Both the position numbers and the translations under genes were made by a program. From Halieaceae bacterium (GTDB lineage: Bacteria; Pseudomonadota; Gammaproteobacteria; Pseudomonadales; Halieaceae), in NCBI GenBank assembly GCA_029247075.1, contig JAQWLX010000112.1, positions 1 to 55,689 of the forward strand: 55,689 nucleotides of DNA. Reading direction: 5' to 3'. Positions 1 through 55,689 of this stretch are shown here, in pieces. A model generated the notes under the pieces. The model worked only from the letters and a program-made list of their open reading frames with translations. It made no database searches and was not told where the DNA came from. How positions within the stretch are numbered: the first letter of the stretch is position 1; each line of letters begins with the position of its first letter.

Positions 1-1
1 G

Positions 2-853
<852 letters not shown>

Positions 854-880
854 GTTTTCATTAGAGACGAACTAACCAAT

Positions 881-1711
881 ATGGATAAAGAAAAGGTCTT
901 TGCCGTTTTTGGTAATCCAATAAAACATAGTTTGTCGCCAGTTATTCACGCCGCTTTTGCAGATCAATTCTCTATCTCTTTGAAATATACAGCAGAGCTT
1001 ATTGAGTCCCATGATTTTGAAGATTCTGTGGAACGTTTTTTTGCTGCGGGAGGTTGTGGAATTAATGTAACCGTTCCATTCAAGTCCGAGGCCTTTCAAG
1101 TCGCTGCAAAAGCAAGTCAGCGAGCAGATAGAGCTGGAGCTGCAAATACGCTGCTTAGCAAAAAGAACGCAATAGTATGTGACAATACGGACGGTGCAGG
1201 CTTGGTGTGTGATCTAAAAGAAAACTTATCATGGGTTATAAAATCAAAACGTATTTTAGTGATTGGGGCTGGCGGGGCGGCACAAGGAATATTGGAGGTA
1301 CTCTTAAAAGAAGATCCTAAGTATATCCATATAGCTAACCGAACAAAAAGCAAGGCGGTCGATTTGGCAAGGCAATTTTCTGATCTTGGTTCGGTAGAGG
1401 GAGCTGGAATTGATGACATTGTAAGCGAGCGCTATGATCTCGTTTTTAATGCTACATCTGCTGGCGTAAAACAAGAGCCGCTAATCTTGCCAACTAGCCT
1501 CGTTAACGAAAAGGTGTGTTGTTATGATCTTGCATATGGTTCAGCACCAACTGAATTTAAAAATTGGGCTGCAGAGCGGAACCCTATGGGGCTGACTGAT
1601 GGTCTAGGCATGTTAGTCGAACAAGCCGCAGAATCTTTTTTTCTTTGGCACGGAGTCCGACCCAATACAAAACTGCTTTTAAACCAACTGAGAACAAATC
1701 AGCTATCATAG
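881..1711 (+). CDS. aroE: Shikimate dehydrogenase (NADP+)
   Basis: AroE reduces 3-dehydroshikimate to shikimate with NADPH in aromatic amino-acid synthesis. The 276-residue length is typical. The substrate-binding SLSP is at residues 18-20. The catalytic lysine lies in NVTVPFK (K68), with partners N89 (AGAANT) and D104 (DNTDGAG). The NADP-binding loop GAGGAA is at 129-134, and a C-terminal DGLGMLVEQAA completes the family pattern. The ATG start follows hemF by 27 nt, so co-transcription is likely. The catalytic lysine-aspartate pair favours true AroE over a quinate/shikimate paralogue. Confidence 0.96.
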   Translation: MDKEKVFAVFGNPIKHSLSPVIHAAFADQFSISLKYTAELIESHDFEDSVERFFAAGGCGINVTVPFKSEAFQVAAKASQRADRAGAANTLLSKKNAIVCDNTDGAGLVCDLKENLSWVIKSKRILVIGAGGAAQGILEVLLKEDPKYIHIANRTKSKAVDLARQFSDLGSVEGAGIDDIVSERYDLVFNATSAGVKQEPLILPTSLVNEKVCCYDLAYGSAPTEFKNWAAERNPMGLTDGLGMLVEQAAESFFLWHGVRPNTKLLLNQLRTNQLS

Positions 1712-1748
1712 GGAATTGGTAAAATATCTCTTAGCTGAGAAATTGATT

Positions 1749-1988
1749 TTGAATATAGATAAAACCCAAAGGCGCTTTATAGCGGCAGCAGTTTGTCCAA
1801 ACTGTGGATTGTCTGACAAGATTTTTGTAAATCTGGCTGACGATGCGATAGCCTGTGTTTCATGCGACTTTTATGAAAAACGCCCGTCTGATAAGGAAAA
1901 TATAAATCGTGGGGTTACAGGCATTGAGAAATCTAAATCATCCAATGTACAATCCGCACCTGATCTGGTTAGGCTAATAGACGATTAA
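1749..1988 (+). CDS. yheV: YheV-like small zinc-ribbon protein (DUF2387)
   Basis: A small putative metal-binding protein of unknown function. It shows the family opening RRFIAAAVCPNCG and a second CVSCDF pair, four cysteines that would form a zinc ribbon, followed by a charged tail ending in RLIDD. No ATG exists. In-frame TTG codons occur at 1716, 1743 and 1749; 1749 is chosen because it places the start just before the RRFIA motif, as in E. coli YheV, with a GAGAA about 8 nt upstream. The longer version from 1716 cannot be excluded. It follows aroE closely, an arrangement I associate with gammaproteobacteria. The family call is good; the exact start is uncertain. Confidence 0.8.
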   Translation: MNIDKTQRRFIAAAVCPNCGLSDKIFVNLADDAIACVSCDFYEKRPSDKENINRGVTGIEKSKSSNVQSAPDLVRLIDD

Positions 1989-2000
1989 TTGTATAAGCGT

Positions 2001-2408
2001 ATGGTTATTGGAAAAAAATTACTTCTAGCAACATGTGTTTTTGCCACAAGTTCACTGGTTGTCGGAGCTGAATCAGAACTTGTGAGCCAATCATCGAAAG
2101 ATTTTAGGTTGATGCTATTTGGTTTTTGCATCATTGTGTCTGTTATAGTATTCAGCGTTTTATTCTATTCAACTGTTTACCATAGAAAATCGGCAAATTT
2201 CGCACAGTCAAATTTCCATAAGAAATTGGGTACAGAAGTTGTATGGATTTTATTGCCGATATCGATGTTGGTTGGGATGGCGATTCCCTCTACGTTCAAT
2301 GTTATAGGGCTTGATGGATTAAGTGAGTTCAAAAAGCAAGCTTACGCTGCGCTGAGCGGAGATCGTGCTAAAGAAGAAGTATTAAAAAACAGGCCAAAGC
2401 CGCTTTAA
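2001..2408 (+). CDS. Cytochrome c oxidase subunit II-like membrane hairpin lacking the CuA domain
   Basis: A 135-residue protein with a signal-like N-terminus (residues 1-22, ending VVGA), then two membrane spans at about 37-57 and 80-97. The linker FYSTVYHRKS and the segment TEVVWILLPISMLVGMAIPST are characteristic of the N-terminal hairpin of oxidase subunit II. The protein then stops after a short charged tail. There is no CuA cupredoxin domain and no CxxxC copper motif, and the 71 nt to the next gene cannot encode one. The ATG at 2001 is preferred over a TTG at 1989 because it begins the signal sequence, although no clear Shine-Dalgarno is visible. It sits directly before SURF1, which matures heme-copper oxidases, so a structural or assembly role at an oxidase is plausible. 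It may instead be a decayed coxB. Confidence 0.75.
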   Translation: MVIGKKLLLATCVFATSSLVVGAESELVSQSSKDFRLMLFGFCIIVSVIVFSVLFYSTVYHRKSANFAQSNFHKKLGTEVVWILLPISMLVGMAIPSTFNVIGLDGLSEFKKQAYAALSGDRAKEEVLKNRPKPL

Positions 2409-2479
2409 CAAGGCCTTTAATCTACAGTCCCTTTTTGATTGAACAATCATACATTTATTATCTGGCTAGGCTTATATAA

Positions 2480-3223
2480 GTGAAATTTTTCTTTGACTGG
2501 CAGAGAATATTTGTCACTATAATTCTATTCCCTATGTTTTGTGGTTTAGGCATTTGGCAGTTGGATAGGGCCGAAGAAAAACGCTTATTAAAAAACCTCC
2601 TTGTAGAGAGGCAGGGCTTATCAGCCAGGATTTTCTCGTGGAAAGTCATGGACGATCACGAGCAGAGCTTGCAGCAGTTACCAATTCAAGTCACCGGTAC
2701 TTTCTTGCCAGATAGCAGAATCTTCTTAACTCACCGAATTCGGTTAGGAAAAGTCGGTTCAGATGTGGTTGAACCAATGATTTTGTCAGACGGTTCCGGT
2801 GCTGTTTTGGTAAATCGAGGATGGATACCACAAACTATTGGAGAGCGGGGCTCGAGCCTGAAAACAGATCAGCTGGGTGAGTTGACTTTTACTGGAAAAA
2901 TACATGTGCCTCAAGGGAAGGCCCCGCCGTTATTGTCAGAAAAACTTGAAGGTCCGTGGCCCCTAAAAATTCGGACCGTGAGTGTGAGTGATTTAGTAGA
3001 GAGGCTCTCGGATCGACTTGGTATTCAAGTGTTTCCCCATATTGTGCGAATTGACCCCAATCAAGCTGGCAGCCTTGAAGCAAACTGGCCCGAGGTGCAA
3101 GTTCGTTCAGGTGGTCATATTGGCTATGCACTGCAGTGGTTTGCTATGGCGTTTGTTACTTTAGCCGTATTTGTTTTCCGCAGTACTAACTTAAATCAAT
3201 CTTTTAATAGGATCGATACGTAA
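2480..3223 (+). CDS. SURF1 family cytochrome oxidase assembly protein
   Basis: SURF1/Shy1 proteins help insert heme a or stabilise heme-copper oxidase subunit I in the cytoplasmic membrane. The 247-residue product has the diagnostic two-span topology: an N-terminal helix at about residues 10-24 followed at once by GLGIWQLDRAEEK, a periplasmic domain carrying VLVNRGWIP, and a C-terminal helix preceded by GGHIGYALQWF, the conserved SURF1 ending. The start is GTG at 2480. It lies between the subunit-II-like gene and ctaB. In pseudomonads the same neighbourhood normally also holds coxA, coxC, ctaG and ctaA, none of which is present here. Confidence 0.93.
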   Translation: MKFFFDWQRIFVTIILFPMFCGLGIWQLDRAEEKRLLKNLLVERQGLSARIFSWKVMDDHEQSLQQLPIQVTGTFLPDSRIFLTHRIRLGKVGSDVVEPMILSDGSGAVLVNRGWIPQTIGERGSSLKTDQLGELTFTGKIHVPQGKAPPLLSEKLEGPWPLKIRTVSVSDLVERLSDRLGIQVFPHIVRIDPNQAGSLEANWPEVQVRSGGHIGYALQWFAMAFVTLAVFVFRSTNLNQSFNRIDT

Positions 3224-3411
3224 CTGGAAAGCTAAGCTTGAAAAATGTTTTAAATAGTCCTCGTCTTTTCTAGGGAAAATCCCATATTTCACTCTGGCTT
3301 TGCAAGAGAGCATTTTATTTTAAAAATAATACCTTCGTAGAGGCCACGTTAACGGCCACGGTGTTAGACTGTGCGTACCGCAAATTGGCGAAAGCCTGGC
3401 AAAGTCTAGAC

Positions 3412-4311
3412 ATGGAAAAAGCAATACACGATCAATCGGCTAGTTTTAAAGATTATTTGGAGTTAACCAAGCCGACCGTTGTAGCGTTGATGCTACTAAC
3501 GTCGGTTGTTGGGATGCTTATGGCTGTTCCGGGCCTGGTTCCCACCAAAATTTTAATTCTTGGAAATTTGGGAATCGCACTATGTGCGGCATCTGCAGCC
3601 ACGCTAAATCATCTCGTTGATAGAGCTGTTGATAGAGTCATGAGTCGCACGAGAAATCGACCCATTGCCCAACGTCGAGTGGGAAATTTTGAAGCGATAG
3701 TCTTTTCAGGAATATTAGGCATAGTCGGTTTCTGGATTCTACTTACCAAAATAAATGCACTTACTGCGTGGCTAACGCTCGCCTCATTATTGGGCTATGC
3801 TTTGATTTATACGGTGTTTTTAAAGCGTGCGACACCTCAAAATATTGTGATTGGCGGATTGGCTGGGGCAACGCCGCCATTGCTGGGATGGACCGCGGTC
3901 ACTGGGCAAGTAGAAAGCGATTCACTACTTTTAGTATTGATAATTTTTGCGTGGACACCGCCTCACTTCTGGGCCTTGGCAATACATCGTAAAGATGACT
4001 ATGCAGCGGTTGATATACCGATGCTGCCAGTGACCCACGGAACGATATTTACTCGACTACATATCTTTTTATACGTGATCTTAATGGTAGTTACTTCTCT
4101 CTTGCCTTACGCGTCCGGCATGAGCGGAGAAATTTATCTAGTGGCAGCATTGTTACTTGGAGGTCGATTTTTGTGGCTATCTGCTGAACTAATGCGTGAT
4201 GAAAACTCAACTATTGCCATGCATAATTTTAAATTCTCAATTACTTACTTGATGGTTTTATTCGTCGTCATGTTGATTGATCATTATTTAATTCCTCTTG
4301 GTTTAATTTAA
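3412..4311 (+). CDS. ctaB: Protoheme IX farnesyltransferase (heme O synthase)
   Basis: CtaB/CyoE adds a farnesyl group to protoheme to make heme O, the heme of bo3 oxidases and the precursor of heme A. It is a polytopic inner-membrane UbiA-superfamily enzyme. Both prenyltransferase motifs are clear: NHLVDRAVDRVMSRTRNRP in the first half and HRKDDYAAVDIPMLPVTHG in the second. From the ATG at 3412 the protein has 299 residues, the usual family length; the GTG at 3361 would add 17 residues not expected in the family. It follows SURF1 after 188 nt. No ctaA is visible beside it, so whether the final product is heme O or heme A cannot be told from this window. Confidence 0.95.
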   Translation: MEKAIHDQSASFKDYLELTKPTVVALMLLTSVVGMLMAVPGLVPTKILILGNLGIALCAASAATLNHLVDRAVDRVMSRTRNRPIAQRRVGNFEAIVFSGILGIVGFWILLTKINALTAWLTLASLLGYALIYTVFLKRATPQNIVIGGLAGATPPLLGWTAVTGQVESDSLLLVLIIFAWTPPHFWALAIHRKDDYAAVDIPMLPVTHGTIFTRLHIFLYVILMVVTSLLPYASGMSGEIYLVAALLLGGRFLWLSAELMRDENSTIAMHNFKFSITYLMVLFVVMLIDHYLIPLGLI

Positions 4312-4400
4312 AGCTTAACAGTCACAAAAACTTAAATAGACGATTAACAAAAACTAACATGGACGTTTGCACTGAATGACAGAGCTAAAATTTTTTTTAT

Positions 4401-7127
4401 ATGTCGAAGACTGAAGCACCGCAACCTCTAGTCCTGGTCGATGGTTCCTCCTATCTTTACCGGGCATTTCATGCATTGCCTCCGCTGACCAATTCAAGTG
4501 GCCAGGCAACAGGTGCGATCAAGGGCGTGGTAAGCATGTTGCGAAGATTATGTCAGGATTATCCGACCAGCACAGTCACGGTGATCTTTGACGCAAAGGG
4601 AAAAACATTTAGGGACAAGCTTTATGGAGAATACAAGGCAAACCGCCCGCCAATGCCCGACGAGCTTCGTGAACAAGTTGACCCTCTGAATTCAATTGTG
4701 GAAGCGATGGGATTGCCGCTCCTAATAATACCTGGCGTAGAAGCAGACGATGTCATTGGCACGCTCGCGAAGCAAGCCAGTGCGATTGGCAGATCAGTTC
4801 TCATATCTACCGGCGATAAAGATATGGCGCAGCTTGTAGATCAAAATATTACGCTTGTTAACACAATGACTGATACGTTGTTAGATGAAGCCGGAGTGTT
4901 AAAGAAATTTGGAATTCCTCCAAGCCTAATTATCGATTTTTTAGCGCTTATGGGAGACAAGGTTGACAACATCCCAGGGGTGCAAGGTGTTGGAGAGAAG
5001 ACTGCGCTTGCGCTTTTACAGAACCTCGGCGGTATCGAAGACATTTATAACTCTTTAGATAAAGTGGAGAGCTTGCCTGTTAGGGGCGCTAAAACTTTAG
5101 TATCTAAACTTGAATCTAGCAGAGATTTGGCAGAACTTTCTTACAAGTTGGCTACTATAAAAACCGATGTTGAGCTTCAGACCGATATAAATGGATTGGT
5201 GCATGGAAAAGGTGACAATGAAAAACTTCTGGAGTGCTACCAACAGCTAGAATTCAGGAGCTGGACGGAAGAGCTGCTTGCGAGCAACACAACTGATGCT
5301 GAAGTTTCGGCTGCTATACAAAGTAAATATTCCACGATTTTTTCGAAGGCAGAGTTTGAGCTTTGGCTCGCTCGTTTGCAGGCGTCAAATCTATTTGCTT
5401 TTGATACTGAAACCACATCACTTAATTATATGAAAGCTGAAGTCGTTGGTGTTTCGTTTTCAGTAAATTCCGGCGAAGCTGCTTATGTGCCTTTCGCCCA
5501 TGCCTACCCTGGTGCACCAAAACAATTAGATAGAGACTGGGCCCTTAAGAAACTTAAACCTCTACTTGAAGATTCTAAGAGGGCTAAGGTGGGCCAGAAT
5601 CTTAAGTATGATGCGTCGGTCTTGGCTAACCATGGAATAGTATTGGAAGGAATAAAGTACGATACGATGCTGCAGTCATACGTTTTGGATTCGACTGGCA
5701 GCCGGCACGACATGGACAGTCTTGCACTAAAATACCTTGGTCATAAAACCACTCACTTTGAGGATATAGCTGGCAAAGGAGCCAAGCAGCTTACGTTCGA
5801 TCAAATACCGTTAGAAGTGGCGGGACCTTATGCGGCGGAAGATGCGGACATTACTATGCGGCTGCATGAAGTGTTTTGGCCGAAAATAGAGAAAGAGAAA
5901 AAACTAATACGCCTATTTAATGAAATAGAGGTACCGCTTGTCCCGATTCTGTCACGTATAGAAAGAAAAGGCGCCCTGCTAGATATCGATTTACTAGCCG
6001 AGCAAAGTCGAGATTTGGAAACACGAATCTTGGAGCTAGAAAAAGAGGCGCATGAAATTGCTGGTCAGGCATTTAATTTAGGTTCGCCCAAGCAGCTTGG
6101 AGAAATCCTATTTGAAAAGTTAGAGCTTCCCGTTGTCAAGAAGACTCCTAAGGGTGCGCCTTCTACAGCTGAAGATGTATTGGTCGAGCTTGCTCTTGAT
6201 TATCCGCTTCCAAAATTATTACTCGAGCACAGGAGCCTTAGCAAGCTTAAATCTACTTATACCGACAAGTTGCCTATGATGGTATCTGAGATTTCCGGGC
6301 GAGTTCACACATCTTATCATCAAGCTGTTACGGCGACCGGGCGCTTATCTTCATCGGAACCAAACCTGCAGAATATACCGATACGAACAGAGGAGGGTCG
6401 TCGAATACGAAAGGCTTTCATCGCTCCACCGGGATTTACGCTGGTTGCTGCAGATTATTCACAGATAGAGCTGCGAATAATGGCACATTTATCTAAGGAC
6501 GCTGGACTGCTGTCGGCATTTAATGAAGATAGGGATGTTCACACAGCTACAGCAGCCGAGGTATTTGAAGTTAATCAAGATGCTGTTTCGGGTGAACAGA
6601 GGCGAAAGGCAAAAGCGATTAACTTTGGACTCATTTATGGGATGTCCGCCTTCGGTTTGGCTAAACAGCTAGGGCTGGGTCGAAATCAAGCGCAAGAATA
6701 TATAGATCGATATTTTGCTAGATATCCTGGTGTGAAAGACTATATGGATGCAACTAGGGAAGTCGCTCATGAGCAAGGTTTTGTGGAGACACTATTTGGT
6801 CGAAGGCTATACCTGTCGGAAATTAATGCTAGAAATAAGATGCGTCAGCAGGCTGCGGAACGCACAGCAATCAATGCCCCCATGCAAGGCACAGCGGCTG
6901 ATATTATTAAAAAAGCAATGCTAAATGTTGATCGCTGGCTCCTTAACGAGAATGTTGATGCTTCGATCATAATGCAGGTACATGATGAATTGGTATTAGA
7001 AGTGAACGAGTCCATATTGGAATCTCTGATTGTGGAAGTTAACGCGCTGATGTCAGGTGCGGCTAGCCTGGACGTCCCCTTAGTGGTTGATGTTGGTTTT
7101 GGAGAAAATTGGGATGAAGCTCACTGA
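4401..7127 (+). CDS. polA: DNA polymerase I
   Basis: PolA fills gaps in repair and removes RNA primers. The 908-residue protein carries all three activities. The N-terminal 5'-3' nuclease (about 1-290) has LVDGSSYLYRAFHALPP and GDKVDNIPGVQGVGEKTA. The 3'-5' proofreading domain has an intact motif FDTETTSL near residue 334, NLKYD, and YAAEDADIT. The polymerase domain has TATGRLSSSEPNLQNIP, motif A ADYSQIELR (about 684), motif B RRKAKAINFGLIYG and motif C QVHDELV (about 862). Proofreading residues are therefore retained, unlike in some bacterial Pol I. It converges on engB with 25 nt between the stops; polA and yihA are neighbours in E. coli too, but there the Spot 42 RNA lies between them and here there is no room for it. 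Confidence 0.98.
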   Translation: MSKTEAPQPLVLVDGSSYLYRAFHALPPLTNSSGQATGAIKGVVSMLRRLCQDYPTSTVTVIFDAKGKTFRDKLYGEYKANRPPMPDELREQVDPLNSIVEAMGLPLLIIPGVEADDVIGTLAKQASAIGRSVLISTGDKDMAQLVDQNITLVNTMTDTLLDEAGVLKKFGIPPSLIIDFLALMGDKVDNIPGVQGVGEKTALALLQNLGGIEDIYNSLDKVESLPVRGAKTLVSKLESSRDLAELSYKLATIKTDVELQTDINGLVHGKGDNEKLLECYQQLEFRSWTEELLASNTTDAEVSAAIQSKYSTIFSKAEFELWLARLQASNLFAFDTETTSLNYMKAEVVGVSFSVNSGEAAYVPFAHAYPGAPKQLDRDWALKKLKPLLEDSKRAKVGQNLKYDASVLANHGIVLEGIKYDTMLQSYVLDSTGSRHDMDSLALKYLGHKTTHFEDIAGKGAKQLTFDQIPLEVAGPYAAEDADITMRLHEVFWPKIEKEKKLIRLFNEIEVPLVPILSRIERKGALLDIDLLAEQSRDLETRILELEKEAHEIAGQAFNLGSPKQLGEILFEKLELPVVKKTPKGAPSTAEDVLVELALDYPLPKLLLEHRSLSKLKSTYTDKLPMMVSEISGRVHTSYHQAVTATGRLSSSEPNLQNIPIRTEEGRRIRKAFIAPPGFTLVAADYSQIELRIMAHLSKDAGLLSAFNEDRDVHTATAAEVFEVNQDAVSGEQRRKAKAINFGLIYGMSAFGLAKQLGLGRNQAQEYIDRYFARYPGVKDYMDATREVAHEQGFVETLFGRRLYLSEINARNKMRQQAAERTAINAPMQGTAADIIKKAMLNVDRWLLNENVDASIIMQVHDELVLEVNESILESLIVEVNALMSGAASLDVPLVVDVGFGENWDEAH

Positions 7128-7152
7128 GATACCTAATTTAATTTTTCAATAC

Positions 7153-7788
7153 TTATTCTGAATCAATTGTGGTTAACCAAAAGCTAAGAGTCTCAATAAG
7201 CTCAGAGAGGCCAGTATTTTTTTCTGCAGAAAAAAGCTGAACAGAAATAAGACCGCCGTAAACTTCTATTTTACTGCTAACGGCGAGCAATGCTGCCTTT
7301 GCTGGCCCTTTTTTCATTTTGTCACTTTTTGTCAGTAAAATATGGGTTGGCATTTGAGCAGCCATCGCCCAAGCCAGCATTTGTTGATCGAATGGTTGCA
7401 AAGGATGGCGACAGTCCATAAGAAGTATCAGCCCCCTCAGGCTTTGCCGATATTTAAGGTAATTTTCCATCAAACGATTCCAGTCTCGCTTTGTTTTTTC
7501 TGGAACCTTTGCAAAGCCATAACCTGGTAAATCTACCAGGCGACAGCCCTCAGACAAATTAAAAAAATTCAGCAACTGGGTCCTCCCGGGTGTTTTTGAG
7601 GTGCGTGCTAGTTTCTTATTACCCGTTAAGCAGTTGATGGCGCTTGATTTCCCTGCGTTTGATCGGCCCGCAAATGCGACTTCTCCACCTGAATCGTCTG
7701 GACACTGACTTATTTTTGCAGCACTAATAAGAAAAGAGGTTGCTCGAAAGTTTAGTAGTCGGGTAGAGTCGTCTGGTGGAGCGTTCAT
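7153..7788 (-). CDS. engB: Ribosome-biogenesis GTPase EngB/YihA
   Basis: EngB (YsxC/YihA) is an essential small GTPase in 50S ribosome assembly. All G motifs are readable in the 211-residue product: G1 GRSNAGKSS (41-49), G2 within [10 protein letters not shown]3 DLPGYG (from 86), G4 TKSDK and G5 SAEK near the C-terminus. Length is typical. It is transcribed toward polA and divergently from the cytochrome c5 gene; the 128-nt divergent region holds promoter-like sequence. The ATG at 7788 places [11 protein letters not shown] at the expected distance from the N-terminus. Confidence 0.96.
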
Positions 7789-7821
7789 TGAACATCACTT
7801 TTTTAGAGGCTTTTTTCCGTA

Positions 7822-7827
7822 TATAAT
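7822..7827 (+). promoter_or_regulatory. Putative -10 element of the cytochrome c5-c4 operon
   Basis: A consensus TATAAT lies about 90 nt upstream of the cytochrome c5 start in the engB/cytochrome divergent region, preceded by a T-rich tract. No convincing -35 hexamer sits 16-18 nt upstream, so an activator or a weak -35 would be needed. Confidence 0.45.
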
Positions 7828-7916
7828 GCCGCCCCAGCTGATTAGGACGTCAATTACGGTGGTTTGGGCAGATTATTCTGCAAAGGTCAATTTACCCAGT
7901 TTCCAGAGGTCTTACA

Positions 7917-8210
7917 ATGACTAGATTAGTACTGGCAGCACTTTTTCTTGTTTCTAGCGTGTCTTGGGCTGATTCTGCGCCGGATAAATATGATAGAACC
8001 TGCAGAATCTGCCACGCTAATGGAGTTGGCGGAGCCCCGAAGACGGGTGATGTTGATGCATGGCGTCCGCGGCTGGAAAAGGGAATGGAGAGTTTGATCA
8101 GAGCGAGTAATAGAGGACTTAATGGAATGCCTCCGAAGGGTATGTGTTATGACTGCTCCGACCAAGACTATGAAGCGTTGATTTCCTATATGTCAACATC
8201 CGCAAGTTGA
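7917..8210 (+). CDS. Cytochrome c5-type monoheme c cytochrome
   Basis: A small exported class I cytochrome c that would shuttle electrons in the periplasm, for example to a terminal oxidase. The signal peptide is residues 1-18 (ending VSWA), giving a mature protein of about 79 residues. The heme-binding CRICH is at 29-33 and the axial methionine is probably in GMPPKG (M71). The CYDC pair (C77, C80) is the disulfide typical of the c5 family. An AGAGG lies about 9 nt before the ATG. It is followed by cytochrome c4 with a 14-20 nt gap. To my knowledge c4 and c5 genes are also linked next to polA in Azotobacter and Pseudomonas, supporting orthology. Confidence 0.92.
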   Translation: MTRLVLAALFLVSSVSWADSAPDKYDRTCRICHANGVGGAPKTGDVDAWRPRLEKGMESLIRASNRGLNGMPPKGMCYDCSDQDYEALISYMSTSAS

Positions 8211-8230
8211 GATTTTAAGGGTAAATGATC

Positions 8231-8866
8231 ATGATTAATCTGAGGATGCTATTCGTTACTTTGTTAGCGATTTTAGCTGCAAATGTGTTTGCCGCAGAGC
8301 CGCTAAAAGGGAATCCCGGATCAGGGAAAGCAAAGACAATGATTTGTGGTGGCTGCCATGGAGTTGATGGAAATAGTCTTGTGCCAATGTTTCCGAAGCT
8401 GGCTGGGCAGGGCGAGAAATATTTACTGAAGCAGCTTCTCGATATAAAAGAAGGTCGTCGACCCATTCCTACCATGATGGGTCAGTTGGATAGTATGTCT
8501 GAACAAGACCTTGCTGATATTGCTTCATATTATGCTTCTCAGGATGTTTCCATAAACTATGCAGACCCAGATAAAGTAGAGCTGGGTGAGCAAATTTATA
8601 GGTCAGGGATATTGAGCCGTAATGTGGCGGCATGCACCGCATGTCATTCACTCAATGGTAAGGGAAATGCACCCGCCGGCTTTCCGTCTTTGGGCGGGCA
8701 GCACCCTGATTATATAGCGACTCAGTTAAAAATGTATCGTAAGGGTTATGAGGATGACGCAGGGCGCACAAATGATGGTGATAGTAAGATCATGAGAACG
8801 ACAGCTTTTTCGTTAAGCGATCTAGAAATCGAGGCCGTGTCAAGCTATGCGGCGGGCCTTTACTGA
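8231..8866 (+). CDS. Cytochrome c4 (diheme)
   Basis: A periplasmic diheme cytochrome c that donates electrons to terminal oxidases in many gammaproteobacteria. It has a signal peptide (1-21, ending VFA) and two homologous cytochrome domains, with heme motifs CGGCH (39-43) and CTACH (135-139). Each domain has family landmarks: FPKLAGQ and MMGQLDSMS in the first, FPSLGGQHPDY and MRTTAFSLSD in the second. ATG codons occur at 8225 and 8231; the AAGGG at 8217-8221 is only 3 nt from the first but 9 nt from the second, so 8231 is chosen. A strong terminator follows at 8885. With the c5 gene it forms a two-gene electron-transfer operon. Confidence 0.95.
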   Translation: MINLRMLFVTLLAILAANVFAAEPLKGNPGSGKAKTMICGGCHGVDGNSLVPMFPKLAGQGEKYLLKQLLDIKEGRRPIPTMMGQLDSMSEQDLADIASYYASQDVSINYADPDKVELGEQIYRSGILSRNVAACTACHSLNGKGNAPAGFPSLGGQHPDYIATQLKMYRKGYEDDAGRTNDGDSKIMRTTAFSLSDLEIEAVSSYAAGLY

Positions 8867-8884
8867 ATTTTAAAGAGCTAGTTG

Positions 8885-8907
8885 AGGCGGCGATGGCCGC
8901 CTTTTTT
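8885..8907 (+). terminator. Rho-independent terminator after cytochrome c4
   Basis: A 6-bp perfect GC stem, GGCGGC (8886-8891) with GCCGCC (8896-8901), closes a GATG tetraloop and is followed by six T (8902-8907). It lies 18 nt after the c4 stop codon and separates this operon from dsbA. Confidence 0.9.
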
Positions 8908-8973
8908 GACTGAAATTGAACGGAGTCTCGTAATTTTAGTCTAAGTAGAATACTGAAACTGGAGGTGAGGAAA

Positions 8974-9606
8974 ATGTTTCGAGCTTTTCTGACAAGTTTG
9001 TTATTAACTCTGGGGGCCATGAATTTTGCGGTGGGTCAGCCTTGGAATGAAGGTGAGCATTATGATGCCGTCTCGCCGGTCTTGAGAACCTCCAATCCTG
9101 AAAAGATAGAGGTTATGGAATTTTTTTGGTTCGGCTGCGGACATTGCTATACCTTCGAACCATTATTAGCTGCTTGGAAAAAAACCTTGGCTGATGATGT
9201 GATGTTCAAGGGCTCGCCAGCAATTTGGAATTCAACAATGGAGATTCATGCTAAGGTATTTTATACCGCTGAAGTGCTTGGTATTTCCGAAAAGATAAAC
9301 CCAGTTATTTTTAGAGCAATTAATCAGGATCGCAGGCCGCTAACATCTGAGTCAGATATTGCCACATTGTTCGAGTCCAGCGGGGTGCTGAGGAGCGATT
9401 TCTTTGATGCATTTAATTCTTTTGGGGTGGGAAGCCAGGTTCGTCAGGCTAAGTCTCGTGCACGGTCAGCAAAAATTACAGGCACCCCAGAAATAGTTAT
9501 TAATGGTAAGTATCGAATAAGCACAAGGAAAGCAGGAAACCAAACAAATATGCTCAAGATAGCCGATTATCTTATAGAGAAGGAGCGCGGGTCAGCGGGA
9601 AGCTAA
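8974..9606 (+). CDS. dsbA: Periplasmic thiol:disulfide oxidoreductase DsbA
   Basis: DsbA introduces disulfides into exported proteins. The product has a signal peptide (1-21, ending AVG), a thioredoxin fold with the active site FGCGHC (C55, C58), an inserted helical domain, and the cis-proline loop ITGTPEIVINGKY. The GTG at 8965 lies inside the GGAGGTGAG Shine-Dalgarno, so the ATG at 8974 (spacing about 6 nt) is the real start and gives 210 residues. The dipeptide between the cysteines is Gly-His rather than the Pro-His of E. coli DsbA; Gly-His is the protein-disulfide-isomerase sequence and should raise or lower redox potency relative to CPHC. It has its own transcription unit after the c4 terminator. 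Confidence 0.92.
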   Translation: MFRAFLTSLLLTLGAMNFAVGQPWNEGEHYDAVSPVLRTSNPEKIEVMEFFWFGCGHCYTFEPLLAAWKKTLADDVMFKGSPAIWNSTMEIHAKVFYTAEVLGISEKINPVIFRAINQDRRPLTSESDIATLFESSGVLRSDFFDAFNSFGVGSQVRQAKSRARSAKITGTPEIVINGKYRISTRKAGNQTNMLKIADYLIEKERGSAGS

Positions 9607-9717
9607 CTAGCATAATCCTGAAAGCCATTAAGTTTGCGTGTGTCCTTAACCAGCTCAAGCACATGTTTTCAGCTTTATCGATTTCATTAACGCTATTGCC
9701 TAGCACGGTCTAGATTA

Positions 9718-11829
9718 ATGAATTATTTGCAATATACCAGATTCACTTTTACTGCCCTGACCCTCCTGCTGATTTTATCCGAATCTGGTTTTTCTACACC
9801 GCCTGCTAAGCTACTTAGTCATCCCTATCAAGTCGTTATAGAACGAGATCTCCGAGGTGTCCCGCATGTTATTGGGATGCGTGATGTGGACGCCGCCTTT
9901 GGTCTGGCTTATGCGCAGGCGGAAGATCATTGGGCATTGATTGAGTCTGCCATTCCTTTTTATAGAGGAAACAGGGCAAGTTTCGTCGGCAAGGAGGCTG
10001 CGCCAACAGATTTTATCGTTAAGTGGCTCGACATTTGGGGAGCCATAGATTCAGGTTATGAAACTCAACTTGGAGAGGCCAGCAAGGCATATTTGGAGGC
10101 TTTTGCTGAAGGGCTAAACTATTATGCCTCAATTCACCCAGAGGAAGTTACCCTCGATGTATTGCCGGTCACAGCACAAGATCTTGTGGCGGGTTATATG
10201 GTTCAACATTTACTCTTTTATGGATTCGATTCTACGTTAGAGGAACTCAACCAACCTACCCGGCAGCGTCAAGTTGGTAAATCACCAGGTGTTAATCGCG
10301 ATGGATTGCCGGTTGGCTCTAATGCGTTCGCGGTCGCTCCTTCTTATAGTGAAGATGGTGCCACTAGAATAGCTATTAATTCTCATCAGCCTACCACTGG
10401 GCCAGTTGCTTGGTACGAGGCGCATATAAAAAGTGGGGAGGGTCTGGATATTATGGGCGGCTTGTTCCCGGCTAGCCCAACCATTGGAGTGGGGTTTAAT
10501 AGGCATGTCGCTTGGGCGGCGACCGTTAACAAACCAGATCTAGTGGATGTATTTTTGCTAGACATGGATCCTGATGATTCGATGCGCTATCGCGTGGATG
10601 GCCAGTGGCTTAGCTTAAGAAGTAGAGAAGTTCCATTGAGGATCAAGCTGTTTGGATTTCTTAATTGGACCTTCAAGCGAGAAGTTTTAAGTTCTATTCA
10701 TGGGCCGGTTTTAAGGACGGACCATGGGGTCTATGCGGTGCGTTATGCTGGTGCGGGAGAGATGCGCCAGATAGAGCAGTGGCTTGCGATGTCAAAAGCC
10801 CAAAATTTAGAGGAGTGGCGCGATGCGATGCGGCTTCATCGCTTTGCCAGCTTTAACTTCGTTGCTGCAGATTCAGGTGGCAATATTATGTTTGTGCATA
10901 ATTCGATGACGCCGAATCGGGTATCAGGTTTTGACTGGTCTGAATATTTGCCTGGGGATAGAAAAGAATTGATTTGGGATTCGTACCTTCCCTTTGATGC
11001 ACTGCCCCAACTTTATAACCCTAAGTCGGGTTATGTTCATAGTGCGAATCAAACGCCCTTTAAGGTGACCGCGGCGCCCTACAATCCGGACATTTCCAAA
11101 TTTAGCATCGAAGACGGTTTCCCCACGCGGATGACCAATAGGGCCGATAGAGGACTCGAACTGTTGTCATCGTTAGGCCCCATCTCCGCAAAAGAATTTG
11201 ATGAAATCAAACATGATAAAGCGTATTCGACAAATTCTCGTGCTGCTAGATATGTTCAGAGTGTGGTTGCCTTGCCTCTGAGCGATAAAATCGCTGATCG
11301 TTATCACGATGCGCAACGACATCTCTCAAATTGGGATTTATCTACCGATTTAGATAATCGTGGCGCTGCGCTTGGAACCTGCATTATTGGAGGCGAATGG
11401 CTTGCGGAGCAGGCGGGCGATCCGTCTCCGGATCCGTTTTCTGAACTGAAACGTTGTACCGATGTATTACTTAAGGCTAAGGGACGCATAGACCCACTTT
11501 GGAGTGACGTTAATCGGCACGTAAGAGGCGGAATGAATCTTCCTGTTGCTGGCGGCCCCGATACGCTTCGAGCCATATATGGGTTGGGCTTGGAAGAGGA
11601 CGGATTTTTAACCAACGTCGCCGGTGATGGCTTGTATTACCTTGTCGAGTGGGATAGTCAGGGAAGACAATCTATAAGAGGGACTCACCAATATGGCTCG
11701 GCTACCCTGGACTCGAGTTCGCCTTATTACTCAGATCAGGCTCAGGATTATGTGGATGAGAAGTTACATGACCCTCTTTTTGCCGAAGATACTAGAAAGG
11801 ATAGGGTGTTAAGGCGCTATTCACCATAA
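9718..11829 (+). CDS. Penicillin/acyl-homoserine-lactone acylase family Ntn hydrolase (peptidase S45)
   Basis: The family hydrolyses amides such as penicillins, N-acyl-homoserine lactones or cyclic lipopeptides, and matures by autocatalytic cleavage into alpha and beta chains. The 703-residue precursor has an N-terminal export signal (about 1-26). An alpha-chain signature RGVPHVIG and AFGLAYAQAEDHW follows. The nucleophile is in LPVGSNAFAV: cleavage before S201 would give a beta chain starting SNAFAV. Further family features are GFNRHVAWAAT and a C-terminal DSQGRQSIRGTHQYGS. The GSNA junction and overall layout resemble AHL and aculeacin acylases more than penicillin G acylase, but the substrate cannot be read from sequence. 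It lies 111 nt after dsbA and just before a TonB-dependent receptor. No clear Shine-Dalgarno precedes the ATG. Confidence 0.9.
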   Translation: MNYLQYTRFTFTALTLLLILSESGFSTPPAKLLSHPYQVVIERDLRGVPHVIGMRDVDAAFGLAYAQAEDHWALIESAIPFYRGNRASFVGKEAAPTDFIVKWLDIWGAIDSGYETQLGEASKAYLEAFAEGLNYYASIHPEEVTLDVLPVTAQDLVAGYMVQHLLFYGFDSTLEELNQPTRQRQVGKSPGVNRDGLPVGSNAFAVAPSYSEDGATRIAINSHQPTTGPVAWYEAHIKSGEGLDIMGGLFPASPTIGVGFNRHVAWAATVNKPDLVDVFLLDMDPDDSMRYRVDGQWLSLRSREVPLRIKLFGFLNWTFKREVLSSIHGPVLRTDHGVYAVRYAGAGEMRQIEQWLAMSKAQNLEEWRDAMRLHRFASFNFVAADSGGNIMFVHNSMTPNRVSGFDWSEYLPGDRKELIWDSYLPFDALPQLYNPKSGYVHSANQTPFKVTAAPYNPDISKFSIEDGFPTRMTNRADRGLELLSSLGPISAKEFDEIKHDKAYSTNSRAARYVQSVVALPLSDKIADRYHDAQRHLSNWDLSTDLDNRGAALGTCIIGGEWLAEQAGDPSPDPFSELKRCTDVLLKAKGRIDPLWSDVNRHVRGGMNLPVAGGPDTLRAIYGLGLEEDGFLTNVAGDGLYYLVEWDSQGRQSIRGTHQYGSATLDSSSPYYSDQAQDYVDEKLHDPLFAEDTRKDRVLRRYSP

Positions 11830-11917
11830 TCGAGTAATTGGGAAAAAGCCGTTCGTAGTGATTTATCGCTTGGATTTGTCTGAGTTTTTGATATATTCAA
11901 TCATTCGATAGTGCGTT

Positions 11918-12001
11918 TAAAATAACTAAGTGCAGCTTATGCAATTTAGTGAGGTCGTCGACCGCTCTTTTTGCAATTTTTATAAGGGGAAGTAGCTGCA
12001 C
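11918..12001 (+). promoter_or_regulatory. Promoter and folded leader upstream of the TonB-dependent receptor
   Basis: The 202-nt gap before the receptor contains a -10-like TAAAAT (11918-11923) and, starting about 7 nt later, an 8-bp perfect inverted repeat GTGCAGCT (11930-11937) with AGCTGCAC (11994-12001). The enclosed 56 nt hold a smaller GGTC-gtc-GACC hairpin and two copies of TGCAATTT. The receptor Shine-Dalgarno (AGGGGGAAG) lies outside the stem. No known riboswitch consensus was recognised. This may be a cis-acting RNA leader or simply an operator. Confidence 0.4.
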
Positions 12002-12031
12002 ATTAATAAGAGTTTCTCAGGGGGAAGTTCC

Positions 12032-14659
12032 ATGAAATCATTTTTTAACAAGTTCGCACTTGTGTCGCCGATGTTGGCTTTGGTATTTGCGGGTCAGGTT
12101 TTTGCCCAAGCTGGTGAGCTTGAAGAGATCATTGTTACGGCAGCAAAACGCGAAGCAAGTATCCAGGATATTTCAATTGCGGTGACCGCTTATAGTCAGG
12201 AAGGTCTCGAAGCGCGTCTTATTAGCGATGCGATGACTTTGCAGTTTAATGTGCCAAACATGCACTTTTCCCGTGGTAACTTTTCAGCAGGTGGCTCTCC
12301 ACGCATACGTGGTATCGGTAATAGTGCGATTGGTTCCGCAGGCGATGCCGGGGTTGGGGTCCACATAAATGGTTCTTATCTAAGTGCTAGTCGTTTGCAT
12401 GAACTTCAGTACTTTGATGTAGAGCGTGTGGAGGTGCTCCGCGGCCCTCAGGGTACGTTATATGGTCGAAACACAACCGGAGGTGCACTAAATGTTATTA
12501 CCGCGAAAGCGGATACAGAAGGTGTGAGTGGCGGCTTTAGTGTCAACGTTGGAAACTACTCAGCACGTGAAATTAAGGCGCACGTTAACCTTCCTATTAA
12601 TGACGAGCTAGCGGTTCGTTTTGCTGGTTTTACTCAACAGCGAGATGGTTTTCTCTATGATACCAACCTTGAAACAGACATCGACGATCGAGATGTTCAA
12701 GCGGGTCGTTTCTCCTTTTCATGGACGCCTAGCGATCGTAGCCAGGTCAACTTCATGGTCCAGCATTTTGAAGAAGATGATTCTCGTGTTCGCTCGCAGA
12801 AGCAGTCGTGTAATCAGGATACTACTGGCCTTTTAGGCTGTTTGCCCACGGGTGATCTTGGCTTTGGTGTGGCGCCAAGTGGCTCTACAATAGCGGGTGA
12901 ATTGATACTTTCTCAAATAAATCCACTTTTAGGCGGCTTGCAGGCACTTTTACCTAGTTTTGGTTATCCGGCGTTACCAGGCGGGTTAATGCCGTTGAAT
13001 GATTTTGCCGGTGCTGTGACGCCAGATGATATTAGAACCACACACATGGATTTCAAGCCAAAATATAATGTCGAAGAAACCATGATCACTCTCGAGTGGA
13101 TTCAGGATTTTGGGGATATTACGTTCACATCACTGACAGGCTATCATGATGCCGAGTTTTATGGTTCGGAGGATGTGGACAAGACCGCTGCGACGGGTGA
13201 TTGGGGTCCAGCCTTAGGATATCTTGCTGGGATTTCTGGCCTTCCGGCGTTACCTTACTTTCTCCCGGGTACCGGCAATACAGTTCCAATGTCGGCAGCA
13301 TTTGCTGCTGCCGGAGCCTCCGCTCTTGCTCCATTTGCTATAGAGCTTGCTCCTGGGTTGGGTCAGGCGCTTTGGGTTGGTAACCCTTACTTGGCGCAAT
13401 ATGGCTCTGGAGTGAATACTCGCAACGAAGATGGAACCTTTACCAGGCATCGCAGCCTTTACTCCACTGATACATCCTGGAGTACACCAGAGCAGTTTAC
13501 GCAGGAACTTAGATTGCAATCTAACTTCGATGGCGACTTTAACTTCTTGTTGGGCGCCTTCTACATGGATTTTAAGAGTGAGACGCACTATACCCTTAAT
13601 AGCTCAGGCCTAGCATTGCTTTCGCAGATTATTGCTCCTGCCTTCTTGGCGGGTGCCGGATTACCGCCAGTACCGCTTTCAATGGGTGACCCAGGTGACC
13701 CTTATAGCGAAGGCAATCCTTACATGCAGGGCTACGATAATGACACCCGTGATTACAGAGCTGAGAGTTGGGCGATCTTCGGTGAGATGTATTGGGAGAT
13801 GACTGATCGTTTGAGAGCCACAATTGGACTGCGTTATTCAGATGAAGAAAAGACTTCACAGCAGCGAACCTGCTATATCTTCTTCCTGCCTTGTGGACCT
13901 ATGCTTGGCGGTGCGACAAATGGATATTTTTATCCAAAGTATGAAGATGATCAGGTCAGCTGGAAGCTTAATGTGAACTATCAGGCTAGTGACGATATTC
14001 TTCTCTATGCGACTTTTGCAAATAGTTTCAAGAGCGGTGGATTTAACCCCATCAGCGATAGTTCACCACTCGCATTGGCAGACCCAGCCAACCTCGGGTT
14101 CGATGCAGAAACTATTGATTCTGTTGAAATTGGATCCAAAATGACGTTACTCAACAACTCAATGCAGCTAAATGCGACGGCATTCTTTTACGACTACGGA
14201 GATATGCAGACCTCTAAAATCTTTGGTGTGACGGCGTTAAACGTAAATACCGATGTTGAAGTGATGGGTGCTGAGCTGGAGATGACTTGGATGCCGGCAG
14301 CCAATCTGGTAGTGGCGTTGCAGGGGTCTTGGTTAGATACCGAAATTCAGGACTTTGAGGACTTTGACACAACTGATCCCCTTGGCACCGGTAACTCCGA
14401 TGGACTGATGAGTTGTAATTCTAACTTAGCTCTGGCGGCAGATCCCGCAAGAGGAATTCCTCCTTGTGCGGTATTTGGTGTGCCACAGAGCCAAGCAGGA
14501 AACGAGCTTTTGGGTGCGCCTGGATTTAGTTATAACCTCGGTTTGACCTATTTCATGCCGCTGGGTGAAGTTGATCTTATTCTTAGCACGAACTACTACT
14601 ATCAGGATTCATACTGGTCAAGGCAGAATAATAAGCCACATGACAGGGTGCCTAGCTGA
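12032..14659 (+). CDS. TonB-dependent outer-membrane receptor, main frame (ends early at a frameshift)
   Basis: An outer-membrane beta-barrel that imports a bulky ligand using TonB energy. It has a signal peptide (1-25, ending QVFA), a TonB box EEIIVTA (about 30-36), a plug domain with SPRIRGIGNS and VERVEVLRGPQGTLYGRNTTGGALNV, and a long barrel. The plug style and opening TAAKREASIQDISIAV are those of the large catecholate-type group common in marine and sphingomonad bacteria, so the ligand may be iron-bound, a glycan or a steroid-like compound. The frame stops at 14657-14659 after PHDRVPS. The expected C-terminal strands and terminal aromatic residue are in the next frame (14655-14849). As assembled, the protein would lack its last barrel strands and probably fail to insert in the membrane. 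Confidence 0.88.
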   Translation: MKSFFNKFALVSPMLALVFAGQVFAQAGELEEIIVTAAKREASIQDISIAVTAYSQEGLEARLISDAMTLQFNVPNMHFSRGNFSAGGSPRIRGIGNSAIGSAGDAGVGVHINGSYLSASRLHELQYFDVERVEVLRGPQGTLYGRNTTGGALNVITAKADTEGVSGGFSVNVGNYSAREIKAHVNLPINDELAVRFAGFTQQRDGFLYDTNLETDIDDRDVQAGRFSFSWTPSDRSQVNFMVQHFEEDDSRVRSQKQSCNQDTTGLLGCLPTGDLGFGVAPSGSTIAGELILSQINPLLGGLQALLPSFGYPALPGGLMPLNDFAGAVTPDDIRTTHMDFKPKYNVEETMITLEWIQDFGDITFTSLTGYHDAEFYGSEDVDKTAATGDWGPALGYLAGISGLPALPYFLPGTGNTVPMSAAFAAAGASALAPFAIELAPGLGQALWVGNPYLAQYGSGVNTRNEDGTFTRHRSLYSTDTSWSTPEQFTQELRLQSNFDGDFNFLLGAFYMDFKSETHYTLNSSGLALLSQIIAPAFLAGAGLPPVPLSMGDPGDPYSEGNPYMQGYDNDTRDYRAESWAIFGEMYWEMTDRLRATIGLRYSDEEKTSQQRTCYIFFLPCGPMLGGATNGYFYPKYEDDQVSWKLNVNYQASDDILLYATFANSFKSGGFNPISDSSPLALADPANLGFDAETIDSVEIGSKMTLLNNSMQLNATAFFYDYGDMQTSKIFGVTALNVNTDVEVMGAELEMTWMPAANLVVALQGSWLDTEIQDFEDFDTTDPLGTGNSDGLMSCNSNLALAADPARGIPPCAVFGVPQSQAGNELLGAPGFSYNLGLTYFMPLGEVDLILSTNYYYQDSYWSRQNNKPHDRVPS

Positions 14660-14849
14660 TGTCTGGAATGCGACTGCAAGAATTGCGAGCTCAGAAGATG
14701 ACTGGTATATCGAGGCGTGGATTAAGAATATAAATGATGATGATTTCCTGATCGGTCGATACACGTCCGCGCAGGTTCAGGGGCTATTTAAAAATAATAC
14801 CTATCTGGATCCTCAGACCTACGGTCTGACCTTTGGTTACAATTGGTAA
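14655..14849 (+). pseudogene. Out-of-frame C-terminal end of the TonB-dependent receptor
   Basis: Read one base ahead of the main frame, this stretch gives ADVWNATARI, then VKN-type barrel sequence (EAWIKNINDDDF), and ends YGLTFGYNW, the standard terminal beta-strand with a final aromatic residue recognised by the BAM machinery. It completes the receptor at 12032-14659 almost exactly: removing one base near 14651-14659 would give a continuous protein of about 939 residues. There is no start signal of its own and no slippery heptamer at the junction. It is either an assembly/sequencing error or a genuine recent frameshift. Confidence 0.85.
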
Positions 14850-14874
14850 TGTAGATCTTAAAAGCACTACTGAG

Positions 14875-14900
14875 AAAGGCGCCGATAGGCGCCTTTTTTA
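14875..14900. terminator. Bidirectional terminator between the receptor and the SDR gene
   Basis: A 9-bp perfect stem, AAAGGCGCC (14875-14883) with GGCGCCTTT (14888-14896), has a GATA loop. It is flanked by T residues on the plus strand and A residues before the stem, so it can end transcripts from both the receptor (+) and the convergent SDR gene (-), whose stop is at 14907. Confidence 0.9.
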
Positions 14901-14906
14901 TTATTG

Positions 14907-15692
14907 CTACTTCTCAAAATTAAGCACGGTTTTCCACCACAACCCGGGCAGCAGGTCGTGCCACAGCTTGAGCACTTTGGCTTCTGCGGGGAAAATAATC
15001 GGCTGATTTTTTTTGATCCCCTTAATGATGGCGTCGACAATTTTTTCTGGATTTGACAACCGACCGGATCCTTTTGCATGTTTGATGCTGCCAGGACTAT
15101 CGGTGGCAAGTGTTTGATCAACCAACGGAGTGTCAACCGCGGGAGGACAAATAAGTTGTGCGCTAACTTTGGAGCCTTCATGGCGCAGCTCGTTTTGCAA
15201 TATCTCAATTAGACTATTGACTGCAGCCTTGGTTGCACAGTATGCAGCCATGTTAGGTACGGGCGCGTAGCCCGCAACTGAACCAAAAGCGATTATGCGC
15301 CCAGTATTTCTAGCACGCATCCCAGGGAGAATAGCTTCAATCATGTGGTAGGTACCGAAGTAGTTAATATCGAATAATCGCCCCATGGTTTCTGAGCTCT
15401 CATCAATTACTTTATGCCCAGGCATCAACGCGGCGGCTGTCACAAGGATGTCAATTGGCCCTAGTGTTTCCTCAACCTTCCTAACGCTGTCTCTCACAAT
15501 TTGATTAGATGCGACATCGCACTTGAAGCCAGCAACGTTCGGTATATCGCTGACTGTGTCGGCAAGCCCATCCTCATTGACGTCGAATATTGCAACTTGT
15601 GCTTTTTCTTCTGAGAGTCGGCGAGCGAGGACCTTTCCCATGCCGCTTGCGCCGCCAGTGATTAAGGCAACTTTCCCTTTAAAACCATCCAT
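14907..15692 (-). CDS. Short-chain dehydrogenase/reductase (SDR)
   Basis: A classical 261-residue SDR oxidoreductase. The nucleotide-binding TGGASGMG is near residues 13-20. FDVNEDG after the second strand has an acidic residue that favours NAD(H) over NADP(H). The usual NAG-type motif is replaced by TAAAL. The catalytic serine is in FGSVAG and the YxxxK pair is in AAYCATKAA. The C-terminal part carries a hydrophobic LWHDLLPGLWW stretch, which could contact a membrane or a lipid substrate. It lies 9 nt downstream of the Lrp-type regulator on the same strand, so the two are surely co-transcribed and the enzyme may be part of what that regulator controls. The substrate is unknown. Confidence 0.9.
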   Translation of the reverse strand: MDGFKGKVALITGGASGMGKVLARRLSEEKAQVAIFDVNEDGLADTVSDIPNVAGFKCDVASNQIVRDSVRKVEETLGPIDILVTAAALMPGHKVIDESSETMGRLFDINYFGTYHMIEAILPGMRARNTGRIIAFGSVAGYAPVPNMAAYCATKAAVNSLIEILQNELRHEGSKVSAQLICPPAVDTPLVDQTLATDSPGSIKHAKGSGRLSNPEKIVDAIIKGIKKNQPIIFPAEAKVLKLWHDLLPGLWWKTVLNFEK

Positions 15693-15701
15693 TTTGTTTC
15701 C

Positions 15702-16184
15702 TTATTCCATGTATTCCAAAGGTAGCGCGGTTCTATCCACCACCCGCCTTAACTCAAAACTAGACAGTACTGCCGATACACCCTCGATGCGAGTTAACCT
15801 CCCGAGCAGGAAGCGTTCATAATATGCCATGTCTGGCACAACGGCGGTGACCAAAAAATCGGCCGATTGCCCGGTTACCACACTGCATGAAATGACCTCT
15901 GAATAGCTCCTTATTTCCGCTTCGAAGGCTTCAAATCGGTCTGGGGTATGTCGATCCATGGTAACACTGATGTGAGCCGTGAGCTTCAGTCCGAGCATTG
16001 CTTGATCTAGTAGCGTGACATGCTCTCGGATTACTCCTGAATCTTCGAGTCGCTTGACCCTTCGTCCGCAGGGTGTGGGCGATAAGCCGGCGAGTTCAGC
16101 CAACTCTAGATTGGTAATTCGCCCATTGCTTTGCAGGGCATTGAGAATCCGCCTATCAATTCTATCTATGTTAGTTACCGGCAT
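15702..16184 (-). CDS. Lrp/AsnC family transcriptional regulator
   Basis: A 160-residue feast/famine regulator. The N-terminal winged HTH (about 7-55) reads IDRRILNALQSNGRITN and LAGLSPTPCGRRVKRLEDSGVI, which is diagnostic. The C-terminal RAM domain, which binds amino-acid effectors and forms octamers, includes GQSADFLVTAVVPD and GVSAVLSSFELR. It is divergent from leuA across 177 nt containing a perfect palindrome, and heads an operon with an SDR. Control of leucine synthesis and of its own operon is a natural inference, since Lrp proteins often sense leucine, but other AsnC-family effectors are possible. Confidence 0.94.
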   Translation of the reverse strand: MPVTNIDRIDRRILNALQSNGRITNLELAELAGLSPTPCGRRVKRLEDSGVIREHVTLLDQAMLGLKLTAHISVTMDRHTPDRFEAFEAEIRSYSEVISCSVVTGQSADFLVTAVVPDMAYYERFLLGRLTRIEGVSAVLSSFELRRVVDRTALPLEYME

Positions 16185-16262
16185 AGGTTAACTATAGCTT
16201 AAAAAAAGTCAAAAGTAGTGTTTATCTCTAAAATATATATTTTTATTAGATATAAATTGACA

Positions 16263-16288
16263 AATTTATCTAATTTTATAGATAAATT
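16263..16288. promoter_or_regulatory. Palindromic operator candidate in the regulator/leuA divergent region
   Basis: AATTTATCTA (16263-16272) and its exact reverse complement TAGATAAATT (16279-16288) are separated by 6 nt. The element lies about 80 nt from the regulator start and 73 nt from leuA in a very AT-rich stretch that also holds a partial copy (TAGATATAAAT) about 20 nt to the left. Spacing and AT-richness fit an Lrp/AsnC binding site. Confidence 0.5.
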
Positions 16289-16361
16289 GCAATAATTCAC
16301 CCTTGATAATTTGTTATCCTTCCGTGCATATTCTGGGTAGATTTATTTGGGAAGAAAATTA

Positions 16362-18038
16362 ATGGCACAGTTTGATCACAAAAAATATGAGCCTTTTAAG
16401 TCTATAAGCCTGCCTTCTCGACGTTGGCCTGACCGTGTTCTGGATAGAGCCCCTTCATGGTGCAGTGTTGATTTGCGAGACGGCAATCAGGCATTGGTTG
16501 AGCCCATGACGACTCGCCAAAAATCCATCCTTTGGGATCAACTTGTTAAGCTGGGTTTTAAGGAAATAGAAGTTGGATTTCCATCTGCCTCGGTTCCAGA
16601 TTTCGATTTCGTTCGCCAACTTATCGAAGAGAACCGTATCCCCGATGATGTCACCATACAGGTGCTAACCCAGGCTCGTCCTGAATTAATTGGTAAAACC
16701 TTTGAGGCGCTTAAGGGCGTCAAGCGCGCAATTTTGCATGTCTATAATTCTACTTCGACAGTGCAGCGTGAGCAGGTATTTGATTTAGACCGTGATGGCA
16801 TAATTGAAATTGCAGTAGACGGCGCAAGATTAGTGCAAGATTGCGCCCTGAAGTATCCGGAGACGGAATGGGTTTTCGAATATTCTCCGGAGAGCTTTAC
16901 GGGAACCGAACTAGATTTCGCATTGGACATATGTAATGCAGTAATCGATGTCTGGAACCCGACTAATGATCGTAAGTGCATAATTAACTTGCCAGCGACC
17001 GTGGAAATGAGCACTCCCAATGTTTATGCAGATCAGATCGAATGGTTTTGCGATCGCGTTAACCGAAGAGAAAGCGTGGTCATATCATTGCACACACACA
17101 ACGATAGAGGATGTGCGGTAGCAGCAGGTGAATTAGGAATGATGGCCGGAGCTGATCGTGTAGAAGGTACGCTGATGGGCAACGGTGAGCGTACGGGAAA
17201 TATGGATATTATTACCATGGCGATGAATCTATATAGCCAAGGAGTCAATCCCAATCTTGATCTGAGCAGAATGGATGAAGTCATTGAGACAGTAAAAATC
17301 TGTACACAATTGCCAGTTCATCCGAGGCACCCCTATGCCGGGGAATTAGTATTCACCGCCTTCTCAGGAAGTCATCAGGATGCGATCAAGAAGTGCTTAT
17401 CCAAACAAGAAGAAACCAAATCTTGGCAAGTCGCTTATCTTCCTATTGATCCAACAGATATAGGTAGAACTTATGAAGAGGTGATACGGATAAATTCTCA
17501 GTCTGGCAAGGGTGGAATAGCCTACGTGTTGGAAAGGGACTATGGACTCATTCTACCAAGGTGGTTGCAAATCGATTTTAGTTCAGCGGTGCAAGCTTTT
17601 GCTGAAGAAAAAGAATCCGAAGTGGAATCGGATACTATTTTTGAACTCTTCCAGCAAACTTATTTTCCCGAATCTTATCGCTGGGCGCTCGGCGATTATC
17701 AGGTAAAAAGAGAGAGTGGAGTAGACCTTCTGAACGCGATGCTCCTTGTTAAAGGCAAAGCGCAGCATCCCCTGACAGGATCAGGAAATGGCGTTGTAGC
17801 GGCATTTGTAGATGCGATGCAGAAGTTTCTGGGTCAGAAAATAGTGCTGGTAGAATATAGTGAGCATGCGTTGAGTCGCAGTGCAGACGCGGAGGCAATT
17901 TGCTACATCCAATTAAATATTGACGGAGAGCGACGATGTGGGGTTGGTCGCAGCAACGATATTGTTCAAGCGTCACTGAATGGGATTCTCGGCGCAATTA
18001 ATTCGGCAGCAGAGCAAAACGCGATTGATGCAGCGTGA
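16362..18038 (+). CDS. leuA: 2-Isopropylmalate synthase (long form)
   Basis: LeuA condenses acetyl-CoA with 2-oxoisovalerate in the first committed step of leucine synthesis. From the ATG at 16362 the protein is 558 residues, matching the long form found in pseudomonads and actinobacteria (about 556 in P. aeruginosa) rather than the E. coli type. The catalytic domain has DLRDGNQ, GFPSASVPDFDFVR, QVLTQARPELI and the metal ligands in HTHNDRG, followed by HPRHPYAGELVFTAFSGSHQ. The C-terminal LeuA_dimer regulatory domain, site of leucine feedback, ends the protein. A TTG at 16347 would add five residues; GGAAGAA just upstream supports 16362. It diverges from an Lrp-type regulator. Confidence 0.96.
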   Translation: MAQFDHKKYEPFKSISLPSRRWPDRVLDRAPSWCSVDLRDGNQALVEPMTTRQKSILWDQLVKLGFKEIEVGFPSASVPDFDFVRQLIEENRIPDDVTIQVLTQARPELIGKTFEALKGVKRAILHVYNSTSTVQREQVFDLDRDGIIEIAVDGARLVQDCALKYPETEWVFEYSPESFTGTELDFALDICNAVIDVWNPTNDRKCIINLPATVEMSTPNVYADQIEWFCDRVNRRESVVISLHTHNDRGCAVAAGELGMMAGADRVEGTLMGNGERTGNMDIITMAMNLYSQGVNPNLDLSRMDEVIETVKICTQLPVHPRHPYAGELVFTAFSGSHQDAIKKCLSKQEETKSWQVAYLPIDPTDIGRTYEEVIRINSQSGKGGIAYVLERDYGLILPRWLQIDFSSAVQAFAEEKESEVESDTIFELFQQTYFPESYRWALGDYQVKRESGVDLLNAMLLVKGKAQHPLTGSGNGVVAAFVDAMQKFLGQKIVLVEYSEHALSRSADAEAICYIQLNIDGERRCGVGRSNDIVQASLNGILGAINSAAEQNAIDAA

Positions 18039-18088
18039 GTTGTATTATCTAACATACTATCTTGTCTCGATAGAGACTCGATTGTTTT

Positions 18089-19066
18089 ATGACTAATAAG
18101 CTCGATTCTCCAAATTTCAAAGATGTACTTCGAGCCCAGCATGATTTAACAGGTCTGGTAAAGAAAACACCATTGATGACCAGTAGCATACTGGCGGAAA
18201 AAGCATCGGTTAGTCGGTTATGGTTCAAGTGTGAAAATCTCCAAAACACTGGCTCCTTTAAATTCAGAGGAGCCACAAATGCGTTATGTAAATTATCTAA
18301 AGAAGGTTTCTTGCATGTGGTTGCTACCCACTCCTCTGGAAACCATGGCTCGGCATTGGCTTCGGCCGCAAAGGCAAAAGGCATACCTGCCCATATAGTA
18401 GTCCCGAACAACGCACCTTATATAAAGAAGGCAGCGATATTATCCTATGGAGCTCGCGTGACCGAGTGTGCTCCAACCTTGGCGGCACGGGAGATAGCCT
18501 TAAAAAAGGTTGTGACTAGTAACAAAGCCTCTGCAATTCATCCCTACAATGATGCCCATGTCATATCAGGCCAGGGTACTGTTGCCACAGAGATACTAGA
18601 TGAGGCTCCTGACGCTGATGTATTGCTTGTTCCAGTGGGCGGTGGCGGTTTGCTCTCGGGTTGTGCCTTGGCTGTGAAGCATATTAACCCAAAAGTTTTG
18701 GTTGTTGGAGTGGAACCAAAAGGCGCTGATGATGCAGCTAGGTCATTTAAAGCGGGCGAGATCATCCCGCAAGAATCACCAAACACAATAGCGGACGGTC
18801 TTCTTACTAGCCTAGGAGAGCTAAATTTTCCACTCATACAAACTTACGTAGATGACATTGTGACTGTAGACGATCAAACGATTTTAGATGCGATGTACTT
18901 GATCTGGACAAGAATGAAGCAGCTGGTTGAGCCTTCCGGTGCGGTAACTTATGCCGCTTTATTAAAGGGATACAAAAATTTTCAGGGAAAAAAAGTCGTT
19001 GCCGTCCTAAGTGGTGGAAATGTTGATCCAAAGTTTTTTCTGACGTCGAGACAAATCACCAGCTAA
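18089..19066 (+). CDS. PLP-dependent threonine/serine dehydratase-like protein (fold type II)
   Basis: A 325-residue PLP enzyme of the threonine dehydratase, serine racemase and hydroxyaspartate ammonia-lyase group. The PLP lysine is K58 in NTGSFKFRGA, the substrate loop is SSGNHG, and the phosphate-binding loop is PVGGGGLLSG. There is no C-terminal ACT domain, so it is not the feedback-regulated biosynthetic IlvA; it fits the catabolic, serine racemase or 3-hydroxyaspartate lyase subgroup. It lies 50 nt after leuA, so it might supply 2-oxobutyrate for isoleucine, but that is inference. A weak terminator follows at 19072. Confidence 0.88.
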   Translation: MTNKLDSPNFKDVLRAQHDLTGLVKKTPLMTSSILAEKASVSRLWFKCENLQNTGSFKFRGATNALCKLSKEGFLHVVATHSSGNHGSALASAAKAKGIPAHIVVPNNAPYIKKAAILSYGARVTECAPTLAAREIALKKVVTSNKASAIHPYNDAHVISGQGTVATEILDEAPDADVLLVPVGGGGLLSGCALAVKHINPKVLVVGVEPKGADDAARSFKAGEIIPQESPNTIADGLLTSLGELNFPLIQTYVDDIVTVDDQTILDAMYLIWTRMKQLVEPSGAVTYAALLKGYKNFQGKKVVAVLSGGNVDPKFFLTSRQITS

Positions 19067-19071
19067 TTCAG

Positions 19072-19103
19072 ATTAGCTTTCCCCCAAGCTAATAGCGATT
19101 TTT
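19072..19103 (+). terminator. Probable weak terminator after the dehydratase gene
   Basis: An 8-bp perfect stem, ATTAGCTT (19072-19079) with AAGCTAAT (19086-19093), has a six-base loop. A T-run begins only about 5 nt after the stem, so it is a poor match to a classical Rho-independent terminator. Confidence 0.45.
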
Positions 19104-19207
19104 AGTTCCGAAAGATTTCAGATAAGTACTAATAATCATGTGCTGAATAATAAGCTCATGATAAAAAGTCTTTGTTCCCTGATACTAATTCTTAAGAGGA
19201 TACTTTG

Positions 19208-20266
19208 ATGAACGTTTCACCATTAAATTTTAAACGTTCTCTTCGTAATGCATTGGTCGGCGATCTGGTTACTCCAACAACACATGAAGCACACGAAAGT
19301 TCCAACGCTATAAACCGCCAAATTAATAGTACGCAACTTTATATACTAATTTTATTAACCTCATTACTCACACCAATCGCAATATCATTCTTGAACTTAG
19401 ATCTGTTCTTACCCGCTGCCGTGGCATTAGGCCTGGGGGGCACACTTCTTTTCGATATCTATAGACTAACATTTGCTAGGAATCCGATGCTTTCTCCCGC
19501 GGTGCCACTTTTGATGGCGTTCCCACTGATTCTAATTCTGATTTCCAATGGTTATGACCACGGGATTTTTCTTCTATATCCGCTGTTGGCGGCGCTGCCA
19601 GGGGTAATCCGCACTAACCTAGGTGTATTAATGGGTCTATTTTGCCTGTTAGCGCTGAGCCCGATGATATACCTCAGGTATGAACAAGTTATCGCGATAA
19701 TAATTGTGGTGAGCATGGGTCAGACGTTGCTAGTAAGCTGGTGGCTCATGAATCTGGTTAATCGCAGAGGCATTGAGCACGTTAAATTAATTATGCGTGA
19801 TCCTTTAACCCAGGCATATAACAGAAGGCATTTAGAACTGGAGCTACTAGGCGCACACAATCGACTTTTAAACACGGGCAAGCTAAGCACCCTTATTCTT
19901 TTTGACGTCGACAATTTTAAGAAGGTTAATGACAAATTAGGTCATCCCGAAGGGGACGCCGCTTTGAGAGAGCTTGTTAAATTGATAAAATCAAAAATAA
20001 GGCGGACGGATTCACTGTGTCGCCTTGGCGGAGACGAATTTGCGCTGCTTATCACCGATTCAGTTGATAATATTGGACCTAGAATTGCGGATAAATTAAG
20101 AGAGGCTGTTTCCTCCGCCACGATTATTTCGGACTACCAGGTAACGATTAGTGCAGGAGTTTGTGACAACAAAGGAACAAAAAGTGCCATGCACTGGTTC
20201 CAAAAAACTGATGAATGCCTCTATCGAGCAAAACGAGGGGGGAGGAATAGAATCGAAGTGCCCTAA
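19208..20266 (+). CDS. Membrane-bound diguanylate cyclase (GGDEF)
   Basis: Makes the second messenger cyclic di-GMP from two GTP. The N-terminal half has about six hydrophobic segments (roughly residues 40-185) that would form a membrane sensor module without a recognised ligand domain. The C-terminal GGDEF domain starts at RDPLTQAYNRRH and includes FDVDNFKKVND and an intact active site RLGGDEFALL. An inhibitory I-site RRTD sits exactly five residues before GGDEF, so product feedback is expected. There is no EAL domain. The ATG at 19208 follows an AAGAGG. The 3' end overlaps the DUF6279 gene, suggesting translational coupling. Confidence 0.93.
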   Translation: MNVSPLNFKRSLRNALVGDLVTPTTHEAHESSNAINRQINSTQLYILILLTSLLTPIAISFLNLDLFLPAAVALGLGGTLLFDIYRLTFARNPMLSPAVPLLMAFPLILILISNGYDHGIFLLYPLLAALPGVIRTNLGVLMGLFCLLALSPMIYLRYEQVIAIIIVVSMGQTLLVSWWLMNLVNRRGIEHVKLIMRDPLTQAYNRRHLELELLGAHNRLLNTGKLSTLILFDVDNFKKVNDKLGHPEGDAALRELVKLIKSKIRRTDSLCRLGGDEFALLITDSVDNIGPRIADKLREAVSSATIISDYQVTISAGVCDNKGTKSAMHWFQKTDECLYRAKRGGRNRIEVP

Positions 20267-21149
20267 AAAATCACAAACTGTCTACTCCAGAACCACCCCG
20301 AAATATCATCTAATAATTCTTTTGCTTTCCGTTAGTCTTTTCAATGCGGGCTGTAGCAAAACAACTTTTTCTTATAACCAGCTTGACTGGTTGCTTCCAT
20401 GGTATCTAAATCGCTTTGTAAATCTTGATCAACACCAGGAAAGAGACTTGGATTCGTTATTAAGCCCTTTCCTTGACTGGCATAAAGCTGAGGAACTACC
20501 TAAGTATCTCGGAACATTTAAGGACTTTGAGGGGCTTCTTGATGATGAAGTCATGCCTGCAGATCTGGAGCGGTTAGAAGATGAAGTTGAGTATGCATGG
20601 GTTCGTCTGGAACGACGGAGTCTAGACTGGCTAATAAATTTAGCAACTACCTTAAGCGCTAAGCAGGTTGAAGATTTTTTCCAGAAACTTAAAAAACAGC
20701 AAAATAAATATGAAAAGAAATATCTTACTAGGACAGATGCTGAATTTGTAGAAGGAGCAAGAAAAGAACTTATAGGTATACTGAAAAAATATTTAGGATC
20801 TATAACGCCAGAGCAAAGAAAGTTGATAGATTCACAGTTAGCCGAATTAAAGCGTTCAGATCGAACTTGGCTGGACGAACGAGCTCGATGGATAGATCGA
20901 GTGGAAAAGGTTTTAGAACGAAAACCGCGCTGGCAAGATAATTTGAAAAAATTACTAATTGATAGGGAAAAAAATCTCTCAGAAGATTATCTAATGGTTT
21001 ATGAATGGAATACTTCAGTAATACGAAATATTGTGGCCAGGAATTTGAATAGCCGTTCTAAAAAACAAGACCGGAAATTGCGCAAAGAGCTGGCCAAATG
21101 GCAGCGAGACATCGAGACACTGACAGCGCAGGCTAACGGCGCTTCTTAG
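20211..21149 (+). CDS. DUF6279-type lipoprotein
   Basis: A putative cell-envelope lipoprotein of unknown function. A hydrophobic signal ([11 protein letters not shown]) ends at NAGC, a lipobox with Asn rather than Leu at -3, and is followed by the family start [18 protein letters not shown]. The remainder is a highly charged, helix-rich domain with many Lys, Arg and Glu residues and no membrane segment. The start is uncertain: the ATG at 20211 leaves a long, about 38-residue n-region and overlaps the GGDEF gene by 56 nt, while a strong GGGGGGAGG at about 20237-20245 is not followed by any ordinary in-frame start. The stop shares bases with the convergent ilvD stop. Confidence 0.75.
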
Positions 21150-22990
21150 TCAAGCATACTAATATCTCTGACAGCGCCTTTATCCGCACTCGTTGCCATG
21201 CGCGCATAAGCTTTTAGAGCCGGGCTAATCCGACGCTCCCTTGTACTTATTGGCTGCCAAGCTTTATCTTCTTTTTCGTCCATTATTTTACGCCGCTTCC
21301 CAAGCTCAGCTTCCTCCAGTCTTACATTAATCGACCTAGCTGGAATATTGATATCGATGATATCTCCGGACTGCAACAAACCAATTGCGCCACCAGATGC
21401 GGCTTCAGGTGATACATGACCAATGGATAAACCAGAAGTTCCTCCAGAGAAGCGCCCATCAGTAATCAATGCACATGCGGCGCCCAATCCCTGCGACTTC
21501 AAGTAACTGGTAGGATAAAGCATTTCTTGCATTCCAGGACCTCCTTTAGGCCCTTCATATCGAATAATTACGACATCTCCAGCCTTTACTTTTCCGTTAA
21601 GAATATCCTCAACAGCACCCTCCTGGCTTTCGCATATAAACGCGGGTCCGGAGAAGTTAAAAATACTTTCGTCGACCCCAGAGGTTTTAACCACACAGCC
21701 GTCCTCGGCTATATTTCCAAAAAGGACTGCAAGACCACCCTCGGTCGAATAAGCATTCTCTAAGCTCCGTATACAGCCTTGCTCGCGGTCTAAATCTAGT
21801 GATGGCCAGCGAGTAGCTTGGCTGAAAGCTGTTTGGGTAGGTATCCCTGCTGGCCCTGCAGAATAAAGCTTATGCACATCGTCTTTTTCACTGACTACAA
21901 TATCCCATTTTTTGAGAGCGATATCCAAGGTGTCACTGTGCACAGTCTGACATTCCCCGTGAAGTAAACCTGCTCGGCTTAATTCACCTAAGATCCCCAT
22001 TACGCCGCCTGCTCTATGAACATCTTCCATATGATACTGGGGTGTGCTTGGTGCAACTTTACAAAGTTGCGGAATTTTTCGTGATAACCGATCGATTTCA
22101 GCTAAAGAAAAATTAACCTTTCCTTCGTGAGCTGCAGCGAGCAGATGCAAGATGGTGTTTGTGGACCCTCCCATCGCAATATCGAGACTCATCGCATTTT
22201 CAAATGCTTTAAAGTTGGCAATATTTCGAGGAAGTACTGATTCTTCATCATTGTCATAATAACGGTGGCATAAATCTACGATCACCGAAGCGGCCTTAAG
22301 AAAAAGGTTCTCTCGATCAGCATGAGTTGCTAAAAGAGAGCCGTTTCCGGGCAAGCTGAGACCAAGTGCTTCAGTCAGACAGTTCATAGAGTTAGCGGTA
22401 AACATGCCAGAACATGAGCCACATGTGGGGCAAGCAGAGCGTTCATATTCCTCAACCGTAGCATCATCTGCATTCTGATCAGCTGCGATTACCATAGCAT
22501 CCACAAGGTCAAGTTTTTGATCGGAGAGCTTAGTTTTGCCGGCCTCCATTGGCCCGCCAGAAACAAATACTGTAGGTATGTTGAGTCTCAGAGCAGCGTT
22601 GAGCATACCCGGTGTAATCTTGTCGCAGTTTGAAATACATACCATGGCGTCAGCGCAGTGCGCATTCACCATGTATTCAATAGAGTCTGAAATAAGGTCA
22701 CGAGAAGGAAGGCTATAGAGCATGCCATCGTGGCCCATAGCGATTCCGTCGTCGACGGCAATGGTATTGAACTCCTTGGCTACTCCTCCACAATTCTCTA
22801 TCTCACGCGCCACTAATTGTCCTAGATCCTTTAGATGTACGTGCCCAGGGACGAACTGTGTAAAGGAGTTTGCTACTGCAATGATAGGTTTTTCGAAATC
22901 TTCATCTTGCATTCCAGTCGCTCGCCAAAGTGCTCGTGCGCCAGCCATATTTCGACCGTGAGTTGTTGTCTTTGAGCGATAATCTGGCAT
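21146..22990 (-). CDS. ilvD: Dihydroxy-acid dehydratase
   Basis: IlvD dehydrates dihydroxy-isovalerate and dihydroxy-methylvalerate to the keto acids of valine and isoleucine, using an iron-sulfur cluster. The product has 614 residues (E. coli 616). It begins [21 protein letters not shown]-like family sequence, and cluster-ligand regions [13 protein letters not shown] and [16 protein letters not shown] are intact, as are [10 protein letters not shown] and the C-terminal GRFSGGTSG. It is the last gene of an argE-argA-ilvD run (48 nt after argA) and its stop overlaps the DUF6279 stop on the other strand. With leuA and ilvE it supplies three branched-chain enzymes in this 13-kb stretch. Confidence 0.97.
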
Positions 22991-23038
22991 CAGTTAATCT
23001 CGGATCTGTATCTTAGACTAGGCAAGATACTGCTTAGG

Positions 23039-24343
23039 TTAGGTTAATGTTTTAAAAAACACTTTTGAATTTCTTTGTAAATTGTAAATCGATTGTCGGC
23101 TTTTCGGAAGCTGCTCCATAGAAGTTTCCACAAAACCTTTTTCTAGGAACCAGTGAGCGGTTTGAGTTGTAAGCACAAAAAGTGTTTTTAGACCCATATC
23201 CAGGGCTTCTTTTTCGAGCATTTCTAGCAAGCGTGATCCTCGAGATTTGTCCTGATAGTTCGCATGGGTGACGACACATGCAACTTCAGCCATCTCTTCT
23301 TGTTTGAATGGATACAAGGCCGCGCACGCGATGATCCGACCATCGCGGTCCAGTAACCTGAACTGAGAAATTTCTTCTTCCAATAACTTTCTAGGTCTCT
23401 TTACAAGTATCCCTTCTTCTTCAAGAGGATAGAGAAGCTCAAGAATTCCACCAATATCTTCGATTGTTGCTGTTCTTAATTTCTCATATTCGTCTTCAGT
23501 CACTAAGGTGCCAGCCCCATCATGGGTGAATAACTCCTCCAGAAGCGCGCCCTCATTCACATAGCTTATTATGTGGCTACGAGAAACTCCGGCGCTGCAT
23601 GCTCGAATTGCAGCGCCTGCCAACCAGCGCTGAGATTCGTCGATTAACTCAAGTTGAGCCATCTCGCTGGTTCGACACTGCCTGATTAACTTGTTCTCAG
23701 ACAGCAGGCCAGAATGTTCTCCAAACAGTATAAGCTTATCGGCTTTAACCTCGGATGAAATTGCAACAGCAACGTCCTCAATTGAAAGGTTGAAAGTCTC
23801 TCCAGTAGAGGAATATCCAAGCGGTGACTGAAGTACAATGGCACCCAATCCTAATTGATGGGTTATGGCCTGAAAATCCACTCGACGAACTTTTCCGGTA
23901 AATTGAAGATCAGTGCCATCAACAATTCCCAATGGATGAGCTGTGACGAAATTGCCAGAGCATACTCTCAGTTTTGATCCCTGCATTGGGGAATTTGGCA
24001 ATCCCATTGAAAGCTTTGACTCTATATGATTTCTGGTTGCCAAGGCTGCATCAATTACGTGATTTATTATATCTGGGCCAGTAACTCTTAGACCATCTTT
24101 GTAAAAGCTCTCAATATTAGAAAGACGCAATCGAGAGTCAATCTGCGGCCTACAGCCATGCACTATGACAACTTGTACGCCAAGGCTATTTAGTAACGCT
24201 ATATCGTGCAACAAGTTGTTAAAATTTGAATGCAGCAGAGCCTCGCCGCTAAATGCGAGTACGAAGGTCTTGTTACGGTGCGCATTTATATACGGTGCCA
24301 TGCTTCGGAACCATCGCGCGTTGTCGATACTACTGTGCGTCAC
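23039..24343 (-). CDS. argA: Amino-acid N-acetyltransferase (N-acetylglutamate synthase)
   Basis: ArgA acetylates glutamate with acetyl-CoA in the first step of arginine synthesis. The 434-residue protein has the classical layout: an amino-acid-kinase-like regulatory domain (about 1-280, starting WFRSMAPYINAHRNKTFVLAFSG and including VIVHGCRPQID), where arginine inhibits, and a C-terminal GNAT domain (about 290-434) with VVTHANYQDKSRGSRLLEMLE as its acetyl-CoA loop. The start codon is GTG with AGGA 8 nt upstream; that ribosome-binding stretch is a copy of one 51 nt further upstream. It is downstream of argE on the same strand (83 nt). Confidence 0.95.
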   Translation of the reverse strand: MTHSSIDNARWFRSMAPYINAHRNKTFVLAFSGEALLHSNFNNLLHDIALLNSLGVQVVIVHGCRPQIDSRLRLSNIESFYKDGLRVTGPDIINHVIDAALATRNHIESKLSMGLPNSPMQGSKLRVCSGNFVTAHPLGIVDGTDLQFTGKVRRVDFQAITHQLGLGAIVLQSPLGYSSTGETFNLSIEDVAVAISSEVKADKLILFGEHSGLLSENKLIRQCRTSEMAQLELIDESQRWLAGAAIRACSAGVSRSHIISYVNEGALLEELFTHDGAGTLVTEDEYEKLRTATIEDIGGILELLYPLEEEGILVKRPRKLLEEEISQFRLLDRDGRIIACAALYPFKQEEMAEVACVVTHANYQDKSRGSRLLEMLEKEALDMGLKTLFVLTTQTAHWFLEKGFVETSMEQLPKSRQSIYNLQRNSKVFFKTLT

Positions 24344-24347
24344 TATC

Positions 24348-24410
24348 TTTTCCTAATGGGTGCATTCTCTCGCGACAGGGTACCTAAAATCACATGGATT
24401 TTCCTAATGG
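24348..24410 (-). repeat. Duplicated ribosome-binding segment in the argE-argA gap
   Basis: The 12-mer CCATTAGGAAAA (minus strand) occurs exactly at 24410-24399 and 24359-24348. The proximal copy supplies the AGGA Shine-Dalgarno of argA. The distal copy is followed 3 nt later by ATG and immediately by TGA (24395-24390), a start-stop element. The 51-nt period covers most of the intergenic region. Confidence 0.6.
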
Positions 24411-24426
24411 CAATAATTCACAGGTG

Positions 24427-25590
24427 TTAAAGGCAGTATTTAGAAATGCACGCTTCAAGATGACTGATGTAAGGTTTTACCTGGTTAAGTTCGAGATATT
24501 CATTGGGTTGATGCGCTCTTTTGATGCTGCCAGGGCCCATGACGATTGTTTCCATCCCCAGGCTTTGGAGAAAAGGTGCTTCTGTAGCAAAATTAACTGC
24601 CGATGCACCATGCCCTGTCAGTTTTTCGCATAGACGCACGATCTCGCTGTCGCCTTCTTGCTCAAAAGGTGGGATCGGTGGCATTAGTGTTTTCAGATCA
24701 ATGGTTAGGTCCAGAGCATTGCCAACTGTAAGCAACTTATTTTTAAGCTCTTCCTTGATTGCCTCGAAATTACAGTCGGGAGTAATGCGAAGGTCAAATT
24801 GCATTTCAACCTCTCCACATATTCTATTAGGATTGTCTCCCCCGTGAATGGATCCCATGTTTAGCGTTGGTCCGGGGACGTCAAATAGGGAATTTGTGCG
24901 GCCCTGTCTGATTGCTTCTCTATAATCAAGTATTTGTCCTATAGCCTGATGCATACCCTCCAAGGCATTTTTTCCTAACATAGGGTTAGATGAATGCCCT
25001 GACCGCCCGGTTACCTTAACGGAGAACATAGAAATTCCTTTGTGCATTCTAATTGGCACTAGCGAAGTTGGTTCGCCTATTATGGCGGCTCGAGCCTTTG
25101 GATAGCCCGAGGTGGCAATTGATCTCGCACCATTCATAGAGCTTTCTTCGTCAGCGGTCGCTAGCAAAATTAGTGGTTGCTTAAGCTTTATTTCTGAAAA
25201 CTTCGAAGCTGCTGCAAGTGCCAGCGGGAAGAAGCCTTTCATGTCCGCGCTTCCCAACCCGTAAAGTCGACCTTCCCGCTCCGATAATCTGAAGGGATCA
25301 GATTCCCAGCTATCCTTGTCGAATGGGACGGTATCTGCATGACCTGCCAATATTAGTCCGCCAGGGCCTGTGCCACGGGTTGCTATCAGGTTAGCTTTAT
25401 GTCCGTTTGGCGAAACGTTTTGTATTTCGCAGGAAAACCCAATGTGTTCCGACCATTCTGCAAGGGAGTCTATTACCAGACGATTGCCTTCATCCCACGA
25501 AGGGTCCAAAGAGCTAATGGATGGTATTGCGACCAATTCGGTTAGTCGACTGATAATTTCTCTTGGACTGGGATCTTTTTTATAAGGCAT
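24427..25590 (-). CDS. argE: Acetylornithine deacetylase
   Basis: An M20-family zinc hydrolase that removes acetate from N2-acetylornithine to give ornithine. In the 387-residue product the metal sites are visible: LAGHADTVPFD, GSADMKG with the bridging Asp, DEESSMNGARS with the general-base Glu, and a C-terminal GPGSIKRAHQPNEYL with the last histidine. KGISMFSVKVTGRSGHSS starts the dimerisation domain. The length and arg context argue for ArgE over the paralogue DapE. Its presence beside classical ArgA indicates the linear arginine pathway rather than ArgJ recycling. It lies 39 nt after the Pit transporter stop, same strand. Confidence 0.93.
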   Translation of the reverse strand: MPYKKDPSPREIISRLTELVAIPSISSLDPSWDEGNRLVIDSLAEWSEHIGFSCEIQNVSPNGHKANLIATRGTGPGGLILAGHADTVPFDKDSWESDPFRLSEREGRLYGLGSADMKGFFPLALAAASKFSEIKLKQPLILLATADEESSMNGARSIATSGYPKARAAIIGEPTSLVPIRMHKGISMFSVKVTGRSGHSSNPMLGKNALEGMHQAIGQILDYREAIRQGRTNSLFDVPGPTLNMGSIHGGDNPNRICGEVEMQFDLRITPDCNFEAIKEELKNKLLTVGNALDLTIDLKTLMPPIPPFEQEGDSEIVRLCEKLTGHGASAVNFATEAPFLQSLGMETIVMGPGSIKRAHQPNEYLELNQVKPYISHLEACISKYCL

Positions 25591-25629
25591 TTTAGCTCAA
25601 TTTACGTATTCGATTTTAACACGTGAATC

Positions 25630-26907
25630 TTAGCTAAATATTCCTCTAAAAATAAGGAAGAATAGAATAGAAAGACTCGCTCCCGCCGGTAGTGTGATTA
25701 TCCACGAGAGAAAAATTGATCCCACAGTACGTAAATTAATTGCAGCTATGCCTCTTGCCATACCAACACCTAATACTGCGCCGACCAGGGTATGCGTTGT
25801 CGAAATAGGGAGTCCAGTGCCTGAGGCAAGGACAACTGTGGTCGCTGCCCCTAGCTCGGCCGCGAAACCTCGGCTAGGTGTTAGCTCGGTAATTTTTTTT
25901 CCGACAGTAAGGATAACTCGCCAGCCATAGGTTGCTAGTCCAACAACTATTCCCATCCCGCCAATTACCAAGATCCACCACGGCATCGCTGACTTCGCAG
26001 CTATTTCTCCTCCTGAACCAATGATGCTAGCGATCGCTGCGAGGGGGCCTACCGCGTTGGCCACATCGTTTGAGCCGTGGGCGAAAGCCATAGCACAGGC
26101 AGTGAAAATCATTAGAATTGCGAAAACCTGTTCTACACTGGCAAAGCGGTAAGTATCATTATCAATAGGCTTAAGTTTTCTTAGCATTAAGAAACCTATT
26201 AGCGCCACGGCCAACCCCGCCAGGAAAGAAATGACTGCAGCGTCAATGAATGTTGACCCTGATCCCAAGTCTATTTCAAGGCCAACGTGCTTTAGTCCCT
26301 TTAGTAAAGTGACCATTGCGATCATAAACCCGACCATCCACATGTAAATCGGCACATATCTTTTGGCACGTTCAAAAGGATTGTCGGCATCGAGGATTAA
26401 GGATTTAACGCTCATAAATAAACAAAAGGAGATGGTGCCTGCTAGCAGGGGAGAAACGATCCAACTTGCAGCGATGGTGCCAACTTTTCCCCAATTAACT
26501 GCGCTCGCAGATATTCCTACAATTGCGAAACCGACGATTGCGCCGATGATGGAGTGAGTTGTAGATACAGGCCATCCACGAAGACTGGCAATCAACAACC
26601 ATGTCCCGGCTGCTAAAAGAGCTGATAGCATACCGAACACCATCACCTCGGGTTGGTCTGCAACATAATTTGAATCTATGATTCCTTTGCGAATAGTCGA
26701 GGTAACTTCGCCTCCCGCAAGATAGGCGCCAGCAAACTCAAAAATCATGGCAACTAAAATAGCTTGCTTGAGGGTTAACGCTCCTGACCCAACAGACGTT
26801 CCCATCGCATTGGCAACGTCATTAGCACCTATGCCCCATGCCATAAAGAAGCCAAATACACATGCAAGTATTAGCAGCAGGCTGCCGTATTGAGTAATTA
26901 TTTCCAT
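25630..26907 (-). CDS. pit: PiT family inorganic phosphate transporter
   Basis: A low-affinity phosphate (metal-phosphate) symporter in the inner membrane. The 425-residue protein is almost wholly hydrophobic, with about ten spans and the duplicated family signature: GANDVANAMGTSVGSGALT near the N-terminus and GSNDVANAVGPLAAIAS in the second half, each with a following STTHxxxGA (VSTTHSIIGAIVG and ISTTHTLVGAVLG). It is 20 nt downstream of the DUF47 partner gene, the standard DUF47-pit operon. Confidence 0.95.
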   Translation of the reverse strand: MEIITQYGSLLLILACVFGFFMAWGIGANDVANAMGTSVGSGALTLKQAILVAMIFEFAGAYLAGGEVTSTIRKGIIDSNYVADQPEVMVFGMLSALLAAGTWLLIASLRGWPVSTTHSIIGAIVGFAIVGISASAVNWGKVGTIAASWIVSPLLAGTISFCLFMSVKSLILDADNPFERAKRYVPIYMWMVGFMIAMVTLLKGLKHVGLEIDLGSGSTFIDAAVISFLAGLAVALIGFLMLRKLKPIDNDTYRFASVEQVFAILMIFTACAMAFAHGSNDVANAVGPLAAIASIIGSGGEIAAKSAMPWWILVIGGMGIVVGLATYGWRVILTVGKKITELTPSRGFAAELGAATTVVLASGTGLPISTTHTLVGAVLGVGMARGIAAINLRTVGSIFLSWIITLPAGASLSILFFLIFRGIFS

Positions 26908-26927
26908 GTCGACCGTCTCTCTTTCGT

Positions 26928-27614
26928 TTATCTCGCCATGGTGATTTGAAGTCGATCAGCAGCGCTCTCTGCGGAGTCAGCAATACCACCAATCACGGCA
27001 ATTAAGTCATAGAGAAATATTACATCTACGGCATTAAGGCTTGTTTCCATTTTGAATAAAGTATCGCGAGCCTTAGACGCAAGTTTATCCGTTTCTCCCT
27101 CGAGCTTATCAACTTCACCAAGCATCCGTTCTACTCGAGACACTTCTCGACCAGAAAAACCTACTTCCAGCAATTCATCTAGCTCCTGAGACGCCAAGCA
27201 CGCCTGCTGAACGGTCTCATCAACAACCTTGGTTAGCTTCATTAGAGGTTTGTGCAGCTTTTCGGGTACTTGCATTCTGCGACTGATTAAAATGGTCGCG
27301 ACGTCTTTCGCTCTATTACAGATGCGATCCTGGGAGGTAATAAGTTCTAGTAGGTCGCCTCTGGCAACTGGAAGAAAGAGGCTTCTTGGCAGGTTACGTC
27401 GAATTTTCTTTTTAAGTTTATCAGCTGCCGCTTCCCTTTCGTTAATATATTTTCTAGTTGTCTTCGCAGAATCCCAGTCACCAGCAAAACAAGCTTCTAG
27501 AAAGATAGGCAGTTGGCTGGATGCAGAGGCAGCAACTTTCATATGCTCTTGAATTGGCCGAAGGGGAGATTTACCAAAGAGACTGATGAGCGTATTTTTC
27601 GTTCCCATCTGCAT
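26928..27614 (-). CDS. DUF47 (PhoU-like) phosphate-transport accessory protein
   Basis: A helical PhoU-like cytosolic protein normally encoded with PiT transporters and thought to modulate them. The family opening LISLFGKSPLRPIQEHM, the middle RSLFLPVARGDLLELITSQDRI and the C-terminal DLIAVIGGIADSAESAADR are all present. A TTG at 27659 would extend it by 15 residues unlike the family. ATG codons at 27614 and 27608 are better, but neither has a good Shine-Dalgarno. It diverges from ilvE. Confidence 0.9.
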   Translation of the reverse strand: MQMGTKNTLISLFGKSPLRPIQEHMKVAASASSQLPIFLEACFAGDWDSAKTTRKYINEREAAADKLKKKIRRNLPRSLFLPVARGDLLELITSQDRICNRAKDVATILISRRMQVPEKLHKPLMKLTKVVDETVQQACLASQELDELLEVGFSGREVSRVERMLGEVDKLEGETDKLASKARDTLFKMETSLNAVDVIFLYDLIAVIGGIADSAESAADRLQITMAR

Positions 27615-27633
27615 GCCGTCATGTGGTTTTCTA

Positions 27634-27656
27634 AATTGCGAATTATAATTGCGAAT
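27634..27656 (-). promoter_or_regulatory. Direct repeat and TATAAT upstream of the DUF47-pit operon
   Basis: AATTGCGAAT occurs twice (27634-27643 and 27647-27656, 13-nt period) and brackets a minus-strand TATAAT (27647-27642). It could be an activator or repressor site on the operon promoter. The spacing differs from the 11-nt period of Pho boxes, and no good -35 is seen. Confidence 0.35.
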
Positions 27657-27768
27657 CAAAAACTAGCTATAGTCTACTGATAAAAAATCTGTGAATTTTT
27701 CATATCTTTAATAGATTAATTTTTTGCAATCGGAGCATTGTTCTCTTTAAAAACTGACTGAGGCATAC

Positions 27769-27777
27769 TGCTATAAT
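27769..27777 (+). promoter_or_regulatory. Extended -10 promoter of ilvE
   Basis: TGCTATAAT is an extended -10 element 36 nt upstream of the ilvE start. The -35 region is poor, which an extended -10 tolerates. An AGGGAG Shine-Dalgarno follows at 27801-27806. Confidence 0.6.
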
Positions 27778-27812
27778 ATTAGGTTAGTGGCGCTTGCTGT
27801 AGGGAGTTTATT

Positions 27813-28742
27813 ATGAGCTTTGATGATCGTGACGGACACATTTGGCTGGATGGGGACATAGTGCCGTGGCGTGAAGCTAAAGTTCATGTCTTAACTCATA
27901 CACTTCATTATGGCCTAGGCGTGTTTGAAGGTGTTCGAGCCTACAAAACTGATTCTATGGGCACGTGCGTTTTTCGCCTGGAAGACCATACGAAGCGACT
28001 CTTTCGCTCTGCCCATATTATGCGAATGGAAGTGCCCTTTGATCAAGAAGCTATTAATAAAGCGCATAGAGACGTTATAAGGCTGAATGACCTGGATGAA
28101 GCGTACCTGAGGCCAATGTGTTTTTATGGTTCTGAAGGCATGGGTCTGCGAGCAGACGGATTGAAAACTCATGTCATGGTTGCGGCTTGGGAGTGGCCTT
28201 CTTATATGGATCCTGAAGCGAGTGAGAAGGGCATAAAGGTCAAGACTTCTTCTTTTACGCGACATCACGTAAACATTTCAATGTGTAAGGCCAAAGCTAA
28301 CGGGAATTATATAAATTCCATGTTGGCGCTTCGTGAAGCGCTGGAGAGTGGGGCTGATGAAGCCTTGATGTTGGATAATGAAGGATACGTCGCTGAAGGT
28401 AGCGGCGAAAATATCTTTGTTGTGCGAGATGGCAAATTAATCACGCCGGAACTGACTTCCTGTTTGGAGGGGATTACGCGCGATAGTATCTTTGTATTGG
28501 CGCGGGGAATGGGTTTATCCATCGACGAGCGCCGCATCACTCGCGATGAGGTATATATTGCTGATGAGGCCTTTTTCACAGGGACTGCGGCGGAGGTTGT
28601 TCCAATTCGTGAGCTAGATGGGAGAAACATTGGTTCAGGGCAGCGCGGCCCAATTACTGAGAAGCTTCAGAAAAAATATTTCGACGCCGTCAGAGGGACT
28701 TGCGAGGAGCACTCTGATTGGTTAGCGCCTGTAGCTTCCTGA
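27813..28742 (+). CDS. ilvE: Branched-chain amino-acid aminotransferase
   Basis: A fold-type IV PLP aminotransferase that performs the last step of valine, leucine and isoleucine synthesis. The 309-residue length equals the E. coli enzyme. Signatures are HYGLGVFEGVRAY, FRLEDHTKRLF, LRPMCFYG, the PLP lysine in KAKANGNYINSML (K161 by alignment), EGSGENIFVV, and FFTGTAAEVVPI. It has its own extended -10 promoter and diverges from the DUF47-pit operon. With leuA and ilvD in the window it completes part of the branched-chain pathway. Confidence 0.96.
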   Translation: MSFDDRDGHIWLDGDIVPWREAKVHVLTHTLHYGLGVFEGVRAYKTDSMGTCVFRLEDHTKRLFRSAHIMRMEVPFDQEAINKAHRDVIRLNDLDEAYLRPMCFYGSEGMGLRADGLKTHVMVAAWEWPSYMDPEASEKGIKVKTSSFTRHHVNISMCKAKANGNYINSMLALREALESGADEALMLDNEGYVAEGSGENIFVVRDGKLITPELTSCLEGITRDSIFVLARGMGLSIDERRITRDEVYIADEAFFTGTAAEVVPIRELDGRNIGSGQRGPITEKLQKKYFDAVRGTCEEHSDWLAPVAS

Positions 28743-28810
28743 GGAAATTTTTTCTTAATCTTGCTGAAAGCCTAATTTTCTAGCGCAAAGCAAATAAATT
28801 TGGAAGGAAT

Positions 28811-29629
28811 ATGGAAGAGCAAGGACACCTTGGCAGCAAAGTTTTTTATCGGAAGTGGGCAAAAACTTCTAATCCTAAAGCTACGCTGATTGTAATTCAT
28901 GGATTGGGAGAACATTCAGGTCGTTATAAACAGCTCGCAGAATATTTTTGCGCTCAGGACCTGGTAGTTTTTTGCCCCGACCATTTAGGTCATGGTTTAT
29001 CTCCAGGTAGGCGAGGCCATGTTAAAAGGTTTGAGGACTATTTTGTTGCAGTTGAACAAATTCGCGATAAGCTTGAGCGAGATTATCCAAATATCCCTTG
29101 CTTTGTGCTGGGCCACAGCATGGGTGGATTGATTGCTGCCTCGTGCCTTGTTGAAAACCAAGATCGATTTGCGGGCGCGATCTTTTCTGGTGGCGCATTT
29201 CGTTTGGTGGAGCACCCTTCAAAACTACTTCGTTGGGTAGTAGATACTCTCGCTTTTCTTTTGCCTACAGTGGGTGTTATGAAAATAGATGGGCAAAAAG
29301 TCAGTAGAGATCCAGATATTGTAGACGCATATTTAAAAGATTCATTGGTTCATCACAAGGCGTACAGTGCACGTTTGATAAGTGAATTTATAAAAGCCAT
29401 TGAGAATCTCCAGCGCAACGCAAGTGTCATTTCTATTCCTGCTTTAGTACTGCACGGTGAAGCTGACACTCTGACGGCTCCAGAAGGATCTCCAGAATTT
29501 ATAAAGAATATTTCAAGCCAGGATAAGACATTAAAAATATTACCGGGTGTCTATCACGAAATATTAAATGAGCCTGAGGGACCTCAGTTAATGTCAGACA
29601 TGAAGGAATGGATTTATAAGAGGCTTTGA
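28811..29629 (+). CDS. Alpha/beta hydrolase, monoacylglycerol lipase/lysophospholipase-like
   Basis: A 272-residue serine hydrolase. The lipase-type opening VIHGLGEHSGRY and DHLGHGLSPGRRGHV is characteristic of the monoglyceride lipase (PldB/Hydrolase_4) family. The nucleophile is S103 in GHSMGG, and the rest of the triad can be placed at D219 (HGEADTLT) and H249 (GVYHEILNE). No signal peptide is seen, so it is probably cytosolic or peripheral. Its TGA overlaps the rfbD ATG by one base, coupling it to the dTDP-rhamnose genes. Whether this is functional or just dense packing is unclear. Confidence 0.9.
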   Translation: MEEQGHLGSKVFYRKWAKTSNPKATLIVIHGLGEHSGRYKQLAEYFCAQDLVVFCPDHLGHGLSPGRRGHVKRFEDYFVAVEQIRDKLERDYPNIPCFVLGHSMGGLIAASCLVENQDRFAGAIFSGGAFRLVEHPSKLLRWVVDTLAFLLPTVGVMKIDGQKVSRDPDIVDAYLKDSLVHHKAYSARLISEFIKAIENLQRNASVISIPALVLHGEADTLTAPEGSPEFIKNISSQDKTLKILPGVYHEILNEPEGPQLMSDMKEWIYKRL

Positions 29630-30507
29630 TGGAAAGGATTTTAATAACAGGTGCCGATGGACAACTTGGGACTGAACTGCAGAAAACTGGCCCCAAAAAT
29701 TTCGAATTGTTAGCTCTTGGTCGAGATGAGCTGGATATAGGTGCTGCTCAGCCAATTGCCGATACGATTAGTCAGTTTAAGCCAACGGCGGTAATAAACG
29801 CTGCGGCATATACCGCTGTCGATCAAGCTGAAGCAGAACCTGAAGAAGCCGAGCAAATTAATAGCTTGGCGCCAGGTTATTTAGCAGCGGCCTGTCGAAA
29901 AAATAGAGCATTGCTAATTCATATCTCTACCGACTTTGTTTTTGATGGCCTGGGCAATACTCCCTACAAACCAGATTCTAAAACATCCCCGCTAGGAAAC
30001 TATGGCCGCACAAAATTACTTGGTGAAGAAAAGATTTTAGAGGAGTTGTCAACAGCGTTGATAGTAAGGACAAGCTGGGTTTATTCTGCGTATGGCAAAA
30101 ATTTTGTTAAGACTATGCTTAGATTAATGCAGGAGCGTGATACGGTGAGAGTCGTTGAAGACCAGATAGGAGCTCCAACCTGGGCAAGAGGTTTAGCAGA
30201 AATGCTCTGGGCTTCATTGTCTAAGGATAATATCAGAGGCATCTATCATTGGAGCGATGAAGGAATATGTAGTTGGTATCAGTTCGCCAAAGCTATTGCT
30301 GAGGAAGCGGTTAAGATTGGCTTAATAAAACGTTGTGCGCAGGTGGAACCAATCTCATCCAAGAATTATAAAACCTTAGCGACTAGACCTGACTATAGCG
30401 TGCTTGATTGTTCTTCCACCATTCGAGATGTTGGCATTTCTTCGCTTCCGTGGCGCTCGCAGTTAAAATCAATGCTTGAGGATTTGAAGAGAAACAGTAA
30501 TGTCTAG
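29629..30507 (+). CDS. rfbD: dTDP-4-dehydrorhamnose reductase
   Basis: The last enzyme of dTDP-L-rhamnose synthesis, reducing the 4-keto group with NAD(P)H. An SDR of 292 residues: ITGADGQLGTEL at the N-terminus, NAAAYTAVDQAE, STDFVFDG and the catalytic YGRTKLLGE. VRTSWVYSAYGKNFVKTML and VVEDQIGAPTW are RfbD hallmarks. The ATG at 29629 overlaps the upstream stop by one base (TGATG), and the 3' end overlaps rfbB by 8 nt. It probably acts with RfbABC, here on both strands. Confidence 0.96.
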   Translation: MERILITGADGQLGTELQKTGPKNFELLALGRDELDIGAAQPIADTISQFKPTAVINAAAYTAVDQAEAEPEEAEQINSLAPGYLAAACRKNRALLIHISTDFVFDGLGNTPYKPDSKTSPLGNYGRTKLLGEEKILEELSTALIVRTSWVYSAYGKNFVKTMLRLMQERDTVRVVEDQIGAPTWARGLAEMLWASLSKDNIRGIYHWSDEGICSWYQFAKAIAEEAVKIGLIKRCAQVEPISSKNYKTLATRPDYSVLDCSSTIRDVGISSLPWRSQLKSMLEDLKRNSNV

Positions 30508-31558
30508 ATCAATAATGATTACAGGCGGTCTGGGCTTTATTGGCTCTAATTTTGCGCACTATTGGAAACAAAAACATCCAGATGATTTGATACTCGTATA
30601 CGATGCGATGACTTATTCTGGCAATAGAAAAAATATAGAGTCGTTAGAAGGAGCAGAAAATTTTTTTTTCGTGCAGGGAGATGTATGTAATTTTGATAAG
30701 GTCTTAGCTACCATTCAAGATTACAAGATAAGTACTCTCGTGCATTTTGCTGCCGAAAGTCATGTGGATAAATCTATTTCTGGACCAGATGTGTTCGTTC
30801 AAACTAACCTTGTAGGAACGCATACTCTGTTAAGTGCGGCGACAAGGTGTTGGTTAACAGGTTCTGGGCAAGAGCATCGCTTTCACCATATTTCCACTGA
30901 CGAAGTGTTTGGATCACTTAAGATCGAAGAACCAGCTTTCCATGAGCTTCGTCAGTACGAGCCCAACTCTCCGTACTCTGCATCTAAAGCAGGTTCAGAT
31001 CATCTAGTGCGAGCATACTTTAAAACATATGGTCTACAGGTTAGCACTAGCAACTGTTCCAATAATTATGGGCCTTACCAGCATCCCGAAAAACTAATCC
31101 CACAAACAATTACAAATATTCTATTGGGCAATCCTATCGGAGTTTATGGTGATGGTAGAAATATTCGAGATTGGCTCTATGTAGAAGATCATTGTCGGGG
31201 AGTAGATCGTATTATTGAAGGTGGTGAGGTTGGTGAAACGTATAATATTGGAGGAAACTGCGAGCGAGAGAACATTCACATTGTAGAATTTCTTTGTGAT
31301 GAATTGCAGTCCCGTTTTGAATGCAGCGACATACTTCCCAGGCAATTTCCAAAATCTCCCGCAGCTCAGGGAAAATTGAATCGTGATCTAATTACTAAAG
31401 TAGCGGACAGGCCGGGACATGATAGGCGATACGCGATCAATGCTACTAAAATTAAGGAAAGTCTTGGATTTTTACCTATAGAAACATTTGAAAGTGGAAT
31501 CGAGCGCACAATCAGCTGGTATCTAGAACGTGAAAATTGGTGGCGTGAACTTACATAG
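30500..31558 (+). CDS. rfbB: dTDP-glucose 4,6-dehydratase
   Basis: Converts dTDP-glucose to dTDP-4-keto-6-deoxyglucose, step two of the rhamnose pathway. An extended SDR of 352 residues: NAD-binding ITGGLGFIGSNF, AAESHVDKSI, ISTDEVFGSL with the catalytic Asp-Glu pair, YSASKAGSDH with Tyr and Lys, then SNNYGPYQHPEKLIP and GDGRNIRDWLYVEDHC. It overlaps rfbD by 8 nt and stops 2 nt before the stop of the convergent rfbC. Confidence 0.97.
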   Translation: MSRSIMITGGLGFIGSNFAHYWKQKHPDDLILVYDAMTYSGNRKNIESLEGAENFFFVQGDVCNFDKVLATIQDYKISTLVHFAAESHVDKSISGPDVFVQTNLVGTHTLLSAATRCWLTGSGQEHRFHHISTDEVFGSLKIEEPAFHELRQYEPNSPYSASKAGSDHLVRAYFKTYGLQVSTSNCSNNYGPYQHPEKLIPQTITNILLGNPIGVYGDGRNIRDWLYVEDHCRGVDRIIEGGEVGETYNIGGNCERENIHIVEFLCDELQSRFECSDILPRQFPKSPAAQGKLNRDLITKVADRPGHDRRYAINATKIKESLGFLPIETFESGIERTISWYLERENWWRELT

Positions 31559-31560
31559 AT

Positions 31561-32109
31561 CTAATCAAAAAATGGTATTTCAGGCCAGGAAAGTGCATTG
31601 CTATCTTTTCCTGACAGCGTTGGGTTCTTTTGATCAGGAAGCGGCCAACTAATCGCAACAGTAGGATCGTTCCACGCTAGGGTGAATTCACTATCTGGAT
31701 CATAATAGTTCGTGCACTTATATTGGAAATCGGCAGTGCTAGAAGTAACGCAAAAGCCATGAGCAAAGCCTTCGGGAATCCAAAGCATTTTGTGGTTTAC
31801 ATCATTTAATGTGATTCCAAACCACTGACCAAAGCTGGGGGAAGACTTTCGTAAATCAACAGCGACATCAAAAACTTCACCCCTTGCAACTTTGACTAAT
31901 TTCCCCTGGGGTTGGTTTAGCTGGAAATGCAAGCCCCTTAAAATTCCTTTATTTGATCGGCTAGTATTGTCTTGTACGAAGTTAATATCCAAACCAGCTG
32001 ATTTGAAATTCTTGGAATTCCAGTTTTCCAAAAAAAACCCCCTGTCATCACCAAATATCTCAGGAGTGATTATAAATACGTCTTTAAGACGGGTATTCTC
32101 AACCTTCAT
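31561..32109 (-). CDS. rfbC: dTDP-4-dehydrorhamnose 3,5-epimerase
   Basis: A cupin-fold epimerase, step three of dTDP-rhamnose synthesis. The 182-residue length is standard. The family pattern is complete: [30 protein letters not shown] with the catalytic His, [31 protein letters not shown], and YKCTNYYDP with the catalytic Tyr. It overlaps the 3' end of rfbA by 11 nt and converges on rfbB with 2 nt between stops. Confidence 0.97.
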
Positions 32110-33004
32110 TAAAAGGCGCTTTATCGGGGTCGATGAGTCCTTTTAGGTATTCACCATACCCACTTTTTACTAGCGGAGCTGCAAGTGCTAATAATTGTTC
32201 ACCATTAATATAGCCTTGCCGATAGGCCGTCTCATTTGGACAGCATATTTTTAATCCTTGGCGCTCTTCAATGACACGGATAAAGTTTCCTGCATCGAGC
32301 AAGCTCCCATGTGTTCCAGTGTCCAGCCATGCCGAGCCGCGCGCCATAATTTCTACGTGTAGGTTGTCACGTTCAAGATATATTCGGTTAACATCTGTAA
32401 TTTCTAGCTCACCCCTCTCAGAGGGTTGCATAGTTTTAACAATATCTACGACTTCGTTATCATAGAAATATAGCCCTGTTACAGCATAGTTAGATTTCGG
32501 CTTGTCTGGTTTTTCGATAATACTAGATGGCATTCCTTCCTTATCGAACTCAATTACTCCATAGCGCTCGGGGTCGTTGACGTAGTAGGCAAAGATGGTT
32601 GAACCTTTATCTCGCCTGACAGCACTTTGTAATTTTTCAGTAAAACCGCTGCCGTAAAAAATATTGTCTCCCAATATCAGACTCGCTGGACTATTTCCAA
32701 TGAATTCCTCTCCCAACAAAAATGCTTGTGCGAGTCCTTCCGGAGTTGGTTGCACAACATATTGAAGATTCAGACCCCATTGTGATCCATTACCTAGCAA
32801 ATCAGCGAACGCCATCTGATCTCTCGGCGTTGTGATAATCAAGATGTCACGAATTCCCGCCGACATTAAAGTAGTCAACGGGTAATAAATCATTGGTTTG
32901 TCATATACAGGCATCAATTGCTTACTGACCGTCGTGGTTAAAGGAAATAGTCTTGTTCCTGCGCCACCAGCGAGAATAATGCCTTTATAGTGTGTGTTTG
33001 TCAT
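32099..33004 (-). CDS. rfbA: Glucose-1-phosphate thymidylyltransferase
   Basis: Makes dTDP-glucose from dTTP and glucose 1-phosphate, the entry step of the rhamnose pathway. The 301-residue nucleotidyltransferase has [16 protein letters not shown] with the signature G-x-G-T-R-L, [44 protein letters not shown], and [17 protein letters not shown]. It is the first gene of the minus-strand rfbAC pair and diverges from the glycosyltransferase gene across a 159-nt region with a perfect palindrome. Confidence 0.97.
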
Positions 33005-33063
33005 ATTTTGAATGAAGCATCCGCGTCAGGATCAATTATAGTTGGAATCCGTGCATTAGTGAC

Positions 33064-33087
33064 AATTATCTTATCACTAAGATAATT
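33064..33087. promoter_or_regulatory. Perfect palindrome between rfbA and the glycosyltransferase gene
   Basis: AATTATCTTA (33064-33073) and its exact complement TAAGATAATT (33078-33087) are separated by TCAC. It lies 60 nt from the rfbA start and about 77 nt from the glycosyltransferase start, where a shared operator for two divergent glycan operons would be expected. It could also form a hairpin in either transcript. Confidence 0.45.
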
Positions 33088-33163
33088 CGGTTTATAAGAT
33101 GACACTGGAGTTTTAGATAATCGCTGATAAAATCTGATCCGGCTCACGGTAGGGCGTTATAAG

Positions 33164-34573
33164 TTGAGGAGTTTTGAGTGTCGCCTAAGCCCGCTCGTCC
33201 CAGCAAATCCAAGTGAGATAAACTTGAAGGAGGCTGCTATCAAGCAACCTGATACAGTGCATTTTTTTGAAAGTAGATCTGATCTCGATTCACATACGTC
33301 TAGTGACAGTTTGGTGAGTTCCGCTTCAGCATCTGGCAGCCGGGCTCTAAGAATTGCGCTTCTTGGGTATCGCAGTGACCCTTATAGTGGAGGTCAAGGC
33401 GTATACATACATTATCTTAGTAAAGCTCTTACTGATGCCGGGCATCGCGTTGATGTTATCTCTGGACCACCTTACCCTCGGCTTGATCCTAGGATAAAGC
33501 TAATAAAACTTCCAAGTTTGGACTTATTCCAGAATGGACTTGACTCTATTAGACCAAGAAACTTACTTTCGATAACCGACCTGATTGAATGGATCAGTAA
33601 GCTCACCGGCGGATTTGCCGAACCGTATTCATTTGGCCGTCGTGCTTTGAAGTATTTACTTAAACATAGAGATGAATATGATTTGATTCATGATAATCAA
33701 TCTCTAAGTTTTGGAATGCTAAAAATCCAAAACCTTGGATTTCCGTTGGTCACGACGATTCATCATCCAATCACTAGTGATTTGAGAATAGCTTTATCAG
33801 ACGCGCCGACCTGGCAGGCTAGACTATTAATTTGGCGATGGCATTCTTTCCTTAAGATGCAAGTCCGAGTAGCCAGGCGTTTGCGACATGTTGTTACAGT
33901 GTCTCAATGTTCACAGAAAGATATTGCATCAGACTTTGCTCTATCCTTAGACAGAATCAGTGTCATTTATAACGGGATAGATACTAATGTATTTAAGCCT
34001 ATTCCAGAAATAAAGAGACACTCAAATCTGGTGATGGCCACAGCATCTGCGGATGCTCCCCTGAAAGGCGTTAGATATCTTCTTGAAGCTTTCGCAATTT
34101 TACTTCAAAAGTATCCGAATCTTGAATTGGTCTTGGTTGGAAAGCTGCATCAGGGAGGAAATACCGAGCAACTTATTAAAGACTTGAATTTGATTTCTAA
34201 CATATCTTTTGTATCTGGCATCAGCACAACAGCGCTCGTTAAAATGTATGCGCAAGCCACACTGGTAATTGTTCCTTCGGTCTATGAAGGATTTGGATTG
34301 CCAGCGGGTGAGGCAATGTCTTGCGGAGTGGCAGTGGTTTCCACCAACGGAGGTGCCTTGCCGGAAATTGTTGGTGACAGTGCGATGATCGTCCCGACAC
34401 GTGATTCTAAGGCATTGGCAAATGCCGCTTCAAAATTGCTAGAGAAGCCTAGCTTGCGCGAGGTTATGGGAAAAGAGGCTCGTGAACACATTAGGCAACG
34501 TTTTAGCTGGGAAGCTTGTGCGAAAAATATGACTAAATATTATGAGAGTATTGTAGCCAATGCAGACGATTGA
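33164..34573 (+). CDS. GT4-family (GT-B fold) glycosyltransferase
   Basis: A glycosyltransferase of about 400 recognisable residues. The Rossmann opening RIALLGYRSDPYSGGQGVYIHYLSKAL starts near residue 63, and the nucleotide-sugar-binding E-x7-E is E375 to E383 in YEGFGLPAGEAMSCG, followed by STNGGALPEIV. STHHPIT-like TTIHHPITSD is also seen. The first about 60 residues are low in conserved features and the TTG start at 33164 is doubtful: a GAGGAG just inside it is better placed for a GTG at 33178 in another frame, which closes after 12 codons. The gene overlaps the methyltransferase by 14 nt. The sugar donor is unknown; dTDP-rhamnose is plausible from context. Confidence 0.88.
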   Translation: MRSFECRLSPLVPANPSEINLKEAAIKQPDTVHFFESRSDLDSHTSSDSLVSSASASGSRALRIALLGYRSDPYSGGQGVYIHYLSKALTDAGHRVDVISGPPYPRLDPRIKLIKLPSLDLFQNGLDSIRPRNLLSITDLIEWISKLTGGFAEPYSFGRRALKYLLKHRDEYDLIHDNQSLSFGMLKIQNLGFPLVTTIHHPITSDLRIALSDAPTWQARLLIWRWHSFLKMQVRVARRLRHVVTVSQCSQKDIASDFALSLDRISVIYNGIDTNVFKPIPEIKRHSNLVMATASADAPLKGVRYLLEAFAILLQKYPNLELVLVGKLHQGGNTEQLIKDLNLISNISFVSGISTTALVKMYAQATLVIVPSVYEGFGLPAGEAMSCGVAVVSTNGGALPEIVGDSAMIVPTRDSKALANAASKLLEKPSLREVMGKEAREHIRQRFSWEACAKNMTKYYESIVANADD

Positions 34574-35270
34574 TTTTAGTTACCTGCCTGTTCGTACTGG
34601 GGATCTTGTCTTGGACCTTGGTTGTGGCGAAGGTAGACACGTTATTGCGGCTGCTTGCCACTTAGATATTAATGTATTCGGCATCGATTTAAATAAGGAA
34701 GATTTGTTATCTGCTAGAGAAAAAGAAAAAGAAGTCACAATAAGAGATGGAAGTGTAGCCGAATTTATCGTGGGCGACGCATTACGCTTGCCATTTGAAG
34801 ACCATTGCTTTGATGCTGTTATATGCAGCGAGGTACTCGAACATATTAGAGATTACCGATCTGTATTGAAAGAAATCGGGCGTGTTTTGCGAAATGGTGG
34901 TTTTTTTTGCGCCAGCGTTCCTAGGCATTGGCCTGAAAAAATTTGTTGGGCACTAAGTCGCGAATATCATGAAGTACCGGGCGGACATATCCATATTTTT
35001 AGGACGGGGCAACTGCGAAAGGAGATAGAAAGCCTTGGCATGCAGTATTATCGTCGACACTGGGCTCATGCATTACATGTCCCATTTTGGTGGCTGAAAT
35101 GCATTTTCTGGAAATCCCAAAACACTAATCTACTTGTTTCCTTATACCATCGAATGTTGGTTTGGGACTTAATGCGACAACCGTTAATAACTCGTCTTTT
35201 GGAGTCTCTGCTAAATCCTATTATGGGTAAGAGTGTGGTTTTATACTTTCGCAAGGACCCTTCAATATGA
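34560..35270 (+). CDS. Class I SAM-dependent methyltransferase
   Basis: A 236-residue Methyltransf_11-type enzyme. Motif I is LDLGCGEGRH (about 18-27), the acidic SAM-ribose residue is in GIDLNKEDL, and motif IV/post-I includes GDALRLPFEDHCFDAVICSEVLEHI. The C-terminal third is aromatic and basic with no clear family feature, and could contact a glycolipid acceptor. It begins inside the glycosyltransferase gene (14-nt overlap) and ends in an ATGA overlap with the toroid gene, so the three are translationally coupled. The acceptor is unknown. Confidence 0.9.
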   Translation: MQTIDFSYLPVRTGDLVLDLGCGEGRHVIAAACHLDINVFGIDLNKEDLLSAREKEKEVTIRDGSVAEFIVGDALRLPFEDHCFDAVICSEVLEHIRDYRSVLKEIGRVLRNGGFFCASVPRHWPEKICWALSREYHEVPGGHIHIFRTGQLRKEIESLGMQYYRRHWAHALHVPFWWLKCIFWKSQNTNLLVSLYHRMLVWDLMRQPLITRLLESLLNPIMGKSVVLYFRKDPSI

Positions 35271-36340
35271 GTGGTCTTTACTTAAGTCGTGGCCTGTTCC
35301 CAAAGGATTTTCTTCGACCAACTGTTGAGTTTGTACTAGAGGTTCAAAAGGAATCAGGTGAAATACCTTGGTTTTCTGGAGGCCATAGCGACCCTTGGGA
35401 TCATGTCGAGGCTGCTATGGGGTTGTCGATAGGGGGAGAGTGGAACGCTGCAGAACGAGCTTACAGATGGTTGGCAGAAAATCAATTAACAGATGGAAGT
35501 TGGTGGTCGGGCTATAGGGGCGCCGAGATAGATAATGGGGAGCGCAGGGAGAGTAATTTCGTAGCTTATTTTGCAACTGGAATATGGCACCAGTATTTAG
35601 TTACCGAGGATAGAAGGTTTTTAATAGAAATGTGGCCGGTGGTTGAATTAGCGATAAGCTTTGTATTGTCTTTGCAGTCTGAGTATGGAGATGTTGACTG
35701 GTCAGTTGATTCTACTGGTACTGCGGCAGGTGATTCATTGGTTACTGGTTGCGCATCTATTTATAAAAGCCTCGAATGTGCTTTTAATATTGCCTCAACT
35801 TTAGGCCATAATCGGGTTGACTGGTTTGAAGCGAGACAGAAATTAGGTGAGGCATTGCGGGGAATGCCTCAGCGTTTCGATAGAACCTGGGAAAGCAAAG
35901 CTCGTTACTCGATGGATTGGTTTTACCCAGTGTTGACAGGAGTCGTGCAAAGCCTAGATGCGCGAAAACGTATAGATTCGCGTTGGAACGAATTTGTAGA
36001 AGAAGGATTAGGCTGTAGGTGTGTTGTTGATCAGCCTTGGGTTACTGTCGCGGAATCTTGTGAAATGGTGCTAGCACTACTTGCCATCAATGACAGAGTT
36101 ACTGCGACAGAGGTCTTTAGTTGGTTGTCTCAATGGCGAGAAGATAGTGGAGCTTATTGGACAGGTTATCAACTAGTGGAGGACATCCTTTGGCCGGATG
36201 AGCAACCTACTTGGACGGCTGGAGCTATCTTGCTGGCCGCAGATGCTTTAACCGAGCATACTGGTGCTGCTAATCTTTTTACATCAGTAAATCTGATCTC
36301 CGATGCTAAAGCAAAAGTTTCTAGTTTGGGTATAGAATAA
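35267..36340 (+). CDS. Alpha/alpha-toroid protein (prenyltransferase/squalene-oxidase-repeat-like)
   Basis: A 357-residue soluble protein without signal peptide. It shows QW-like motifs: Q27-x3-G-x3-W35, Q73-x3-G-x-W79 and Q137-x3-G-x3-W145. There is also an internal repeat: residues about 47-83 ending GSWWSGY match about 262-301 ending GAYWTGY, as expected for helical repeats in an alpha/alpha barrel. It lacks the DxDD motif of squalene-hopene cyclase and any recognised protein-prenyltransferase zinc site, so the cyclase or prenyltransferase label should not be taken literally; an (alpha/alpha)6 glycan-active enzyme is an alternative. The ATGA start overlap with the methyltransferase ties it to the glycosyltransferase-methyltransferase pair. 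Function is unknown. Confidence 0.72.
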   Translation: MSGLYLSRGLFPKDFLRPTVEFVLEVQKESGEIPWFSGGHSDPWDHVEAAMGLSIGGEWNAAERAYRWLAENQLTDGSWWSGYRGAEIDNGERRESNFVAYFATGIWHQYLVTEDRRFLIEMWPVVELAISFVLSLQSEYGDVDWSVDSTGTAAGDSLVTGCASIYKSLECAFNIASTLGHNRVDWFEARQKLGEALRGMPQRFDRTWESKARYSMDWFYPVLTGVVQSLDARKRIDSRWNEFVEEGLGCRCVVDQPWVTVAESCEMVLALLAINDRVTATEVFSWLSQWREDSGAYWTGYQLVEDILWPDEQPTWTAGAILLAADALTEHTGAANLFTSVNLISDAKAKVSSLGIE

Positions 36341-36387
36341 AGAGATGATTTATGTTTTTCTAAGCTAGAATAATAAGTTAATTATTA

Positions 36388-37167
36388 TTATCTAACCCGT
36401 TTTAAGTATCCATCAGGCGCTACAGTGATTAGTAATTTATGCTGAATAGTTCTATCTATCTCGAACTCAGAATGACCTTCGACATACTTATGCACAGCTG
36501 TTTTCGGGCTGTTGCCAACCCCCCAAGGTCGGTCGGGGAACCCGTCGGAGGGCATGTCTTCTATAACAGTATCCATGACGATACAGTAACTCCCTAGGCT
36601 AGTGAGTGGCGCATAGGCTTGTAGCTCTGCTAGCACATGCTCATGGGTATGATTACTATCCAAACACACTATAATATTCTCATAGCCACTGGCAATATCC
36701 GTGACTCGATTGACAATTTCTGGATCGATACTGGATCCTTCAATCATATCTATTCTTGATGCCATAGGGTGCTCCTCTATAGCTCTTCGATTATGGGCTC
36801 GTACATCTATATCGATGCCCAGGACTTTTCGAGATGACTGTTTGGGGTTTATCGTTTCGTTTTTATTAATAGCATCACACATGTCTAGAAGGGCAAGCAT
36901 TGAAGCACTAAAAGTTAGTGAACCACCATGCGCGATTCCTGTCTCTATAATTAGATCAGGTTGAACTTCCCATATTATTTCTTGAATAGCCCATTCATCA
37001 TTTGGAAATTGGATTGCGGGTCTGCCCATCCAAGAAAAATTATATGACCACTTATGTTTCCCAGCGCTACGAATCCAAGATGTCGAGAGTTTTTGAATTT
37101 CCTCATCTTGACCAAGTCCTTCAATATTCGCAGCTACTTCAGTTCTAAAATTATCTATTTCATTCAT
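36388..37167 (-). CDS. CmcI/rhamnosyl O-methyltransferase family protein
   Basis: A SAM-dependent methyltransferase of the family that groups cephalosporin hydroxylase CmcI with mycobacterial rhamnosyl O-methyltransferases. In 259 residues it has SWMGRPAIQFPNDEW (46-59), the SAM loop ETGIAHGGS (75-83), GIDIDVRAHNR (117-127), and the metal-site segment LDSNHTHEH (169-177), then YCIVMDT. It overlaps the WbqC gene by 8 nt and is the last gene of a five-gene minus-strand run. Because a dTDP-rhamnose pathway lies 4-8 kb away, methylation of a rhamnose residue is a reasonable hypothesis, though other sugars are possible. Confidence 0.88.
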   Translation of the reverse strand: MNEIDNFRTEVAANIEGLGQDEEIQKLSTSWIRSAGKHKWSYNFSWMGRPAIQFPNDEWAIQEIIWEVQPDLIIETGIAHGGSLTFSASMLALLDMCDAINKNETINPKQSSRKVLGIDIDVRAHNRRAIEEHPMASRIDMIEGSSIDPEIVNRVTDIASGYENIIVCLDSNHTHEHVLAELQAYAPLTSLGSYCIVMDTVIEDMPSDGFPDRPWGVGNSPKTAVHKYVEGHSEFEIDRTIQHKLLITVAPDGYLKRVR

Positions 37168-37879
37168 TGGCTAAAAAATCCTTCCAGGAAACAGTTCCTG
37201 AGCATATAAAAGATCTCCCTTCAGGACCTAGGTTCGCGATCAGATCAAGTATAGTGACGAACGGAGTGAAGTTTCCATGTAATTGTTTGTAAGGTTTTTT
37301 GAGATAATCAATGTAAGAGATTTTTATTCCTTCCTGCTCGAACGACGTATGATCAAGGTAATTTTTAGCGCCATGTCCTGTAATATATTCGGTCCCACCA
37401 ACTTCACGAATTATGTCGAGCACGCGTTTTGAGCCTGAGCTTGTTTTGTTGAACTTAGAAGAGTGTAAGAATTTGCACTGAAGGTTTAGTTGATAATAGT
37501 CACAAACGCTTGCAATACTTGCTTCGCTAATTTCCGAAATAGTTTTGTAATCATTACTTAAAACCGCATTAACGATATTCATCATGTCATTAAAATAAGG
37601 GCTTTGGTGATAATTTTCTGTAAGCAATCTACGATGTTTTTCTCGCCAGTCAGACTGGTTGTTTACTAAGACCTGATTAATGAGCTGGCCGAACTTAAAT
37701 TTCCCTATTGGTATTGTAAGCCATTTCGATCCAGTAACCGTTTTTATCTGCACGCGATTTGAAAAACTACCTTTTGAAAATTGTACGTCTGAGTAATGGA
37801 CGTAGGCATCAGCAAGTGCTATCTGTTCGAACATCCCTACCCACGGGAAATACATAGGTTGAGAAATCACTATTTTCAC
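37160..37879 (-). CDS. WbqC-like family protein
   Basis: A 239-residue member of the WbqC family, common in O-antigen and other polysaccharide loci; a role in attaching acyl or amino-acid groups to sugars has been proposed but is not settled. The family opening ISQPMYFPWVGMFEQIALAD, the SDVQFSKGSFSNRVQIK stretch, WLTIPIG and a C-terminal YLDHTSF-EQEGI region are present. The start is GTG at 37879 with an AGAG upstream. WbqC genes often accompany an aminotransferase of the DegT class, and none is seen here. Confidence 0.88.
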   Translation of the reverse strand: MKIVISQPMYFPWVGMFEQIALADAYVHYSDVQFSKGSFSNRVQIKTVTGSKWLTIPIGKFKFGQLINQVLVNNQSDWREKHRRLLTENYHQSPYFNDMMNIVNAVLSNDYKTISEISEASIASVCDYYQLNLQCKFLHSSKFNKTSSGSKRVLDIIREVGGTEYITGHGAKNYLDHTSFEQEGIKISYIDYLKKPYKQLHGNFTPFVTILDLIANLGPEGRSFICSGTVSWKDFLANE

Positions 37880-37894
37880 GAGTTGCTCTCTTAC

Positions 37895-38416
37895 TTAGCC
37901 GCTAGCTAAGAGGTGCTCCATTAGTATTACATCTTGATAACCAGTAGAGTGCTTGTAATGAGCCTTTAAGACCCCCACCTCTTTGAAACCTTGTTTTTTA
38001 TAAAGCTTTATTGCAGGAGTATTATTTCCAACAACATACAAAAGAAGTTTTCTAAGTCCAGTGACTTGAATGAGATAGTTCTCTAAGAGATTGAGCACTT
38101 CCGAGCCAAGTCCTTTTGCTTGCTGCGAAGGTATTAGACAGATTCCGAGATATCCCCAACCACTTCTTTTATTAACGTCGGTTACTTGAACAAATCCTAT
38201 GGGTTGGTTTTTATCAGTGCTAGCGATGACAAAGAAAAGAGTATCTGGATGTTGAGTTTTTTCCGACAACCATTGACGCGTTCGCTCTATCGAGTTTGGT
38301 CTTGCCTCGCTCATTAGTGTTTCTTGAAGCCGGACATCGTTGCGAATCGTTTTCATGGTGGCAACATCTTCTTCTTGCCAAGCCCTAAGTTCCACCTTGC
38401 CACCTTTAAGCATCAT
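37895..38416 (-). CDS. GNAT family N-acetyltransferase (RimJ/RimL-like)
   Basis: A 173-residue acetyltransferase. The N-terminal VELRAWQEEDVATM is the RimJ/RimL-type opening, GYLGICLIPSQQAKGLGSEVL is the acetyl-CoA-binding loop (motif A), and NTPAIKLYKKQGFKEVG is motif B. In this setting the acceptor may be an amino sugar or a sugar intermediate rather than a ribosomal protein. It is 15 nt from the WbqC gene and 9 nt from the upstream methyltransferase, clearly in one operon. Confidence 0.9.
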   Translation of the reverse strand: MMLKGGKVELRAWQEEDVATMKTIRNDVRLQETLMSEARPNSIERTRQWLSEKTQHPDTLFFVIASTDKNQPIGFVQVTDVNKRSGWGYLGICLIPSQQAKGLGSEVLNLLENYLIQVTGLRKLLLYVVGNNTPAIKLYKKQGFKEVGVLKAHYKHSTGYQDVILMEHLLASG

Positions 38417-38425
38417 CGTTGCCTC

Positions 38426-39574
38426 TTAAAGAAAAAATGTTTTGAGACCTTGTAAAGTTTCTAATGGCTTGATGATATCTCGCGCATGATCGGGATTAAG
38501 ACCGACGAAAAGGGACTGCACATCCGAACTAAAATTTTTTGGGTGAATTATTGGTTTTTCGTTCATCTTGCGACCTTCTAAATGAGGGTTCTGATCTATA
38601 TAGTACTTTATCCTGCCCGGCTCGCTTAATGCGGCTGTGATGAAGGCCGCATAAAAGCCTGCGCCGTAAATGGCGATCTCTGAACCGGCATCTAGAGAGG
38701 ACTCGAATTGTCGTGTTCGTTCCAGGGCCGAGGACCAGAACTTACTCATGTTAACAAGCTCTGATTGGATGTCCTCTTCTTCTAATCTAGTAGTATAATC
38801 TAAATCGCTATTTGTCGTTGCGGTAATGACGAGAGCAGAGGCATGAATTTCGCTGTCGATATCAATTTGAGTAAATCCAGCATCAGAAAACATTTTTAAA
38901 AGGGAGTCTTTTGTGAAGTGATTTAAGTGATCTACTACCACCAAGTCAGCTATATTAGTTAATATATTTGGAACGACGCAATAGAAAGTACCTCCTTTAT
39001 TGAGCAGGCGAGATAGATCTCTCAAGGCCTTACTAGGTTTCTCGATGTGCTCGAAAGCAAAAAAGGAAGTAATCACATCAAAAGAAGAATCCCAGGCAGA
39101 GGGAGGCGTATAGGTAGCCCACTTGTCTTTTGTAAGGAAAGACGACCAAAATGGAACATATCTTTCACTTACGTCGAATAGATTTAGATCGAGGTCTGGT
39201 CGTTTTTTTAATAAATTTCGAAAAGTTGAACTTTTTGCACAGCCGTAGTCTAGAAGTCGGCTCCCTTTTTTCAATGTAAGTTTTTCTAACAATACCTCCA
39301 CTTGATGGTCTGTTCGAAATAGGGGTTTACCTTCGATAACTTTATAAATTTGATCATCTTCTTCGCTTTCAATGAGAATATCATAGTCAGTATCATAATA
39401 GGCAGACGTATCGAAGGTCGGGTCGGTCTGTATATGGCGGCAGCTAGAACAATATCGCACTATAGTCGATACTTCGACAATACGATTTAAAGAAGTTAGT
39501 GAGCCACTTTGACCAGAGTTATAAAACGACTCAGAAATTAGATTTGCGCAGATATTGCAGGTCGGGTTGGTCAT
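38426..39574 (-). CDS. Zinc-binding SAM-dependent methyltransferase (NDP-sugar C-methyltransferase architecture)
   Basis: A 382-residue three-part protein. The N-terminal zinc-binding domain uses C6-x2-C9 and C42-x2-C45 (Methyltransf_13 style). The SAM-binding domain has LLDYGCAKS (107-115) and FFAFEHIEKP. The C-terminal domain carries EIAIYGAGFYAAFITAAL, the Methyltransf_14-like nucleotide-fold segment. This architecture is shared by sugar 3-C-methyltransferases such as TylCIII, but many relatives in polysaccharide loci act on unknown substrates. It lies between the GNAT and PhyH genes with gaps of 9 and 3 nt. Confidence 0.87.
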   Translation of the reverse strand: MTNPTCNICANLISESFYNSGQSGSLTSLNRIVEVSTIVRYCSSCRHIQTDPTFDTSAYYDTDYDILIESEEDDQIYKVIEGKPLFRTDHQVEVLLEKLTLKKGSRLLDYGCAKSSTFRNLLKKRPDLDLNLFDVSERYVPFWSSFLTKDKWATYTPPSAWDSSFDVITSFFAFEHIEKPSKALRDLSRLLNKGGTFYCVVPNILTNIADLVVVDHLNHFTKDSLLKMFSDAGFTQIDIDSEIHASALVITATTNSDLDYTTRLEEEDIQSELVNMSKFWSSALERTRQFESSLDAGSEIAIYGAGFYAAFITAALSEPGRIKYYIDQNPHLEGRKMNEKPIIHPKNFSSDVQSLFVGLNPDHARDIIKPLETLQGLKTFFL

Positions 39575-39577
39575 AAT

Positions 39578-40420
39578 TTATGGGTCTCTTACAATATCTG
39601 GATGAAAAGCACGGAAATCTGAACCTGCAGCGAAGGAACCCTTCCAGCCGTGACGGATGCCTGTCGATTCTCGAAAATTAAATAGTCGGCTCTGCATAGA
39701 CCAGCGTGACCGATTACAGGATATATGACCAGAACAATGGAGTGTTAGAAAGTCCATTATGAGCAAATCCCCGGGAAAGGTTTCAGGAGCAGTTTTCTCA
39801 TAACGATCAATTAAATTACTTTTATCTGATAAGACTAGACTATAAGCACCAGTTTTTTCTGGATGATCTGGATCTCGAGTTTTTATTGGAGCTATCCCAT
39901 CAAGATGTGATCCGACGCAAATTTTAATTGGTCCCATCTCCTCTGAGACAGGCACAAGCGGACTCCAAAAAATAATTCCATCCAAACTCCTTAATTGGGC
40001 TGGATATTCCTGGTGCCAATCTGCTCGAAATTTTTCTTCGTTTGGGTTATCAATTCGGATTCCAAATCCGCCTCCAGCTACACCGCTGACGTCAGTGCTC
40101 CTTATTTGACTGAATATAGATTCATGCCGAGAGGAGCTTACCAAACGAATGAATGCCGGTATTTGTTTAACGGCATCATATACGATGCCGCCAAGCTTTC
40201 GATCGTGGGCTATTAACTTAGAAAATCCATGATCAAAATCAGAGGGATTTTCGGGATGCCCTAGCTTCAAGCCATTACTACTGCCAACAAGTTTTATTAG
40301 CTCACCAATTTTAGTTTGTATCGGCAAAATATCTTTTTCTATATCATAAAAATTTTTGATTAGTAAAAATCCTTTTTTTTGAAAGACATCTACCTGATTT
40401 TGATCGAGAATTTCTAACAT
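39578..40420 (-). CDS. Phytanoyl-CoA dioxygenase (PhyH) family Fe(II)/2-oxoglutarate oxygenase
   Basis: A non-heme iron oxygenase of 280 residues that likely hydroxylates a small molecule or sugar-linked group. The double-stranded beta-helix landmarks are ADWHQEYPAQL, SLDGIIFWSPLVPV, MGPIKICVGSH and a C-terminal LTLHCSGHISCNRS. The usual iron-binding H-x-D appears as H136-Q-E138, with distal histidine H228 and a later Arg (R245) placed for 2-oxoglutarate. Glu in place of Asp is unusual but keeps a carboxylate. It is the first gene of the five-gene modification operon and has a long inverted-repeat structure 32 nt upstream of its start. Confidence 0.85.
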   Translation of the reverse strand: MLEILDQNQVDVFQKKGFLLIKNFYDIEKDILPIQTKIGELIKLVGSSNGLKLGHPENPSDFDHGFSKLIAHDRKLGGIVYDAVKQIPAFIRLVSSSRHESIFSQIRSTDVSGVAGGGFGIRIDNPNEEKFRADWHQEYPAQLRSLDGIIFWSPLVPVSEEMGPIKICVGSHLDGIAPIKTRDPDHPEKTGAYSLVLSDKSNLIDRYEKTAPETFPGDLLIMDFLTLHCSGHISCNRSRWSMQSRLFNFRESTGIRHGWKGSFAAGSDFRAFHPDIVRDP

Positions 40421-40765
40421 CTATTCATTTTCAATTAACTTAGAACCTAAAGATAGCGCATAATAAGTTACAACTTTAATAAAATCTTATCCGCGCTATC
40501 AAGGTCATCTTTCGTGATTGATGGTTTATTTTGGTGGATGTGTGATTTTATTAAATTCCCCAACCTTTTTAGTTGGCGAATAGTATAACTTTGCAACAAA
40601 TTTGAAACAGCTGCTTAATTAATCTAAGTCAAAACTCTCAGATTGTTAGCGTGATGCTCCTGCTCTAAAAGTATAGAACAAATGAATGAATTTTTTTTGT
40701 CTATCTGGTCTATTTGGAGCTATTTAAATGCACTAAGTTCGGTCCGTTTGAACTTGTCTTTTGAT
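40421..40765. other. 345-bp gene-free, AT-rich region with one folded element
   Basis: No credible ORF or RNA gene was found. It separates the PhyH operon (promoter expected here, reading left) from the end of the next minus-strand methyltransferase. The only clear structure is an interrupted stem: GATAGCGC (40452-40459) pairs with GCGCTATC (40493-40500), and inside it ATAAG (40463-40467) pairs with CTTAT (40486-40490), leaving an 18-nt loop. A T-rich stretch near 40690 could aid termination or promoter melting. Confidence 0.55.
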
Positions 40766-41449
40766 CTATAACCTCTGCAGAACTCGCAAGCTATCCACTT
40801 CCATATGTGGTAAAAAAAGACCTGAATTAATAGCGAGATCATGAATTGCTCTTGGTGCTTGCCCTCCTTTTTCTGGAGCTTCAAATACGTCATGGATGGC
40901 GAGAAATCCACCCCTTAATAAAAATTTAGACCAACTACGATAGTCGGTCAATGCTGCCTGCAGGCTGTGACCACCGTCTATAAAGACCATTGCCAAAGGA
41001 ATTTGCCAAACATTGGCAACAACAGTAGATTTTGCAACGATTGGTACAATATTGTCTTCGACCCCCGCGCTAGAAATATTTTTTCTAAATTCTGCAAATG
41101 AATCTATTTCGCCGGTTTGTGGATTTACCAGATCGGTGTCGTGAAAGGAGTCGCCTATTTGATGTTCCTCTGATCCTTTGTGGTGATCTATCGTAAACAC
41201 AATCTTGTTGTTTTCACGGCAACCTAAGGCGAGATAAATCGTGGATTTTCCGCAGTAGCTGCCTATCTCTAAAATTGGGCCTAATTTTGATGCCATTTCT
41301 GCGGTCTTATACAGGGTTTCGCCCTCATCAGCCGATAGAAATCCCTTCATAGCCGATAGGTTTTCGGGAAACTTAGCCATTTTTTGCTTCCACCTCGCAC
41401 GCAATGCTACCTTGAAGTTATCCTTTTTGGATTCTATAGGCAAGACCAT
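40766..41449 (-). CDS. Class I SAM-dependent methyltransferase (Methyltransf_24/CmcI-like fold)
   Basis: A 227-residue methyltransferase of the catechol O-methyltransferase-like group. Motif I is ILEIGSYCGKST (59-70); the acidic motif is FTIDHHKGSEEH around D88; FIDGGHSLQAALTDYRSW holds the metal-binding Asp and His typical of Methyltransf_24; and FLAIHDVFE follows. The start is ATG at 41449 rather than the TTG one codon before. It is divergent from waaA and not closely joined to the PhyH operon (345-nt gap). A glycan or lipid acceptor is likely from context, but unproven. Confidence 0.88.
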   Translation of the reverse strand: MVLPIESKKDNFKVALRARWKQKMAKFPENLSAMKGFLSADEGETLYKTAEMASKLGPILEIGSYCGKSTIYLALGCRENNKIVFTIDHHKGSEEHQIGDSFHDTDLVNPQTGEIDSFAEFRKNISSAGVEDNIVPIVAKSTVVANVWQIPLAMVFIDGGHSLQAALTDYRSWSKFLLRGGFLAIHDVFEAPEKGGQAPRAIHDLAINSGLFLPHMEVDSLRVLQRL

Positions 41450-41522
41450 CAAGCACGAGGTGCTAGCTTGCTATCTTTTGTGGAGGTATCCTAAATATAA
41501 ATCCATTTGAGGATCTCGATAG

Positions 41523-42794
41523 TTGGCTAGAACCCTGTATAACTGTTTTCTCTATTTAGTATTTCCACTTTTTGTTTTAAGGATGCTGACTCGTTCTTTA
41601 AATATGCCGGGCTATCGTCGGCGATTTTCGGAACGGTTTGGTATTTTAGATACCACTAATTTGAAAGGAAGTAACATTATCTGGGTTCACGCTGCGTCGG
41701 TAGGTGAAGTGTTCGTGGCGACGCCCCTAATAAAATCACTTCTAACTAATTATCCAAAATTTAAACTAGTCGTTACAACGACGACACCAACTAGTAGCGA
41801 TTTAATTACCCAAGCTTTTGGCGATAGTGTTTTTCACGTATACGTCCCATGGGATTTACCCGGTTCTGTAAAACGGTTTTTAAATAATGTAGAGCCAAAG
41901 TTACTAGTTTTAATAGAGAGAGAGCTGTGGCCTAACATTATTCACCAAACTAATTTCCGCGGGTGCGCGATGGTTTTGGTTAATGCTCGTTTATCTGAGC
42001 GATCTGCTAGCCATTATGAAAAGTTTAGTTCGATCGCGTCTAGCATGCTCACTTCTTTGGATATAGTAGCCTGTCAATCTGAGGAAGATGCACACAGGTT
42101 TATTTCACTTGGTTTGTCGCCTAAACAGATCGTAGTTACGGGCAATATGAAGTTTGATTTGGAAGTTTCTGCGACTCTCGAAGCCGAAAGAAATGAATTT
42201 ATAGAATCTAGCGGCCTCACCTCGCGCTTTGTAATTCTAGCAGCGAGTACTCACCCTGGTGAGGAGAAAGCCATTTTGGAGTCCTTCGCTAAGGTTAAGA
42301 AGAAAAATGAGAATTCGATATTAATTTTGGCACCACGTCATATAGAGCGATGCGATGACGTTTCAAAAGAGTGTTTTTCTAAGAATTGGCAAGTAACTCG
42401 CTATTCAGAAAAAATGCCTATCAATGCTGAGCACGATATTTTGTTGGTTGATACTATGGGTGATCTCTTAAAACTCATGGGTGTCGCAAATTTGGCAATA
42501 GTGGGAGGAAGCTTTGTCCCGCATGGTGGACATAATATGCTAGAGGCTGCTGTATGGGGTGTTCCTATATTAACCGGCCCCTACACTCGCAATTTTGACG
42601 AAATTGCTAAATTACTTGTTTCTTCTGGTGCAATGCTACAAATTCAACCGGAGTTACTTTCAAGTAACTTGTTAAAACTAATAGACGATAAAGATATGAG
42701 CTTGCGTATGAGCAAGGCTGGAAAGAAGTTAATGAAGAATAATAGAGGATCAAAAGAAAGAACGTTGACCTTAATATCTAATCTTTTGGGTTAG
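41523..42794 (+). CDS. waaA: 3-Deoxy-D-manno-octulosonic acid (Kdo) transferase
   Basis: WaaA/KdtA transfers Kdo from CMP-Kdo to lipid IVA at the cytoplasmic face of the inner membrane, the first inner-core step of LPS. The 423-residue protein has an N-terminal membrane anchor (about 5-22), then MPGYRRRFSERFG with the conserved Glu (E37), WVHAASVGEVFVATPL, RELWPNI, and LAPRHIERC in the C-terminal GT-B half with GGSFVPHGGHNMLEAA. The start is TTG with GAGGA 9 nt upstream. It converges on the TolC-type gene with 3 nt between stops. Confidence 0.96.
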   Translation: MARTLYNCFLYLVFPLFVLRMLTRSLNMPGYRRRFSERFGILDTTNLKGSNIIWVHAASVGEVFVATPLIKSLLTNYPKFKLVVTTTTPTSSDLITQAFGDSVFHVYVPWDLPGSVKRFLNNVEPKLLVLIERELWPNIIHQTNFRGCAMVLVNARLSERSASHYEKFSSIASSMLTSLDIVACQSEEDAHRFISLGLSPKQIVVTGNMKFDLEVSATLEAERNEFIESSGLTSRFVILAASTHPGEEKAILESFAKVKKKNENSILILAPRHIERCDDVSKECFSKNWQVTRYSEKMPINAEHDILLVDTMGDLLKLMGVANLAIVGGSFVPHGGHNMLEAAVWGVPILTGPYTRNFDEIAKLLVSSGAMLQIQPELLSSNLLKLIDDKDMSLRMSKAGKKLMKNNRGSKERTLTLISNLLG

Positions 42795-42797
42795 ATA

Positions 42798-44210
42798 TTA
42801 TTGACTACTTAAAGTGACCGGGCCTATCGGTTGTAGATGGCCATCTAATGAAAAAATATCATCTGGTGTTAGTAGGCCGGCCTGCTCCTTCAGACGAAGA
42901 AGGTTGCTAATATAATCGTAGCGTGAGTTAGCATAGTCTCTTTTGGCGGCAAAAAGCGCGTTTTGCGCATTCAATACGTCCACCACATTCCGCGTTCCTA
43001 CTTCATATCCAGCCTGGGTAGCATCCAATGCACTTTTTGAAGATATAATGCTTTGTTTGCGTGCCTTAACTCTAGAAACATCACTGACTACGGTCATATG
43101 AAGAGAGCGTGTGTTAGCAATCGTATTTCTGGTCAGATTGATCCTGTCTTGTCTCGCCGCATTAAATTCTTGAGCTGCTCGGCGGCGATTTGCGCTAATC
43201 AAACCTCCGGTTGATAGGGGTACTGAAAATTCGATCATCCAGCTCTCTGTCTCTTCTATTTGATCTGGTCTAGTGTCAAATCCAGTAGCAGGTGTACGCA
43301 AAAGATTACCCGTTAAATCATAATCTGAATAGTTATAAGTTCCTCGAACCACCGGTGAATGCTTGGAACGAAATGCACGAGAATTTTGCCTAGCAGCTTC
43401 TTCAGCTGCCTGGCTAGCCCGCAAAGAAAAATTATTTCTTAGCGCAAATTCTACCCACTGCGCGCGATCTATAGGGTCGGGTGGGCTAGCATTGAAATCT
43501 TCTTTCAGTGTATGGAGTTCATTATGTGGCTTGTCAGTTAGTACTGAAAGTTGTTCTAAAGCTACCGCCACGTCATTTTGATCAATAATCCTATTCACTT
43601 CTGCGAGATCTCTAGCAGCGCTAGCTTCGTAGACATCGGTGACGGCTATTAAGCCTACTTCAAAACGTTGTTGGCTTTGTTCTAATTGCTTTATAAAGGC
43701 GCGTTCTTGTGCTCTTGATGCAGCTAAATTATCTTTTGAGCGGAGCACCTCGAGATAGGCCACAACCACGCGAGTAATTAGATTTTGCTGATTTGCTGCG
43801 AAAGTTGCTTCTGCTTGCTTAGATAGCTGTTTGCCAGCAGCAAAAGTAAACCATGCAGAAAGATCAAACAATGCTTGATCTACCCTGAACTCGTAGCCAT
43901 CAATTTCAATGTCAGTTTTGGTAGTTGTGTCCACAGCAACGAGCGAACCATTCGAAGAAAAATTAATACTTTCTCGGACTGTTGTGCTGTCTTGATTTTG
44001 TAGCCTGTATACAGCGTTTATTTGAGGTAGTAGCGGAGCAAGAGCAACATATTTTTGCTCTTTTTGTGCTTTGTACTTAGCCTTTTCAGCTCTAAGTTGA
44101 GAATCGTTTTTTAACGCAAGTTGATAAATATCGCTCAAGGACTCGGCAGAAATCTTATATCCGAATAGGCTAAATATAATCCCAATCGCAGCCATTTGAA
44201 TAAAACGCAT
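42798..44210 (-). CDS. tolC: TolC family outer-membrane efflux protein
   Basis: A 470-residue outer-membrane channel of the TolC type, partner of type I secretion and RND pumps. It has a signal peptide (1-22, ending ISA), then SLSDIYQLALKNDSQLRAEKA and a repeat-doubled helical barrel. EVGTRNVVDVLNAQNALFAAKRDYA near the C-terminus is the conserved OEP repeat signature, with a related EVGLIAVTDVYEASAARDLAE in the first half. TolC is also near yqiB-parE in E. coli, which supports orthology. It diverges from yqiB. Confidence 0.93.
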   Translation of the reverse strand: MRFIQMAAIGIIFSLFGYKISAESLSDIYQLALKNDSQLRAEKAKYKAQKEQKYVALAPLLPQINAVYRLQNQDSTTVRESINFSSNGSLVAVDTTTKTDIEIDGYEFRVDQALFDLSAWFTFAAGKQLSKQAEATFAANQQNLITRVVVAYLEVLRSKDNLAASRAQERAFIKQLEQSQQRFEVGLIAVTDVYEASAARDLAEVNRIIDQNDVAVALEQLSVLTDKPHNELHTLKEDFNASPPDPIDRAQWVEFALRNNFSLRASQAAEEAARQNSRAFRSKHSPVVRGTYNYSDYDLTGNLLRTPATGFDTRPDQIEETESWMIEFSVPLSTGGLISANRRRAAQEFNAARQDRINLTRNTIANTRSLHMTVVSDVSRVKARKQSIISSKSALDATQAGYEVGTRNVVDVLNAQNALFAAKRDYANSRYDYISNLLRLKEQAGLLTPDDIFSLDGHLQPIGPVTLSSQ

Positions 44211-44413
44211 TAGTCTCTCTCTTAATTAAGTAGCTGAGTGCGGAGCGAATTCTACCAGCCTATTAAAAAATGAACACGAAATAAAAATACTTTAGTAAAT
44301 AAGATTTTTAAGCACCATTGTTTTGCTGCGTGAATAAACAAAATTCGGATAACATTAGGAGCTAAAAATTTTTCTAGCCGGGGTTTGCCAAAGTTAATTT
44401 CGCATGTAGGATT

Positions 44414-44446
44414 AGAGGTGATCTAATGTTTAATTTTTTAAAGTGA
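44414..44446 (+). promoter_or_regulatory. Near-perfect Shine-Dalgarno and six-codon ORF coupled to yqiB
   Basis: AGAGGTGATC (44414-44423) is an almost complete complement of the 16S 3' end. It sits 7 nt (from GAGG) before an ATG at 44426 that encodes only MFNFLK and stops at TGA 44444-44446. That TGA overlaps the yqiB ATG at 44446 (TGATG). No separate Shine-Dalgarno is found for yqiB, so ribosomes probably load here and reinitiate. Confidence 0.6.
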
Positions 44447-44880
44447 TGCAGAAAACTAAAAAATCCCCTTATGTTGTAAGTCTTTCTTCGATGCACAGTG
44501 TTTGTGAGACAAACTATATTCGACTTTCAAGGCTGTTTCCTGATTATGAAAAATCAAATAAGCGGGATTTTTTTGTCGGTAGCGCTCGAGTATGTATAGA
44601 GGTACTAGAGCGCTGTCGTTACACAACGATATTTGGAATTCAGCAAACAGGGCTTGCCAAAAAATGGATAACTGGTCTTTCGATTGAGATGAGAGCGTAT
44701 CATGATGCGAGCATGTTAGAAGTCTCTAAATTCCAAGCTAATAAATCGGTTTTGCCTAAATATAGATATCCAAATTTAGAAATGCACCAGGAAGACGAAA
44801 AAAATCAACAAAATAGGTTCTTAGCAGAATGGTTGAAGAATTGTCTTGCTAATGGGCGCACTGATCTTGAAATTCATTAG
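44446..44880 (+). CDS. yqiB: DUF1249 (YqiB) family protein
   Basis: A 144-residue protein of unknown function, conserved in gammaproteobacteria. It aligns well with E. coli YqiB: CETNYIRLSRLFPDYE in the N-terminal part, MRAYHDASMLEV in the middle, and a very conserved end, YRYPNLEMHQEDEKNQQNRFLAEWLKNCL with short gaps. In E. coli it lies between nudF and cpdA upstream of parE; here it is immediately before parE (19 nt) and cpdA, yqiA and nudF are missing. Translation is probably coupled to the six-codon ORF upstream. The ATG at 44446 is preferred over GTG at 44443. Confidence 0.9.
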   Translation: MQKTKKSPYVVSLSSMHSVCETNYIRLSRLFPDYEKSNKRDFFVGSARVCIEVLERCRYTTIFGIQQTGLAKKWITGLSIEMRAYHDASMLEVSKFQANKSVLPKYRYPNLEMHQEDEKNQQNRFLAEWLKNCLANGRTDLEIH

Positions 44881-44899
44881 CCAGCATCCTTAGATATTT

Positions 44900-46789
44900 A
44901 TGACAGATTATACGGCAGAAGATATTGAGGTTCTTACTGGACTAGAGCCCGTTCGAAAACGTCCTGGTATGTACACTGATACCAGCAGACCTAATCATTT
45001 GGTTCAAGAAGTGATTGACAATAGTGTTGATGAAGCGCTTTCAGGCTATGCTGATCAATTAGCGGTCTGTCTTCACAAAGATGGCTCGCTTTCAGTAACA
45101 GATAATGGTCGAGGTATGCCTGTTGATCTGCACCCTGAAAAGAAAATTCCCGGTGTAGAAGTAATTTTGTCAACTTTACATGCAGGCGGAAAATTTTCTT
45201 CAAAAAATTATCAGTTTAGTGGTGGTTTGCACGGCGTGGGTGTTTCGGTAGTCAATGCGCTTTCTAAGTCTCTCGAAGTAACGATTCGCAGAGATAGCAA
45301 GATCTATCAAATGAATTTTTCTGGAGGAGAAAAGAGTAAATCCTTAAAAGTGATAGATAAATGCGGCAAGCGAAATACGGGAACTTGTGTTCGCTTTACA
45401 GCCGATCCAAAGTATTTTGACTCGATTAATATTTCTATTCCTAGGTTGCTTCACTTGCTTCGTGCTAAGGCAGTTTTATGCCCTGGGTTAAATGTCAAAT
45501 TTAAGGATGAGAAAAAAGGCGAAACGCAAGAATGGTATTACGAGCAAGGTTTGTCTGATTACTTAGCAGATGCGACTATAGATTTTCCCTGTGTTCCCGA
45601 GGAGCCATTTGTAGGTAAATTCTCAGGTGATAATGAAGCAGTAGATTGGGCGGTGCAATGGCTCCCAGATGGTGGAGAAATTGTCGCCGAATCTTATGTA
45701 AATCTTATTCCGACTACTCAAGGTGGCACACACGTCAATGGTTTTCGGTCGGGGCTGCTCGAGTCACTTAGGGAATTTTGTGAGCTTCGAAATCTAATGC
45801 CTAGGGGTATTAAATTAGCACCAGAAGATATCTGGGATAAATGTTGTTTTGTTTTATCCTCTAAACTTTTAGATCCACAGTTTTCTGGTCAAACAAAGGA
45901 ACGACTCTCATCAAGAGAGGCAGCTTCGTTTGTATCCGGCGCCGCTAAGGATGCATTTAGTTTGTGGTTAAATCAACACACTGATGATGCAGAACGAATT
46001 GCCGAACTTTGCATCAATGCTGCCCAAAGTAGGCAGCGCGATTCAAAAAAGGTTGCTCGGAAAAAAGTTTCATCAGGGCCAGCACTTCCAGGTAAATTAG
46101 CAGACTGTTCATTGGATGACCCTGCCCAAGGAGAATTGTTTTTGGTGGAAGGTGATTCAGCCGGCGGATCTGCAAAACAGGCGCGAGATCGTACTTTCCA
46201 AGCAATACTTCCCTTACGAGGTAAGATACTAAATACTTGGGAAGTAGATTCTCAAGAAATTCTGTCTTCACAGGAGGTTCACAATATTTCGGTGGCATTA
46301 GGAGTCGATCCTGCTACCGAAGATCTTTCTGGACTCCGCTACCATAAAATTTGTATCTTGGCCGATGCGGATTCAGATGGTCTTCACATCGCAACATTGA
46401 TTTGTGCTCTTTTTGTCAGGCATTTTAAACCATTAGTAATGGCAGGAAATATTTTTGTAGCCATGCCGCCGCTGTACCGCATCGACTTGGGGAAAGAAGT
46501 TTTCTATGCTTTGGATGAGGCCGAAAAGCAGGGAATTTTGGATAGGATTTCTGCACAAAATAAACGCAGCAAACCTAATGTTCAGAGATTCAAAGGATTA
46601 GGTGAAATGAATCCAGCCCAATTACGGGAAACCACTATGCATCCAGATACACGAAGGCTAGTTAGACTTACACTAGAAGCTGGAGATGGAGCAAATCAAA
46701 TGTTAGACATGTTGCTTGCGAAGAAGCGAGCTGCTGATAGAAAATCATGGCTGGAGAAAAAAGGTGATCTTGCACAAATTTCCGCTTAA
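44900..46789 (+). CDS. parE: DNA topoisomerase IV subunit B
   Basis: The ATPase subunit of topoisomerase IV, which decatenates daughter chromosomes. The GHKL ATPase domain has LEPVRKRPGMYTDTS, VIDNSVDEALSG, TDNGRGMPV and GGLHGVGVSVVNALS. The transducer ends in QTKERLSS. The TOPRIM domain includes LFLVEGDSAGGSAKQARDR (around 415) and LADADSDGLHIATL, and the C-terminus has QRFKGLGEMNPAQLRETTM. The 629-residue length matches ParE (about 630) and not GyrB (about 800). It follows yqiB closely and precedes the YceI-like gene by 16 nt. Confidence 0.97.
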   Translation: MTDYTAEDIEVLTGLEPVRKRPGMYTDTSRPNHLVQEVIDNSVDEALSGYADQLAVCLHKDGSLSVTDNGRGMPVDLHPEKKIPGVEVILSTLHAGGKFSSKNYQFSGGLHGVGVSVVNALSKSLEVTIRRDSKIYQMNFSGGEKSKSLKVIDKCGKRNTGTCVRFTADPKYFDSINISIPRLLHLLRAKAVLCPGLNVKFKDEKKGETQEWYYEQGLSDYLADATIDFPCVPEEPFVGKFSGDNEAVDWAVQWLPDGGEIVAESYVNLIPTTQGGTHVNGFRSGLLESLREFCELRNLMPRGIKLAPEDIWDKCCFVLSSKLLDPQFSGQTKERLSSREAASFVSGAAKDAFSLWLNQHTDDAERIAELCINAAQSRQRDSKKVARKKVSSGPALPGKLADCSLDDPAQGELFLVEGDSAGGSAKQARDRTFQAILPLRGKILNTWEVDSQEILSSQEVHNISVALGVDPATEDLSGLRYHKICILADADSDGLHIATLICALFVRHFKPLVMAGNIFVAMPPLYRIDLGKEVFYALDEAEKQGILDRISAQNKRSKPNVQRFKGLGEMNPAQLRETTMHPDTRRLVRLTLEAGDGANQMLDMLLAKKRAADRKSWLEKKGDLAQISA

Positions 46790-46805
46790 ATTTCCAGGCT
46801 TGGCT

Positions 46806-47402
46806 ATGTTGTTATTCGAGAGAATTAATCCAACCAAGTTTATTTTTTTAGTACTCGTAACGACGTCTCTAACGGTTCAAGCGGGATGGAATCTTGATCT
46901 ACCGAGCTCTTCCATTGAGTTCATATCAATAAAAAATAACCAAATACTTGAAAGCCACAGCTTTCAAAAAATATCTGGAAATATAACCTCCGAAGGTCTT
47001 GTTAATGTGATCATTGATCTCGATAGCGTTGACACGAAAATTCCAATTCGTAATGAGAGGATGCGTAATCTTTTTTTTGAAACAAAATTATTCCCCAGCG
47101 CAACTTTTTCTGCACAAATTCCAGCTACTGATCTGAATTTTGAGACTGAACATTTTCGGATCGCGGACGTTAATGGAAGATTGAAGCTTCATGGCATGGA
47201 AGTCGACTTAAAATCTAGACTGATTATTCTAAACAACGATAAGACTCTCAGAGTCATTACAAATTACCCAATTTTAATTCCTACAGAGGATTTTAATTTA
47301 ACTGCGGGTGTAGCTAAATTACAAAAAATCGCCGGACTGGACGCAATTAGTTCCATAGTCCCTGTGATTTTAGACTTGGTATTCGTGGAATCTATAGATT
47401 AG
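46806..47402 (+). CDS. YceI-like periplasmic protein
   Basis: A secreted lipocalin-fold protein; some YceI relatives bind isoprenoid or amide lipids. From the ATG at 46806 it has 198 residues with a signal peptide (about 1-25, ending VQA). The family core reads SIEFISIKNN, GLVNVIIDLDSVDTKI, RNERMRNLFFETKLFPSATFSA and GRLKLHGMEVDLKS. The longer reading from within parE has no start of its own and is discarded. It lies 16 nt after parE, so it is probably in the same transcript. The ligand is unknown. Confidence 0.88.
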   Translation: MLLFERINPTKFIFLVLVTTSLTVQAGWNLDLPSSSIEFISIKNNQILESHSFQKISGNITSEGLVNVIIDLDSVDTKIPIRNERMRNLFFETKLFPSATFSAQIPATDLNFETEHFRIADVNGRLKLHGMEVDLKSRLIILNNDKTLRVITNYPILIPTEDFNLTAGVAKLQKIAGLDAISSIVPVILDLVFVESID

Positions 47403-47467
47403 ATTTATCAAGTTTTGTTAGTGTCACCAAAATTCTATATAAGAAATGGAATCGATGAGGTTTTCAT

Positions 47468-48172
47468 TTGATACGTTTGGCTATACTAAAAACAGATTAT
47501 GTCCGCACTGAATGGGTTCCCGAATTTGGTGAATATCCGGACATGTTTGAGGCCGTCTTTAGAAAATGTGATCCATCAATAATTTTTCAAACTTTCGATA
47601 CGCAACTTAATGAATATCCAGCTGACCTCGATGCATTTGATGCATATCTGATTACCGGAAGTAAGAGTAGTGTTTACGATAAGGAACCATGGATTGAAAG
47701 ACTCATGGAATTCGTGCGAAAGCTTCACGAGCTACGAAAAAAACTAATAGGTATTTGTTTTGGCCACCAATTAGTGGCAGAAGCATTAGGCGGCACGGTT
47801 CAAAAATCCCCTAAAGGTTGGGGTGTGGGAGTGCATACACACACGTTTAGTGAAATACCCGAGTGGCATGATAGTCAGAGTCATCACTTCAATATTCTTG
47901 TAAGCCATCAGGATCAGGTTGTTAGAAATGCGGACGGAGTAAAAGTTTTAGCTGGAAGCGAATTTTGCGAAAATGCAGTCTGTCAGTTGGATGATCATAT
48001 CCTAACTTTTCAAGGTCATCCCGAGTTTGTGCCGGGCTATTCGAGAAAAATTATTGGATTTAGAAAAGAGAGAATAGGAGAAAAAATATCTGATGCAGGA
48101 CTAGCGTCCTTATCCATACCCTCAGATAGTCTAAGAGTTGCCAAATGGATCACTAACTTTATTGATAGATAA
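47468..48172 (+). CDS. Class I glutamine amidotransferase domain protein
   Basis: A 234-residue stand-alone GATase1-fold protein. The triad is visible: C97 in GICFGHQLVAEALGG, then H184 and E186 in FQGHPEF. YLITGSKSSVYDKEPWI is the family oxyanion-side segment. Such single-domain proteins include GMP-synthase-like amidotransferases and gamma-glutamyl hydrolases (for example PuuD-like); no synthetase partner is adjacent, so the reaction is not known. The start is TTG at 47468 with GAGG 7 nt upstream. Confidence 0.88.
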   Translation: MIRLAILKTDYVRTEWVPEFGEYPDMFEAVFRKCDPSIIFQTFDTQLNEYPADLDAFDAYLITGSKSSVYDKEPWIERLMEFVRKLHELRKKLIGICFGHQLVAEALGGTVQKSPKGWGVGVHTHTFSEIPEWHDSQSHHFNILVSHQDQVVRNADGVKVLAGSEFCENAVCQLDDHILTFQGHPEFVPGYSRKIIGFRKERIGEKISDAGLASLSIPSDSLRVAKWITNFIDR

Positions 48173-48356
48173 GCAATAAATTTAATTAAATTAAGAGCCT
48201 ATTATTTAAGAACTTCATTCTGAAACTATCTAAAAACGCCTTTTGTCAGAGCACTCTTCTGGGTTTTTGCCGCGAGATATTCACGGCTAATATTGATTTA
48301 CGACGAATTTTAAGTAAGCGAAATGACCTGAGGAAGTTACGAAAATCTTTTGTCAG

Positions 48357-48809
48357 TTACCATGATCCCACATTTTCCATTGAGACCCATGGCTCCCTTT
48401 TTGGTAACGGTTCTCCGTTTTGTAATAGTTCTATAGAAATACCATCTGGTGATTTCACAAAGGCCATGCGTCCGTCTCTAGGGGGACGATTTATTGTCAC
48501 CCCCCTTTCAATCAACCGCTGACAAAAAGCATAAATATCATCTACTTGATATGCTACGTGCCCAAAATTTCTACCTTCATCATATATTTGGTCATCCCAA
48601 TTCCAAGTAATTTCGATAGCTGGAATAACTGCCCCGCCTCTTTTATTGTTAGAAGCTTGAGCGTCTTCTGGAGTTGCAAGGAAAATTAGCGTAAATCGCC
48701 CGGGCTCATTTTCGTACCTGCGCGTTTCTATCAATCCAAGTTTGTCACAATAGAAATCTAGAGTCTCTTCAAGGTTTCTTGCTCGAACCATAGTATGTAG
48801 GTATCTCAA
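48357..48809 (-). CDS. gloA: Glyoxalase I (lactoylglutathione lyase)
   Basis: Converts the hemithioacetal of methylglyoxal and glutathione to S-lactoylglutathione. A 150-residue VOC-fold protein. The four metal ligands of E. coli GloA can be placed at H5, E66, H84 and E127. The start codon must precede H5 and the only suitable one is TTG at 48809, with AAAGGA 6 nt upstream. A short insert near residues 47-57 makes it longer than E. coli GloA (135). It lies 45 nt after the FAD-dehydrogenase gene, same strand. Confidence 0.93.
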   Translation of the reverse strand: MRYLHTMVRARNLEETLDFYCDKLGLIETRRYENEPGRFTLIFLATPEDAQASNNKRGGAVIPAIEITWNWDDQIYDEGRNFGHVAYQVDDIYAFCQRLIERGVTINRPPRDGRMAFVKSPDGISIELLQNGEPLPKREPWVSMENVGSW

Positions 48810-48854
48810 ATTTTTTCCTTTAGCGATTTATGCAGTTAATTTGAAAAAAAATTA

Positions 48855-50351
48855 TTACTTTGTGAGTCCGTTTGCGGCTTGAATACCAGCGAGCCTTCCT
48901 GAGAACGTGGCGTCTCCAACCGACATTCCGCTACTGTAACCAGCGGCAGTTCGAACTACTCCACATGCATTTCTTCCCGCAGCAAATAAACCAGAAATCA
49001 CTTTGCCTGAGGCATTAACCACCTCTCCGGTTGGTAAGGTATCAAGGCCACCTAGGGTGAAGTAGGGTAAAAAAGCACCTCGGCCGGGGGTGAGATCCAA
49101 TGTGACTAGAGGAGGGTTGAGAGGTTGCATCCACTCGCTTGACTTGTGAAACAAGGTATCTTCACCATTCATACAGTCTTCGTTGTATACCTGCAGTGTG
49201 TGTTGAAGAGTCCCTGTTCTTAGATTGAGTTCACTTTCCAGTTCCGCAATGCTCTCACCAGTTGCGGCAACAGGAGCACCCAAGTAGCTACTTTGTTCGT
49301 AGTCGTCATAATGTTCAACCGTTACAATGTAATACAATCGATCGGATTGTTGCTCAATCGCAAACTGTCCGAGTCTGCCGTGATAAACATCTTCATTGAT
49401 AAAACGCTGACCTTTGTCATTAATTGCTACGCCATAGGTCATACTGGCAGGTGGATAGAACGGCAAGCTGATGAATCCTTCATGCATATTGACGGTCGAA
49501 CCGCCGGCTCCCATGCCCATCAAGATTCCTGCCCCCGTGTCGCCAGGATTGCCTATAGGTTGGGTTCCAACAGATAACTTTGGAGCGAATTTCTTAACCA
49601 TATCTTCGTTCATTACAAAACCGCCCGCGCAAAGTATGACTCCCCCTTTGGTTTTTACGGCCAGCTGCTTTTGATTCTCTCTAACGATAAGACCTACAAC
49701 ATTCTTATCCTTATCAACCACTAGAGTAAGGGCTCTGCACTCATAATTAACGTTAATATTTTCCCGCCTCTCCACGTTCTCCGTGACAATTCTCATAAAC
49801 ATAGGGCCGCCGTTATCGCCCTCTACATAAAGATTATGTCCACGTGGGCATGGCTTTGCTTTTTGACTAAAGGGGTAGGCTTTCTCTGATCCTGTGTATA
49901 GGAGCCCGTCGTTCGTTAGGCACATGATCGCGCGTTTTTCGTGAAAGCTGTCTTTAAATGGCACACCTAGCGTGTCTGTTAACCAGTCAAAATGCTCTAC
50001 CGCATGCTCACAGTAATTACGAATTTTCTTTTCGTCAGCTTGTGGGCCGGCGCACATCATCATGTAGTTGAACATATCTTCCGTGCTGTCCTGAAAGCCA
50101 CAAGCCTTTTGGACGCGGGTTCCACCGCTTCCACCGAGATAGATTTCGGCACTTGATAATGCAGTTGATCCTCCTGAGGCGCTGGCCACCTCAAAAAGTT
50201 CTACTTTCGCCTTGTTGTCAGCAGCAGAGATAGCTGCGCACCCACCAGCACCTCCAAAACCCACGATAGCAACGTCAGTCTCTTTATCCCAGTTTGAAAT
50301 ATCGCTATCTAGGACGGCAACGCAAGGTTCGATATTTTTTGAATACGACAT
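48855..50351 (-). CDS. FAD-dependent dehydrogenase (fumarate reductase/3-ketosteroid dehydrogenase superfamily)
   Basis: A 498-residue FAD_binding_2 flavoprotein. The dinucleotide-binding glycine loop AIVGFGGAGGCAA (28-40) and a C-terminal SGLFAAGRNACGVVRTAAGYSSGMSVGDA FAD segment are clear. The family includes soluble fumarate reductases, urocanate reductase, and Delta1- and Delta4-3-ketosteroid dehydrogenases. The first residues and RTAAGYSSG resemble the steroid-dehydrogenase-like side, but the substrate is unproven. It lacks a covalent-FAD or signal-peptide motif. It is likely co-transcribed with gloA downstream and diverges from mnmH. Confidence 0.85.
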   Translation of the reverse strand: MSYSKNIEPCVAVLDSDISNWDKETDVAIVGFGGAGGCAAISAADNKAKVELFEVASASGGSTALSSAEIYLGGSGGTRVQKACGFQDSTEDMFNYMMMCAGPQADEKKIRNYCEHAVEHFDWLTDTLGVPFKDSFHEKRAIMCLTNDGLLYTGSEKAYPFSQKAKPCPRGHNLYVEGDNGGPMFMRIVTENVERRENINVNYECRALTLVVDKDKNVVGLIVRENQKQLAVKTKGGVILCAGGFVMNEDMVKKFAPKLSVGTQPIGNPGDTGAGILMGMGAGGSTVNMHEGFISLPFYPPASMTYGVAINDKGQRFINEDVYHGRLGQFAIEQQSDRLYYIVTVEHYDDYEQSSYLGAPVAATGESIAELESELNLRTGTLQHTLQVYNEDCMNGEDTLFHKSSEWMQPLNPPLVTLDLTPGRGAFLPYFTLGGLDTLPTGEVVNASGKVISGLFAAGRNACGVVRTAAGYSSGMSVGDATFSGRLAGIQAANGLTK

Positions 50352-50456
50352 CAGTTTAATCCCTATAATTTTTGCAACAGATTAGACCTGCCTGCTTGTT
50401 GAGAGGTAAGTTACTTTCACATTGAACAAAATACCAGACTTGTATCTATTAATATG

Positions 50457-50475
50457 GCCGCATAAAAACTGCGGC
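50457..50475. other. Small inverted repeat in the FAD-dehydrogenase/mnmH divergent region
   Basis: GCCGCA (50457-50462) and TGCGGC (50470-50475) can form a 6-bp stem with a 7-nt loop. Two copies of ATCTATTAAT lie near 50443 and 50508 on either side. It may be a shared operator or a leader hairpin; no clear promoter was assigned. Confidence 0.35.
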
Positions 50476-50571
50476 GAGATTCAAAAGAGAGGCTTTGCTA
50501 GGTTACAATCTATTAATGCTTAACTCGATAAGACTCCTCCGCATTATGCTTAAAAAGTTTTCATACGTCTG

Positions 50572-51678
50572 GTGATAAAACACACGACTAGTGACTATCG
50601 AAATATCTTTTTGGAGAACAAACCTTTGATTGATGTTCGTTCTCCAGGAGAATTTCTGAAAGGCGCATTTTCAACGGCATGCAATATCCCTCTATTAAAT
50701 GATGAAGAGCGTGCGGCGGTTGGCCTATGCTATAAGCGTCATGGGCAGGAAGCGGCGATTGATTTAGGGCACAAACTGGTTACAGGTACTTTGCGCGAAG
50801 AGCGATTGGCAGCTTGGGTAAGTTTGGCGAAACATCACCCCGCAGGCTGCCTCTACTGTTTTAGGGGAGGGCTAAGATCTTCTATAGTACAAAAGTGGCT
50901 CGATAATGAAGGAGTTAGCTATCCTCTCGTGAATGGCGGTTATAAAGCTATGCGCCGTTTTCTTATTGAGGCCTTGGAGGAATCACTGTCGGATATTGAC
51001 CTGGTGCTGGTAAGCGGTCGAACAGGAGTCGGAAAAACTCGGGTTATCGACAAGCTTGATCGTGGGATCGATCTAGAGAAACTTGCAAAACATCGCGGTT
51101 CTACCTTCGGGAAGCTGCTGGAAAAGCAGCCATCTCAAATTAGTTTTGAAAACGAGTTAAGTATCTCTATCTTGAAAGCTTGTGCTCGATCGAAAGCACC
51201 TATTTTCATCGAGGATGAGGGAAAACTGATTGGTCGAATTAATCTGCCTAATGAGCTTAGATCAAGCATGGAAAAAGCCCCAATAGTTTTTGTTCGAGCG
51301 TCATTATCAGATCGTATACAAACTGTATTGCAGGACTACGTTTTAGACCTTGGAGAAAAGTATAGCCACTTTTATGGAGCCTCTGGTAAGTCGCAGCATC
51401 GCGATCGCTTAATAGAAGATTTGTCACGTATTCGCCGACGCCTTGGTGGGGAAAAGCACGAGATGCTTACCAAAATGATACATGATGCCTTTGAAATTCA
51501 TTGGTCCAAAGGTTGTGATTCGGGCCACCGAGAGTGGATTGGTGAATTGTTGCGTACTTACTATGACCCAATGTACGACTACCAGCTATCCCAGCGTAAA
51601 GGGAGGGTTTTGATGAAAGGGACGCAATCAGAGGTAATAGCGTGGGCCAAGGATTATAAGTCTTGCGACCACCGTTAA
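50572..51678 (+). CDS. mnmH: tRNA 2-selenouridine synthase
   Basis: MnmH (SelU/YbbB) replaces the sulfur of 2-thiouridine with selenium at the wobble position of certain tRNAs, using selenophosphate. The N-terminal rhodanese domain has LIDVRSPGEFLKGAF and the active-site cysteine C96 in YCFRGGLRS (C97 in E. coli). The C-terminal half has a P-loop GRTGVGKT (149-156), for the geranylation/selenation cycle. The 368-residue length is standard. The start is GTG. The 3' end overlaps the next gene, which makes selenophosphate, so the pair is a self-contained tRNA selenation module. Confidence 0.95.
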   Translation: MIKHTTSDYRNIFLENKPLIDVRSPGEFLKGAFSTACNIPLLNDEERAAVGLCYKRHGQEAAIDLGHKLVTGTLREERLAAWVSLAKHHPAGCLYCFRGGLRSSIVQKWLDNEGVSYPLVNGGYKAMRRFLIEALEESLSDIDLVLVSGRTGVGKTRVIDKLDRGIDLEKLAKHRGSTFGKLLEKQPSQISFENELSISILKACARSKAPIFIEDEGKLIGRINLPNELRSSMEKAPIVFVRASLSDRIQTVLQDYVLDLGEKYSHFYGASGKSQHRDRLIEDLSRIRRRLGGEKHEMLTKMIHDAFEIHWSKGCDSGHREWIGELLRTYYDPMYDYQLSQRKGRVLMKGTQSEVIAWAKDYKSCDHR

Positions 51679-53846
51679 CTGATAGATCAAAAGATTTGGT
51701 CCTTGTGGGTGGAGGGCATAGTCATGTTATCGTCATAAGGAACTTTGGCATGCATCCGTCAGATGATCATCAAGTCACGTTGATTTCGGTCGGAGCGGAT
51801 TCAGCGTACTCTGGCATGTTGCCTGGTTTGATAGCTGGTCATTATGATTACGGAGAAACCCATATAGATTTAACGCGCCTTTGCCAATGGGCGGGAGTTC
51901 GGTTTATTAAGGCCGAAGTCATAGGTCTGGATTCAGAAAGAAAACAGCTTAGTCTAGCGGGTCGAGCAAAAGTATCTTATGACATAGTGAGTTTTGATGT
52001 AGGTGCTGAACCAGATCTAATTTCTGTAGATGGGGCTTCAGACTTTGCGATTCCAGTTAAGCCGATAACTAAAATTTGGCAAAGATGGACTGAGTTACAA
52101 GAGATGTCGTTAAATCTCGAGAGAATTGCCGTAGTTGGTGGAGGCGCGGGAAGTGTTGAGTTAATTCTGGCAATGGTGGAGTCTCTTTCTGTAGAGGATA
52201 TCCGTTTTGACTTATATTGTGGCAGCTCGCGACTGCTACCAGAATACCCTAGACCGCTTGGTGCATCAGTGTTGAAGACCTTGAGGCGCAAAGGGGTAAC
52301 TGTTCACTTAGATGCCTGGGTTGACAGAGTTAGGGAAGGTAGTCTGGTTCTAAAGTCGGGGGAGCGCCATGACTTCGACGAAGTTTTTTGGTGCACTGCG
52401 GCGGCGCCAACACCTTGGTTAGCTAATTCTGGTTTATCTTTGGACTCTGATGGATTCCTCGCTACAAAAGATACATTGCAATCTTTAGACGATGAACATG
52501 TTTTCGCAGTTGGAGATTGTGCCTCGCAAATTTATCAACCCAGACCTAAGGCAGGGGTTTTTGCCGTGCGTCAAGGTCCAGTTTTGGCGAGGAATCTCCG
52601 TGCCAAGATTATTGGAAAATCACTGCAGTCCTATAAACCACAGAAGCGGTTTTTGTCGATCCTATCCTTGGGAAGTAAGACAGCTGTAGCCAATTGGGGC
52701 AGACTGTTTCTATCTGCTAAATGGGTATGGTCTTGGAAAAATTTAATAGATAAAAGATTCATGAGAAGCTTCGAGAAACTTCCAGATCCAAAAATGAGTT
52801 TTAAACTGAACTTTAGAATGAACTATGCGGAAGAAATATTGCAACTTCATTGTGGTGGTTGCGGAGCAAAAGTTTCCTCGAAAGCACTTTCCCAAGTCCT
52901 CACCAAACTGTCAGCTGAACACCCGGATAACTGTATGGTTTCCAGCGATGATGCCCGAGAGATAACTTTCCCCAGTCACAAAGTCTGGCAGAGTATAGAC
53001 GGTTTGCGTGGTCTAGTAGGAGATCTATGGCAAATGGGGCAGCTAGCAGCTAACCATGCTCTAAGTGATTTATTTGCCTGTGGTCTACAACCTCATTCAG
53101 CTCAGGCACTGATAGTATTACCCTTTGCTACCCCCACTCTACAGGCCCGAGAATTAACTCAGATTTTGGAAGGTGCGTTGACAGTTTTTAAAGAAGCTAA
53201 TTGTATCTTGATGGGAGGGCATAGCATGCAGGGACCTGAGTTACAAATAGCGTTTGCCGTTAATGGGTATTTGCCAGGATCAAGCGGTCATTCACTATCT
53301 AAGAAAGGTCTGCAAGTAGGCGATAAACTTTTGATAACACGTCCTTTAGGCAGCGGTATTTTGTTTGCTGCCCACATGCAATTGTTAGCGGATGGTTCGC
53401 ATTTGGAGAAGGCCTTAGCGATTATGGCTCAAAGCAACTTCATAGCCGCTGAAGTTTGTATTCAGCACGGAGTAAAATGTGTCACCGACGTGACTGGATT
53501 TGGCTTGGCTGTGCACCTCATAGAAATGCTTGAGTCGTCTCAGGGAGCTACTGCAAAGGTTCTGGATTTGCCAAGCTTCGAAGGCGTTCTGTCTTACATG
53601 GCAAAGGATGTGAGGAGCACTGGTCATCAATCAAATAAAGATGCAGCTGCAGGATATTTGAGTGAAATGGATCAAGTGGGCTTAGAGGCTGAATTGTTAT
53701 TTGACCCTCAAACATGTGGCGGTTTGCTAATGGGCGTGGCGCCCGAAGAATTAGACAGCTTATCGAGAGCTTTGACTTCGTCAGGAGTTCAACCGTATGT
53801 CATCGGTGAAGTTACCGATAACGCAGGTTTGATAGAATTATGTTAA
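51663..53846 (+). CDS. selD: FAD/NAD(P) oxidoreductase-selenide, water dikinase fusion
   Basis: A two-part 727-residue protein. Residues about 8-375 are an NDH-2-like flavoprotein with VLVGGGHSHV, AVVGGGAGSVEL and HVFAVGDCASQ. Residues about 393-727 are SelD, which makes selenophosphate from ATP and selenide: LHCGGCGAKVSS holds the catalytic Cys (C400) and Lys (K403), equivalents of E. coli C17 and K20, followed by SSDDAREI, GGHSMQGPE and TDVTGFGLAVHL. The start is TTG at 51663, inside mnmH, with AAGGA 8 nt upstream, so translation is coupled. The residue at the catalytic site is Cys, not selenocysteine. Such fusions are known; the flavoprotein may supply or reduce selenium. Confidence 0.94.
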   Translation: MRPPLTDRSKDLVLVGGGHSHVIVIRNFGMHPSDDHQVTLISVGADSAYSGMLPGLIAGHYDYGETHIDLTRLCQWAGVRFIKAEVIGLDSERKQLSLAGRAKVSYDIVSFDVGAEPDLISVDGASDFAIPVKPITKIWQRWTELQEMSLNLERIAVVGGGAGSVELILAMVESLSVEDIRFDLYCGSSRLLPEYPRPLGASVLKTLRRKGVTVHLDAWVDRVREGSLVLKSGERHDFDEVFWCTAAAPTPWLANSGLSLDSDGFLATKDTLQSLDDEHVFAVGDCASQIYQPRPKAGVFAVRQGPVLARNLRAKIIGKSLQSYKPQKRFLSILSLGSKTAVANWGRLFLSAKWVWSWKNLIDKRFMRSFEKLPDPKMSFKLNFRMNYAEEILQLHCGGCGAKVSSKALSQVLTKLSAEHPDNCMVSSDDAREITFPSHKVWQSIDGLRGLVGDLWQMGQLAANHALSDLFACGLQPHSAQALIVLPFATPTLQARELTQILEGALTVFKEANCILMGGHSMQGPELQIAFAVNGYLPGSSGHSLSKKGLQVGDKLLITRPLGSGILFAAHMQLLADGSHLEKALAIMAQSNFIAAEVCIQHGVKCVTDVTGFGLAVHLIEMLESSQGATAKVLDLPSFEGVLSYMAKDVRSTGHQSNKDAAAGYLSEMDQVGLEAELLFDPQTCGGLLMGVAPEELDSLSRALTSSGVQPYVIGEVTDNAGLIELC

Positions 53847-53919
53847 TTCTATTTCCTGTGAGTCAGAAACCAACCAGTCCGGTAGATCAAATTCGGTCAA
53901 GCTATCGTATTGCGATTAA

Positions 53920-55689
53920 ATGCAAATGATGAAGGAGGACCCAAAGCAAGTTTTGAGCGTGGATGAGGCTCTCTCAAAGGCCAAGAAACTTTCAAAAAAA
54001 GGTAAGTACTTGGCTGCGTTTGAGATGTATAGCTTAATTTTGGAGACCGATCCGAGTAATAGGATAGCAAAGAAAGCATGTAAAAAGCTCTTGCCTTTGG
54101 TAGGTTCCAAGTCTTCGTTAAAAGAAGAAGTGATTCAATCTAAATCTAGTTTGTTCGAGGAGAAATCGAACACAGAGTCAATTGAAAGTTTTGGGGCTAA
54201 TTTTACGGAGTCCGACGCTTCTAAGTATGTTTTGGAATTAATTGGCAAAAATGAATTCGATCACGCACTGAATTCCGCCTTGAACTTCTTAAAAGAGTTT
54301 ACACATAGCGTTTCTCTCTTAAACTTTACAGGAGCACTGTATTCGAAGTTAGGAGATCAGCTTTCTGCATTGCCTTATCTAAAGACAGCTGCAAGTCTTA
54401 ATCAGGAATCTGCGGAAGTTTGGTGTAACCTAGGTTCTGTTCAAAATTCACTTGGCGATACTTCTGCAGCCATCGATAGTTATCAGAGAGCAATTAAAGC
54501 CTCTCCTGATGAAGCGACTATACATTTCAATCTGGCGAATTGCCTTAAAAGTCTGGGTGAAGGTGAGTTGGCGGTAGAATCTTATCGCCGTGCATTAGAA
54601 CTAGATCCACAATATGCTGCTGCATTTAATAATTTAGGTCTCGCTCTTCAATCTTTATCTTTCTTTGACGAAGCGGCTCAAAGTTTTCGAGAAGCGATAG
54701 ACCTGGTTCCTTATTATACAGAGGCCTTGCTAAATCTCGCTGCTATTCAGTTTGAAACTGGTGATTTAGACAAATGCGTTATTACTTTGAACAGAACTAT
54801 AGAGCTGAATCCTAATTTAGCAGAGATTTATTTCATAAAAGGGAATGTATTTCGTAACCGTGGAGCCTATCAAGATGCAGTAGATCAGTTTTACAAGGCA
54901 TTAGAGATCGACTCCTGCCACTTTGCGGCGCTTAGTAATCTCTCCGAAGTTCTATTAAAGTGCGGGAAAAGTGCTGAATCTTTGAAAGTGGCGGAACGAG
55001 CCATAGCAATTAATCCTAGCGAGCTTAGAGCGCCGCATAATAATCGTGGCGCAGCTCTAAAGGAGCTAGGTCGCTACAGCGAGGCACTAGTATCATATAA
55101 AAAAGCGATAGAAATCGAGCCAGAATCTGGTGAAGGGTATTACAATATATCTATTATTCTTGCGAATCTCTGCAAGTTTGACGAAGCACTTTCCTATTAC
55201 GAAATGGCAATAGCTGCAAGACCTGATCACATCGATGTGCATAGTAATAAACTATTTACACTAAATTATCATCCCACCAAGACAGCTGATGAAATCTATT
55301 GTAATTACGTTGAGTTCAACGATAAATTTTCAGCAAATTACTCACCCATTTGGCGAAAAGGTGATCATAATTTAAACGCCAATAGGATTCTTAGAATAGG
55401 CTATCTTTCACCGGATTTCAGGAGTCATTCCGCCAGCCGCTTTCTAGAGCCTTTGTTCGATACTCATGATAAATCCAAGTTTGAAATATATGCTTACTCG
55501 GCGGTCGTGCATGAAGATGTGATCACGGACTATTTGAAATCGAAGACCCACACTTGGACTTCAACTCTAGATTTAGATGACAAGACGTTAGCGGAGACAA
55601 TAGCTCGAGACAAAATCGATATTTTGATCGACTTGGCAGGACATACAAAGGGGCATCGTCTGCTAATGATGGCTGTCTATAAGCCTGCG
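53920..55689 (+). CDS. TPR protein with SPINDLY/OGT-type glycosyltransferase domain, 3'-truncated
   Basis: The open frame from the ATG at 53920 runs off the window end; 590 residues are visible. About ten TPR units occupy roughly residues 15-470, for example AEVWCNLGSVQNSLGD followed by AIDSYQRAIKASPDE, and AAAFNNLGLALQSLS. From about 487 the catalytic Glyco_transf_41 domain begins: LRIGYLSPDFRSHSASRFLEPL (with gaps), and later DILIDLAGHTKGHRL. This matches O-GlcNAc transferase and plant SPINDLY; the His in SPDFRSH aligns with the catalytic-region His of human OGT. Bacterial relatives may glycosylate proteins or act in polysaccharide synthesis. No Shine-Dalgarno precedes the ATG; later ATGs at 53926 and 53929 are alternatives. 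Confidence 0.88.
   Translation, partial: MQMMKEDPKQVLSVDEALSKAKKLSKKGKYLAAFEMYSLILETDPSNRIAKKACKKLLPLVGSKSSLKEEVIQSKSSLFEEKSNTESIESFGANFTESDASKYVLELIGKNEFDHALNSALNFLKEFTHSVSLLNFTGALYSKLGDQLSALPYLKTAASLNQESAEVWCNLGSVQNSLGDTSAAIDSYQRAIKASPDEATIHFNLANCLKSLGEGELAVESYRRALELDPQYAAAFNNLGLALQSLSFFDEAAQSFREAIDLVPYYTEALLNLAAIQFETGDLDKCVITLNRTIELNPNLAEIYFIKGNVFRNRGAYQDAVDQFYKALEIDSCHFAALSNLSEVLLKCGKSAESLKVAERAIAINPSELRAPHNNRGAALKELGRYSEALVSYKKAIEIEPESGEGYYNISIILANLCKFDEALSYYEMAIAARPDHIDVHSNKLFTLNYHPTKTADEIYCNYVEFNDKFSANYSPIWRKGDHNLNANRILRIGYLSPDFRSHSASRFLEPLFDTHDKSKFEIYAYSAVVHEDVITDYLKSKTHTWTSTLDLDDKTLAETIARDKIDILIDLAGHTKGHRLLMMAVYKPA

Follow-up and report, generated by a model that had tools for sequence, protein, structure and literature searches.

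The 55,689-nt window analysed here, the whole forward-strand stretch of contig JAQWLX010000112.1 from a Halieaceae bacterium, probably carries a Gram-negative gene cluster of the methylmannose polysaccharide (MMP) type, which would make and recycle a methylated mannan. This assignment draws on homology, catalytic residues, gene order and co-inheritance, and the MMP enzymes are the best solved match for each of the three enzymes MmpH, ManT and MeT1. In mycobacteria, MmpH has been shown to cut the mature chain internally, ManT to extend the pieces with mannose, and MeT1 to methylate free reducing ends. In the window, the MmpH homologue would be an endo-mannosidase cutting mature chains into primers, the ManT homologue an alpha-(1->4)-mannosyltransferase extending the chain, the pMeT3 homologue a 3-O-methyltransferase of the mannose units, and the MeT1 homologue a 1-O-methyltransferase capping the reducing end. 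The predicted product is an alpha-(1->4)-mannan, soluble and located in the cytoplasm, with 3-O-methylated units and a 1-O-methyl-capped reducing end. The initial annotation had seen a trio, overlooking the meT1 homologue, and had ranked it as the best candidate for an undescribed pathway; the toroid protein and the glycosyltransferase instead lead to the known MMP pathway.

The locus and its enzymes

Table 1. Features of the proposed MMP cluster in the window.
Feature	Position	Strand	Description
manT homologue	33164..34573	+	469 aa, TTG start; GT4 (GT-B) glycosyltransferase; 7qsg E 3.5e-98
pmeT3 homologue	34560..35270	+	236 aa; class I SAM methyltransferase; Methyltransf_11 2e-24
mmpH homologue	35267..36340	+	357 aa; (alpha/alpha)6-barrel, putative endo-mannosidase; 7qsj E 2.1e-91
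meT1 homologue	40766..41452	-	6g7d E 7.2e-54; convergent to trio
manT/pmeT3 overlap, 14 nt	34560..34573	+	ORF coordinates; recurs across loci
pmeT3/mmpH overlap, 4 nt	35267..35270	+	ORF coordinates; recurs across loci

The first three genes run in one direction and overlap as originally described (Table 1). The same overlaps recur in other genomes, the first in 72 of 102 loci and the second in 85 of 108, which argues against chance; these counts are biased towards the window's layout, since the start codon chosen was the one nearest to the position of the window's start. The meT1 homologue, encoded on the opposite strand, lies 4.4 kb downstream of the trio, from which an O-antigen-like insert of five genes separates it. 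On the sister contig L002 it comes immediately after mmpH.

Neither Pfam nor NCBIfam gave a family above cut-off for the toroid protein. Its structure model is confident (mean pLDDT 93.2), and among solved structures an (alpha/alpha)6 barrel comes closest, in line with the fold assigned to it initially. It matches the MmpH structure 7qsj with a Z of 51.9 and 148/321 identical residues (46%). Glycan cleavage had been one of several early guesses for this protein, and its closest solved relative is indeed an endo-mannosidase, rather than a characterised enzyme unrelated to glycans. A motif scan recovered the repeated Q-x3-G-x3-W (residues 27 and 137) as well as GSWWSGY and GAYWTGY, all noted before, and both Q/G/W sets are kept in 109/109 aligned toroid sequences. 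It also agreed that the DxDD motif of squalene/hopene-type cyclases is missing from the window's toroid; one of 108 homologues has it. Equivalents of the MmpH catalytic residues D47 and E262 are present in 108/108 homologues, the window included, while the D50 position is asparagine in 22/108, the window not among these. Mutation of D50 cripples the M. hassiacum enzyme, and a 2023 paper, in which D47 and D50 were not separable, marked D47 as the putative catalytic acid; the residue conservation favours D47 rather than D50 in this role. A hydrophobic N-terminal segment was looked for in the MmpH homologue and none was found.

The GT4 domain of the glycosyltransferase is clear from the domain search, and 173/404 residues (43%) are identical to 7qsg, which is ManT, an enzyme of the same pathway as MmpH (PMC9883506). 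Because its first 58 residues do not align to 7qsg, translation may begin downstream of 33164, and further in-frame start codons occur at 33224, 33257, 33311 and 33314. Equivalents of ManT K240, E313 and E321 are found in 100/100 rows and that of H142 in 75/75 rows extending that far, the window included in both cases. The position of D293, by contrast, is threonine in the window and in 71/76 gamma rows. This aspartate is the proposed guanine contact of the donor GDP-mannose, a proposal in the paper rather than a tested requirement, and its replacement means that the donor of the ManT homologue could differ. A GDP-mannose gene scored above cut-off in 60 of 61 genomes of the family.

The class I methyltransferase domain encoded by the middle gene is equally clear. 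The gene occupies the place of M. hassiacum MHAS_04403; the nearest solved folds of its product are RebM and AtmM, of the sugar-methyltransferase fold, and it shares 45.5% identity with a Nonomuraea protein located between ManT and MmpH. From gene order and fold, we propose that it holds the pMeT3 place. Even in mycobacteria pMeT3 is uncharacterised, and its 3-O-methylation is inferred there too. As for the MeT1 homologue, NCBIfam shows no family at E <= 0.001, and 6g7d, with 91/193 identical residues (47%), is the only PDB sequence reported.

Co-inheritance and a candidate fifth component

Among 108 MmpH loci, pMeT3 is present in 108, ManT in 102 and convergent MeT1 in 94, and MeT1 was found elsewhere in 16/16 genomes whose locus is without it. 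At locus L031, pMeT3 is partial and manT is missing despite 1.5 kb of upstream sequence; at L157, no manT was found in the 0.7 kb covered. MmpH is found in 129/140 genomes of the window's family. Across 244 genomes of the order, MmpH occurs in 83 and MeT1 in 84: both together in 83, sometimes unlinked, MeT1 alone in one, at a contig end, and neither in 160. The trio is thus adjacent in many genomes, and the survey, together with the homology, bears out the early view of a conserved, coupled glycosyltransferase-methyltransferase-toroid set working on one glycan.

In actinobacteria as in two proteobacterial classes, the four families are kept together; a plasmid sequence search for actinobacterial clusters returned a Nonomuraea record only. 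Recent transfer from mycobacteria is unsupported: in quick trees, MmpH and MeT1 rows group largely by class, with the two actinobacterial rows together. Deep nodes of these trees are weakly supported, some branches are long, and actinobacteria are represented by those two rows only. In the alpha class, the neighbour families f15 and f16 were seen in 6 loci each.

In addition, a sugar O-acetyltransferase family tracks the cluster, occurring in 79/84 MeT1-positive genomes and 0/160 others. As only 11 candidates per genome were scored in many genomes, the five absences may be misses, and the co-occurrence may be due in part to shared ancestry. This family is a candidate fifth component, and the comparison thereby supplies a candidate O-acetyltransferase for the MMP pathway.

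Alternative readings of the locus

Several facts count against the MMP reading: the identity of ManT is moderate, D293 is replaced, D50 is asparagine in about a fifth of the homologues, loci L031 and L157 show no manT, at L031 beside a partial pMeT3, and FAS I, the proposed target of MMP regulation, was detected in 0/61 family genomes. Moreover, a homopolymer of 3-O-methylmannose has a Gram-negative precedent as LPS O-antigen, the alpha-(1->2) polymer of Oligotropha (PMC9883506). Another methylated glycan inside the cell, related to MMP and likewise cut, extended, methylated and capped but with a different sugar, linkage or methyl position, would fit the unconserved D293 of the gamma rows, identities of 43-47% that allow such change, and the uncharacterised state of pMeT3. 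We consider it unlikely, since MmpH and ManT keep their sugar-contacting and catalytic residues, the GDP-mannose gene is almost universal in the family, and all four families are co-retained over such a taxonomic span. Far less probable is the decoration of a surface polysaccharide or LPS beside dTDP-rhamnose and KDO-transferase genes. In the window, as in many Halieaceae loci, rml genes lie upstream of the cluster and waaA lies downstream of it; these neighbours, the O-antigen-like insert and the Oligotropha precedent all point that way, but the rml and waaA neighbours drop out outside Halieaceae: in the 45 loci outside the 11 listed Halieaceae loci, the rml families occur once each and waaA four times. 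Furthermore, the neighbour survey shows no export gene recurring with the cluster, and MeT1 acts on free reducing ends, which, judging from PMC9883506, would be unavailable on a lipid-linked chain.

That the genes serve to degrade algal methylated mannans taken up by the cell is hardly credible: the hosts are marine and one of the four enzymes is a hydrolase, but the other three are of biosynthetic type, the MmpH homologue has no N-terminal hydrophobic segment, and the same survey shows no recurrent uptake gene family beside the cluster. Equally remote is a role of the toroid on a lipid, as prenyltransferase or terpene cyclase. Its QW-like motifs and a drimenyl diphosphate synthase ranked seventh in the fold list suggest it; yet the match to MmpH is stronger by more than 25 orders of magnitude in E and 16 Z units, DxDD is missing and the MmpH acid and base are invariant, and this identity was dropped.

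Role of the polymer and comparison with known systems

For the proposed MMP cluster, we found no report outside Actinobacteria in the literature searched, the 2019 MeT1 paper lying outside that search. MMP is on record from mycobacteria and some other actinobacteria, and its proposed FAS I-linked role has little in vivo support (PMC2674218). Among certain Gram-negatives, too, this pathway, studied so far in mycobacteria and related organisms, seems to be widespread. Being near-universal in the window's family, present in a second proteobacterial class and kept in small genomes, it appears wider than described, and a link to FAS I is not required for its role. The polymer would likely bind medium- and long-chain acyl chains and so buffer them, perhaps at low temperature and independently of FAS I. 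More tentatively, the Gram-negative polysaccharide might be O-acetylated by the often unlinked maltose/galactoside O-acetyltransferase-family enzyme and, in the cytoplasm, buffer acyl chains for type II fatty acid synthesis or for the use of acyl-CoA, independently of FAS I. If so, the connection to FAS I in mycobacteria would be one local instance of a broader function. Culture-collection marine strains carry the cluster, among them Haliea salexigens DSM 19537 and Zhongshania antarctica DSM 25701, so product and function are testable there.

The methylglucose lipopolysaccharide (MGLP) pathway of mycobacteria has its own genes, GpgS and Rv3030-Rv3032, and differs from that of MMP in sugar and genes. 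MGLP is likewise a cytoplasmic polymethylated polysaccharide and binds acyl chains in vitro (PMC2674218). GH15/GH125/GH63-type (alpha/alpha)6 glycosidases share the fold of the toroid (PMC9883506; structure search), at about 10-14% identity in the rows inspected; MmpH is far closer. Streptomyces griseus makes an acetylated MMP, AMMP (PMC9883506), which the predicted product may resemble, provided that the chain is a substrate of the co-occurring O-acetyltransferase. Compared with the mycobacterial cluster (M. hassiacum MHAS_04402-04405: manT, pmeT3, mmpH, meT1; PMC9883506), ours sits in a Gram-negative host without detected FAS I, its meT1 is convergent and, in the window, behind an insert, ManT D293 is replaced, an O-acetyltransferase family co-occurs, and the product is a prediction; homologues of manT, mmpH and meT1, a putative pmeT3, the gene order, the key residues and the folds are shared.

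The locus and its four genes

Three overlapping forward-strand genes, as the initial annotation had described, are indeed present, with overlaps of 14 and 4 nt (see table). The product of the third, the toroid protein, had a single match in Pfam (GH95) and a single match in NCBIfam (an oligosaccharide amylase), each under its cut-off. In a search of the sequences of solved structures, residues 11–343 matched 7qsj, the methylmannose polysaccharide (MMP) hydrolase MmpH of Mycobacterium hassiacum, with an E-value of 2.1e-91 and 148 of 321 aligned positions identical. The fold agrees: a model built from an alignment of 35 (mean pLDDT 93.2) matched 7qsj at a Foldseek E-value of 1.0e-34 (runner-up entry, 6.1e-09), and superposed at Z 51.9 and rmsd 1.6 across 334 residues (next row, Z 35.8).

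The best match of the glycosyltransferase was 7qsg (E 3.5e-98; 173/404 identical), whose entry is titled D-inositol 3-phosphate glycosyltransferase. We take it to be ManT of the MMP pathway, because PMC9883506, in its available text, reports both structures together, because the MmpH and ManT entries neighbour each other in the list, and because the K240, H142, E313 and E321 of that paper fit at a single constant offset. For the intervening methyltransferase (putative pMeT3), there is no close relative among solved structures; its best sequence and fold matches were 3bus (RebM) and 6uv6 (AtmM, named D-glucose O-methyltransferase), and its model (pLDDT 94.2) is nearest to these two, with a TM-score of about 0.65. 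A fourth ORF, on the opposite strand, matched 6g7d (E 7.2e-54; 91/193 identical), no other PDB sequence being reported at E <= 0.01. That entry is titled 'methyltransferase domain protein' and is presumably MeT1.

Features of the locus and related loci (L, loci compared; C109, contig of the window's genome G000)
Feature	Position	Strand	Remark
manT homologue	33164-34573	+
pmeT3 homologue	34560-35270	+
mmpH homologue (toroid)	35267-36340	+
Five-gene insert between mmpH and meT1	36388-40420	-	not present in sister contig L002
meT1 homologue	40766-41452	-	6g7d match
Acyltransferase of the window's genome	G000:C109:6361-7071 (L163:6361-7071)		separate contig, outside the window; 39% identity
Acyltransferase family type	L144:9789-10505
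MmpH with Asn at the D50 column	L084, L087, L089, L096-L114

In the sister contig L002, from an uncultured Halieaceae bacterium that is the nearest relative bearing a name (toroid 95% identical), meT1 follows mmpH immediately and convergently, whereas in the window five genes intervene. These encode a rhamnosyl O-methyltransferase/CmcI (PF04989, 6.1e-95), WbqC, GNAT, methyltransferase and PhyH proteins and, lying near the dTDP-rhamnose (rml) genes, look like a surface-polysaccharide decoration set. The genome to which the window belongs as contig C110 measures 2.14 Mb, has a completeness rating of 71% and is very probably that of a gammaproteobacterium of the Halieaceae. Elsewhere in the window, at 50572-53846, a tRNA 2-selenouridine synthase-like ORF precedes an apparent oxidoreductase-selenophosphate synthase fusion, judged by eye from the translation.

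Conservation and co-inheritance

The set was compared across 108 MmpH loci, the window and Nonomuraea among them, after removal of eight duplicate or unrelated loci; some duplicate genomes remain in this number. pMeT3 was present in all 108, manT on the same strand and in order in 102, and a convergent MeT1 in 94. Five of the six loci without manT start within about 220 nt of pMeT3, and L031 has a partial pMeT3 and no manT despite 1.5 kb of upstream sequence. When whole genomes were searched for MeT1, covering the 14 loci without it (13 by locus, L091 as genome G444) together with G990 and G998, it was present in 16 of 16. The 20 loci compared from the class of genome G309, very probably Alphaproteobacteria judging by its family count, all carry pMeT3, MmpH and a convergent MeT1, and 19 carry manT (L100 is cut). 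Among five additional loci of the window's class, L157 has no manT within its 0.7 kb of sequence, while the genomes of L156 and L159 carry MeT1 at another site. The actinobacterium Nonomuraea has ManT, pMeT3 and MmpH in order, with a convergent MeT1 after one extra ORF.

At E <= 1e-10, and counting the window's own genome, MmpH was found in 129/140 genomes of the family (75/78 among the better ones), 83/244 of the order, 7/274 of the class and 5/398 of the phylum; in the class of G309 it was found in 22/240. All four genes occur in small genomes (L158, 1.2 Mb; L112 and L114, 1.4 Mb) at a locus G+C of 33–36%, and the four homologues in G983 (0.9 Mb, L160) are more distant, at 29–36% identity. 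MeT1 was found in 84 of the 244 order genomes, which are mutually related and so not 244 independent trials: all 83 with MmpH and additionally G710, in which the gene is 13 bases away from the end of a contig. In some genomes MmpH and MeT1 are separated, for instance by about 47 kb in G679, while G556 has them on two contigs; linkage alone is therefore insufficient to explain this co-occurrence. One family genome, G412 (83% complete), has neither MmpH nor a GDP-mannose gene over the cut-off, a double absence that may reflect joint loss or missing sequence.

Active-site residues, substrate and role

In the M. hassiacum numbering of PMC9883506, MmpH residues D47, W49, M215, Y219, E262 and E265 are invariant in 108 homologues; N101 and W315 are conserved in 107, T163 in 104 and F102 in 99. 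D47 is the putative catalytic acid, and mutation could not tell it from D50 (PMC9883506). The D50 column holds Asp in 86/108 and Asn in 22/108, the latter comprising 20/21 rows of G309's class plus L087 and Nonomuraea; this distribution favours D47 over D50. The Fig. 2 legend of that paper names the inactive variant E256A and its text and methods Glu262; the conserved Glu fits E262 in 7qsj numbering.

The ManT alignment comprised 100 rows, 2 of 102 having been removed because they contained internal stops. Every row keeps K240, E313 and E321, and H142 is His in each of the 75 rows that reach this column, the other 25 being cut off. At D293, the proposed guanine contact (PMC9883506), the window and 71/76 gamma rows have Thr; both actinobacterial rows and 11/20 alpha-class rows have Asp. 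This replacement counts against the MMP assignment; it may reflect a shifted donor specificity or a dispensable contact. On the donor side, the GDP-mannose pathway gene TIGR01479 is over its cut-off in 60/61 family genomes, the window's included.

As to function, the MMP and MGLP polysaccharides bind acyl chains and regulate FAS I in vitro, and fatty acids are unchanged in MGLP-defective mutants (PMC2674218, available text). The FAS I domain PF08354 was found in none of the 61 family genomes, and among 14 control genomes in Corynebacterium glutamicum alone. When mmpH is mutated, M. smegmatis no longer produces MMP, and its growth at 15 °C is slower (PMC9883506). We infer that MMP here would serve in acyl-buffering, independently of FAS I, and possibly in relation to cold.

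A candidate fifth gene and the mycobacterial pathway

Neighbouring families were surveyed in 56 loci (11 listed Halieaceae and 45 others). Outside the Halieaceae list, the commonest further family was a hexapeptide acyltransferase (8/45 loci), similar to maltose and galactoside O-acetyltransferases, with no NCBIfam cut-off reached among the matches listed. It adjoins meT1 in seven loci; in L124, of G309's class, it is some 2 kb away from manT. At E <= 1e-30, it was found in 79 of the 244 order genomes, of which 79 have MeT1 (79/84 of the MeT1-positive genomes) and 78 MmpH, and in 0/160 without the MMP cluster; the MeT1-positive genomes with no match at this threshold are G568, G608, G686, G692 and G731. 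Shared ancestry could partly account for this co-occurrence. In many genomes in which the gene is away from the cluster, its neighbours recur, by eye a serine acetyltransferase gene, hemE and glutamate synthase genes. Since Streptomyces griseus produces acetylated MMP (PMC9883506, Fig. 1 legend), we predict that this candidate fifth pathway gene acetylates the chain.

The logic and enzymes of the MMP pathway are already known, from mycobacteria. Neither 'proteobacter' nor 'Gram-negative' occurs in the main text of PMC9883506 in its available form, which mentions a methylmannose O-antigen of Oligotropha. Our literature search returned no link of methylmannose polysaccharide to proteobacteria, though the 2019 MeT1 paper might mention one; nothing joining 3-O-methylmannose to gammaproteobacteria, or methylmannose to both marine bacteria and a gene cluster; and, among literature using 'methylmannose polysaccharide', no title indicating proteobacterial occurrence. 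We assign the locus to this known kind of cluster, in a new group of organisms. The mycobacterial cluster consists of four genes, manT, pmeT3, mmpH and meT1 (PMC9883506); the MSMEG numbers as printed there would exchange the positions of mmpH and meT1, and the order manT-pmeT3-mmpH-meT1 is that given for M. hassiacum MHAS_04402-04405 and M. avium MAV_2755-2758.
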